Source: a virus
Reading direction: 5' to 3' (one strand)
IMG/VR virus record: IMGVR_UViG_3300017763_000054
Location: 1-38,146 of that record
DNA length: 38,146 bases
Shown here one piece after another: positions 1-38,146 of this stretch (position 1 is its first letter; every line of letters starts with the position of its first letter). The notes under the pieces were generated by a model. It was not told where the DNA came from. It searched no databases and saw only the letters and a list, made by a program, of their open reading frames with translations. The position numbers and the translations under genes were made by a program.

Positions 1-2
1 GG

Positions 3-695
3 AGGAAAGAGAATAAGGAGAAATTGCTTGGCAACTGCACACCGAAAAAAGAAGGTGGATTCATTACTACCGATGGTCTGCTGACGCAAGCAGTGCGCTC
101 TGCAAGTGAAGGCAAGAGCACTTTATTCTTTATGGATGAAGTCTTCAGAATGTCTCCTGTGACCATGGAAGCCATGCTCGCATTCTTGGCTCCACAACCA
201 GACGCATCTGGTCAGTTGGTCTACAAACTTACTACCAAGCAAAACGACGATGGCGTTCTGGAGCAGTTGGAATGCAACGCAGACAATCTGCACATTGTGT
301 GCGCTACCAATCTGTCGAGCATTCAACCACCAGAGGCATTCATGGATCGCTTCTTGTTCAAGCACGTTCGCTACAGTAAAGACACAATCAAAGCAATTGC
401 TGAAGGTGTCGCAGGTAAATACGGAATCTCAGATGAAGAGCAACTCGCAGAGCGATTCGCTGAAGCCATGGGCGAATCCAGAAAGATGTTTGGCACTGGT
501 CAATTGCATAAGCCATTCAGCATCAGAGATTTGGTTCGCGGATGCAGACACGCAAAGGATGCAACTGATGCAAGTGTGCGCGATTGGATCGTCCAGAATG
601 GCACTGATGCAATGCTCATGTGGAATTCTGACACTGGCGATATCATCGAAGACAGTGAGAATGGAGTGAAGCAACTCGCAGGTCTCCTCGCATAA
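3..695 (+). CDS. MoxR/CobS-like AAA+ ATPase (5' end missing)
   Basis: The reading frame is open to the left edge, so the N-terminus, including the Walker A loop, lies outside the window. The visible part has a Walker B strand LFFMDE near base 126-140, a sensor-1 strand IVCATN at 294-311, an arginine-finger-like FMDRF, and a sensor-2-like FSIRDL towards the C-terminus. This order fits MoxR or CobS-type AAA+ ATPases, which remodel partner proteins together with a VWA-domain protein. The next gene encodes just such a partner, so the two probably form a chaperone pair. In phages these pairs are often labelled cobaltochelatase CobS/CobT, but nothing here points to cobalamin synthesis. A TTG at 24 with AAGGAG upstream could be mistaken for the start, but it would leave the ATPase without its nucleotide-binding loop. 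Confidence 0.85.
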   Translation, partial: RKENKEKLLGNCTPKKEGGFITTDGLLTQAVRSASEGKSTLFFMDEVFRMSPVTMEAMLAFLAPQPDASGQLVYKLTTKQNDDGVLEQLECNADNLHIVCATNLSSIQPPEAFMDRFLFKHVRYSKDTIKAIAEGVAGKYGISDEEQLAERFAEAMGESRKMFGTGQLHKPFSIRDLVRGCRHAKDATDASVRDWIVQNGTDAMLMWNSDTGDIIEDSENGVKQLAGLLA

Positions 696-722
696 ATTAA
701 TAACGAAATAGAAAGTAAACCA

Positions 723-2234
723 ATGAATATAAGAACAGTAATCGAAAAAGCGTTTCGCTTCTGCAAGCGCAACATTACCGCTACGCAAAAAGGTGGCGTT
801 CTCAAACGAATGATGAAGGTCACAGGCAAGAGTCTGATCTGGGAAGTGGACAGCACGATACCCACTGCTTGTTGGTCATTCAATCATGCAAAGGATAAGC
901 ACCACATCAAGTGCGGAACATCGCTTGGAAAGATTGCGAATGCGTCTACCAATGCCTGCGAGCGCAAGATGAAGTTATTCATTCAAGCAGTGATTCGCCA
1001 TGAGACAGAGCACGGAATCTGCACTGATCGCACTAACAATGTGAGCGATGCTTGCGCTACAAATGGAATTCCTTTTCGCTTATGGAATCTATTTGAAGAT
1101 GCTCGCATTGAATTCGATAGCGCAACTCGCATCGATGGCGATGGCGCATTCAGATGGGTAAACTACCAAGATGTCGCAGAGCGATACAATGTCGCAAGCT
1201 CGCTACTATGGGCGATCAAAACCAATGAAGCAGGTATCAAAAAGCAGGCTAGTGCATATGTGCCCAAGTGGACAGGCGCAGATGAAGTGCGATACAAAGG
1301 TAAGGATAAGAAGACCAGACTGGTCGTGCTTGATTTTTATCGCAGAGCAATCGCTTGCAACACTTCGATGGATTTGATTCCAGTGCTCATGGAGTGGATC
1401 GCAATCTTTGGAAAAGAAGTGCCCAAGGAAACGCATGACACTACAATCAATGGCAAAGCTGATCCCAATGATAATTCTGGGGACGCTGAACCCACTTCTC
1501 AAGCAGGAGATGATACCATGCCACATCAAGAGCGAAAAACTTGGGGACAGGAAACGAGGAGCATGAATGATACGCAGATATCCAGAATCGCTAGAGCAAT
1601 GGACGCAGTGATTCAGAATGCAAAGGTCGTAAAGAATCGCTTATCATCAAATGGCAATAGACTGCACGCCAGTCAAGCGATGCAAGGCAGTGAGCGATCA
1701 TTCTTAAATCGTGGACGCACAAACGGCAAGCGCAGTGTTGCGCTCATTGTGGACACAAGTGGATCGATGCAAGACACATATGGAGTGCATGGTGGCAAGG
1801 AGTTCATCCTAGCATTCAGACAACTAGCCAAGCAAAACAAGATTGATCTTGAAATCCTGCTTACTCAAGTCGATCATCGCTCTGGTCGCAATGTATCCAA
1901 GCGCATTACCAATCAGTCAAATGAGTGGATCAATTGCTTAGAGGTAGATGGATGTGGCGAGGGTATCATGGACTGCTTCAAGCGATGGATGCCAGTGATC
2001 AAACGATGCACAACTTCAGTGGTCTTCACTGACTCCTGCTTGAATGATAGCGACATTGATATTCAGCAATATCGCAACATGGGTCTGAACACGATTGCGA
2101 CCTACATCGAACCCAATGATTCCTATCTGAATCATGGTCGCAGACGCATGAATGATCACTTCGCTCGCAGTGTGATCGCAACTGACGCAACTGAGCTAGC
2201 TCGCAGACTTATGCGAGAGGTTCTAAAGGATTAA
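723..2234 (+). CDS. CobT-like VWA-domain protein with HExxH motif
   Basis: This 503-residue protein ends in a von Willebrand factor A domain. The MIDAS metal site is VDTSGSM, with D344, S346 and S348 in the DxSxS arrangement. An HETEH sequence at residues 93-97 and a following FEDARIE at 124-130 match the N-terminal region of CobT and related VWA proteins. HExxH is also the zinc-protease signature, so a metal-dependent peptidase activity is possible. The gene lies 27 bases after the MoxR-like ATPase gene, the standard pairing in which the ATPase acts through the VWA partner. The start is preceded by ATAGAAAG, a leader also seen before the genes at 2685 and 37775. The middle (about residues 240-320) is polar and probably a flexible linker. 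The cellular target is unknown. Confidence 0.85.
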   Translation: MNIRTVIEKAFRFCKRNITATQKGGVLKRMMKVTGKSLIWEVDSTIPTACWSFNHAKDKHHIKCGTSLGKIANASTNACERKMKLFIQAVIRHETEHGICTDRTNNVSDACATNGIPFRLWNLFEDARIEFDSATRIDGDGAFRWVNYQDVAERYNVASSLLWAIKTNEAGIKKQASAYVPKWTGADEVRYKGKDKKTRLVVLDFYRRAIACNTSMDLIPVLMEWIAIFGKEVPKETHDTTINGKADPNDNSGDAEPTSQAGDDTMPHQERKTWGQETRSMNDTQISRIARAMDAVIQNAKVVKNRLSSNGNRLHASQAMQGSERSFLNRGRTNGKRSVALIVDTSGSMQDTYGVHGGKEFILAFRQLAKQNKIDLEILLTQVDHRSGRNVSKRITNQSNEWINCLEVDGCGEGIMDCFKRWMPVIKRCTTSVVFTDSCLNDSDIDIQQYRNMGLNTIATYIEPNDSYLNHGRRRMNDHFARSVIATDATELARRLMREVLKD

Positions 2235-2238
2235 TACA

Positions 2239-2673
2239 ATGGATCATTATATTGAAATAGTAATCTACTGCGCGATTCTACTGCTGGCATCAGTTCTTAT
2301 ATCACCAGCTCAGACTTCATCAGAGATCGTCATCGCTACCATTATATTGGAAGCGGGTGGCGAATCCTCTGCGGGAGCCATGGAATCAGTGCACGAGGTA
2401 ATCGTTAATCGATCAGCCAAGCGCAAGATGTCCAAGCGCGACGTTTGTCTTCAGCCATACCAGTTCTCATGTTGGAATGATATGCAGATAGCCAGACAGA
2501 TAGCCAAAGCCAAGTCTCATCCCAAATGGGGTGAGGCTTTTCTAATCACTATGGACACTGCAACCAACTTCACTGATGGGGCAGACCACTACCATGCGGA
2601 TCATGCCGATCCCTACTGGAACAAACACATGAAGGTGACCGCCATCATTGGTCGGCACATCTTCTATAAATAG
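2239..2673 (+). CDS. SleB-type cell wall hydrolase (probable endolysin)
   Basis: The 144-residue product begins with a hydrophobic stretch (about residues 5-24) that could act as a signal anchor. It then continues into a Hydrolase_2 (SleB-like) domain. The visible hallmarks are ILEAGGES with the likely catalytic glutamate E38, the helix AMESVHEVIVNRS, a QPYQFSCW segment, and the C-terminal DGADHYHAD..PYW block. SleB-family enzymes cleave the glycan strands of peptidoglycan. In a phage the most likely role is host lysis. The N-terminal anchor suggests a membrane-tethered enzyme released later, as in SAR endolysins. It starts five bases after the VWA gene with AAGGA upstream, so it is probably co-transcribed with it. 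Confidence 0.8.
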   Translation: MDHYIEIVIYCAILLLASVLISPAQTSSEIVIATIILEAGGESSAGAMESVHEVIVNRSAKRKMSKRDVCLQPYQFSCWNDMQIARQIAKAKSHPKWGEAFLITMDTATNFTDGADHYHADHADPYWNKHMKVTAIIGRHIFYK

Positions 2674-2684
2674 AAAGACACACA

Positions 2685-2936
2685 ATGAAAAACAACGTAT
2701 TATATTCATGGAAAAAATATTCATTATCCGACTACATGGACGTTTTGAAAGCGGACGGGGTCGGAGAATATAAATGGGGCATAGCAGATAATCAGACAGA
2801 AGGTCTAGCATATACGATGGATCAAGCTGAGGTAGATAAATGGCATATCGTCACATTTACCTGCTTAGATAGCAGTGATTACAATTCATATATGATCGGA
2901 GAATCTGATGGCAAACTATCTTGCTATTGCTGTTAA
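2685..2936 (+). CDS. Small acidic hypothetical protein
   Basis: I do not recognise this 83-residue protein. It is rich in Tyr, Asp and Trp and ends in a cysteine-containing tail (LSCYCC). No signal peptide or membrane segment is visible. It follows the hydrolase gene by 11 bases, and ATAGAAAGACA precedes its start, closely matching the leader of the gene at 37775. It is probably the last gene of the MoxR-VWA-hydrolase operon. The assignment as a gene rests on operon position and amino-acid composition. Confidence 0.6.
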   Translation: MKNNVLYSWKKYSLSDYMDVLKADGVGEYKWGIADNQTEGLAYTMDQAEVDKWHIVTFTCLDSSDYNSYMIGESDGKLSCYCC

Positions 2937-2975
2937 CCAACAAAACCCAATACAAACATAAAAACCAATAACAAA

Positions 2976-3224
2976 ATGAAAATACAAGAAAAACTATCGA
3001 TTGGAGTTCTAGAAAATAGAATGGACAATATCAAAGTAAAAGAGCGTTTATGGAAACTGATCGGAGGAGATAAATGGGGAGATCACAGAATGACTCTCAA
3101 GTTTGCCAAAAGCCAAGGCATGACTGGAAGACATTTGTGCAATCGAATCAATGGAAGCGGATTGCTTAGATTTGTCAAACACTGCCCAGAAGAAGCCAGA
3201 GAGTTCTTAAAATCTCACAGCTAA
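2976..3224 (+). CDS. Small hypothetical protein before a terminator
   Basis: The 82-residue basic product is not recognised. Residues about 20-45 (a KVKERLWKLIGGDKWG segment) and the following segment could form short helices, and the many Lys, Arg and His residues would suit nucleic-acid binding. That is only inference. The leader is A-rich and lacks a Shine-Dalgarno sequence. The stop codon is directly followed by a strong terminator, so this is the last gene of the transcript. Confidence 0.6.
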   Translation: MKIQEKLSIGVLENRMDNIKVKERLWKLIGGDKWGDHRMTLKFAKSQGMTGRHLCNRINGSGLLRFVKHCPEEAREFLKSHS

Positions 3225-3233
3225 CAGCGCACA

Positions 3234-3264
3234 GCTCACACTCTTCGGGGTGTGGGCTTTTTTT
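3234..3264 (+). terminator. Rho-independent terminator with UUCG loop
   Basis: The arms GCTCACACTC (3234-3243) and GGGTGTGGGC (3248-3257) pair over ten base pairs with two G-U wobbles around a TTCG tetraloop. Seven T residues follow at 3258-3264. It ends the transcript carrying the MoxR-VWA-hydrolase genes and separates it from the replication module. Confidence 0.93.
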
Positions 3265-3337
3265 GTGCCCGCTCCCAAAAAATCTGCGATCCCCTACTAT
3301 GGACAAACTCCGCTCCTAATATTTTTACACAAAACCC

Positions 3338-3366
3338 TTGACACCCAATTACAAAACTGCAAACCT
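3338..3366 (+). promoter_or_regulatory. Candidate early promoter with embedded operator
   Basis: A consensus -35 hexamer TTGACA lies at 3338-3343. Seventeen bases later a poor -10 (AAACCT, 3361-3366) precedes the gene at 3375. The spacer holds TTACAAAACTGCAA (3349-3362), one member of the palindrome family also found at 4407-4441 and 36807-36876. The position between -35 and -10 is what a repressor site would use. The weak -10 keeps confidence moderate. Confidence 0.45.
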
Positions 3367-3374
3367 AGGGACAT

Positions 3375-3602
3375 ATGAAAGATAAACGAAATGAATACCC
3401 GCTCGCCCAAGCCGTGAATCTTGGGACAGTCTACCCATGTGAATCCTCTTGGAAAATGTTTGAGAAGGACAGGCAGGAATTAGCCGATAATGTCAACGAG
3501 GGTAACATTGGAGATATAGTTGCAGTATATGATAACAACCGAGGCATTGAAGAGTTTTTTGCTCCAGACTTAAATGCAACTTGGAGATACAATTTCTCAT
3601 AA
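3375..3602 (+). CDS. Small hypothetical protein, first gene of replication module
   Basis: This 75-residue acidic protein is not recognised. It has no membrane segment or obvious motif. It is the first gene after the terminator at 3234-3264 and sits directly downstream of the TTGACA hexamer and operator-like palindrome. AGGGA just upstream of the ATG is a short-spaced ribosome site. Its position suggests an early-expressed, possibly host-directed or regulatory product; that is inference from location. Confidence 0.6.
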   Translation: MKDKRNEYPLAQAVNLGTVYPCESSWKMFEKDRQELADNVNEGNIGDIVAVYDNNRGIEEFFAPDLNATWRYNFS

Positions 3603-3629
3603 ATAATAACAAAATAATAAAATAAAAAT

Positions 3630-4067
3630 ATGAAATACGAAATACAAATTCACGACATCCAATTCACTAAAATTGATGAGGATGGAAACGAGATGCTAAA
3701 CGACGATGGTTCTACCAGAATCTTTACTACTAAGAATTCTGTAAACGATCTCCTGTATGGGGTAGCGGAATCCATGGAGGACGAATATCTGGTTGACTGG
3801 CACTACGAAATTGTTCCCAAGGAATCTAAGCAGGACAAATACTCAGTGGATGACATGGTTGATTTTATCCATGATCATAACATCGGACACCGCTCCAAGG
3901 GAATGATGGGCAACGGGGAGATAATAGTATATGATACGGAGAATGATGCCGTTCTCTGCACTTATCCTTGGGATGACTCCAACGCAATGATCGAAGCAGT
4001 TAGCTTTCTAATGGATATGCACTTTCAAAAGTTAGCCGAAGAAAAAGCCAATGCAAATGTTCGATGA
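3630..4067 (+). CDS. Hypothetical acidic protein
   Basis: The 145-residue protein is acidic (many Asp and Glu) and appears soluble. I do not recognise its family. The C-terminal third contains a predicted helix (about residues 115-140). The leader (3603-3629) is purely A/T-rich with no Shine-Dalgarno. Its last 17 bases overlap the start of the winged-helix gene, which suggests translational coupling between the two. Confidence 0.65.
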   Translation: MKYEIQIHDIQFTKIDEDGNEMLNDDGSTRIFTTKNSVNDLLYGVAESMEDEYLVDWHYEIVPKESKQDKYSVDDMVDFIHDHNIGHRSKGMMGNGEIIVYDTENDAVLCTYPWDDSNAMIEAVSFLMDMHFQKLAEEKANANVR

Positions 4068-4488
4068 AGATCACGCATCCAGATACGGACTCAAGGAAGC
4101 CATCGTGCTTCACAAGATTATATTCTATGTTCTTCTCAATGAGAAGGATGGAAGAAATTTTCACTTGGGGAAGCACTGGACATTTAACTCAAGAGAAGGC
4201 TGGCGAAATACTTTCAAATGCTTTTCTTATGAACAGGTATGGAGGTCACTCAAGTCTCTCGAAAAGAAGGGTGCTTTGGTTTCTAACTCGTTCAATAGAA
4301 GAGCTTATGATAAGACTCGTTGGTATTCTCTTTCAAATGATTCCATGGGTGAAGCAAAGGCGAGTTCCTACTGGAAAAAAGCCATTCGCAATTCTGTAAA
4401 ACCCAATTACAAAACTGCGATAACCAATTGCAAAACTGCAACACCAATACCATTAGATAATAATATTATAACAACGGATCCTTTTTAA
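4051..4488 (+). CDS. Winged-helix phage replication/regulatory protein
   Basis: The N-terminal about 100 residues have the pattern of the winged-helix domain found in many phage replication initiators and DnaD-like regulators. A helical start (YGLKEAIVLHKI) is followed by a W-T-F beta segment, then YEQVWRSLKSLEKKGALVS as recognition helix and wing, and TRWYSLS as closing strand. The C-terminal tail is unstructured and encoded by repeated DNA: the sites at 4407-4420 and 4428-4441 lie in frame inside it, giving NYKTAITNCKTATPIP. Lambda O and similar initiators carry their origin iterons inside their own gene, so this protein may bind the sites and start replication, or act as a regulator. A second ATG at 4057 is an alternative start. 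Confidence 0.65.
   Translation: MQMFDEDHASRYGLKEAIVLHKIIFYVLLNEKDGRNFHLGKHWTFNSREGWRNTFKCFSYEQVWRSLKSLEKKGALVSNSFNRRAYDKTRWYSLSNDSMGEAKASSYWKKAIRNSVKPNYKTAITNCKTATPIPLDNNIITTDPF
4402..4445 (+). repeat. Two 21-bp-spaced palindromic sites inside the winged-helix gene
   Basis: TTACAAAACTGCGA at 4407-4420 and TTGCAAAACTGCAA at 4428-4441 are spaced exactly 21 bp start to start, two helical turns. The second is a perfect TTGCA-N4-TGCAA inverted repeat. Flanks CCAATT before and ACACC after are shared with the sites at 36842-36880. They may be replication iterons or operators controlling the downstream genes at 4491 onward. Confidence 0.75.
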
Positions 4489-4490
4489 TT

Positions 4491-4670
4491 ATGGAAAAAA
4501 AAGAAAAAATAGAAGACCTAATCGAAAGAGCACAAACAAGGATTGAAATGATTCGCACAGAATCCAGAATCCTTTCTCACAAGATAGATAGAATGCAAGA
4601 GCAACGTCATAAGCTACAGTTAGAAAAATCTTCTCTCAAGGGCGGGATAGCGGAAAGGGTATTAAAATGA
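4491..4670 (+). CDS. Short coiled-coil protein
   Basis: This 59-residue product (MEKKEKIEDL at the start, ERVLK at the end) is almost entirely charged and helical, with heptad-like leucine and isoleucine spacing, so a coiled coil is likely. The gene begins two bases after the winged-helix stop codon, and its stop overlaps the next start in an ATGA junction. This tight packing supports a real gene. Its role is unknown; it could be an accessory subunit of either neighbour. Confidence 0.7.
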   Translation: MEKKEKIEDLIERAQTRIEMIRTESRILSHKIDRMQEQRHKLQLEKSSLKGGIAERVLK

Positions 4671-5425
4671 GCCACTTCTACGATTGCACAGAAGAACCCT
4701 TCTTGACTAATGCAAACACGCCCGCCCAAGCTAAAAAGATAAATGCGCTTCCATCGGTCACTACCGTAATGGGAATCATTAAAGATCCTTTCTTGGATGG
4801 AATTTGGACTCCCAACAAGTTTGTTGAATTAGCCAGAGCGGAAGAAAGATGGGACATGGACGAAATATTTAGGCGCAAGTTTGGAATGAGGGAATCCCCA
4901 GTGGATGGCTCTGAGATTACTGCGTCCGAATTTGGCACATCCGTTCACAATAGATTAGAAATCCATGTGAATGATATGATAGAAGGTAAGACCGTCACTA
5001 TGGACACCGAGTGGGACTCTTGGGCTGAACCCTTTATAAAGTTCCTAGTGGATAATAAGATCGAACCCATCAAGGCAGAGATGGTTGCTTGGGATCCAGA
5101 AATACAGGTAGCTGGTAGTGTGGACTTCGTGGGCAGGATGCCAGACGGAAAATATTTCATGGCTGACTACAAGTGCAGGGACTGCAAGGGCAGAGGAGGT
5201 AAATTCTATGAAAAAAAGGACTGCACTCAGTTGGCTATAGAAAGTTGGATGCTGGCTAGAATGTGGGAATTGGAATATCTTCCTTGGATTACAAGTGTTT
5301 GCATAGACATCGGAAGCAAAAAACATTACCACAAGGAGTGGACTTGGAAACAAATGCAAAAAGGTATAGAGCGATTCAAGCTCACCGCTGAAATATATTG
5401 GATGGATTTCATGAACCCCCGATGA
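4667..5425 (+). CDS. PD-(D/E)XK (RecB-like) exonuclease
   Basis: The 252-residue protein shows the RecB/YqaJ-like nuclease order. There is a FGTSVHNRLE helix with H94, an acidic residue about E138, the metal-binding aspartate D153 in AGSVDFVGRM, then DYK at 167-169, and a QLAIESWML helix with Q188. These residues form the one-nuclease-domain active site that degrades double-stranded DNA ends in phage recombination systems. It is encoded upstream of an ERF-family annealing protein, so the two probably make an exonuclease plus annealase pair similar in role to Red alpha/beta. Its ends overlap both neighbours by four bases (ATGA), indicating one operon. Confidence 0.85.
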   Translation: MSHFYDCTEEPFLTNANTPAQAKKINALPSVTTVMGIIKDPFLDGIWTPNKFVELARAEERWDMDEIFRRKFGMRESPVDGSEITASEFGTSVHNRLEIHVNDMIEGKTVTMDTEWDSWAEPFIKFLVDNKIEPIKAEMVAWDPEIQVAGSVDFVGRMPDGKYFMADYKCRDCKGRGGKFYEKKDCTQLAIESWMLARMWELEYLPWITSVCIDIGSKKHYHKEWTWKQMQKGIERFKLTAEIYWMDFMNPR

Positions 5426-5697
5426 AGGCATATTTATTTACATACAAGCATTTGGATAAAGAATTGGACTCCACTTACTGCTGTTGGAAAATAGCTAAGG
5501 ATGAAAAAACTGCATTTAAATTTGCTTTTGGTAAGAGTCAGAGAAAAGGACAAGATAAAATCTCAACCAAACGTGGACAAAGGATTCACATATTAAATAC
5601 AGAAGAACATGACGTATCTAAAATATTCCCAGTTAGCTCAATACCGAAAGGAGAACCTGCCCAAGGAGTGCCCAATAATGAAGACTGGATGCTTTAA
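5422..5697 (+). CDS. Hypothetical protein
   Basis: The likely start is the ATG at 5422, which overlaps the nuclease stop as ATGA and gives 91 residues; the frame also extends upstream to a TTG at 5398. The basic N-terminal half (KFAFGKSQRKGQDKISTKRG) could contact nucleic acid. No family is recognised. Its end overlaps the endonuclease VII-like frame by up to 89 bases, so one of the two boundaries may be different from that given here. Confidence 0.6.
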   Translation: MKAYLFTYKHLDKELDSTYCCWKIAKDEKTAFKFAFGKSQRKGQDKISTKRGQRIHILNTEEHDVSKIFPVSSIPKGEPAQGVPNNEDWML

Positions 5698-6061
5698 TCC
5701 CTGTGTTGATCACGATCACAAAACTGGGATGGTCAGGGGCGTGGTGTCCATGGAGGGCAATACATTCTTGGGTCGTGTAGAAAACAGCTTCCGAAGATTC
5801 GGGACAAGTTCCTCCGAGGATCTACCAACTATACTCAGAAACATGGCTAAATATTTGGAAAAAGAATCCACAAATGTCCTTCATCCCGTGGGTCTCAAGC
5901 AATTGTCTGGAAGATTTAGTCGATTAGTTGTTAATGATCAAGTGTTTGCATTAAAGAAACTTGGAGCAAAAAAAAGTGAAATAAAAGCTTGCACTAACTC
6001 AAAACAACGCACAGTCTTATATCGTAAACTTACTACCAACAATAATTATGGACGAAAATAA
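5609..6061 (+). CDS. Endonuclease VII-like His-Me finger nuclease
   Basis: Residues 33-46 read VDHDHKTGMVRGVV, followed by N51 and LGRVEN. This is the DHDH..G..RG....N signature of the recombination endonuclease VII family, which cuts branched DNA such as Holliday junctions and mismatches. The CPI at residues 21-23 marks the usual upstream zinc knuckle, but the CxxC partners are not intact, so zinc binding may be weakened or absent. I chose 5609 because YRKENLPKECPI resembles the family N-terminus. The ATG at 5678 with AAGGAG at 5663-5668 is a serious alternative and would remove CPI. The protein probably resolves replication or recombination intermediates before packaging. Confidence 0.75.
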   Translation: MTYLKYSQLAQYRKENLPKECPIMKTGCFNPCVDHDHKTGMVRGVVSMEGNTFLGRVENSFRRFGTSSSEDLPTILRNMAKYLEKESTNVLHPVGLKQLSGRFSRLVVNDQVFALKKLGAKKSEIKACTNSKQRTVLYRKLTTNNNYGRK

Positions 6062-6515
6062 AAAACCAGAGCAGGAAAACCTGCTACAACTGATCCAGTC
6101 GGAACTCAAAGCTCCCAAGGATCAACGCAATAATTTTGGCAACTACACCTATCGTAGTGCCGAAAGTATTTTGGAAGCAGTTAAACCCATCCTTGCTAAA
6201 TACGAAGTCGCTCTTTTATCTGGAGACGAAATAGCTGTTTATGAAGATCGAATTTATCTCAAGACAACTGTTGCTTTAATCAAGGGCACTGAAAATATTG
6301 CTAGCGCAGTGGGATACGCTAGAGAACCAGAAACAAAACGCGGTATGGATGAAGCTCAAATTACGGGTAGCTCTGCATCTTACAGCTCTAAAAGAGCATT
6401 GGGCAATTTACTTTGCATATCGGATTCCTCGCTTGATCCAGACAAAACCAACAAGCATGGGAAAAATTCTCCAGCTACCAAGAAGGTGGCTACAAATAAT
6501 AACGAACTAATATAA
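6048..6515 (+). CDS. ERF-family single-strand annealing protein
   Basis: The 155-residue protein carries the ERF pattern: FGNYTYRSAESILEAVKP (about 30-47), a central strand-rich stretch with AVGYAREPE, and the conserved GMDEAQITGSSASYSSKRAL at 99-118. It is followed by a DPD tail. ERF proteins anneal complementary single strands and catalyse phage homologous recombination, working with the exonuclease encoded at 4667. It is a little shorter than P22 Erf and lacks a long C-terminal domain. It overlaps the preceding gene by 14 bases and is probably made with it. Confidence 0.88.
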   Translation: MDENKKPEQENLLQLIQSELKAPKDQRNNFGNYTYRSAESILEAVKPILAKYEVALLSGDEIAVYEDRIYLKTTVALIKGTENIASAVGYAREPETKRGMDEAQITGSSASYSSKRALGNLLCISDSSLDPDKTNKHGKNSPATKKVATNNNELI

Positions 6516-6527
6516 GGGAGGTAAAAG

Positions 6528-6764
6528 ATGAGTGATTCAACTCAAGAGTATGACAACACCAATAGAGGTGCGATGTTTAAAAACAATCGCAAGGAAAAGG
6601 ATACCCATCCAGATTTGGGTGGCACTATCAATGTAGAGGGTAAAGACTTCTTCATTAATGCGTGGAAGAAGGAGTCCAAGAAGGGCGTACCTTTTTATTC
6701 CTTGTCCGTTAAAGTAAAAGAGGCGGTTGCTAAAGAAGCAGTCAAATCTGAAGAACCGTTTTAA
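6528..6764 (+). CDS. Small protein, last gene before terminator
   Basis: The 78-residue product has an N-terminal NTNRGAMFKNNRKEK followed by HPDLGGTINVEGKDFFINAW and a short YSLSVKVKE. This layout (disordered N-terminus, compact beta segment) is common among small phage proteins next to recombination genes and may be related to DUF736-like proteins. A single-stranded DNA-binding role is possible but unproven. A strong GGGAGG site lies eight bases upstream of the ATG. The gene ends shortly before the terminator at 6788-6829. Confidence 0.65.
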   Translation: MSDSTQEYDNTNRGAMFKNNRKEKDTHPDLGGTINVEGKDFFINAWKKESKKGVPFYSLSVKVKEAVAKEAVKSEEPF

Positions 6765-6787
6765 TAAATAGTTGTTCATTGGTTGTT

Positions 6788-6829
6788 GGGGGGAGCGAGT
6801 TGGTGTTAATCTCGTTCCCCCCTTTTTTT
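6788..6829 (+). terminator. Strong rho-independent terminator
   Basis: Arms GGGGGGAGCGAG (6788-6799) and CTCGTTCCCCCC (6811-6822) form a 12-bp stem with one G-U pair and an 11-base loop. Seven T residues follow at 6823-6829. It separates the recombination genes from the diphosphohydrolase-helicase group. Confidence 0.93.
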
Positions 6830-6852
6830 AAATTAAAATAAATTATATAAAA

Positions 6853-7215
6853 ATGATATCATCAGAAAAACGATGCAAACTGCCAAGCAGTGGCGGTATG
6901 ACTAACTTTTCCACTGGAGCAGTTAGAGACGCGATGGAGGGCAAGGGTCTCCCATCTTTAATTCCAACTTGTGCGCTTAAATCAATAGCCAAAAGGTTTG
7001 AAGACGGAGCAACTAAATACGGAAGAGATAATTGGCTCAAGGGTATTCCAATCTCTAGATATTGCGATGCCGCGAACAGGCATTTGTGGGCATTGCGAGA
7101 CGGACATACTGATGAAGATCACTTCGGAGCAGTGCTCTGGAACATTGCTTGCTGGCAAAAAACCAAGGAAATGATTGACAACGGAACCCTTCCAGAAGAA
7201 CTTAACGATATATAA
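6853..7215 (+). CDS. dATP/dGTP diphosphohydrolase-like protein (DUF5664 type)
   Basis: The 120-residue protein matches the pattern of phage dATP/dGTP diphosphohydrolase N-terminal domain proteins: FSTGAVRDAMEGKG (19-32), ALKSIAKRFEDGATKYGRDNW (about 41-61), GIPISRYCDAANRHLW and the acidic EDHFGAVLWN (88-97). Glu and Asp side chains on these helices would bind the metal that hydrolyses purine dNTPs. The role is presumably to shape the nucleotide pool during replication. It is the first gene after the terminator at 6788-6829 and has an AT-rich leader without a Shine-Dalgarno. Confidence 0.75.
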   Translation: MISSEKRCKLPSSGGMTNFSTGAVRDAMEGKGLPSLIPTCALKSIAKRFEDGATKYGRDNWLKGIPISRYCDAANRHLWALRDGHTDEDHFGAVLWNIACWQKTKEMIDNGTLPEELNDI

Positions 7216-7219
7216 AATT

Positions 7220-7564
7220 ATGGATTACATCGATAGATATAAAAGAGCTAGAGTAAATGGATTTGCTAGTGATGAGGATAAGAAGTCTCAGAGAGATTTT
7301 CCTATATTCGCCAAAAGAGACGTAAAGTGGGCTAGGGACAATAACTTAATAAGAGCAATGAGTTTTGAGGAATTTATGGAAACTCAGTCCAAGCAGAGGT
7401 ATACGGAAATTACTGAAGAAATGAGAAAAGTAATTGTGTCCGATTTGGACATACCAGCTTGGATACTCGGTATGTATTATGACATACCCACTACTACTGT
7501 TCAAAATTTAAGATCCAAGTATAAGGCTAAAGCCAACAAGATTGAAGAGGGGGATTTATGCTAA
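7220..7564 (+). CDS. Helix-turn-helix protein upstream of the helicase
   Basis: The likely start is ATG 7220, five bases after the preceding stop, giving 114 residues; an earlier frame start at 7175 would overlap the diphosphohydrolase. Residues about 75-105 (IPAWILGMYYDIPTTTVQNL then RSKYKAKAN) look like a helix-turn-helix with a basic recognition helix. The N-terminal half is charged. The end overlaps the helicase start by seven bases, so it may be a helicase loader, an initiator accessory factor or a transcriptional regulator. Confidence 0.65.
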   Translation: MDYIDRYKRARVNGFASDEDKKSQRDFPIFAKRDVKWARDNNLIRAMSFEEFMETQSKQRYTEITEEMRKVIVSDLDIPAWILGMYYDIPTTTVQNLRSKYKAKANKIEEGDLC

Positions 7565-8907
7565 TGGACTTTCAAGACCATACAGTTAAAAACCAAGATT
7601 TCTACTGCGCTGAGGCGGAAATGAGTGTTATCGCTAGTGCTGTATCCGAGAGCGATGGTTACGTATTTGACGATTTATCTAGAATAATATCCGAAAGCGA
7701 TTTTTATAGTCAGACCAACAGAGAGATGTGGAGGGCAGTTGGTAGTCTGGTTAATAAAAAAACTTTAATCGATGAGGTTACCCTTAGCGATGAGCTTAGG
7801 TCGAGCAATAAATTGGATGCTGTGGGTGGGATGCCCCATATATTTAGAATAATGAGCAGTCCCCAGACTCCCCTGTCTGGTATTAATTCAGCGGAGATTG
7901 TAAAAAAGCACAGCCAGTCCAGAGATTTATCTAGGCACTATAGATATCAGATTGAATGCTTGGAGGAGAATCAATCACCTACGGATGTCGCAACCAAGAG
8001 CGAAGCCGAGATAAGAAAGATAATGGATGCCGTGGATACGTCAAAGGAAACACTTTCTCACGCGGCTGAGGAATTGCGGGCTAGATTAAATAGTATGCGC
8101 GACGGAACCTACGTTTCAAAAAAGGTTCCCACTGGGATAGATCACTTGGATGCAAAGTTAGATGAGGGCGGTATAGGTGCGGGCGAGGTCTGCGTTATCG
8201 CGGCTCCAACTTCCTGCGGGAAATCTCAATTGGCTTTGAACTTTGTTCTTAGATCATCTATAACCAACGACATACCTTCTGCGATATTTTCTTTTGAAAT
8301 GCCCGCCAATCAATTAACTAAAAGAATGGCTCAAACATCATCCGCTGTAAACTTATCTAAGGTTAGCGACGGGGTGGCTACGGAGGATGAGACGGATAGG
8401 GTGAATGAAGCCATTACTAAAATAGCGGATGCGCCCATATATACTGAGCACACTGTAAGAAACATTGACGATTTAAGATCCAAGGCTAGGCGACTAAAGC
8501 GTAGGCATGGTGTAAAAATTATTGTCGTAGATTATTTACAGCTCATACCATTCAATCCGAATCTCAGCAAACATGAGGGGATATCTCAAGCCTCCCATGG
8601 GATTAAGCAGATGGCAATGGAGTTGGACGTTGTGGTAATTCTTCTCGCCCAGATAAATAGAACTGGAGCCATGCGTGACACTGGTCTAGTCTTATACGAC
8701 CTAAAGGACTCTGGGGACATAGAAAATGATGCGGATATAGTTGTTTTAATGTATCCCAGAGGTGGAGACGTAGATCATTGTAGGGACATTGACCCCAATG
8801 GCGTTCCTTATCTTGCAATGGATTACAATGTAGCAAAGAATCGAGAGGGGGAGAGGGATCTAAAGGGAACTTTTAAATTCGTTAACTCCATCGGAAGATT
8901 TCAATAA
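7558..8907 (+). CDS. DnaB-type replicative helicase
   Basis: The 449-residue protein has the two-part DnaB architecture. The N-terminal helical domain covers about residues 15-140, and the RecA-like domain follows. The Walker A motif is APTSCGKS (216-223), the FSFEMP motif follows near 244-249, Walker B is IIVVDYLQL (321-329), and LLAQINR is at 362-368. The arginine finger is in VAKNREGERD near 425-434. DnaB helicases unwind the duplex ahead of the replisome as hexamers. GAGGGGG precedes the ATG. No primase or polymerase gene is present in the window, so the partner enzymes are outside it or from the host. Confidence 0.92.
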   Translation: MLMDFQDHTVKNQDFYCAEAEMSVIASAVSESDGYVFDDLSRIISESDFYSQTNREMWRAVGSLVNKKTLIDEVTLSDELRSSNKLDAVGGMPHIFRIMSSPQTPLSGINSAEIVKKHSQSRDLSRHYRYQIECLEENQSPTDVATKSEAEIRKIMDAVDTSKETLSHAAEELRARLNSMRDGTYVSKKVPTGIDHLDAKLDEGGIGAGEVCVIAAPTSCGKSQLALNFVLRSSITNDIPSAIFSFEMPANQLTKRMAQTSSAVNLSKVSDGVATEDETDRVNEAITKIADAPIYTEHTVRNIDDLRSKARRLKRRHGVKIIVVDYLQLIPFNPNLSKHEGISQASHGIKQMAMELDVVVILLAQINRTGAMRDTGLVLYDLKDSGDIENDADIVVLMYPRGGDVDHCRDIDPNGVPYLAMDYNVAKNREGERDLKGTFKFVNSIGRFQ

Positions 8908-8930
8908 CAAGTTAATAAAAATAATATAAT

Positions 8931-9128
8931 ATGCCACAAAAAAACTCAGCACCGTTATTCAAACCAGATACCGAACAAGTCCTCGTGAGGGGATTAAACG
9001 CAATGACCAAAGCTTGCGATGCGCTATCAAAGCAAAACGAAACCCTTAATCACGACATCGAAAAGATGAAGCACAAGATATCTAGGTTGCAGGAAAAAAT
9101 CTTAGTTAATCAAGATACCAAAGAGTAA
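8931..9128 (+). CDS. Small coiled-coil protein
   Basis: The 65-residue protein is polar with a predicted coiled coil in its second half (ALSKQNETLNHDIEKMKHKI onward). It follows the helicase by 23 bases in the same direction, after an A/T-only leader. I do not recognise its family; an accessory role to the helicase is possible. Confidence 0.6.
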   Translation: MPQKNSAPLFKPDTEQVLVRGLNAMTKACDALSKQNETLNHDIEKMKHKISRLQEKILVNQDTKE

Positions 9129-9129
9129 C

Positions 9130-9169
9130 TTGACAAAATCCACGAATTTTAAACAATTCGTGTTATAAT
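9130..9169 (+). promoter_or_regulatory. Inverted repeat between TTGACA and TATAAT
   Basis: CACGAATT (9141-9148) and AATTCGTG (9155-9162) form a perfect 8-bp inverted repeat around TTAAAC. TTGACA lies at 9130-9135 and TATAAT at 9164-9169. The 28-base gap is too long for an ordinary sigma-70 promoter, so the elements probably do not work as one pair. The repeat is a good candidate protein-binding site controlling the HNH-like gene at 9178, whose ATG lies only eight bases after the TATAAT. Confidence 0.5.
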
Positions 9170-9177
9170 TCTACCCT

Positions 9178-9402
9178 ATGCCTAGGAACTACAGAAAAGA
9201 ATACGATAATTACCAGAGTAAACCAGAGCAACGGAAAAGAAATGATGCTCGAAAGAAGTCCAGACGAAAGATGGTTAAAGCCGTCGGAAAGTCCAAACTG
9301 AAGGGCAAAGATGTAGATCACAAAGACCGCAATCCTCGAAATACTTCTCGTAAAAATCTACGCATTCAATCAAAGAAAAAAAATCGTTCTAGGAATGGAT
9401 AA
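9178..9402 (+). CDS. Small HNH-like nuclease protein
   Basis: The 74-residue very basic protein ends in the pattern VDHKDRNPRNTSRKNLRIQS (46-65) followed by KKKNRSRNG. This resembles the C-terminal half of HNH/His-Me finger nucleases, with D47, H48, N55 and N60 as the motif residues. A complete HNH domain would need an additional upstream histidine, which is not obvious in this short protein, so activity is uncertain. Similar small proteins are frequent in marine phages. It may be a DNA-nicking or packaging-related factor. Confidence 0.7.
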   Translation: MPRNYRKEYDNYQSKPEQRKRNDARKKSRRKMVKAVGKSKLKGKDVDHKDRNPRNTSRKNLRIQSKKKNRSRNG

Positions 9403-9404
9403 TT

Positions 9405-9522
9405 TATCGGTAATCCAGTTGAGTAATTGCTGGAAGGTGAGGGTCATTCGTTACTTCTCCTTTATTAACTCCGATATCACTAAGTCCTTGCCCTCAATGA
9501 GTTGGGGGTAAGGCATTTTTTT
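9405..9522 (+). promoter_or_regulatory. Structured leader with terminator hairpin abutting a start codon
   Basis: A possible outer helix pairs TATCGG (9405-9410) with CCGATA (9471-9476), enclosing TCCAG (9414-9418) with CTGGA (9430-9434). Downstream, CCTTGCCCTC (9486-9495) pairs with GGGGGTAAGG (9504-9513), and seven T residues (9516-9522) run directly into the ATG at 9523. The terminator stem also contains the only plausible Shine-Dalgarno for that gene. This is the layout of an attenuator or riboswitch; no known aptamer was recognised. Confidence 0.5.
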
Positions 9523-10041
9523 ATGTATAGGAATGAATATGACCGCACTGGTAGAGCTAGTAAGCAGGGAGCCAATGCGGAAAATGTTTTTAAAAAATCC
9601 TTGGATTCATTTTTTGGTGCTAATATAAAATTTACCGATGTTGACAATGGTCAGTTCGATCACATCGACTTCCGATGCAAGTTTGGGATGACGGTGGATG
9701 TAAAGTCCATAAAAGATCCGAATACTTTATGGGTGGAGTTTAAAAATGTTAAGGGATATGATGGCTGGCTATACGGGGACGCAACTCATTTTGCTTTCGA
9801 GAGAGATAAATTCTTTATGGTTGTCAAAAAATTCGACCTGATAAGTTTAGTGGACGACTTGGTTGACAAGGATTGCATGGTTGATTCTCCAGATAAGTGT
9901 ATGTATAAGATGTACACTAGAAAGAAATATGGTCGCGATGACCTTCTTACGAAAATTCATCCCGAGGATTTATACAAAATACCGTATATGTTAGTCAAAA
10001 AGGAAATAAAATTAGATGTTGATTCTAATCTTTTCCTCTAA
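9523..10041 (+). CDS. Putative PD-(D/E)XK-like nuclease
   Basis: The 172-residue product starts at ATG 9523, immediately after a T tract; an upstream TTG in frame (9502) would read through the terminator stem. E20, D47 in QFDHIDF, DVK at 59-61 and VEFK at 71-74 are arranged like a restriction-endonuclease fold or archaeal-type resolvase active site (acid, then D..(D/E)xK). Possible jobs are resolving branched DNA or host DNA degradation. It overlaps the converging late gene by 17 bases at its 3' end, the meeting point of the two transcription directions. Confidence 0.6.
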   Translation: MYRNEYDRTGRASKQGANAENVFKKSLDSFFGANIKFTDVDNGQFDHIDFRCKFGMTVDVKSIKDPNTLWVEFKNVKGYDGWLYGDATHFAFERDKFFMVVKKFDLISLVDDLVDKDCMVDSPDKCMYKMYTRKKYGRDDLLTKIHPEDLYKIPYMLVKKEIKLDVDSNLFL

Positions 10042-13000
10042 GCCTAGATAGTTTTTCTTCTATCTGAACTCCCTTGCCTTCTCTCCAGTAATATAACTTT
10101 CCTACGATGGGCATATACTTCATGCTTCGCATTTCGTTTGCATCTATTCCGTCTTCAGATGCGCCCTTGGCAACATCCCTGTATATATCATCAAGAATAC
10201 TAAATTGAGGCGGCAATATACTGTCTCTAATTGCTGACCCCAAACCTTCTTTTCTTGCTTTTACTGTAGTATATTTGGTTATACCAAACATTCTGAGCAC
10301 ATGATTCCACCAGAAGTCTTCCTCGTCGATTTCTCGGTTAAACAATATAGCCTTCAGCACATCGGCAGAGCCATTCGCTAAAGCTCCAAAAGCTAATATT
10401 CTCATTAACTCTACACTGCCCTCAGCCACCTTTGACGGATTCCCAGTAGCAACACCCTCTGTTATTTTAGAAAAAGACCGCTCTCTTACAAAATTAAATT
10501 GTTTAATTGTATAGGATTTTAAGCTGTAGAGTATTCTTAGGTTCGGGTTATTTGAGTAGTTCTCGGGCATTTCTGTCAGGGAAATTGGTGCTACATCAGC
10601 CAGCTCGTTATACAAAGCCTCTATAACATAGTCACTCTTTACTCCCTTTTTAAGATCTGCGATTGTTTTATATGCGTCATTTCCCTGCGTTCGTTTTAAT
10701 CTGCTTAGGGTTTTTTCATACGCTCTGCTATTTTGATTGGATTTAGCACCCTTTTGCATTACTTTATATGCCGCGTTAATGTTTGTATTTTTAGCCAACC
10801 TATCTATTGCTGTTAGTCCAGTTAATTTAAAAACATTATCCACGGACTTACCTAGGAACCCCTGAGAGTCCTTGGTTTCCACTGTCACTAAGTCCTTTGC
10901 TATCCCTAAGTCCTCTACAGTCAGTGCTTTACTTCCAACTGCGGCTCTCAATGTAGGGATCAAACCATTTTGAACCATTGTAAAATAAAAGTCTCCCAAC
11001 TGTGTTAGGGTAGATCCAGTGTTCCCCATCGTGGCTAGATATCCAGCGTTCTTCAATCCCTTGACAAAGCCGTATTGATTTCCGTGCTGTCCGAATCTAG
11101 CGGCTACAGCCCCCTGAACGACATCTATTTGGTCTTGTCGCAATCTGCCCTGCTTGGCTAGATCATCCATCACTACCCCCAAGCGACCAGCTATTTGATC
11201 TTTTCCTTGAGTTTTTCCTGACTGAGCATCACCAATTAGTTTTTTTGTTTCAATGGTATTTACCATCCGACCGACATATTCTTCTAGTGCCTGCTCGGGA
11301 TCTGCGTAATACTGTAACTCACTTTGCTTGACCTCATCCTTTCTTCTTTCTTTTAAATTAGCTGGCTGAGAGATGCCTGAACGATACATTCTGGATCTAG
11401 CAAGTTTCTCATACATCTTTTGACGCTCTACGGCAGTCATTTTTTGACCAGTCATATTTTCATAGCGTCTAATTTCTTCGTCGATACCAGTAGTCTGACC
11501 AATGGACTTTTTAAATCCATCTAAATCCTGCATCAATCTAGGGAAGTAGTTGTCTATGTAATTCATATCCAGCCCAAGAGTCTCGTATTCGCTTTTTAAT
11601 TCTTCTAGAACTTTGCGAACTTCTACATACTGTTCAACCATACCATTGCGTTGTAGTACCCTTAAGCCCTCATCTGATAAACCCCTTATGCGCTCTTCGT
11701 CAGTGGCTCTACCCTTCTGATATCTTCGTAGGGACTTTGCTCCCTCCCTGAATTGCTCTGATGTTGCAGGGGTAAAGACTTCTTCTTGGGTAGCTAGGGG
11801 GTCTATAAATGAACTTGCTTGCCTGCTCTTGTATCCCACAGTCCCCCCAGTCCACTGAGAGTGATACTTAGTTGGCTTATCAAAAAACTGAACTGCGTTA
11901 TTTTCTTTTTCGAGTCTAAACTCCTCGACTTGTTCTGGACTGGCTTCAACACCCTCTTTATCAAAGAACGCTTGCTTTCTTGTATTCACAGCATTCTTTA
12001 CCATTTGATCTTTAAATTGAGCCTTCGCCTCATCCGTAAATAAATCATAGGCTTGAACTCTGACATCTGGTATTCCTATAAACTTTCCAATTACCCCATC
12101 CCTGTATGTTCCATGACCAGACTCCCCTATGCCTACTTCTCCAGTGGTTTGCATAACACCCATAATATCCAAGAACTGGAAATCATTGTCCTTGAGAAAT
12201 CCGTCACGTAGTTCGTTTGCATTTGGCATAATGGACTCAACGGCTCTAGTGTATTCTGTGTCCGCTGATAGCTCTGACTGTCCTTTAAATTCTTTTAAGA
12301 AATTGCCGAGCTGGGTATTCGATGATTCAGAAAAGAATTGGTCTGCTCCCTTGTCTCGTATTCTTGCAAGAGTGTTAAGGGACTTGTTACTTCTTCCCTC
12401 TGCTTCCGCCAGCTCAAGTATCTTGGTAAAGGCATTTTCTATACTGCCGTATTGCTTCTTGGCTCTGTCTGCCAATATACTGTGAAGTTGAGAATTATAA
12501 AGAAGCTGGGAATCTGGTTTTCCAGAAACCAAAAATACATAATCCGCGTCTCCCAGCATCTTACGCATGGATTCATTGGATGTTGAAGCCCACGCATATT
12601 TCTTTCTCTTCCCTCTTTTATCAAAGGGGAAACTTATTCCTCCATCTAAATCATAGGATTTGCCAGTGACCATATCTTTATATGTGCCACTTCCGAACTG
12701 ATCAGCCGCCCAAAAGGTAACCCTTGCGTCTTCCTTCTTGAGCTTGGAGACAAGACTAGCAAAATCAATTTTGTTTTCTTCGGTAATCCGAGAATATTTT
12801 TTGGATTTAGATGTAAATTTTAATTTCGGTAATGCTTGAAAGTCAGCTAGTTGGAACTTAGAAGCCTCTATGGGTTGGCTAAGAAATGCCTGTTCGCCAC
12901 TGGGATCCACCATTTGTTTTACAAAGGATGGGTTTACGTTGTTCGTCAGAACATCTGGGTTCCCAGAAAAACGAGAAAACGCGTTGAGCTGTTCTATAAC

Positions 13001-14833
13001 TTCGGCATCCGTCTCCGCCTGCTTAAATACTCCCCCCATTCCCAAGGCTTGCATTACTTGGTTTACCCAGATTTTAACTCTAGTCTGAGTGTTCAAGTCC
13101 AGTGTAGTGTATTGACGAGCTAGTTCACCTACGGTTTGGGCTAAAAATTCTTCGTTCTGTATGTTCTCGTCGTATTTGGATATAAAGCTCTTTAGTTGTG
13201 TGTTTAGAGATGACCCATCTACGGAGGCTCTGATGACGCTATCGAACATTCCCCTAGTCATGTCCTGCAATTCTATGTCAGTCTTTACGGACTGTCCTAG
13301 AACTGCATGAAAAAATTCGTGAGCAACTGTTGTTCCGTCCGCTTGCTCCGCGGAAATTGCTATGGTGTTCGCAATGGGATCATAGAAAGAGTTGCCTCCC
13401 TCAATTATTTCTATTTTTGTTTTTAATCCCCTTTGCTCTATGGCATTCCTTGCCTGCTCAATTTGATTATTTATGAGACCCGCATCGACATTTGTTGCAT
13501 TTAAAAGTTGTTCGCTTTGTGAAAAACCCGTCTCTGGCTGTATTTGTTGCCTCTTATTTAAATCCCTTTCAACACTGTTGGGCATTGATGTAGCAAACTG
13601 ATTTGCATTAGCCAGTGCCAACGAAAGTGCTTCGTAATCCTTTGGACTTGTTTTTTTTAATTTCTGTATGGATTGCTGAAAGTCCAATATCCTTCCCTTT
13701 AAATCCTTGGTCTTTATGCCAACATCCATTTCATATTTTCGGAACTCTCTTACTACCTCCTTACCAGCGCGACCCAGTCTACGACTAATGGGTGTAAGTG
13801 TTTTTGATACAAAGTTTCTAAATCCCGCTGGATCGGTAATTCGACCCTGCTGTCTAGTGTCAGCTTCGGGTATAGCGTTGGACTCCATTGCAACCTCAGT
13901 CAACTTACTACCGATTTCTGGATCGATTACGTCCTTTGCATTTATATCTCCATTGGCTACGCCAGCCCTCAACCTATCGGCTTGGGTAATTTTTTTCTGA
14001 ACGGTGTCCATAGTAGCGTTCACACCACCACCAACCAAGAATCCAATTAATGCGGATTCAGCCATACCCTGAGTTATGGGTCTGTCCTCATCATACTTTC
14101 TCACATATCCAGCGATTGAATTAATTAAACCCGACTGCGTTGCTTCCGTCAGTGCTTCTCCTGCGCCCGCGGTAGCATACTGAGTGATGCGCTCCATAAC
14201 TTTTCCAGCGGGAATGGGTCCACTTGCGAAGGGTCTAAGTATTAATCCAGCTCCAAGTCTTTCCGCTAAAGCAATGGGTATTGCTCCAACGGCTCCAGCC
14301 TTATTGGATTCCGACATCTGGTCATCACTTGCATCTTCAGAAGTGACTCCCTGAGTTGCCAGATAATCATCCCTAACTTGTTGACCAGCAGAGGATAAGA
14401 AAAATGCACCTACACCAGATTTCGCCAATAAGGATGGTTTCTTGGCAAGAATAGCCGCCCCTAAATATGGCAGGGTGCTACCCAATCCCGATGATAACTT
14501 ATATGCGAAGTCCGACTGCAACTCATCTGGAGTATCGCCCATGATTGCATCGTTTACATCTTCCCTAAACGCACCTATCTTGCGCGCTAAATCATAGTCC
14601 CCAGTGAACTCTCCTATAGCTGAAGCAAATCCCTCGCCCGCACCCAAAGTAATATCCACAGCGGTAGCTGGAACGGTTCTTAAGTAATCTCCAATAGTTA
14701 TATCATCGTCAGATGGATTAGATGCTTGTTTAATTACTGCATCGTATTCCTCTGGAGTCAGAACCCTAGCTTTGGGTACTTTAGTTTCTTCTACAACTTT
14801 ATTGTAGCTTTCTTCAGAAATAATCTGAGCCAT
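10025..14833 (-). CDS. Giant internal virion protein with HExxH metalloprotease-like motif
   Basis: This 1602-residue protein is encoded last in the late module, as expected for an ejected internal virion protein of a short-tailed phage. HEFFH at residues 505-509 within TTVAHEFFHAVLG, and a following EEFLAQTVGELA, resemble a zinc-protease site with a downstream glutamate ligand. The N-terminal region has glycine-rich amphipathic or hydrophobic stretches (for example LVGGGVNATMDT) that could insert in membranes. The C-terminal third resembles large polyvalent protein regions of phages. The likely role is to enter the cell with the DNA and modify the wall or host proteins. Domain names are inferred, not searched. 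Confidence 0.75.
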   Translation of the reverse strand: MAQIISEESYNKVVEETKVPKARVLTPEEYDAVIKQASNPSDDDITIGDYLRTVPATAVDITLGAGEGFASAIGEFTGDYDLARKIGAFREDVNDAIMGDTPDELQSDFAYKLSSGLGSTLPYLGAAILAKKPSLLAKSGVGAFFLSSAGQQVRDDYLATQGVTSEDASDDQMSESNKAGAVGAIPIALAERLGAGLILRPFASGPIPAGKVMERITQYATAGAGEALTEATQSGLINSIAGYVRKYDEDRPITQGMAESALIGFLVGGGVNATMDTVQKKITQADRLRAGVANGDINAKDVIDPEIGSKLTEVAMESNAIPEADTRQQGRITDPAGFRNFVSKTLTPISRRLGRAGKEVVREFRKYEMDVGIKTKDLKGRILDFQQSIQKLKKTSPKDYEALSLALANANQFATSMPNSVERDLNKRQQIQPETGFSQSEQLLNATNVDAGLINNQIEQARNAIEQRGLKTKIEIIEGGNSFYDPIANTIAISAEQADGTTVAHEFFHAVLGQSVKTDIELQDMTRGMFDSVIRASVDGSSLNTQLKSFISKYDENIQNEEFLAQTVGELARQYTTLDLNTQTRVKIWVNQVMQALGMGGVFKQAETDAEVIEQLNAFSRFSGNPDVLTNNVNPSFVKQMVDPSGEQAFLSQPIEASKFQLADFQALPKLKFTSKSKKYSRITEENKIDFASLVSKLKKEDARVTFWAADQFGSGTYKDMVTGKSYDLDGGISFPFDKRGKRKKYAWASTSNESMRKMLGDADYVFLVSGKPDSQLLYNSQLHSILADRAKKQYGSIENAFTKILELAEAEGRSNKSLNTLARIRDKGADQFFSESSNTQLGNFLKEFKGQSELSADTEYTRAVESIMPNANELRDGFLKDNDFQFLDIMGVMQTTGEVGIGESGHGTYRDGVIGKFIGIPDVRVQAYDLFTDEAKAQFKDQMVKNAVNTRKQAFFDKEGVEASPEQVEEFRLEKENNAVQFFDKPTKYHSQWTGGTVGYKSRQASSFIDPLATQEEVFTPATSEQFREGAKSLRRYQKGRATDEERIRGLSDEGLRVLQRNGMVEQYVEVRKVLEELKSEYETLGLDMNYIDNYFPRLMQDLDGFKKSIGQTTGIDEEIRRYENMTGQKMTAVERQKMYEKLARSRMYRSGISQPANLKERRKDEVKQSELQYYADPEQALEEYVGRMVNTIETKKLIGDAQSGKTQGKDQIAGRLGVVMDDLAKQGRLRQDQIDVVQGAVAARFGQHGNQYGFVKGLKNAGYLATMGNTGSTLTQLGDFYFTMVQNGLIPTLRAAVGSKALTVEDLGIAKDLVTVETKDSQGFLGKSVDNVFKLTGLTAIDRLAKNTNINAAYKVMQKGAKSNQNSRAYEKTLSRLKRTQGNDAYKTIADLKKGVKSDYVIEALYNELADVAPISLTEMPENYSNNPNLRILYSLKSYTIKQFNFVRERSFSKITEGVATGNPSKVAEGSVELMRILAFGALANGSADVLKAILFNREIDEEDFWWNHVLRMFGITKYTTVKARKEGLGSAIRDSILPPQFSILDDIYRDVAKGASEDGIDANEMRSMKYMPIVGKLYYWREGKGVQIEEKLSRLRGKD

Positions 14834-14835
14834 AG

Positions 14836-16692
14836 TTATTTGATTTCTTCACCGCTGTATCCAACATGAGTTATGTCTCCACCAGCAGTTATATTATATA
14901 CTCTTCCATCATCCGCCTGAACTCCCACATATCCCAGAGAGGACTGTTTTGCGTCCTCTATTGATTGCTCCATGATGTTCATTACATCCGATGGGGGCGA
15001 CAAGAAATATTCACTGCCCTCGACTTGCTTTAATTTTTGATAAAGCTCACTATTTGGATTCAAGGGGTGTTCTTTATCAGACCCCCAAAACCCTCCGTCT
15101 TCCACGGTGTTAAATGTAAATGTTTCTGGATCAAAAACCAAGTCAAACTGATCTTCTGCATTTGAAATAAATGATTTGATTTCACTGGGCTTTGGTCTTT
15201 CTGGAGCATCTGGAAGTAGGTCTTGCCTTTTCTTTTCTAATTCTGCCGCCTTGGTGGTTATGTCCAGCTCGTCCTTAATGCGGTCGATTTCTTTTTGATA
15301 CTCATCACCCTCTCGCTCTTCTAACTTTTCTTTGACGTAGTCCCTAACTCCAGATTCAGATAGACCTTCATCCCTTGCTTCTTCCTTTAATCTATTTTCT
15401 AGGTCTCTTTTTGCCCTATTTTCTTCTGTAGCTGGAACCATTACACCATCCACACGAATCATAGCTCCTCCGCTTTCTTCACGATCCCTTCTATCATCCT
15501 CCATGCGACTCCGATTATTTTCAAAACTTCGGTCGCTTTGAGCTTGGGATTCCCTACGCTCTTGTGTAGCCAAATCAAGATTGCTTGGACGCTCTTCTCT
15601 ACCTATAGTGCTGGGGTCAAAGTTGCCGTCAGCTACTCTTTGATTATATTTTTCAAGTATTTCTGGCTCAAATACATTGCTGTATCCCTGCTCGGGATCA
15701 AACTTCCTGCCCACGGATGCCGCCAAATCTATGGCTTTTTGTTCCATTTCTGGAGTCATCTCTTTTCCGCTGTCCTTAAACCTTTGGAAGTCAGCCAGCA
15801 TCTTGTCCGCTACGGAACTCATGCCAGTTCCCTCAACTTTGGGTTCTTGAGGACTAAATCCATAGGAGTCATTGGGGTTGCCTTTATTGACGATTACGCC
15901 TTCGCTTCCGCCTACGCCCAGTCCAGTTACGGAGGGCTGATTTAACCCCTGCATTGTTCTGTTAAAATTTTGTAGTTCCTCTTGTGTTGGATTAAACCTA
16001 GTGCCGTCCTCCCTCTGCATAACTACCGTTCCATCGGGCAATGTAAATGTTCCACGAATGGGGTTCTTGGGTTCCATTTCTGGAGAAAACATTTCTCTCT
16101 TGTCCTCCAGTGCCAAGCTATTTTTAGCACCTTGGCTAAGTGGTTCGTAACCCACTATGGTGTATTTGTCGTGTCTTCTGCCTCCAGTTCTTCCATATAT
16201 GGGCTTGTTGACATTCAAGCCATCTCGCATTGCTTCGCGTTCTTTTGCGGAAAAAGCTGGAAGAGAACCATAACCATCTCCGTATTTTGCGTCTGCTATA
16301 GCTCCCCCTATACCTTCTCCGATTAGGGTATTCAAATCCTTTCCGTCTTCTCTTACTGCACCTGTAACTTCATTGGCTATTGAGTACGCAAATAGAGGGC
16401 TAAACAAACTACCCGCTACTGGAGCTTTTACTGGAGAAGTATTTGCAAATCTCCCTACCTTAGAAATAGTATTAGTAGCCTTATTTGTGTTTTGAACAAG
16501 GGGGCTATTGACAATTTTAGATATGTCTCTAGGGGTATTTAAAAACTTGCTTGTGCCCGCGGCTACCTCCGTAGCTATAAGTGGGTTAAGCAATTTATCA
16601 TCAACCCCAGAGTTGCGGTTTTCCCTTGCCGCTTCAGCTAGTTTTTCTTGATCTTTGGGTAATTGTTTGTCTGTATACGGTATGGATGCCAT
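14836..16692 (-). CDS. Probable internal virion protein
   Basis: The 618-residue protein lies two bases upstream of the giant internal protein gene, so the two are probably made together and ejected together. The N-terminal 130 residues contain a small hydrophobic region (APVAGSLFSPLFAYSIANEV). Residues about 370-500 are extremely charged and helical (ERRESQAQSDRSFENNRSRM and similar), suggesting a long coiled coil. The C-terminus is acidic and aromatic. I do not recognise a family. A structural or chaperone-like role for the ejected complex fits its position. Confidence 0.65.
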   Translation of the reverse strand: MASIPYTDKQLPKDQEKLAEAARENRNSGVDDKLLNPLIATEVAAGTSKFLNTPRDISKIVNSPLVQNTNKATNTISKVGRFANTSPVKAPVAGSLFSPLFAYSIANEVTGAVREDGKDLNTLIGEGIGGAIADAKYGDGYGSLPAFSAKEREAMRDGLNVNKPIYGRTGGRRHDKYTIVGYEPLSQGAKNSLALEDKREMFSPEMEPKNPIRGTFTLPDGTVVMQREDGTRFNPTQEELQNFNRTMQGLNQPSVTGLGVGGSEGVIVNKGNPNDSYGFSPQEPKVEGTGMSSVADKMLADFQRFKDSGKEMTPEMEQKAIDLAASVGRKFDPEQGYSNVFEPEILEKYNQRVADGNFDPSTIGREERPSNLDLATQERRESQAQSDRSFENNRSRMEDDRRDREESGGAMIRVDGVMVPATEENRAKRDLENRLKEEARDEGLSESGVRDYVKEKLEEREGDEYQKEIDRIKDELDITTKAAELEKKRQDLLPDAPERPKPSEIKSFISNAEDQFDLVFDPETFTFNTVEDGGFWGSDKEHPLNPNSELYQKLKQVEGSEYFLSPPSDVMNIMEQSIEDAKQSSLGYVGVQADDGRVYNITAGGDITHVGYSGEEIK

Positions 16693-16718
16693 TGTTTTAT
16701 TGTATCATTGATTGTTTA

Positions 16719-17819
16719 TTACCAACTGGGGTAATTATAAAATGTAGGTTCTTTAAAAGTAATCTCAAAACTTCCTGCACAGTCCATTTGACCTTCTCCC
16801 GTAAATGTCACTCCTGCGCCCTCATCCCTATCGTCGTAATCAAAAGTTGGCGTACCCGTATCCGAGTCACTGTATGAAAATTTAACACCACCCCCGCTAT
16901 TGGATATAGTTACCCTTGTATCCCCCGAACTAGCCGCAATCATATCAACATCTGCAAATTTAACGGTTTTATATTTTAAAGTACCCTCCCACTGACCAAA
17001 TTCCTCTGTATAAACTATACTTCTAATACCAAAAAACCCTCCCATGAAAACACCAATACTGGTGTCATCGTGATAGCTAGGTACGCGGCTTGGAACACCC
17101 ACTCCCGCGCCGCATGAAACTACGCACTCCGCACTACAAAATTGTGCAAAGCCATATCCCACAAACTCATTATTATCATAAAAACTATAGAGGTTCGGCG
17201 GACACATCAGAAATGCGGTTGAGGCATCCCCATCTCCGTATCCATGTCCATGATAATACATGGATCCCATGCTACATGAAGTCCCCGCGCTGATAGATTC
17301 CCCCCCATTGTCTGGTTGCACATCAGCCCCACTCAACTCTATCCCTTCCATCCTAAAATCTTTTATGACTTTTTTAGAAGTGCATACTCTTTTACTGGGT
17401 TCCACAGGAGTGTGGTTACGACCCGAAGAGCCACTGGTGCTGGTCAGAACCATATTACTTGTGTCCGATAGACTACTAGGGTCCACTGAGGTGCTCCACT
17501 CCTCTACAGTTTCTAATTCATATTGTCTAGGGTTAGTAAGTGGTGTTTTTACCTTTTTTATAACTCTTTTATAGCTTCCAGAAAAAGTAGCTGAAGCACT
17601 CACTGAACTATTACCAGTAACATTCATATTTTTCATGAACCAATAAGCCCTCATTGCTTCATCAAGAGTCATAGCCTTGTAATCTAAAATTCCATTGTAA
17701 TCATCAGCATTAGGATCATCTGCCCTTCCCAGCGTTACATCCATGCGGGGGGGGCAAATGATTCCTATACCCGTGGAACCAAATGCACCCAGAGAAACAA
17801 ACTGATCAGAGTTGGACAC
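16719..17819 (-). CDS. Hypothetical virion protein, Gly/Ser/Cys-rich
   Basis: The 366-residue product starts at a GTG codon; no in-frame ATG lies between it and the upstream stop, and the first ATG would give a protein starting at residue 26. It is rich in Gly, Ser, Thr and Asp with nine or more cysteines (for example FCSAECVVSCGAG), which is unusual for a cytoplasmic phage protein. A beta-rich surface or fibre-associated fold is likely. It sits among structural genes but has no recognised motif. Confidence 0.6.
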   Translation of the reverse strand: MSNSDQFVSLGAFGSTGIGIICPPRMDVTLGRADDPNADDYNGILDYKAMTLDEAMRAYWFMKNMNVTGNSSVSASATFSGSYKRVIKKVKTPLTNPRQYELETVEEWSTSVDPSSLSDTSNMVLTSTSGSSGRNHTPVEPSKRVCTSKKVIKDFRMEGIELSGADVQPDNGGESISAGTSCSMGSMYYHGHGYGDGDASTAFLMCPPNLYSFYDNNEFVGYGFAQFCSAECVVSCGAGVGVPSRVPSYHDDTSIGVFMGGFFGIRSIVYTEEFGQWEGTLKYKTVKFADVDMIAASSGDTRVTISNSGGGVKFSYSDSDTGTPTFDYDDRDEGAGVTFTGEGQMDCAGSFEITFKEPTFYNYPSW

Positions 17820-17858
17820 TAGTAATATTGATTATAATATTCAGATTATCAATACTAG
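17820..17858 (-). repeat. Imperfect inverted repeat before the GTG start
   Basis: TAGTAATATTGAT and ATCAATACTA form an interrupted inverted repeat (about ten base pairs with a bulge) ending at the GTG start of the gene at 17819. In RNA it would fold over the start region. No T tract follows, so it is not a terminator. It may tune translation or mark an RNase processing site. Confidence 0.35.
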
Positions 17859-18256
17859 GGAGTTGCGTCATAAAGTAAATCTATGCTTACAGAAGCGGTC
17901 GCAGATGCTGAATTTGTAATTTCTATGGATGCTATATCCGCAACATCATGAAAATCAACTGAAGTTAAGGCAGTTCCAAAGAAAATTCTAGAAATGCCAG
18001 CAGTTAGGGTTTTGGAAGTTCCGAGGGTAGTCCCGTCGGCTTTCTTGACCTTAAAGCTTCCTTCTTTGTCTGACTTGATTGCCATGAATTGTAATTCACC
18101 AGAAGAGTTGTTGGCAAATATTTCTATGTCAGTTGTACCATTAGCATTTGCAGTTTCGCTTGCTGACGAAAGTGCGCTACCAGTAAAAGACTCCGTTAGG
18201 CTATAATTTCCAGCAGTGCCAGAAAACGACTTAGTTGATGTGATTGTTAGTGACAT
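17855..18256 (-). CDS. Small Ser/Thr-rich virion-like protein
   Basis: The 133-residue protein is built of alternating Ser, Thr, Ala and Val strands (FTGSALSSASETANANGTTD), a composition typical of beta-rich virion decoration or fibre proteins. No signal or membrane segment is visible. It lies between larger late structural genes in the same direction. A specific role cannot be read from the sequence. Confidence 0.6.
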   Translation of the reverse strand: MSLTITSTKSFSGTAGNYSLTESFTGSALSSASETANANGTTDIEIFANNSSGELQFMAIKSDKEGSFKVKKADGTTLGTSKTLTAGISRIFFGTALTSVDFHDVADIASIEITNSASATASVSIDLLYDATP

Positions 18257-18285
18257 GATTATTTAGTTTTTGTTAATAATTTTTG

Positions 18286-18302
18286 TTTGTTTGTTTGTTT
18301 GA
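18286..18302. repeat. TTTG tetranucleotide tandem repeat
   Basis: About four to five TTTG units lie in the leader between two late genes. On the transcribed strand they read CAAA repeats, an unstructured run that could help ribosomes load. Short tandem runs can also slip, but a shift here would change only leader length. Confidence 0.6.
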
Positions 18303-18312
18303 TTTTAAAAAA

Positions 18313-19677
18313 TCAAAAGTGTTTTAATGGAAAAATGCAAGGAGTACCATTAACGCAGAACACAGGAGTAGTATAATACCCTCCCCTAGCTAATGGCAAC
18401 CATCCACCCGAAGAAGTATCTTTTTTTGCCAATGGTAGTTTAAAGCTCTTTTGTACTCTATCTTCGCCAGACCCGTCAGTCTCTACAAGATCCTTCATAC
18501 TAGAATCGGGTTCATACTCATCAATAAATTGGATATCCGTAATGCTAAAATTACTGACTGTGCATTGTAATGTTAATCCATTTGAGTTACCTTGATTTTG
18601 TTTAATTTTATCCCAAATTTCAAATGTTTCCACCCCTGATATGCAGGTTTCTCCAGTGACATCAAGCGGAACGGGGAAAGAATCATCCGAGGTTTTGGAA
18701 GTTTTTGAACCATCCTCAGCTCTATCTTCTTCGCTATTGTTTGAAACATCTTCAGAATTATTTTCTTCATTTTCTTTTTCTTTATTTCCGATGGCTTCCT
18801 TTAGTTCTTCTTTTGTAAAAATTTCTCCTTGTGACCCGTCAATATACTGCTGATAAGTCCCATCAGCCATTCTTTCAAAACGGATATCACCACCATTTGG
18901 TGCTTTCCCTTTTCCTTCCTCGTTAATTTTATCTAAAAAACTTTGACTTGTTGCTCCATAACTACCACCATCGACACTACCGACCCCACCGCTTCTTTGG
19001 TCTATCGCGCCCCTTAATTCACTTTCTGTAAAAACTTCTCCCTTTGATCCGTCAATGTATTGTTGATAGTTTCCATTATCCATTCTTTCAAAACGGATAT
19101 TACCACCCTCTGGACCCTTTCCTTTTCCCATTTCATTGGCTAACTGTCTAACTTCTTCTGGACTACCAGTTAAAGGGATATCATCTCCTGCCGCACCCGC
19201 AGAACCCGAAGAACCCGAAGAACTACCGCCAAGGGATCGCAATTCACTCATTATGGATTGAGCTAGAGCATAAATTTCGGACTTAATGCTTTCGCCTATC
19301 GTTGAAATGGATGATGAATCATCAGAAGACCCAGAGGATTCCGATGTATTATTATCTACATTAATTTCATTACCACTAGCAGGATGTCGACCCTCAGCTC
19401 CTTTAACCTCCTCAAAGGGAATATCGGCTGGCTTTGCTACACCATCAGGCTCTTGGTTTACTCTAAGTGAATTTCCTCCCGCAGAAGGAATATTACTTAT
19501 TGCGTTAGATATGGATCTGACAAAGCTCGGATCACTTGAAATTAATTCTTCTATTTCTTCCTTAATGTTTTTTTCATTAAAGGAATTGGATTGAACAACT
19601 TGGTCAACAAGTTTAGGGAGCAACTCCCTAGTTTCTTCAATTCTGTAAGTGGGTTTGGACTGTGTTTTTGAATCCAT
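18313..19677 (-). CDS. Hypothetical virion protein with internal duplication
   Basis: This 454-residue protein contains two copies of an about 42-residue unit. One begins GKGKGPEGGNIRFERMDNGN and the other GKGKAPNGGDIRFERMADGT, each continuing YQQYIDGS.GE.FT..EL. The copies are separated by about 30 residues. Serine-rich linkers (SSGSSGSAGA) and an acidic stretch surround them. The C-terminal 120 residues are compact and contain four cysteines (TCISG, LQCTV, VFCVNGTPCIF). The overall design, repeats on flexible linkers, suggests a fibre- or carbohydrate-binding function, but I do not recognise the family. Confidence 0.65.
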   Translation of the reverse strand: MDSKTQSKPTYRIEETRELLPKLVDQVVQSNSFNEKNIKEEIEELISSDPSFVRSISNAISNIPSAGGNSLRVNQEPDGVAKPADIPFEEVKGAEGRHPASGNEINVDNNTSESSGSSDDSSSISTIGESIKSEIYALAQSIMSELRSLGGSSSGSSGSAGAAGDDIPLTGSPEEVRQLANEMGKGKGPEGGNIRFERMDNGNYQQYIDGSKGEVFTESELRGAIDQRSGGVGSVDGGSYGATSQSFLDKINEEGKGKAPNGGDIRFERMADGTYQQYIDGSQGEIFTKEELKEAIGNKEKENEENNSEDVSNNSEEDRAEDGSKTSKTSDDSFPVPLDVTGETCISGVETFEIWDKIKQNQGNSNGLTLQCTVSNFSITDIQFIDEYEPDSSMKDLVETDGSGEDRVQKSFKLPLAKKDTSSGGWLPLARGGYYTTPVFCVNGTPCIFPLKHF

Positions 19678-19678
19678 T

Positions 19679-22600
19679 TTAAACTGGTTCGGCTGGAAGT
19701 AGGGCTTCCTCTATTTCTCTAATCCAAACTCCATTCCTCCAGTGAGAAGACCTTCTTGATATTTCAGTATATTGACCCCAAGGAAGCGCGGCTGGAGAAG
19801 TTGCTGGAATATTAATTACTGCACCTCCGATTGGGTGCACTGAGGTTAAACTTCGTAAGCAAGATTTTAAATTTATTGTAAAAATTCTTTTTCCAGTATT
19901 TTTACTTGTTCCATTGCTCGTGCTTTGTCCTGCATTATTGGATCTAGAGTTAGAGGTAGATGTCCCAGAACTATTAGATGTGCTGTTATTTGTACCTGAA
20001 TTAGAACTATTTCCATTAGAACTGGATGTCCCATTATTTATAGATTGAGAGGTTCCCGAGTTTGAACTTTGCGATTCACCCGTGCTATTAGATGTGCTCG
20101 TAGATGTTGAATTATTAGTGGAATTATTAGTGCTATTCGATTGACTTGTACCTTGGGACGTTGATGAGTTGTTGGATTGTACTGAGCTTTGGGACGTTGA
20201 TGAGTTGTTGGATTCGGTAATGCTATTGACGTTCGATGAGCCGTCTGAAGTGTTCTGACTGGTACTATTTCCACTAGTATTACTGGTACTAAAACCAGTA
20301 GTATTCGATGTTGAATTTACATCGTTGTTAGTAGATCCATCTGTAGTTGAATTTGTAGTTGAGTTAACAGTGCCCGAAGAACTACCATTGACGCTGTTGT
20401 TAGAGTCAACATTGCTATTAGTATTGTTATTTGCAAATGAATTAATACTGCTTGCAAAGTTTGAATTAGTATTACTTCGGTTGAAAGAGTTTCCAGAGCT
20501 GTTAGAATTATTAAAGTTATTACTAACACTATTCGTATTATTATTGCTATTGCTGTTCGCGGTTACTTGTGAATTCGATCTTGTATTGCCTTGCCTAAAG
20601 TTCTTGGTAGTTGTTACTGTTTGGCTATTTCCAAATGAGTTAACATCTGTATTTGTCTTAGACGCAATGCTCTTGAATGAATTTAGTAAAGCAGTACTAG
20701 TTTTGTCTTTAGTGTTTCTCTCCGTTGCCGAAACATAAACTGGTTTGTCAATTGCACTCTGCGTAGTCGTATTTACTTCTGTATCATTATCACCATGACT
20801 ATTTACAGTACTGTTGACATCACTAGTGCTATTATTGTGTGATGTTACTAGTGTTACACTGCTATCAGAAGTGGCATCACTATCGCTAGTTGAATCTCCA
20901 AATGAAGTTGTTTCACTAAAGCTATCTCCAGATGAGTTAACAAAACCATCACTCGTGCTCGTGCCCCTAGTAGTAATGTCACTATTTGAATTACTGTCAG
21001 CACTGGAATTATTGTTGCTAGTTCCATCTGTAGTTGAATTACCGTCAGTGGTAGTCTTGGAACGACTATGTGAATTTACAGTACTGTCTGACCGACTAAA
21101 TCCGTCAGTTATAGTGGTAGACCTGCTATTTGATATACCATCACTGGCAGTCCTACTCGTGCTTCTACTTTTACTATTTCCAGTAGTATTACTGGTACTA
21201 TTCCCAGTAGTATTACTAGTTCCGTAGGAGGTTGAAGAACTTTGGGTGTTAGAATTGGAGGTTCCGTTATTTGTAGATGTTCCAGAACTAGTGTTAGTCG
21301 AATTGTTTGTAGAGGTTCCGTTATTTGTAGATGTAGTTATAGAGGTTCCAGTAGAATTGGATGTTCCAGATGAAGATCCACTTGCTTGCCCAGAAGCAGA
21401 AGTATTGCTTTGATTTTCGGAACTGCTTACTGAATTCGTGGTGCTATTGTTGGAAGACGAGCTATTGCTAGTGTTTTCACTCCTAGAACTGCTGTTTGAA
21501 TTACTGGTGCTGGTGGAAGAACTATTGCTATTGGAAGTATTGTTGCTAGTAGAATTACTTATATTTTCGTTAATTCTTTCGCTAGTAGTAGTTATTTCTA
21601 CTGCCCCAGCAAATGGAGTATCTATAAATACTCTTTCATTAACTCCCGCTTCGTCACTGGGTGCGCCCCAATGAAAAGTTCTTGTTGTTTTTATTTTAAG
21701 GGGCGATGTGGGTGCATTTATATAATTTGCAACCGCAACTGGGGATTCGGTTCCGACAACTACAACGGATTTTAACTGAGATGGGAAGTTAACATTTCTT
21801 CTATCATACCATACTTGTTGCGCTATTGCATCCGCACTTGCCTTTGTTGCAGTAAACTTTACAGAACTAAAAGAATTGATGGGTTCAACCTGAACACTTT
21901 CTGTTGCCCCAACGGATCCCGTTGCTTCGCTGGGCGAAACTACTTGTCTTTGAATGGGTAAACCAACTCCGTATCTGGAGTCTATTTCAAATATTTGTGT
22001 AGCTGGAAAGGAAGCGGACTCCAGCCTTATAAATGTTTGTATGGATTTTTTAATTAATCCATCGTTATCAAGTTCTTCTTTTTGTAATAAAAAGCTTTGA
22101 CCGCTTACGGTAATATTTGTAGTTCCAATTGTCCCCCTTGTGATTGAGCTAGAACTGAGTTCTGTTTTTACGACATTGGTAAGCTCACCATCCTCTGTTA
22201 CAAATACCTCAAAATCATCTACCTCAAAGGTGTAAGAAATAGACTGCAATCCGTTAAAGTTTTGAGTAACTTGGTTAACTAATTTGTGATTTGCTGTTAC
22301 TTGGCTTAACTCGCTTGCTACTAAACTCTCAGATAAACCCAGAGCCGTAACTACGACTTGCTGAACACCACCAACTTTTGGGGTTTCTAAATTTAAAATA
22401 CCTTTTTCGGCAAAAACTTGAGTTAATTCAGAAAAGGCTCCGTTGTCCTCTATTTTTGAAGAAGCCAAAACTAGGCTTCCAGAAGCAGTGGTTCCCACTA
22501 CACCAGATGAAGTGGTTCCCGTTTTTGCTCTAAAAACCTTGGTAACTGTTTTTAATCCGTTTTGCTCAGTGAGTTCAACATCGGCATCAATTTGAACAAA

Positions 22601-22903
22601 GGATCCAGTCAGTGTTTCGTAAGTTTTTACAAGAACAGGATTATCCGCATTGGCTTGTTGGTTAAATCTATTGTCAACCTCTACGGATATCAATCGACAA
22701 TCTGTATAACCCTGACCAACTATTTGTTCTCCAGTTGTGTCCAAGTCACCAAAGTCCCCCATCAGGGAACCCAAGTTGGTGTTATCTACATCTTCTCTGG
22801 TAAATTTTTGAAACCTACGAATGACCCTAATTCTATTGTTATAGAGTTTTGTTATTTCTGGTATTTCACCCTTTTGATGTATATTGCCGTTTCCTAAACT
22901 CAT
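19679..22903 (-). CDS. Giant Ser/Thr/Asn-rich virion protein
   Basis: The 1074-residue protein has an ordinary N-terminal domain (about residues 1-440, beta-rich with many Thr and Val). It is followed by roughly 550 residues made mostly of Ser, Asn, Thr and Gly, then a short compact C-terminus ending ALLPAEPV. The low-complexity part is split by a normal segment (about residues 705-770). Short repeats such as SNSTSNNTSNSNSSS are typical of a flexible or beta-helical spacer, as in some adhesins and fibres. The gene stop lies directly before the 454-residue protein gene, so the two may be coupled. A tail-fibre or surface role is most likely. Confidence 0.7.
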   Translation of the reverse strand: MSLGNGNIHQKGEIPEITKLYNNRIRVIRRFQKFTREDVDNTNLGSLMGDFGDLDTTGEQIVGQGYTDCRLISVEVDNRFNQQANADNPVLVKTYETLTGSFVQIDADVELTEQNGLKTVTKVFRAKTGTTSSGVVGTTASGSLVLASSKIEDNGAFSELTQVFAEKGILNLETPKVGGVQQVVVTALGLSESLVASELSQVTANHKLVNQVTQNFNGLQSISYTFEVDDFEVFVTEDGELTNVVKTELSSSSITRGTIGTTNITVSGQSFLLQKEELDNDGLIKKSIQTFIRLESASFPATQIFEIDSRYGVGLPIQRQVVSPSEATGSVGATESVQVEPINSFSSVKFTATKASADAIAQQVWYDRRNVNFPSQLKSVVVVGTESPVAVANYINAPTSPLKIKTTRTFHWGAPSDEAGVNERVFIDTPFAGAVEITTTSERINENISNSTSNNTSNSNSSSTSTSNSNSSSRSENTSNSSSSNNSTTNSVSSSENQSNTSASGQASGSSSGTSNSTGTSITTSTNNGTSTNNSTNTSSGTSTNNGTSNSNTQSSSTSYGTSNTTGNSTSNTTGNSKSRSTSRTASDGISNSRSTTITDGFSRSDSTVNSHSRSKTTTDGNSTTDGTSNNNSSADSNSNSDITTRGTSTSDGFVNSSGDSFSETTSFGDSTSDSDATSDSSVTLVTSHNNSTSDVNSTVNSHGDNDTEVNTTTQSAIDKPVYVSATERNTKDKTSTALLNSFKSIASKTNTDVNSFGNSQTVTTTKNFRQGNTRSNSQVTANSNSNNNTNSVSNNFNNSNSSGNSFNRSNTNSNFASSINSFANNNTNSNVDSNNSVNGSSSGTVNSTTNSTTDGSTNNDVNSTSNTTGFSTSNTSGNSTSQNTSDGSSNVNSITESNNSSTSQSSVQSNNSSTSQGTSQSNSTNNSTNNSTSTSTSNSTGESQSSNSGTSQSINNGTSSSNGNSSNSGTNNSTSNSSGTSTSNSRSNNAGQSTSNGTSKNTGKRIFTINLKSCLRSLTSVHPIGGAVINIPATSPAALPWGQYTEISRRSSHWRNGVWIREIEEALLPAEPV
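20153..20214 (-). repeat. Exact 36-bp tandem repeat within low-complexity coding region
   Basis: A 26-base sequence beginning TTGGGACGTTGATGAG and ending GTTGGATT occurs at 20153 and again at 20189, a 36-base period. It encodes a 12-residue repeat of Ser/Asn/Thr. Such exact copies suggest recent duplication and a region prone to length change. Confidence 0.75.
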
Positions 22904-23178
22904 TTATTCTTTCTCTTGATGCTTTGAACTCTGCGAGGCTTTCCAGATGGTTGACCTAGTTTCTTTTTTTGAGATATTCTTTTCTTTTTTTGAGAAGATG
23001 TAATCTCCGATGCAGTAGCAGGTGTTTTTTTGCTGACACGCTTTGATGGTCTGCAATAGGGCGTTCCTCGCTTTTCTCCCTTGCGTCGTCCGCAGGGCTT
23101 CCCCGATCGGACATCCACCCACTTTTCTTTGAACCATCTTTTTAGGTTACTGCCTGCTTTTGTCTTACGAACCGCCAT
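22900..23178 (-). CDS. Small basic DUF5872-like protein
   Basis: The 92-residue, strongly basic protein has the core LKRWFKEKWVDVRSGKPCGR, then KGEKRGTPYCRPSKRVS. It resembles the DUF5872 family seen in phages and large DNA viruses. Two cysteines (C30 and C43) might bind metal. The basic tail (SQKKKRISQKKKLGQ) suggests nucleic-acid or capsid contact. It overlaps the following gene by four bases and the preceding one by one. Confidence 0.7.
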   Translation of the reverse strand: MAVRKTKAGSNLKRWFKEKWVDVRSGKPCGRRKGEKRGTPYCRPSKRVSKKTPATASEITSSQKKKRISQKKKLGQPSGKPRRVQSIKRKNK

Positions 23179-23324
23179 TACTTACTGCGTTTGATGTTAG
23201 CTTTTTTGTTTCCCCAATTTGAAGCCCCCACCTTTCTGCATTTAGCAATAGCTCCGCTGGCATAAGCACTGGGAAATACTTTGTATCTTGATTTAACTTT
23301 TTTGTAACAAGCGTCCTTGGACAT
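23178..23324 (-). CDS. 48-residue basic virion-associated protein
   Basis: The frame runs from ATG at 23324 to a TAA that overlaps the next ATG by one base. The product starts MSKDACYKKVKSRYKVFPSA and continues YASGAIAKCRKVGASNWGNK. The phrase KSRYKVFPSAYASG...CRKVG recurs in small proteins next to DUF5872 genes in many phages. Two cysteines and high Lys/Arg content are notable. Function is unknown. Confidence 0.75.
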   Translation of the reverse strand: MSKDACYKKVKSRYKVFPSAYASGAIAKCRKVGASNWGNKKANIKRSK

Positions 23325-23410
23325 TATTTACACTTTCCTTTTTTGCCCATTTTTCCCTTTTTGGGTGGACGACCTTTTGTAGTTCCGTATGTTCCTTTCC
23401 CTCTTGGCAT
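23324..23410 (-). CDS. 28-residue very basic protein
   Basis: The ATG at 23410 opens a frame of 28 residues (MPRGKGTYGTTKGRPPKKGK then MGKKGKCK), ending in a TAA that overlaps the next start by one base. The start MPxGKGTYGxxxGRPPK is seen in tiny proteins of other phages. Tight one-base overlaps on its downstream side support a real gene. It is probably nucleic-acid binding. Confidence 0.65.
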   Translation of the reverse strand: MPRGKGTYGTTKGRPPKKGKMGKKGKCK

Positions 23411-23422
23411 AATATTATATTC

Positions 23423-23530
23423 CTATTTAACGTGTTTGATAAAAGATTTTACTTCAGCAATAATACCGAAAACGATTGATTTGATAAAAGATAGAGATTT
23501 ATCTTTGGTTTTACAGATTAAACATTTCAT
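23423..23530 (-). CDS. 35-residue protein with CxxC motif
   Basis: The frame from ATG 23530 to TAG 23423 encodes MKCLICKTKDKSLSFIKSIV and a short helical tail. A CxxC at residues 3-6 and a hydrophobic centre are the only features. The leader is A-rich without a Shine-Dalgarno. It fills the gap between neighbouring same-strand genes, which supports it, but short length keeps confidence modest. Confidence 0.5.
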   Translation of the reverse strand: MKCLICKTKDKSLSFIKSIVFGIIAEVKSFIKHVK

Positions 23531-23532
23531 AA

Positions 23533-23688
23533 TTATTTTTTTCTTTTGTTGTGAAAATCAAAAAGAACTTTTACTTTTTCTGACAGGGATTCTAAATTGT
23601 AGTGCATCCTAGCTAGCACAATAATAAGTGTAATAATTCCAATTAGGACTGGGGTTATAGAGGAAATAATTTGCAAAAATTCATTCAT
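23533..23688 (-). CDS. Single-pass membrane protein (lysis-accessory candidate)
   Basis: The 51-residue product from ATG 23688 has one transmembrane helix at about residues 7-27 (IISSITPVLIGIITLIIVLA) and a short charged cytoplasmic tail. The stop lies three bases from the next start. A small membrane protein next to two others in a late module suggests a holin, antiholin or spanin role. The family is not recognised. Confidence 0.65.
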   Translation of the reverse strand: MNEFLQIISSITPVLIGIITLIIVLARMHYNLESLSEKVKVLFDFHNKRKK

Positions 23689-24083
23689 TTAATTTGAGAT
23701 GAACCAAAGTAGAACCCCACGATAGCTAAGGCAGTTTGCCTAATTTCTGGTAAAATTACGAATCCTTGCACAGTGTCCCATTTAACGGTCTTAAAGAACC
23801 CCAGAAAGCCGTTTGTTTCCCTAGCTACGCTTACCCCTACGTCAGTCCACGCAAAGACGAATGGGGCTATTACAATGGCAAAGACGGTGGATACAACTAG
23901 GAACCTACGAACAATTACACCAGCACTGCGTTTAGAGGCGGCATCCGCTGAAGTATCCGCCGTTTGCTGGGATGCTATCATGCGCTCAAACTGCCGAGCC
24001 TGATTGTCCATCTGTGCGCCAATGAGTTTCATTACAAAGCCACTGATTCCCCCTCCGAGCATTGCTATTAGTTCTGGTGTCAT
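23685..24083 (-). CDS. Membrane protein (holin-like)
   Basis: The 132-residue protein has a glycine-rich N-terminal hydrophobic stretch (ELIAMLGGGISGFVMKLIGA), a central helix VRRFLVVSTVFAIVIAPFVF and a C-terminal hydrophobic segment ALAIVGFYFGSS. Charged loops lie between them, including an SQQTADTSADAASKRS linker. Three possible transmembrane segments in a short protein fit a holin-type topology. It overlaps the next small membrane gene by four bases and the preceding one by one, indicating coordinated expression. Confidence 0.65.
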   Translation of the reverse strand: MTPELIAMLGGGISGFVMKLIGAQMDNQARQFERMIASQQTADTSADAASKRSAGVIVRRFLVVSTVFAIVIAPFVFAWTDVGVSVARETNGFLGFFKTVKWDTVQGFVILPEIRQTALAIVGFYFGSSQIK

Positions 24084-24247
24084 TATTTCTTTCTGAGTTC
24101 TTTGATTACCTTAATTGCGGATGCGGACATATAAATAAAGGTCGCTAGACCCACGAGAAATCCAAGTAATTCGTTCACGGAAGAAAGTTCGATGGTGGCT
24201 ATAAAGCCCCCTGTTCCGATTGTTGATCTATATATAATATCATTCAT
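24083..24247 (-). CDS. Small membrane protein upstream of the holin-like gene
   Basis: The 54-residue frame from ATG 24247 has a hydrophobic stretch ELLGFLVGLATFIYMSASAI and a basic C-terminal tail KVIKELRKK. It overlaps the fibre gene stop by one base on one side and the 132-residue membrane gene start by one base on the other. It is another possible holin or antiholin. It is too short for a firm family assignment. Confidence 0.65.
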   Translation of the reverse strand: MNDIIYRSTIGTGGFIATIELSSVNELLGFLVGLATFIYMSASAIKVIKELRKK

Positions 24248-25728
24248 TAAAATGCAGTTCCTATTGTGTCGCCAGTAGCTACGTTGGTGCTAAAAGAATC
24301 ACTTTCATCTAATATCATATATTCTACTTGTAGATACCACGATCCAAGTGGAGCATCAGCCTCGGAACTTGGGTAGTTTACACCTCTTAACATCAAAGCC
24401 CTGTTTGGGAATATCTTGTTATCAATGTTTCTGGATTGCTTATGAACTAGCCAATCGGATGCAGTTTCCGCAGTTGAAACAGGTATATACATCCACGGAG
24501 AAAAAGTTCCTGAGGAGTTATTAATATTTTGAAAAGTTCCAACTTGCACTGAAGGAGCGGATCCCGTAGTTCCCCATTCTCCTGCCCTAGTATTAAACTT
24601 ATTTAAAACAGTCATTCCAAGTGGGACAATAAACTTACCTGAACCAGCCGCAGGAACGAGTTCCACTGGAGTTCCTAATCCAGTAAATCCTGTGCCTGTT
24701 AGCCTATATGTCCTAATAAGACTTCTCTCGAGGATCTTTCCTTCTTTCCCAAAACTTGCAGTAGATTTTGGTTGATTGTCAGTTCCCGTTAGATCAGAAA
24801 AACCACCGATTCCGTAATCTGCCGCTTGAAGGTAGCGAGCTGAAGCATTTTCAGGAACAAAAAATCCTTTATTGTCAATGTTGATCTCATTTCCTTTAAT
24901 AGTTCCGTTTACATCTAATGCGGCAGTTGGCGCACTAGTAGTTCTAATGCCAACGCTAGATGCAGAATCAGCAAGAGTTAAGTCTCCTTTTATGTCTACA
25001 CCGCTAGTATTAACTTGCAACCTTCTTTTTGGAACTGTACCTGTAGCAATTTCAAAAAATTGGTCTTTTTCAACTTGTAAATAAGCCGAGTCGGATGTTT
25101 GATCCGCATACAGGGAATCTGATCCAACAAAACCAAGATTCATCTCTTCAACATCACCAGTTGCAGATGCTCTTTCATCTCTCTTAAGTTTAATAATTGG
25201 ATCAGAGGTACTGGCAGTGTTATCGGTATCCATCGCTACAACCAAGGCAGTCGCATTGTCTGAGGTAAATAATGCAGAACCCACGACTCTTAATGCTTCA
25301 TCAGTCATACCTCCAGCCGATACATGACCACCAACAACGTGCAATGCTACCTTTGGATCAGTATGATTTATGCCAACCTTTCCAATGGGTATTCCATCTT
25401 CTTTTTTTATAACCAACAAATTGTTTGGCTGTTCGTCTTCATCCCTAAATCTATGCTCCTTGGAGTCGTACTCAATGGCTTCTCCCGCAATAGCTTGAAC
25501 TTCGCTTGTAGTTAATGTGGGTGCTGTTACATTTCCAATAAACGTAGGATTGCTTGTGTCTGCTTTTGAATTAAGAGCAGAAGCCAAATCCGACTGCGTA
25601 GTTAAAGTTCCAGTAATCTGACCCCACTGAGCCTTTGTGTCTTCTAGACCCAAAAATGTAGCCGCTTCCTCCTTGGTAGATTTGCGGAGAAATGTATCAA
25701 TGTCCGAGGATACTTTAATGTTTGACAT
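24247..25728 (-). CDS. Tail fibre-like protein
   Basis: The 493-residue product has a repetitive N-terminal half typical of fibres: KADTSNPTFIGNVTAPTLTT, then GKVGINHTDPKVALHVVG and SVGIRTTSAPTAALDVNG. These resemble the endosialidase- or fibre-associated repeats in which a predicted structure is repeated as GVGIGT...P...LDV. The C-terminal half is beta-rich and ends with a receptor-binding-like domain. The likely role is host attachment. No C-terminal chaperone motif is visible. Confidence 0.75.
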   Translation of the reverse strand: MSNIKVSSDIDTFLRKSTKEEAATFLGLEDTKAQWGQITGTLTTQSDLASALNSKADTSNPTFIGNVTAPTLTTSEVQAIAGEAIEYDSKEHRFRDEDEQPNNLLVIKKEDGIPIGKVGINHTDPKVALHVVGGHVSAGGMTDEALRVVGSALFTSDNATALVVAMDTDNTASTSDPIIKLKRDERASATGDVEEMNLGFVGSDSLYADQTSDSAYLQVEKDQFFEIATGTVPKRRLQVNTSGVDIKGDLTLADSASSVGIRTTSAPTAALDVNGTIKGNEINIDNKGFFVPENASARYLQAADYGIGGFSDLTGTDNQPKSTASFGKEGKILERSLIRTYRLTGTGFTGLGTPVELVPAAGSGKFIVPLGMTVLNKFNTRAGEWGTTGSAPSVQVGTFQNINNSSGTFSPWMYIPVSTAETASDWLVHKQSRNIDNKIFPNRALMLRGVNYPSSEADAPLGSWYLQVEYMILDESDSFSTNVATGDTIGTAF

Positions 25729-25738
25729 AGATAATTAC

Positions 25739-25813
25739 TTATGGAGTTACGTTTTGGGATACCACAACAGTAGTATCACTTACGGACATACCTAGTGCTA
25801 GCGACATTTGCAT
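25739..25813 (-). CDS. Possible 24-residue peptide
   Basis: A short frame from ATG 25813 to TAA 25739 encodes MQMSLALGMSVSDTTVVVSQ NVTP. It lies in the gap between same-strand late genes and carries no stop. Its size and lack of a clear ribosome site keep confidence low; the gap may simply be leader sequence. Confidence 0.25.
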   Translation of the reverse strand: MQMSLALGMSVSDTTVVVSQNVTP

Positions 25814-25817
25814 TGGA

Positions 25818-26078
25818 CTAAGCGTTGTATGCTTCGATTGAGCCTTGAGTTACGTTGAGTTCCGTAAAGTTACCGTAGCTAGTATATCCAGCGGGCAGGG
25901 TTACGTTTTCCAATGCACTAGCGTTGCTTTTGTTTGAGCAAGTAATTCCACCGACGGCTAATTTAGCCCCAGCGGGACCAGCTACAATAATGGCAAAATT
26001 CTTGCCAGTGACTGAGCCAGTAACTACTTCACTTCCACGCTTGCCTAAACTTTGTTCTGTAAATGCAGGAGTTGACAT
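25818..26078 (-). CDS. Small beta-rich virion protein
   Basis: The 86-residue protein has short alternating strands and loops (VVTGSVTGKNFAIIVAG, then AKLAVGGITCSN). It ends EAYNA. Similar small proteins sit beside connector genes and may decorate the head or tail, but the family is not recognised. It is two bases from the connector gene. Confidence 0.6.
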   Translation of the reverse strand: MSTPAFTEQSLGKRGSEVVTGSVTGKNFAIIVAGPAGAKLAVGGITCSNKSNASALENVTLPAGYTSYGNFTELNVTQGSIEAYNA

Positions 26079-26080
26079 AA

Positions 26081-26782
26081 TTATATGATTGTTTGGTTGT
26101 AGTTGGTTCGCATATTTTTAACTATATACGAGTTTGCGATATTTTGATCAGAAATTTTTGCTAGCTCATCCTCTAGTATTGAATTCACTAAACTCAGTGA
26201 AAGCGTAAAGTTTGCGTCACTTGCATTTTGATCCACACTGCGTTGCCAAGTGTAAGCCGCTAGGTGCGCCATGTATGGAAGTAGTTCTGAGGGGACGGCT
26301 TCTGTGTCATCTCCGCTTCCAAAATTTGGATCAAATAATTTTTTATAAGTAACAAATACAGTTGTGTCACTTCCCGAACTATTGGGTTGTAAATAAAAAG
26401 AATTAGAGGTGGGAACTGCATATAGATCACCACTTACATTGCTAGCACTGCCAGTTATGGTTGCCCCCTCGCCATTAACCACAAATCCGTATTCTCCTCC
26501 TCGGGTTTTATTTGGATCGCTTTTATATATGCGTAAATATGTGTCAATGGAGTCCTTTGAGGACTGAGTTCTACTTATGGTATTTCCATTGGTTACGATT
26601 CGCTCATCGCCAATAACTAAAAATCTTTCCCAGTAGTTACTTGCTTTGTAGGCTTTTTTAGCCGCGTAATTCCAAAGGGATTTAAGCCTTTCGTAAGAGG
26701 AACTCGTGGACGCATATTCCCGACCGATTAACGCAAATGTTAGATTTTTTAAATCCCCGAATGTGTCGTCCTGTAATGCCAT
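26081..26782 (-). CDS. Head-tail connector / adaptor-like protein
   Basis: The 233-residue protein starts with helical segments (TFALIGREY, RLKSLWNYAAKKAYKASNYW), has a beta-rich middle, and ends with helices around VPSELLPYMAHLAAYTWQRS. This helix-barrel-helix arrangement and position just after the capsid gene match tail-tubular/adaptor proteins that connect portal and tail in podoviruses. It overlaps the next gene by one base. The family match is by pattern only. Confidence 0.65.
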   Translation of the reverse strand: MALQDDTFGDLKNLTFALIGREYASTSSSYERLKSLWNYAAKKAYKASNYWERFLVIGDERIVTNGNTISRTQSSKDSIDTYLRIYKSDPNKTRGGEYGFVVNGEGATITGSASNVSGDLYAVPTSNSFYLQPNSSGSDTTVFVTYKKLFDPNFGSGDDTEAVPSELLPYMAHLAAYTWQRSVDQNASDANFTLSLSLVNSILEDELAKISDQNIANSYIVKNMRTNYNQTII

Positions 26783-27087
26783 TATAGTTTATTTGCCGCC
26801 ATGCCGTTAGGCAAAAGGACTTTGTTGTTTAAATACTTCATGAACTCATCGTCATTAGAAAAGCCCACTCCATACTTTTGATTCATAGCGTAGTATTCGT
26901 TCATCGGCACGCTACCAATGTGTTTGCCAAAAATAGGGTGATCTTTACCCTTATAAAATTGTGTGGATTTCCGAGCTAAACGAACCCTTTGCTCTTGAGC
27001 TTGGGGGTTGAATATTTCCTTGGATTTCCTGTTAAGAATCTTAAATTGATTCTCTATAAGTTCTTCTTCTGAAGGTAGTTCTGACAT
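26782..27087 (-). CDS. Hypothetical protein after the capsid gene
   Basis: The 101-residue protein is charged and probably helical at its N-terminus (EEELIENQFKILNRKSKEIF), then has aromatic residues near KYGVGFSNDDEF. It follows the capsid terminator and precedes the connector gene. No family is recognised. A head-completion or scaffold-interacting role would fit its place. Confidence 0.6.
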   Translation of the reverse strand: MSELPSEEELIENQFKILNRKSKEIFNPQAQEQRVRLARKSTQFYKGKDHPIFGKHIGSVPMNEYYAMNQKYGVGFSNDDEFMKYLNNKVLLPNGMAANKL

Positions 27088-27090
27088 AAC

Positions 27091-27123
27091 AAAAAGGGCT
27101 GGGGGTATTAAACCCCCAAACCC
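27091..27123 (-). terminator. Terminator after the major capsid gene
   Basis: On the minus strand, a GGGTTTGGGGGT arm (27112-27123) pairs with ACCCCCAGCCC (27096-27106), with a small bulge, and five T residues follow (27091-27095). It lies 15 bases past the capsid stop. It could limit expression beyond the abundant capsid protein. Confidence 0.75.
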
Positions 27124-27137
27124 AGAATTGTCAAGTA

Positions 27138-28181
27138 TTAGTCCTTGAAGTCCGTGATCTTACCGAGACCATTAGGACCCTTACAAATAAGGGTTCCCAT
27201 TGTATCGATGTAACCACGAGGACCGCCACCTTGGTCTTCCAACATTGTGGAACCCATGCTCATTGCTTCAGCGTATCCAAGTAGGCTTGGATCAAGAAGA
27301 TATGCACGCTTCTGGTCAGGAAGGCATTTTGGATTGGCGGAGATAATCTTCACGATGCCGTAAGGACCTTGAAAGATTTCAACATTGTAGTTGACCTCTG
27401 TGCCATCGCCTTGATTATAGACGGTAGCATTGTTTGCGGGCTGAACGCGAGTAAAACCATCAATGATTTTGTTGCGAACTTCTGTGCCAGCAACAAGAAC
27501 GTGATCGCCTTGTTCGCCAGTTTCTTCAAAAATGCTTGTAAGCATTGAGTTGAAACGTGCTTCAGTTAGTTCTAGATCGTCATCACCAGTTGTTTCACCC
27601 AAGATGTTCTTTACAGGAGTCTTGAATGGAGTAGGAACGGCTTGAACCGAATCCGCGGCTGGGCTATTGTTGATCCAAGCACCTAGTCCACGGAACTGAC
27701 CACCTACGGGGTCATTGCCACTAGCACCGCCACCAGTTGGTGCGCCAGTAACAGCAGGATTGTCCGAGCAGATTGACTTCTCAATGTCGCGAAGGACTTG
27801 GGAAGCGGCTTTTTCTTCGGCTTCTTGTAGACGAACTGGAGTAACGGAATCCATTAGCTCCTGCTTCTTGGATACATTGAATGTATCGCGGAAGTGCTGG
27901 AGACGATTGCCCAAACGAGCTAGGTTGCCGAACTGACCAACGAATGAATCGCCACCAGTTTCACCAACGTCAGCACCTTCAACAACAGCGTTAGTGGCTG
28001 TTGCGTCACGAAGACCGTCGACTGTCCATTCAACCAAGTCCGCAGTTGCGCCTTGCTTTGGAAGCATACCGTAAACGGGAGCTTGACGTGGAGCGAGAAC
28101 AGTAGTTAGGTCTAACAACTGCTCGCGATTACCTGAAGCGGAACCCTGAGGGGGTCCTGAATATGTATTATCAAATGCCAT
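27138..28181 (-). CDS. Major capsid protein (SU10-type, DUF5309-like)
   Basis: The 347-residue protein begins with NREQLLDLTTVLAPRQAPVY (about 18-37) and EWTVDGL at 51-57, which resemble the start of the SU10-type capsid family. A helical spine (RLGNRLQHFRDTFNVSKKQE) and a long beta-rich C-terminal region follow, as in HK97-fold capsids. Length fits the family. It lies between the scaffold gene and the connector, with a terminator directly after it, and its position agrees with other phages of this type. It assembles the icosahedral head. Confidence 0.85.
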   Translation of the reverse strand: MAFDNTYSGPPQGSASGNREQLLDLTTVLAPRQAPVYGMLPKQGATADLVEWTVDGLRDATATNAVVEGADVGETGGDSFVGQFGNLARLGNRLQHFRDTFNVSKKQELMDSVTPVRLQEAEEKAASQVLRDIEKSICSDNPAVTGAPTGGGASGNDPVGGQFRGLGAWINNSPAADSVQAVPTPFKTPVKNILGETTGDDDLELTEARFNSMLTSIFEETGEQGDHVLVAGTEVRNKIIDGFTRVQPANNATVYNQGDGTEVNYNVEIFQGPYGIVKIISANPKCLPDQKRAYLLDPSLLGYAEAMSMGSTMLEDQGGGPRGYIDTMGTLICKGPNGLGKITDFKD

Positions 28182-28205
28182 GATATTAATTTATTTTAAG
28201 TTTGT

Positions 28206-29315
28206 TTATTTGTAACGAGAGTTTATTTGAAATTGCCGTAATTGGCGAGCCGCAATAAGATTTCCTTTTTGAGCCGCTTCTTTCAATTGTTTGATTTTTG
28301 TTGTCTCCTGAGTTTGCCTTGAATTGCTGGCACTACTGCCGCTAACGGCATTTTTAGGAGACTTGCGAGGAATGATTATTTTCTTCTTACGAGTAACTTT
28401 TGGCTTAACCATATTAGCCGCGGCATGAGCAAGTTGATATTTCAACTTAGCAATCAAAGCTGGGGCTAATCTAGAGACAATAGCTATGTCCTCCGAATTA
28501 ATCATCTTCGTGTATTCTGAATAAGTTTCAGATGCGTCATCCCCCAACCAAGAAAACTCTTCTTTTGCTTTTGAGTTTAGTTCCTCCGCTTCTTTATTAG
28601 CGGAAGCCAATCTCCTTAAATACTTTCGTTGCTTTGGCAACTCATCGTACTTATCTTGCAAACTTGATATATATTGAACGATATCCGAGCGGCTGTATTC
28701 AGTGCCCCTGTGTTCAAATGTATCATTTTCTCCAGCTAACCAGTTTTGGTAAAAACGAATATTGTCCTTTGTTTCCGTCTCAATGCTATTTAATTCTTCT
28801 TCTGTATTTACAGAGGATAGCGCATTTGAGGGAGTAACAATTTTATTTAATCCACCCGTTAGGGCGGCATCCTTACTTTCTAGTTGGCTTTTGAGTTCCT
28901 TGATCTGAGAAGTCAATTCTCCAATCCTCTTACCACTACCACTCCCCATTTTCTTTGCTAGCTCACCCAGTTTTTCTGGTGGTAGCACTTCCATGGCTTG
29001 TATAGCGATTTCGGATCTAGAGTCATCATCTAACTCATCCCAATCAATCTGTGAAAGAACGCCTTCGCTTTCCTCAACTTCCTCAGTAGCTTCCTCAGTT
29101 TCCGTTTGTTCAGTTTCCTCCACTTCGGATGCCTCTTCCGTGGGTTCTTCTTCCTTAACTTCCTCTGGCTCTTCTACTGTTTCCAGTGTTGGAGTTAGCT
29201 TTTCCACTCGCGCTTTCCGAATTTCTTCCAGCGTTTGGGGTTTGGCTTGTTCGACTGTCGATACTTCTTCTTCTTGGAGGGCTGTATCGTTACCCTCTAT
29301 TGCGATTTCATCCAT
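28206..29315 (-). CDS. Probable scaffolding protein
   Basis: The 369-residue protein has an extremely acidic N-terminal third (repeated EE/TE motifs such as EEVKEEEPTEEASEVEE), a helical middle (KRIGELTSQIKELKSQLESK) and a basic C-terminus (KVTRKKKIIIPRKSPK). Acidic head, coiled-coil middle and basic tail directly before the capsid gene fit a scaffolding protein that guides head assembly and is then lost. Processing sites are not visible. The acid run is unusually long. Confidence 0.75.
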   Translation of the reverse strand: MDEIAIEGNDTALQEEEVSTVEQAKPQTLEEIRKARVEKLTPTLETVEEPEEVKEEEPTEEASEVEETEQTETEEATEEVEESEGVLSQIDWDELDDDSRSEIAIQAMEVLPPEKLGELAKKMGSGSGKRIGELTSQIKELKSQLESKDAALTGGLNKIVTPSNALSSVNTEEELNSIETETKDNIRFYQNWLAGENDTFEHRGTEYSRSDIVQYISSLQDKYDELPKQRKYLRRLASANKEAEELNSKAKEEFSWLGDDASETYSEYTKMINSEDIAIVSRLAPALIAKLKYQLAHAAANMVKPKVTRKKKIIIPRKSPKNAVSGSSASNSRQTQETTKIKQLKEAAQKGNLIAARQLRQFQINSRYK

Positions 29316-29360
29316 AATACTGTTCTGCCGTTTTACGCCAAGCAGTGGGGCGAAAGAAAT

Positions 29361-29369
29361 ATTATATCA
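29361..29369 (-). promoter_or_regulatory. Extended -10 promoter candidate before the scaffold gene
   Basis: Read on the minus strand, TGATATAAT matches the extended -10 consensus TGnTATAAT exactly. It lies in the 65-base gap before the scaffold gene. No good -35 is present, as is usual for extended -10 promoters. It could boost scaffold and capsid transcription, which the terminator at 27091-27123 then ends. Confidence 0.5.
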
Positions 29370-29380
29370 AAGAAAATTTA

Positions 29381-30358
29381 TTAATAGCCGTAAACCGCTT
29401 TTCTGGCTCTTAACATTTCTTCTCTTGAGTATCCGCTGTATGCTGTACTCTTTTCCTTGGGAGTAGATCCCGATGATCCCGATGATCCAGCTTTTCCTCC
29501 TAGGTAACCAGCTCCAAGTGAGCCAGCGGGGATTGCGTAGGGCTTTGCTTTTTTGATAGCTTTTTTAGTTGCTCTTTTGGCTTTTTTACCAACAGTGTTT
29601 TGTTTTCCTATAGCTCTGGCTAGGGACGCGGCTCTTTTTCCTCCCTGTGTTCTGCCGCTTGCGCGACCAGCCGTAAATGCGGCTTCACCCGAAGGACCCT
29701 GTTTTGGGGGTGCTGGGTAGGACTTTCCTACTTTTCCAAAAACTTCTTTCTTGGGTTTGGAATTCTTTTTAAGATTTTTTTCTACAGTCTTTTTAGCTTC
29801 GGACTTAGTAGCTTTTTTAGCCGCCTTTTTAACTGGAGCTTTCTTGGCTACTTTTTTAGCCGCTTTTTTAACAGCCTTTTTAACTGGGGCTTTTTTGGCT
29901 ACCTTCTTCTTAGCAACTTTAACAGGAGCTTCATTTTTTAACGCTTCAGCACCCTTGGATCTAGTTTTAGCGGTGCTCTTTTTTACTACTGGCGCACTTG
30001 AAGCTTTTCCGCCAGCCTTAACTGCGGCATCATTTGCTTTCTTTTGAGCAGTAGTTAATGGTTTCTTTGGAGCAGTGGTTCTTGTTTTTGAAGTTTTTGA
30101 AACTGCTTTTTTAACTGGAGCCTTTACTTTATTAGGAGTAATCTTTTTTGCCCCAGTAGCCTTCCTTGCGTTTACGGTACTTGTTTTCTTGGGGGGCGAA
30201 ACCTTGGCTGTTGCTGGCTTCTTAATCTTAGTAACCTTTACGTTAGATGGAAGAACCTTTGAGTTGTCAAAGCCCTGCTTGGAAACCTGCTTTTTAGTTT
30301 GAGTCTTAAGAGCCTTTGCTCCTTTCAGCAGTCCTGTAACTATTTGTTTTCTTGCCAT
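29381..30358 (-). CDS. Histone H1-like Lys/Ala-rich protein
   Basis: The 325-residue protein is dominated by KKA, AKK and PVKK repeats (VKKAVKKAAKKVAKK in the centre), the composition of histone H1 tails and bacterial AlgP or Hc1-like proteins. The C-terminus is different: it carries glycine-rich and hydrophobic residues (IPAGSLGAGYLGGKAG) and ends YSREEMLRARKAVYGY. A DNA-binding, condensing role in the head or in the host is likely. It sits between portal-side small genes and the scaffold gene and overlaps the next gene by one base. Confidence 0.7.
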   Translation of the reverse strand: MARKQIVTGLLKGAKALKTQTKKQVSKQGFDNSKVLPSNVKVTKIKKPATAKVSPPKKTSTVNARKATGAKKITPNKVKAPVKKAVSKTSKTRTTAPKKPLTTAQKKANDAAVKAGGKASSAPVVKKSTAKTRSKGAEALKNEAPVKVAKKKVAKKAPVKKAVKKAAKKVAKKAPVKKAAKKATKSEAKKTVEKNLKKNSKPKKEVFGKVGKSYPAPPKQGPSGEAAFTAGRASGRTQGGKRAASLARAIGKQNTVGKKAKRATKKAIKKAKPYAIPAGSLGAGYLGGKAGSSGSSGSTPKEKSTAYSGYSREEMLRARKAVYGY

Positions 30359-30534
30359 TATTTCTTCCTCCCTTTTCTTTTAGCAATTTGGCTTACAACA
30401 CCCGCGGATTCCACACGATCTGGGTATCCTGCTTTGCCTTTGGTTTTGGGGATAGTGCCCAAAGTTCGTTTTTGATTTGCTCCACCCTTGATGAGGCGGA
30501 TTCCTGTTTGAAGTGCTGATTTAAATAATGACAT
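30358..30534 (-). CDS. 58-residue basic protein
   Basis: The frame from ATG 30534 reads MSLFKSALQTGIRLIKGGAN, then continues with KRTLGTIPKTKGKAGYPDR and ends IAKRKGRKK. It overlaps both neighbours by one base in TAATG junctions, which strongly supports a real gene. It is basic and probably part of the group of small DNA-binding virion proteins; no family is recognised. Confidence 0.7.
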   Translation of the reverse strand: MSLFKSALQTGIRLIKGGANQKRTLGTIPKTKGKAGYPDRVESAGVVSQIAKRKGRKK

Positions 30535-30824
30535 TAGTATTTTCCTTTTTTAGATTTTGGTGATGATTTTTTGCTTCCGCCCTTACCAGCCCAGAGTTTA
30601 GTGCAGGCTAGGTGTTTTGCTGTTCCCCACTTGGCTGTTGAGCACTTGTGGCGAGCGTTAAATGATTTTCTTGCGGCTGTCGAATAGTTGTGCCCGTAGC
30701 CCTTTGCTCCAGCGTGAACTAATTTTTTCTTTCCACCCTTGCAATAGAGTTTCATGATTTTTTTTCCAGCTCGACTGCTGGATCGGGTTTCCCCGCAACT
30801 CATGCTGGATTTAGGACTGGGCAT
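30534..30824 (-). CDS. Small basic cysteine-containing virion protein
   Basis: The 96-residue product has GKKIMKLYCKGGKKKLVHAG, then AKGYGHNYSTAARKSFNARH and KCSTAKWGTAKHLACTKLWA. This pattern recurs in small proteins of marine phages. Four cysteines and several histidines could bind zinc. The basic ends suggest nucleic-acid contact. It overlaps the next gene by 14 bases. Confidence 0.65.
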   Translation of the reverse strand: MPSPKSSMSCGETRSSSRAGKKIMKLYCKGGKKKLVHAGAKGYGHNYSTAARKSFNARHKCSTAKWGTAKHLACTKLWAGKGGSKKSSPKSKKGKY

Positions 30825-31041
30825 CTTCTTGTGGACTAAGAGTTTTTAGCAAATAATCGTCCTCTATCATACCACCAAGTATTTTAGCATCCGCTCTTTC
30901 TGAGGAATCTAAACTTTGCTCCAGTAGTTCAAACTTAGTCTCTCTGCATTGTTTTAAAAATTCTAATATATATTGATATTGTTCATACTTAGAGAGAAAG
31001 CTTACCGCTTCCGACAAACTGTCCGTTTTCTTAATAGACAT
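30811..31041 (-). CDS. Small hypothetical protein next to portal
   Basis: The 76-residue protein is acidic and helical (SFLSKYEQYQYILEFLKQCR, then FELLEQSLDSSERADAKI). It starts one base from the portal stop, so it is coupled to the portal gene. No family is recognised; a portal-associated role is inferred from place. Confidence 0.65.
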   Translation of the reverse strand: MSIKKTDSLSEAVSFLSKYEQYQYILEFLKQCRETKFELLEQSLDSSERADAKILGGMIEDDYLLKTLSPQEDAQS

Positions 31042-33134
31042 TAGGATTCTTCCATGTTTTGAGTATTTACGTTGCCCATTTGAGCGGGGTTTGCTCCAAG
31101 CTTTCCGATCTCTGCATTTTGTTGCTGAACGGCTTGTTGTTGATATTGTGCCGCATAATTTTGAACATTGGCAACAAAGCCAGCGTCCTCAGCCATACGT
31201 TTTTGGATATCCTCTTGTTGAGTGTATTCTTGGATAACTTGCATTGCTACTTCGCCACCATTGGGTCTAGCCCCCACTGGAATTCCAGCATATATTTTTG
31301 TTAGGTCGTCGGTCACATTCTTGATCATCTCTTCTTGTCCTTGACCTTCGGGCTGAATAATAACGTCCGCGATGCTTGGATCAATGGCGTTTGCCGCAAG
31401 TTGCTCTGCCGCCTGTAGATTAAACGTATTGCTCGGAGATGTTCTAGCTAATTCTAAAATAGCAGAAATCTTTGCTTTCATCATTTCTGGGTCTTGGTTC
31501 TGAACATCGAAGGATATGCAAACGTCTATTTCTTCGTCCTCGGGGGAGCGATAAATAACCATCTCATTTGGATATCCAGTAACTCTAAAGAATTTCTCGT
31601 CTGGTCCAAATACTAAGTAAGCCTTGTAAGCAAGTTTTAGTATTTCAGAGCAGTGTGTTAAAAATTTATTAATAAAGAATTGTTGTCTTTGCTGACTTAA
31701 TGCACTGTTCTCGTTTAATCCAACTAAGTCCATGGCTTCCTGCTGAACATACTTCTCTAGCTGACTAGCCGCCCCAGAGTTATTGGGGACACTCATGAAT
31801 TCAAACTTTTCGTTTTGCCTAACACCAATCCAAGCTCCAGCACCCATTTGGGCTGGGGGTCGTCCGACTGGGTGAAGTAGAGGCGGAGCAACGGAGAGTG
31901 CCATTTGATCACTCCATCCATCGCGCAAAGTTTTCATTTGCTTTTGTGGTCCTCTCAGAAGATCGCCAAATGTTGTTATATCGTATATTCGCTTGTTGGC
32001 ATTGCTTAAACGAGTAAGAACAAAGGGATACCTGTCGTAACCCGACAGCAATTCATTGCTTAGGTATCCAGTTGTTGTCTTGGGATTCCAAACAGTTAAA
32101 TATATACCCTCTGATCCGCTCTTTTCATCTATTAATCTCCGATAAGTATATATAACTTCAATCAAATCCTTCGAGTCCAGCATTCCACTTGTTCCGTAGG
32201 AAGATCCTCCTCGAGTTGCGGAAGTCCTTGTCGTATTAATGGAGGCTTGATTCATGCCAGAAAAATCAAAACCCCTGTATTTTTCTATTAACTCCTCGGC
32301 TAATTCTGAGTCCCAGTCCTTTGTTTCGACGCAGTTTTCAATTTCCTGTGGAGTAAGAAAAGCCCTCATGTGGACTCTGGGCGAGCGTTGAATATCTGTT
32401 ACATACGAGGGAATAACAATATCAATATCTGAAAATTTTGTTTCTACAAAGGGTCTAGATACATCTTTTTTTGCCACTGGGATTTTTGCTACTCCAAAGT
32501 CCCTGAGTTCCTTAAGTGCTTTTTTAGCTTTAGGAACATCAACGTAGTCAAACATATCGGTCATCATTGCGATAGTTTCATCATCTCTGCTTTCGTCCGC
32601 CAAAAGCTCATATAGCTCGGGAGCAACTTCGGATATTAACTCTAGGTTAAACTCTTCGTCGTGCGTTCTGGATTTCATTTCCCAGTCAACATAAGTAATA
32701 GCCATTCCTTTTTCCAGCAGGTTATTTGCCGCTGTTTCACACTCGGAAACAAAGTCCCGAATGTATGTTTTTTGCATATACTTTAAAAACGAAGAAATTG
32801 TTCCAGCTTTTTTTACATCCGAGGACTCCACTGGGTAGGCTCGTATATTTGCCCTAGACAGAGCGTTCATCATTAAACCCACGTAGGTTGTAATGCACTG
32901 TTCAATTAACCTTACTTCTGTGTCGCAAGCACCTTCCCAAGGGAATGCGTTGTCTCCAGATTTTGTAAGTTGATTGTTTTTACCTAGCCATTCTGCGTTT
33001 CTGTTGTCGTAACTATCTTGACACTGAGAAACATAAGCGGACAAATCCGTAACATCGGATTCGTAGTCACTTTTCAGTTCGTTTATATCTGGCTTAGAGG
33101 TAACATAATATGCTTCTAGCTCTTTATCTTCCAT
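31041..33134 (-). CDS. Portal protein
   Basis: The 697-residue protein has the characteristic early segment NAFPWEGACDTEVRLIEQC (62-80) seen in podovirus-type portals, followed by long helical and beta segments. The C-terminus is glutamine-rich (NYAAQYQQQAVQQQNAEIG), as in many portals. Length is within the usual range of large portals. It lies downstream of the large terminase gene and two small genes, upstream of the scaffold and capsid genes, the standard order. It forms the dodecameric ring through which DNA is packaged. Confidence 0.85.
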   Translation of the reverse strand: MEDKELEAYYVTSKPDINELKSDYESDVTDLSAYVSQCQDSYDNRNAEWLGKNNQLTKSGDNAFPWEGACDTEVRLIEQCITTYVGLMMNALSRANIRAYPVESSDVKKAGTISSFLKYMQKTYIRDFVSECETAANNLLEKGMAITYVDWEMKSRTHDEEFNLELISEVAPELYELLADESRDDETIAMMTDMFDYVDVPKAKKALKELRDFGVAKIPVAKKDVSRPFVETKFSDIDIVIPSYVTDIQRSPRVHMRAFLTPQEIENCVETKDWDSELAEELIEKYRGFDFSGMNQASINTTRTSATRGGSSYGTSGMLDSKDLIEVIYTYRRLIDEKSGSEGIYLTVWNPKTTTGYLSNELLSGYDRYPFVLTRLSNANKRIYDITTFGDLLRGPQKQMKTLRDGWSDQMALSVAPPLLHPVGRPPAQMGAGAWIGVRQNEKFEFMSVPNNSGAASQLEKYVQQEAMDLVGLNENSALSQQRQQFFINKFLTHCSEILKLAYKAYLVFGPDEKFFRVTGYPNEMVIYRSPEDEEIDVCISFDVQNQDPEMMKAKISAILELARTSPSNTFNLQAAEQLAANAIDPSIADVIIQPEGQGQEEMIKNVTDDLTKIYAGIPVGARPNGGEVAMQVIQEYTQQEDIQKRMAEDAGFVANVQNYAAQYQQQAVQQQNAEIGKLGANPAQMGNVNTQNMEES

Positions 33135-33361
33135 GGAGTTGGGATTATATCACAGTTGTTTTTATTTGTTAACCTGACTTTAATATTATTTAAAAAAGTA
33201 TTATACCACAGTCTATCTCTTCCTATTATATCCAGAAAATTATCCAAGGGGATTTCGTCCATTGAGTCCTTGTGGATTCTATGCAAAATCTCCCAATCAA
33301 CAAATGCACTTGAGTGCCTGCTAATAAACTTTCTTAATTCTTTCTTGTCTGATGATTTCAC
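33116..33361 (-). CDS. Small hypothetical protein between terminase and portal
   Basis: The 81-residue protein is charged and contains LDNFLDIIGRDRLWYNTFLN. It overlaps the portal gene by 19 bases and the upstream HTH gene by 41 bases. No family is recognised. The tight overlaps suggest it is real and co-translated. Confidence 0.6.
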   Translation of the reverse strand: MKSSDKKELRKFISRHSSAFVDWEILHRIHKDSMDEIPLDNFLDIIGRDRLWYNTFLNNIKVRLTNKNNCDIIPTPWKIKS

Positions 33362-33740
33362 GTTGATAAATTATTTCATGCCTATAAAAATCTTCTCCAC
33401 CCTTATTTATTACTTGGGCTTTAAATATTAAGTTTTTCCTCATTAACCCCCTGTGTGTGTGGGGAACATTAACCCTAACTTTCCTAACGGGTTTTTCTAG
33501 TAATTTGCAATACCAGAACAGTGGATTTGGCATTGGATCCAAAACTTGAACTCTAACAAACTTTGGCTCAAGTATCTCGTCGTCCCTTTTTTCAAAATAC
33601 TGGTTGATCTTCGATACTCCAAGATCTGATATTTCTCTGGTTTTTGTGCAGTAGTCTTCATCACTGCACATTTCTTTGCGTATCTTACCTATTTGCATGG
33701 GAGTAACCCCGTATTTTTCTGCTAATTCTTTTGCTTTCAT
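33321..33740 (-). CDS. Helix-turn-helix protein next to large terminase
   Basis: The 139-residue protein opens with KELAEKYGVTPMQIGKIRKE, a clear helix-turn-helix for DNA binding. The rest is beta-rich (KFVRVQVLDPMPNPLFWYCK) and ends with basic residues. A strong AGGAGG precedes the ATG. Its stop is in the downstream small gene and its start overlaps the large terminase stop by one base. It could be a late-gene regulator or a packaging accessory. Confidence 0.65.
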   Translation of the reverse strand: MKAKELAEKYGVTPMQIGKIRKEMCSDEDYCTKTREISDLGVSKINQYFEKRDDEILEPKFVRVQVLDPMPNPLFWYCKLLEKPVRKVRVNVPHTHRGLMRKNLIFKAQVINKGGEDFYRHEIIYQREIIRQERIKKVY

Positions 33741-35389
33741 TAATATCCTCCTGTTAATCGAACTTGATCAAAGTCAGCGTCCGTGTAGTGTATTGGTCCA
33801 TCTCCAGCGTTTGCCATTCGCAAATACCTAATTAAATCAAAGAAATCCTTGAGTGCTTCGTCGGATTTTCCCTGAGCATTGTAGTTTATAAGACTGTCGA
33901 TTAAATTTTCACAGGATTCGTGTATAAAGCACTGGGGTTGATTTGCATCATCCAGTTCGTAGTTTGGATTATAAGAAAACCAATCATCAAGTGCCTGAAT
34001 CCCTACCACCTCTCTACGCCCGTCCGAGGGAACAAAATCATACCCGAACTCTGAAAAAGAAGCAAATAAGTCTAAGTTGTTTTCATTTTCCCTAGCAAAA
34101 TACCTAGAGTCCCCTATGCGCTCAAAGACTTCAATTTCCAATTCTTCTTCAATTTCATCAAATAAAGCGCAGTATCCCTGTACGTCGTATCCTATTTTTT
34201 TGGCGGCTGGACCGTATTTCCACTTCTCTCCAAAAAGTGCCCACTCACCGTATTGAGATCTTTCTGGGAATTCCTTGCGGATAAAAACTTTGCCCTGTGC
34301 ATTAACCGAAGCCCAAATAGCAGAGAAGTTCCTTGCTCCCGCGGGGTCAACCACTTGGTAGTGCGTAAAGTCATCCCCAGTAATATCTGGAAAAGTCCAT
34401 CCCTCTGAATTCTCTTCTTCTCCTAGAACTTGAACTTCCGTGGAAAACAGGGGTAGGAGTGAAGTAATGCTTTTGACTGGGATCCCGTATGCGCGGACCA
34501 TGATTTCCTCGTCTGGGCGGTCTATTAAGTCCTTTTTGATACGCTCGTATCCCCCAAAGGGGTTTTCATCTGAGTGCAGGTAAACAACAGCGGCATCTCT
34601 GTGGGGTGCATACTGGACTACGGGAACATCTTCCCCCCTTAGGAGTTCTGCGGGTTTTGTAGCCAGTGTTCTCGCATTTTTCTGGTATTCAGCCACGAAG
34701 GGTGTAAAGCCATCGATGGGCGTAAAACCCAATAGCATTTTGGAGTTTCGGGTAGCTAGTCGAAAGCGCAGTGTATTTACTAGTGCGGCATCCCCTAGAT
34801 ACTCGTCAAGCCAACTACCTATGTTTAGGTCTGGATTGCCCTTGAAGCCAAACTCAAAGCCCTCTAGGATGGTCTGGTTATTTGAAAACTGGGTGTAAGT
34901 CTTAAAATCAACTCGGGTTCTGGTGTCTGGAAAGATAAAGCTACTACCCGTGAATCCATTCTGCATAGAGAAGTTAATGTAACCCTCTATGCTCTTGGTC
35001 TTCTTCTTGAACTCCTTGGGCATCATTTCCCATATGGCGGCTTGTTGAACCTTAACTGAGGTGTCTGCATTTTGGCTAAAGCAAACTATATGCCCGTCTG
35101 GGTTATTGGTGACGGCTTCCATTACGAGCTTTGCGCACCCCGTTGTTTTGCCTGATCTGTTTCCACCCAGAGCCAGAACTTCGTTGTATTCCTTTAATCC
35201 TTCTCTAATCCTCCCCCAGCCCTCTAAGTCAAACCCCTGACGAAGGGGATCCTCCTGTGATGCTCGTATAAGCCCCTCACGCACCCTATGAAGCTCTTGA
35301 AGGGCATTGGGGTCACTTTCCCCTAATAGGACGATTTCCTCGTCTGTAGGGGCTTCTATGAGCGGATGTGGGGTAAAGGTGAGTTCCAT
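33740..35389 (-). CDS. terL: Large terminase subunit
   Basis: The 549-residue protein has a Walker A GGNRSGKT at 75-82, a Walker B ending in LDE (D195, E196), and a C-terminal RNase H-like nuclease region with VVDPAG (around 345), a middle acid, and DFFDLIRYL near the end. The motor translocates DNA into the prohead and the nuclease cuts the concatemer. It is preceded by the sulfotransferase and small genes rather than directly by the small terminase, which is unusual. Length is typical. Confidence 0.9.
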   Translation of the reverse strand: MELTFTPHPLIEAPTDEEIVLLGESDPNALQELHRVREGLIRASQEDPLRQGFDLEGWGRIREGLKEYNEVLALGGNRSGKTTGCAKLVMEAVTNNPDGHIVCFSQNADTSVKVQQAAIWEMMPKEFKKKTKSIEGYINFSMQNGFTGSSFIFPDTRTRVDFKTYTQFSNNQTILEGFEFGFKGNPDLNIGSWLDEYLGDAALVNTLRFRLATRNSKMLLGFTPIDGFTPFVAEYQKNARTLATKPAELLRGEDVPVVQYAPHRDAAVVYLHSDENPFGGYERIKKDLIDRPDEEIMVRAYGIPVKSITSLLPLFSTEVQVLGEEENSEGWTFPDITGDDFTHYQVVDPAGARNFSAIWASVNAQGKVFIRKEFPERSQYGEWALFGEKWKYGPAAKKIGYDVQGYCALFDEIEEELEIEVFERIGDSRYFARENENNLDLFASFSEFGYDFVPSDGRREVVGIQALDDWFSYNPNYELDDANQPQCFIHESCENLIDSLINYNAQGKSDEALKDFFDLIRYLRMANAGDGPIHYTDADFDQVRLTGGY

Positions 35390-35418
35390 TATTCTTTTTC
35401 TAGCTAAAAACCCTTATA

Positions 35419-36027
35419 TTACTCATAATTCAATTTTATAAAATCATCTTTATACAGGGATTTAATTATTTCTTTTGTTTTATCCGTATGCAAGTGTTCA
35501 TAATTTGAATCAATAAAGTTTCCTCTATTTTTATGGGGTAATTTAAAATCTTCAGAAAATCCCATTTCGGAATATATTTTAGAATTATCTTTTTCTAGCT
35601 TAAGGTATGTTACGTTATATTTTTTTGAATCAGCCCAAGTTGTTTGAAGAAAATAAAACCGAGATTGTCCCCTTAAGAAATTGTTTGGAAAAAGAAGATC
35701 ATTCTTACCAATTAAATTTTCCACAAAATTCTCAAATTTTATATTATCCATTGATCCTTGTCTTTTTTTAGACATTGCCTTCTGGTGCATAAATGCCGAA
35801 GGGACTCTTGTCATGGGGTTTCTAGCTGTTTGATATATTTTCCAATTTTTTATATCTTTAATTGAATAAAAATCAATGGCTTCATCGATATTCATATGAA
35901 CGACTGGTGGTCGGGGATATTCAGGGCGTTCGTAACCGTAAAGTGGTTCTTCAAAAAAACTCCTTAAAGAAGTACTCCCAGTTTTAGGTGGAAACAATAT
36001 AAGTTTTTTGTCTTTTTTATTTATCAT
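35419..36027 (-). CDS. Sulfotransferase family protein between terminase genes
   Basis: The 202-residue protein has the two PAPS-binding signatures of sulfotransferases: PPKTGSTS at 13-20 (5'-phosphosulfate loop) and ARNPMTRVPSAF at 68-79 (3'-phosphate site). The C-terminus DDFIKLNY matches the family end. Such enzymes move sulfate from PAPS to sugars, lipids or protein. The gene is far more AT-rich (22 and 27% GC in two 60-base lines) than the large terminase (48% in one line), suggesting it was acquired. The start directly follows the upstream stop (TAAATG) with GGAGG nearby. The target is unknown; host surface or virion modification is possible. Confidence 0.8.
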   Translation of the reverse strand: MINKKDKKLILFPPKTGSTSLRSFFEEPLYGYERPEYPRPPVVHMNIDEAIDFYSIKDIKNWKIYQTARNPMTRVPSAFMHQKAMSKKRQGSMDNIKFENFVENLIGKNDLLFPNNFLRGQSRFYFLQTTWADSKKYNVTYLKLEKDNSKIYSEMGFSEDFKLPHKNRGNFIDSNYEHLHTDKTKEIIKSLYKDDFIKLNYE

Positions 36028-36225
36028 TTAATCTTCTTCCTCCCACAGAACTTCTACATTATCATCTCTAAAATCCAAGGATGCTTCCCTTAACAGCATT
36101 CTGGCTACGGAAACCGTCGTGTACTCGGACTGAACTTCGCCTTCTTCATCTAGCACTATTATACAGTAATTAGGATAATGTTCACCAAGTATTTCTTTTA
36201 GTTTAGCAAGGGTTTCTTGGTCCAT
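36028..36225 (-). CDS. Small acidic hypothetical protein
   Basis: The 65-residue acidic protein (LAKLKEILGEHYPNYCIIVL then LDEEGEVQSEYTTVSVARML) overlaps the small terminase gene by 23 bases and is followed at once by the sulfotransferase start. It has an alternating helix-strand look and no recognised family. Strong coupling on both sides supports it. Confidence 0.65.
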   Translation of the reverse strand: MDQETLAKLKEILGEHYPNYCIIVLDEEGEVQSEYTTVSVARMLLREASLDFRDDNVEVLWEEED

Positions 36226-36790
36226 CGGCTTCCTCCTGTGTTATTATTTCTGCCTCAATAGATTTTTCTTTTATTTTTTCTATGCGTTTTCTAGCGGCTA
36301 ATAGTGTTTCGTTGAAGTCATCCACTGTATATGTATTATTTACATCTACCACTTGGGACGCTTCTCCTCTGGCTGTCATAGCCTGCCTTTGGGAGTTTGC
36401 CTTGGCAATGGATATCTCCTTGAGATCCTTGAACTCTGGCTCATAGCCACCCTCTAGCTTCAATCTAAGGGCATCAATCATGTCCTCCTCTAGGGATTCT
36501 AAATTGATGTAGCTCCTAGCCGCTAGCTGTCCTCCTAGTTCTCTAAAGGAATTTGTATAATCCGCGTAGTCCGCTAGCACCTGTACGACTGTGCTTCTGG
36601 AAATTGAGTGCCTGCGGATCATATTAGTCTGAGAGCAACCCAGTGCGTGTAGGTAGAGTATCTTCGCTACCTTTTCTGGATTGTGCCTAGACAGGCTCTT
36701 TATCTTGTCCGCCTCCTTGGTTCTCTGAATCTCTACAACAGCATTGGAAATGCTTTGCATTAACTGATCTTTCTCTTCAACAGCACTCAT
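36203..36790 (-). CDS. terS: Small terminase subunit
   Basis: The 195-residue protein contains a helix-turn-helix (VAKILYLHALGCSQTNMIRR then HSISRSTVVQVL), followed by helical oligomerisation segments (LESLEEDMIDALRLKLEGGY) and an acidic C-terminus. This suits a small terminase that recognises the packaging site and recruits the large subunit. It is the first gene of the leftward late module, with AAGGAAATT before the ATG. The palindromic sites at 36807-36876 lie in its leader. The assignment rests on position plus the HTH pattern. Confidence 0.7.
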   Translation of the reverse strand: MSAVEEKDQLMQSISNAVVEIQRTKEADKIKSLSRHNPEKVAKILYLHALGCSQTNMIRRHSISRSTVVQVLADYADYTNSFRELGGQLAARSYINLESLEEDMIDALRLKLEGGYEPEFKDLKEISIAKANSQRQAMTARGEASQVVDVNNTYTVDDFNETLLAARKRIEKIKEKSIEAEIITQEEADGPRNPC

Positions 36791-36806
36791 AATTTCCTTA
36801 ATCCAT

Positions 36807-36876
36807 TTGCAGTTTTGTAATTGGCTTTACAGTAAACCCATTTGCAATTTTGCAATAACCAATTGCAGTTTTGCAA
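36807..36876. repeat. Three palindromic sites in the small-terminase leader
   Basis: TTGCAGTTTTGTAA (36807-36820), TTGCAATTTTGCAA (36842-36855) and TTGCAGTTTTGCAA (36863-36876) are copies of the TTGCA-N4-TGCAA element. The last two are spaced exactly 21 bp start to start, like the pair at 4407 and 4428. The sites lie between a candidate minus-strand -10 and the small-terminase start, where a bound protein could block late transcription or mark an origin. Confidence 0.75.
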
Positions 36877-36886
36877 CACCTATACC

Positions 36887-36892
36887 ATTATA
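36887..36892 (-). promoter_or_regulatory. Candidate -10 for the late module
   Basis: TATAAT on the minus strand lies 10 bases before the palindrome at 36863-36876 and about 97 bases before the small-terminase start. A second TATAAT is at 36898-36903. No good -35 is visible at 17 bases, so the call is tentative. Confidence 0.3.
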
Positions 36893-37103
36893 CATACATT
36901 ATAATAATAATAACTAGGGCAACAGTAATCATGAAACCCGCAAACTTTAATTCGTAATCGTTCAGAATACAACTTTACTGCCCGTATATTTGTTAGTTGT
37001 CAAGACCCAATGAACAATGAATTTTTTTAAGGGGTGTCTTATATATATATAAAAAAAATAAAAGAAACAAGGCTCGACCCCCTCCCCCCTTATGTTAAAG
37101 GCT

Positions 37104-37315
37104 CGTAAGTCGTTGGCAGTCAGGCACTACTGTGGACATCCTCTACCCAATGCCCTGCCGTGCACACCACATGGGTGGTATATATATACTCCTCTGGGGA
37201 GATGGGTATGGGATGGGTATGGGTGTGGTGGGTGGGTGGGTAGGTATGCTATTACTGGTAGCAGATTGGGTAAAATTTCCTGCATTTATATCTGTGTTGA
37301 TTACGTAAGTCGTTG
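37104..37315. repeat. Direct repeats CGTAAGTCGTTG, 200 bp apart
   Basis: CGTAAGTCGTTG is found at 37104-37115 and 37304-37315. Each is followed within about 15-25 bases by a similar TGGACA(A/T)CC-containing sequence, the second including the palindrome CCCTATAGGG (37336-37345). The 200-bp spacing and shared downstream words suggest paired sites. Their role is unknown. Confidence 0.6.
37204..37240 (+). other. G-quadruplex-prone tract
   Basis: Seven GGG runs occur within 37 bases (37204-37240) with loops of one to six bases. Four such runs would be enough for an intramolecular quadruplex. It could stall replication or transcription, or act as a processing or packaging signal. Confidence 0.6.
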
Positions 37316-37774
37316 AATATCAAAACTATGGACAACCCTATAGGGCACACGATTGTTCTTTACATATGGCGATATATTTACCAGACTGTAGGTCGTTCTT
37401 TAATTGAGTGTTGCAATTACACTCACCGATGCAGTCAGTGATTACACTGAGCGATGCTTCCCACACAGACATGGATGTGCAGGGATGATTCGCCAGTCAG
37501 CAGACAGTCGGTTCAGTTAGACATCACCATGCTGATGCAGTTAGTCATCCGTTCCACTCTGACCACTACCCAGTGCGAGTGCCGATGGATGCGAGTGTTG
37601 AATCCTAAGTGCCAGTCGAGCAGAGTATGCCATGACAACTGGAGCCAAGATGGTGGATGCACTGAGCCAGTGTTGGATACTGGCAAGACGTTGAAACGCA
37701 TAAGCGTATGTCATGGATGGCTACCATGGCACTGATGATACAAGCCATTAACAACCATATAGAAAGACAATATT

Positions 37775-38089
37775 ATGAGCAAAACACAAGTAATGATCGA
37801 AGCAGTAAACGCCAATATCAAGAAACTAACAAGCATGAGATACGCGGTGGAGCGCATCGAAGATTTGACTGCACAGAGAGCTGAAGTGGTCTACAGTCAT
37901 CCAGCCAAGAAAGACGGCTGGGAGCATCATGTGGTATTCACACGGAGACAAGCGCACTACGGAGATGCATGGATCATGGAGATGGATCACGATTCCTATC
38001 AAGAGAGACAGGCTAAACAGACCGACGAAGAACGGGATGAATGGCTGGCAGATCAGCCTACCGACGAGGAACTCTGGAGCCAATGCTAA
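37775..38089 (+). CDS. Hypothetical hydrophilic protein at right end
   Basis: The 104-residue protein is rich in Glu, Asp, Trp and His, with helices at both ends (NANIKKLTSMRYAVERIEDL and QTDEERDEWLADQPTDEELW). It has a beta-rich middle (RAEVVYSHPAKKDGWEHHVV). I do not recognise its family. Its leader TATAGAAAGACA matches those of genes at 2685 and 723, and its codon use resembles the left-end MoxR-VWA genes, so it may belong to that module. Confidence 0.6.
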   Translation: MSKTQVMIEAVNANIKKLTSMRYAVERIEDLTAQRAEVVYSHPAKKDGWEHHVVFTRRQAHYGDAWIMEMDHDSYQERQAKQTDEERDEWLADQPTDEELWSQC

Positions 38090-38098
38090 CAGGTCGAA

Positions 38099-38113
38099 AC
38101 AGGCAATGCCTGT
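38099..38113. repeat. 15-base palindrome near right edge
   Basis: ACAGGCA and TGCCTGT flank a single A, giving a perfect 7-bp inverted repeat just past the last gene. No T tract follows. It may be a protein-binding site or chance. Confidence 0.4.
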
Positions 38114-38146
38114 ATGGCGGTATCTCCGTCACTGATGAGACCATCA

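Follow-up and report, generated by a model that had tools for sequence, protein, structure and literature searches.

A compositionally foreign sulfotransferase gene in a recurrent cargo slot between phage terminase genes, very likely the surviving half of a sulfotransferase-hydroxylase cassette

We analyzed one stretch of viral DNA, the 38,146 nucleotides of IMG/VR record IMGVR_UViG_3300017763_000054, which we call the window. On its minus strand, a TerS-like HTH gene, a 65-aa open reading frame (ORF), a sulfotransferase gene, and the gene for the terminase large subunit (terL) follow one another in this order (Table 1). A first-pass annotation made from the sequence had described an AT-rich sulfotransferase gene inserted between the terminase genes. 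The identification is borne out by motif, profile, and fold, and the gene has the lowest GC content of the 44 window genes tabulated. The TerS-like gene and terL do flank it, but the small ORF also lies between them. Two observations elsewhere in the window are recorded here for completeness. Positions 19679-22903, in the structural region, encode a 1074-aa protein that consists mostly of Asn/Ser/Thr repeats and has no PHROG match, and positions 3-2234 hold part of an AAA+ ATPase and after it a 503-aa VWA/CobT-type-looking partner, which is unusual for a 38-kb phage.

Table 1. Features of the sulfotransferase locus in window coordinates.
Feature	Coordinates	Strand	Details
Terminase large subunit (terL)	33740..35389	minus	Downstream border of the slot; PHROG_2, E=2.9e-12
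Putative deletion scar, 3'-end remnant of a PF05118 hydroxylase gene	35390..35418	minus	24-nt core match at the homologous place
Sulfotransferase gene	35419..36027	minus	202 aa, ATG start, frame intact; minimal cytosolic type without a visible hydrophobic leader
3'-phosphate-binding (3'-PB-type) motif	35797..35823	minus	RNPMTRVPS, aa 69-77; invariant residues in 7 homologues
His44 codon, candidate general base	35896..35898	minus	Between the two PAPS motifs; invariant in 7 homologues
5'-phosphosulfate-binding (5'-PSB-type) motif	35968..35991	minus	PPKTGSTS, aa 13-20; invariant residues in 7 homologues
65-aa ORF	36028..36225	minus	No family; stop codon directly abuts the sulfotransferase ATG
TerS-like HTH protein, 195 aa	36203..36790	minus	Borders the slot upstream; assigned from position and from weak profile matches to HTH proteins and terminase small subunits

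Both PAPS-binding motifs reported by the first pass are present and are kept in all seven homologues, which are about 39-56% identical to the window protein. In the alignment of these seven, the invariant residues are P13, P14, K15, T16, G17, and S20 of the first motif and R69, N70, P71, R74, and S77 of the second, with R69 and S77 about eight residues apart. By analogy with HS2ST and HS6ST, His44 is a candidate catalytic base. The window protein and its homologues match PHROG_3347 (galactose-3-O-sulfotransferase) over their full length and fall in the same length class (~219 positions), but the scores are weak, from E=1.3e-8 for the window protein (aa 4-200 to profile positions 7-214 of 219) to 7e-4 for L003. 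Pfam Sulfotransfer_2 (PF03567), the family of heparan sulfate and carbohydrate sulfotransferases, shares the PAPS motifs, C-terminal profile coverage, and the best fold match. The window protein differs in being shorter and cytosolic, and it scores 21.0 bits (E=4e-4), 1 bit under the gathering score of 22; on the same scale, L011 reaches 24.5 bits, L003 reaches 20.3 bits, and L002 has no match, which places the protein at the border of the family.

The AlphaFold model of the protein, built on the seven-sequence alignment, is of moderate confidence (pLDDT 77.7). Its best VIA-align match is 5t03, a heparan sulfate 6-O-sulfotransferase (HS6ST; Z 9.5, rmsd 4.1, 174 residues), and all of the top 50 PDB rows are sulfotransferases (Z 8.1-9.5), so the PAPS-binding fold is retained rather than lost. 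Cytosolic SULTs tie with HS6ST (Z 9.4 vs. 9.5), so that the fold, while it establishes the superfamily, gives no preference to a carbohydrate acceptor. The best-scoring BFVD matches include sulfotransferases from cyanophages, uncultured Caudovirales, and giant viruses. Taken together, it is highly probable that the gene encodes a sulfotransferase, and we assign it putative PAPS-dependent O-sulfotransferase activity of the carbohydrate-sulfotransferase (Sulfotransfer_2-like) kind.

Relatives of this protein are hard to reach from a single sequence. A single-sequence tblastn search of 50,697 phage records gave no match, IMG/VR pattern scans from one sulfotransferase sequence found nothing, and PDB sequence searches with the window protein returned no sulfotransferase; the homologues came through alignments and DNA motifs. 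Two scans of 84,980 prokaryote genomes with short conserved patterns, which distant kin can escape, found no close cellular relative. PADLOC likewise gave no match and no sign of a known defence family. Three motif-scan matches (L091, L096, and L097) were rejected as homologues, as they are unrelated phosphoesterase-like proteins that matched by chance.

The composition of the gene sets it apart from its surroundings. Its GC content is 29.4% (vs. 41.6%) and its GC3 is 23%, while the 44 tabulated window genes average 41.3% with a standard deviation of 4.3%. The first pass had quoted 22-27% against 48% in the terminase gene from sampled lines; the AT-richness stands, but the low side was sampled, as the 60-base lines of the gene range from 18 to 47% GC and terL has 45.9%. 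The sulfotransferase gene is therefore supported as compositionally foreign. Its homologues and the hydroxylase partner described below have 30-37% GC in contigs of 39-42% GC, a T4-like contig included, so the low GC belongs to the cassette and not just to the phage in the window.

We found at least 599 terL relatives in IMG/VR and compared the best 80 for each of two different queries. Among 114 distinct TerS-TerL intervals, 74 fall below 300 nt and contain one small ORF or none. In most near relatives, whose TerS-like proteins are 83-92% identical, the counterpart of the 65-aa ORF is the sole occupant. This sulfotransferase is found in only six intervals (window, L011/L084, L003, L002/L092, L087, and L088). 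Most relatives lack it, every known copy is AT-rich, and since the site is empty in most relatives, the first-pass description of an inserted gene holds, in the sense of an accessory one. Other ORFs fill the same site: HNH-like ORFs of 138-147 aa in L161, L165, L122, L151, and L154 (a label read from CxxC and zinc-knuckle-like sequence), an 84-aa ORF in L132 and L147, and a 204-aa ORF of PHROG_24927 in L068 (1835-2449), with similar ORFs at L129:986 and L130:1689. The position in the packaging operon, which had been called odd, is thus nothing of the kind: this phage group repeatedly uses the TerS-TerL interval as a cargo slot.

Several side observations concern this slot. The HNH-endonuclease-like ORFs are possible mobilisers of cargo at the site. 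The PHROG_24927 ORF is rich in His and Asp, has no Pfam match, and may be another metal-dependent oxygenase. Contig L001, from another metagenome and with a terL protein identical to that of the window, has as its position 1 the last base of the sulfotransferase gene (window 35419), and this assembly break may reflect strains with and without the gene.

The sulfotransferase is known from eight contigs: the window, L002, L003, L011, L083, L085, L087, and L088. In six of them, all but the window and L011, its 3' end overlaps a downstream PF05118 gene by roughly 8-14 bases, and this gene encodes a partner of 193-209 aa with a conserved HxD motif and distal histidines. The L002 and L003 partners belong to Pfam Asp_Arg_Hydrox (PF05118; AspH, LpxO, OlsC, and proline hydroxylases) with 54.0 and 55.5 bits against a cutoff of 22.6 (E=2e-14 and 8e-15). 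In fold, the model of the L087 hydroxylase comes closest to human AspH (Z 15.2), with proline hydroxylases also among its matches. An IMG/VR-wide motif scan for the hydroxylase returned six contigs, each with the gene beside a sulfotransferase, and no orphan hydroxylase of the cassette type. Pairwise identities of the two proteins are correlated (r=0.93, 10 pairs).

One of the six complete cassettes lies in a very different genome. L085 is a T4-like contig with a gp32-type SSB (E=7e-118), a helicase loader (E=9e-52), PhoH, and an exonuclease, and its cassette lies outside any packaging operon. Its sulfotransferase is 36-39% identical to that of the window and its hydroxylase 45-49% identical to the other four compared; two unrelated phage types thus carry the same pair. 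About 2.5 kb upstream of this cassette there is a second sulfotransferase-looking ORF (L085:1419-2492, 357 aa) with a GKTGTSYIQS motif and no Pfam or PHROG match.

The window has no intact overlapping PF05118 gene and is a deletion derivative rather than a full cassette member. What it keeps is a 29-base stretch between the sulfotransferase gene and terL. Excluding the bases shared with the terL start leaves a 24-nt core, which matches the hydroxylase 3' end at 18 of 24 positions in L002 and 17 of 24 in L003, compared with 9-10 of 24 in seven empty-site relatives. Shuffles matched as well in 0 and 9 of 100,000 trials, respectively, and across both strands of the L002 and L003 loci the match is best at this place. 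Translated in the frame of the lost gene, the remnant reads KGF*LEKE*, compared with KGFWLKEE* in L002 and KGFWLGEK* in L003; a TAG stands there in place of TGG. This match points to deletion of the hydroxylase in the lineage of the window. L011 keeps no such remnant: there, the stop codon of the sulfotransferase directly overlaps the start of terL. Recombination between AAGGG repeats was rejected as the origin of the scar, as the hydroxylase 5' end lacks that repeat in L002 and L003. We consider it very likely that the sulfotransferase arrived as half of a sulfotransferase-hydroxylase cassette and that the hydroxylase was then lost in the window.

The sulfotransferase is more diverged than its neighbor. 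Between the window and L002, it is 56% identical while terL is 95% identical (dS 1.49 vs. 0.74), a gap that may stem from fast evolution or from an exchange of alleles. Pairwise dN/dS is 0.23-0.31 for the sulfotransferase, calculated for pairs among the window, L002, L003, and L011 with dS of at most 1.62 (many distant pairs were saturated), compared with 0.035-0.043 for terL. The one close hydroxylase pair that could be estimated, L002-L003, gave 0.095. A seven-row tree of the sulfotransferase is compatible with that of terL (p-AU 0.378), and transfer within this phage group is no more than suggested, by the patchy occurrence of the gene and its longer branches.

The first pass had called phage sulfotransferases uncommon, which applies to this subfamily but not to the class. 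PHROG_3347 falls in the category of moron, auxiliary metabolic gene, and host takeover, and together with cyanophage and uncultured Caudovirales entries in BFVD it marks an established accessory class. Phage-borne sulfotransferases of the same broad kind occur in cyanophages ACG-2014f and P-SSM7 (BFVD), and others have been noted in glacier-ice (PMC8290583) and estuarine (PMC12285232) viromes. OM43 phage genomes carry sulfotransferase genes of PF13469, a different Pfam branch of the same broad kind; the passages of that report that we read call their function unclear and mention no hydroxylase pairing (PMC10580990). Asparaginyl beta-hydroxylases have been reported in cyanophages (PMC3037559), pelagimyophages (PMC7029224), and Limnohabitans phage DC33 (PMC12195039). 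The DC33 enzyme (ORF8, aspartyl/asparaginyl beta-hydroxylase) resembles the cassette partner in being a PF05118 gene that directly adjoins terL in a podovirus-like genome, but it is followed by a GNAT acetyltransferase and has no sulfotransferase before it. We also observed PF05118-type genes adjoining terminase or virion genes in four differing phages, namely DC33 (L099), PfAn1 (L102), ctXG1253 (L103), and LilMcDreamy (L101). In two of the four, a putative acetyltransferase follows: DC33 has the order terL-AspH-GNAT and PfAn1 the order AspH-GNAT-internal virion proteins. Neither the sulfotransferase-hydroxylase pair nor its partial loss was found for phages in the open-licence literature searched by title and abstract, which argues weakly for novelty. 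Sulfotransferases in general are known from phages, and this subfamily is rare; the hydroxylase cassette and its partial loss are what this study adds.

The first pass had named host surface polymers, virion components, and nucleic acids as possible targets. Based on these data, we propose how the gene could act. The terminase genes and the sulfotransferase would be read through together late in infection; scans with promoter and terminator consensus sequences did no better than shuffles and gave no convincing internal promoter or terminator. The cytosolic enzyme would draw PAPS from the host sulfate-assimilation pool and sulfate a hydroxyl group of an envelope glycan or glycolipid precursor supplied by the host. 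Such a change to the cell surface could weaken the binding of phage progeny or competitors to the infected cell or to its debris. PF05118 includes the lipid hydroxylases LpxO and OlsC, which act on lipid A and ornithine lipids. An envelope acceptor is favored by this lipid-hydroxylase membership, by the carbohydrate-sulfotransferase kinship in profile and fold, and by the relaxed or diversifying evolution of the gene. Against it, none of the window proteins examined was identified as a glycosyltransferase or as the product of an LPS-synthesis gene. We regard a host envelope glycan or glycolipid as the best guess for the acceptor, with less than even confidence. The sulfotransferase probably does not need the product of the hydroxylase, because two lineages keep it alone. 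The whole account, of an accessory-slot sulfotransferase of cassette origin whose hydroxylase was deleted and which sulfates the envelope, is our best explanation, held tentatively and at slightly less than even confidence.

The main rival is a two-step tailoring of the virion, in which the hydroxylase would hydroxylate an Asp, Asn, or Pro residue of a virion protein and the sulfotransferase would sulfate that hydroxyl or one nearby, shifting the charge of the capsid or tail; in the window, just a pre-existing hydroxyl would be sulfated. The setting of the cassette amid late packaging and structural genes agrees with this, as do the closeness of the hydroxylase model to human AspH and the PF05118 genes beside terL or virion genes in other podoviruses (DC33, PfAn1, and ctXG1253). 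We nevertheless judge it rather unlikely, given that two of the eight carriers have lost the hydroxylase but kept the sulfotransferase intact and that the T4-like contig carries its cassette outside a packaging operon. A place among the packaging genes suits modification of virion or DNA just as well as that of the envelope, and both enzymes could instead tailor a modified base or a DNA-attached amino acid before packaging. A precedent of sorts comes from Mycobacterium phage LilMcDreamy, whose PF05118 gene lies between an amino-acid:DNA transferase gene (PF18724, E=2.7e-12) and TerS-TerL, although its protein is distant (32% identity over 39% of the query). Members of PF05118 act on proteins, amino acids, or lipids, and none of the window proteins scanned was recognised as acting in thymine or cytosine hypermodification. 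Both points count against hypermodification of DNA or nucleotides, which we regard as improbable even with the sulfotransferase gene adjoining the terminase gene.

The gene may also be a passenger in decay, that is, recombination-borne cargo that has lost its partner, is no longer under effective selection, and will soon be lost itself. Its patchy distribution, the deleted partner, the start of L001 exactly at the gene end (perhaps a strain difference), and a dN/dS well above that of terL would all be expected of such a gene. However, its reading frame is intact, every invariant motif residue is kept, and the pairwise dN/dS values that could be estimated lie well below 1, which makes this reading improbable as well. 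With respect to envelope sulfation, a dN/dS above that of terL is expected for a surface-modifying gene, though weak constraint may explain the high value instead.

Beyond the window, the pair may form a portable cassette in unrelated phages, in which the hydroxylase makes a hydroxyl that the sulfotransferase then sulfates, so that the window would keep the sulfating step alone. We consider this version unlikely as a whole. If true, the cassette would yield a sulfated modification (of an envelope lipid, a virion protein, or a DNA-linked group) still undescribed for phages. The recurrent pairing with an AspH/LpxO-type hydroxylase narrows the chemistry to test for phage sulfotransferases, and the natural variants with and without the hydroxylase provide a built-in comparison. 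The TerS-TerL slot of this abundant marine phage group is, moreover, a place to seek further small accessory genes.
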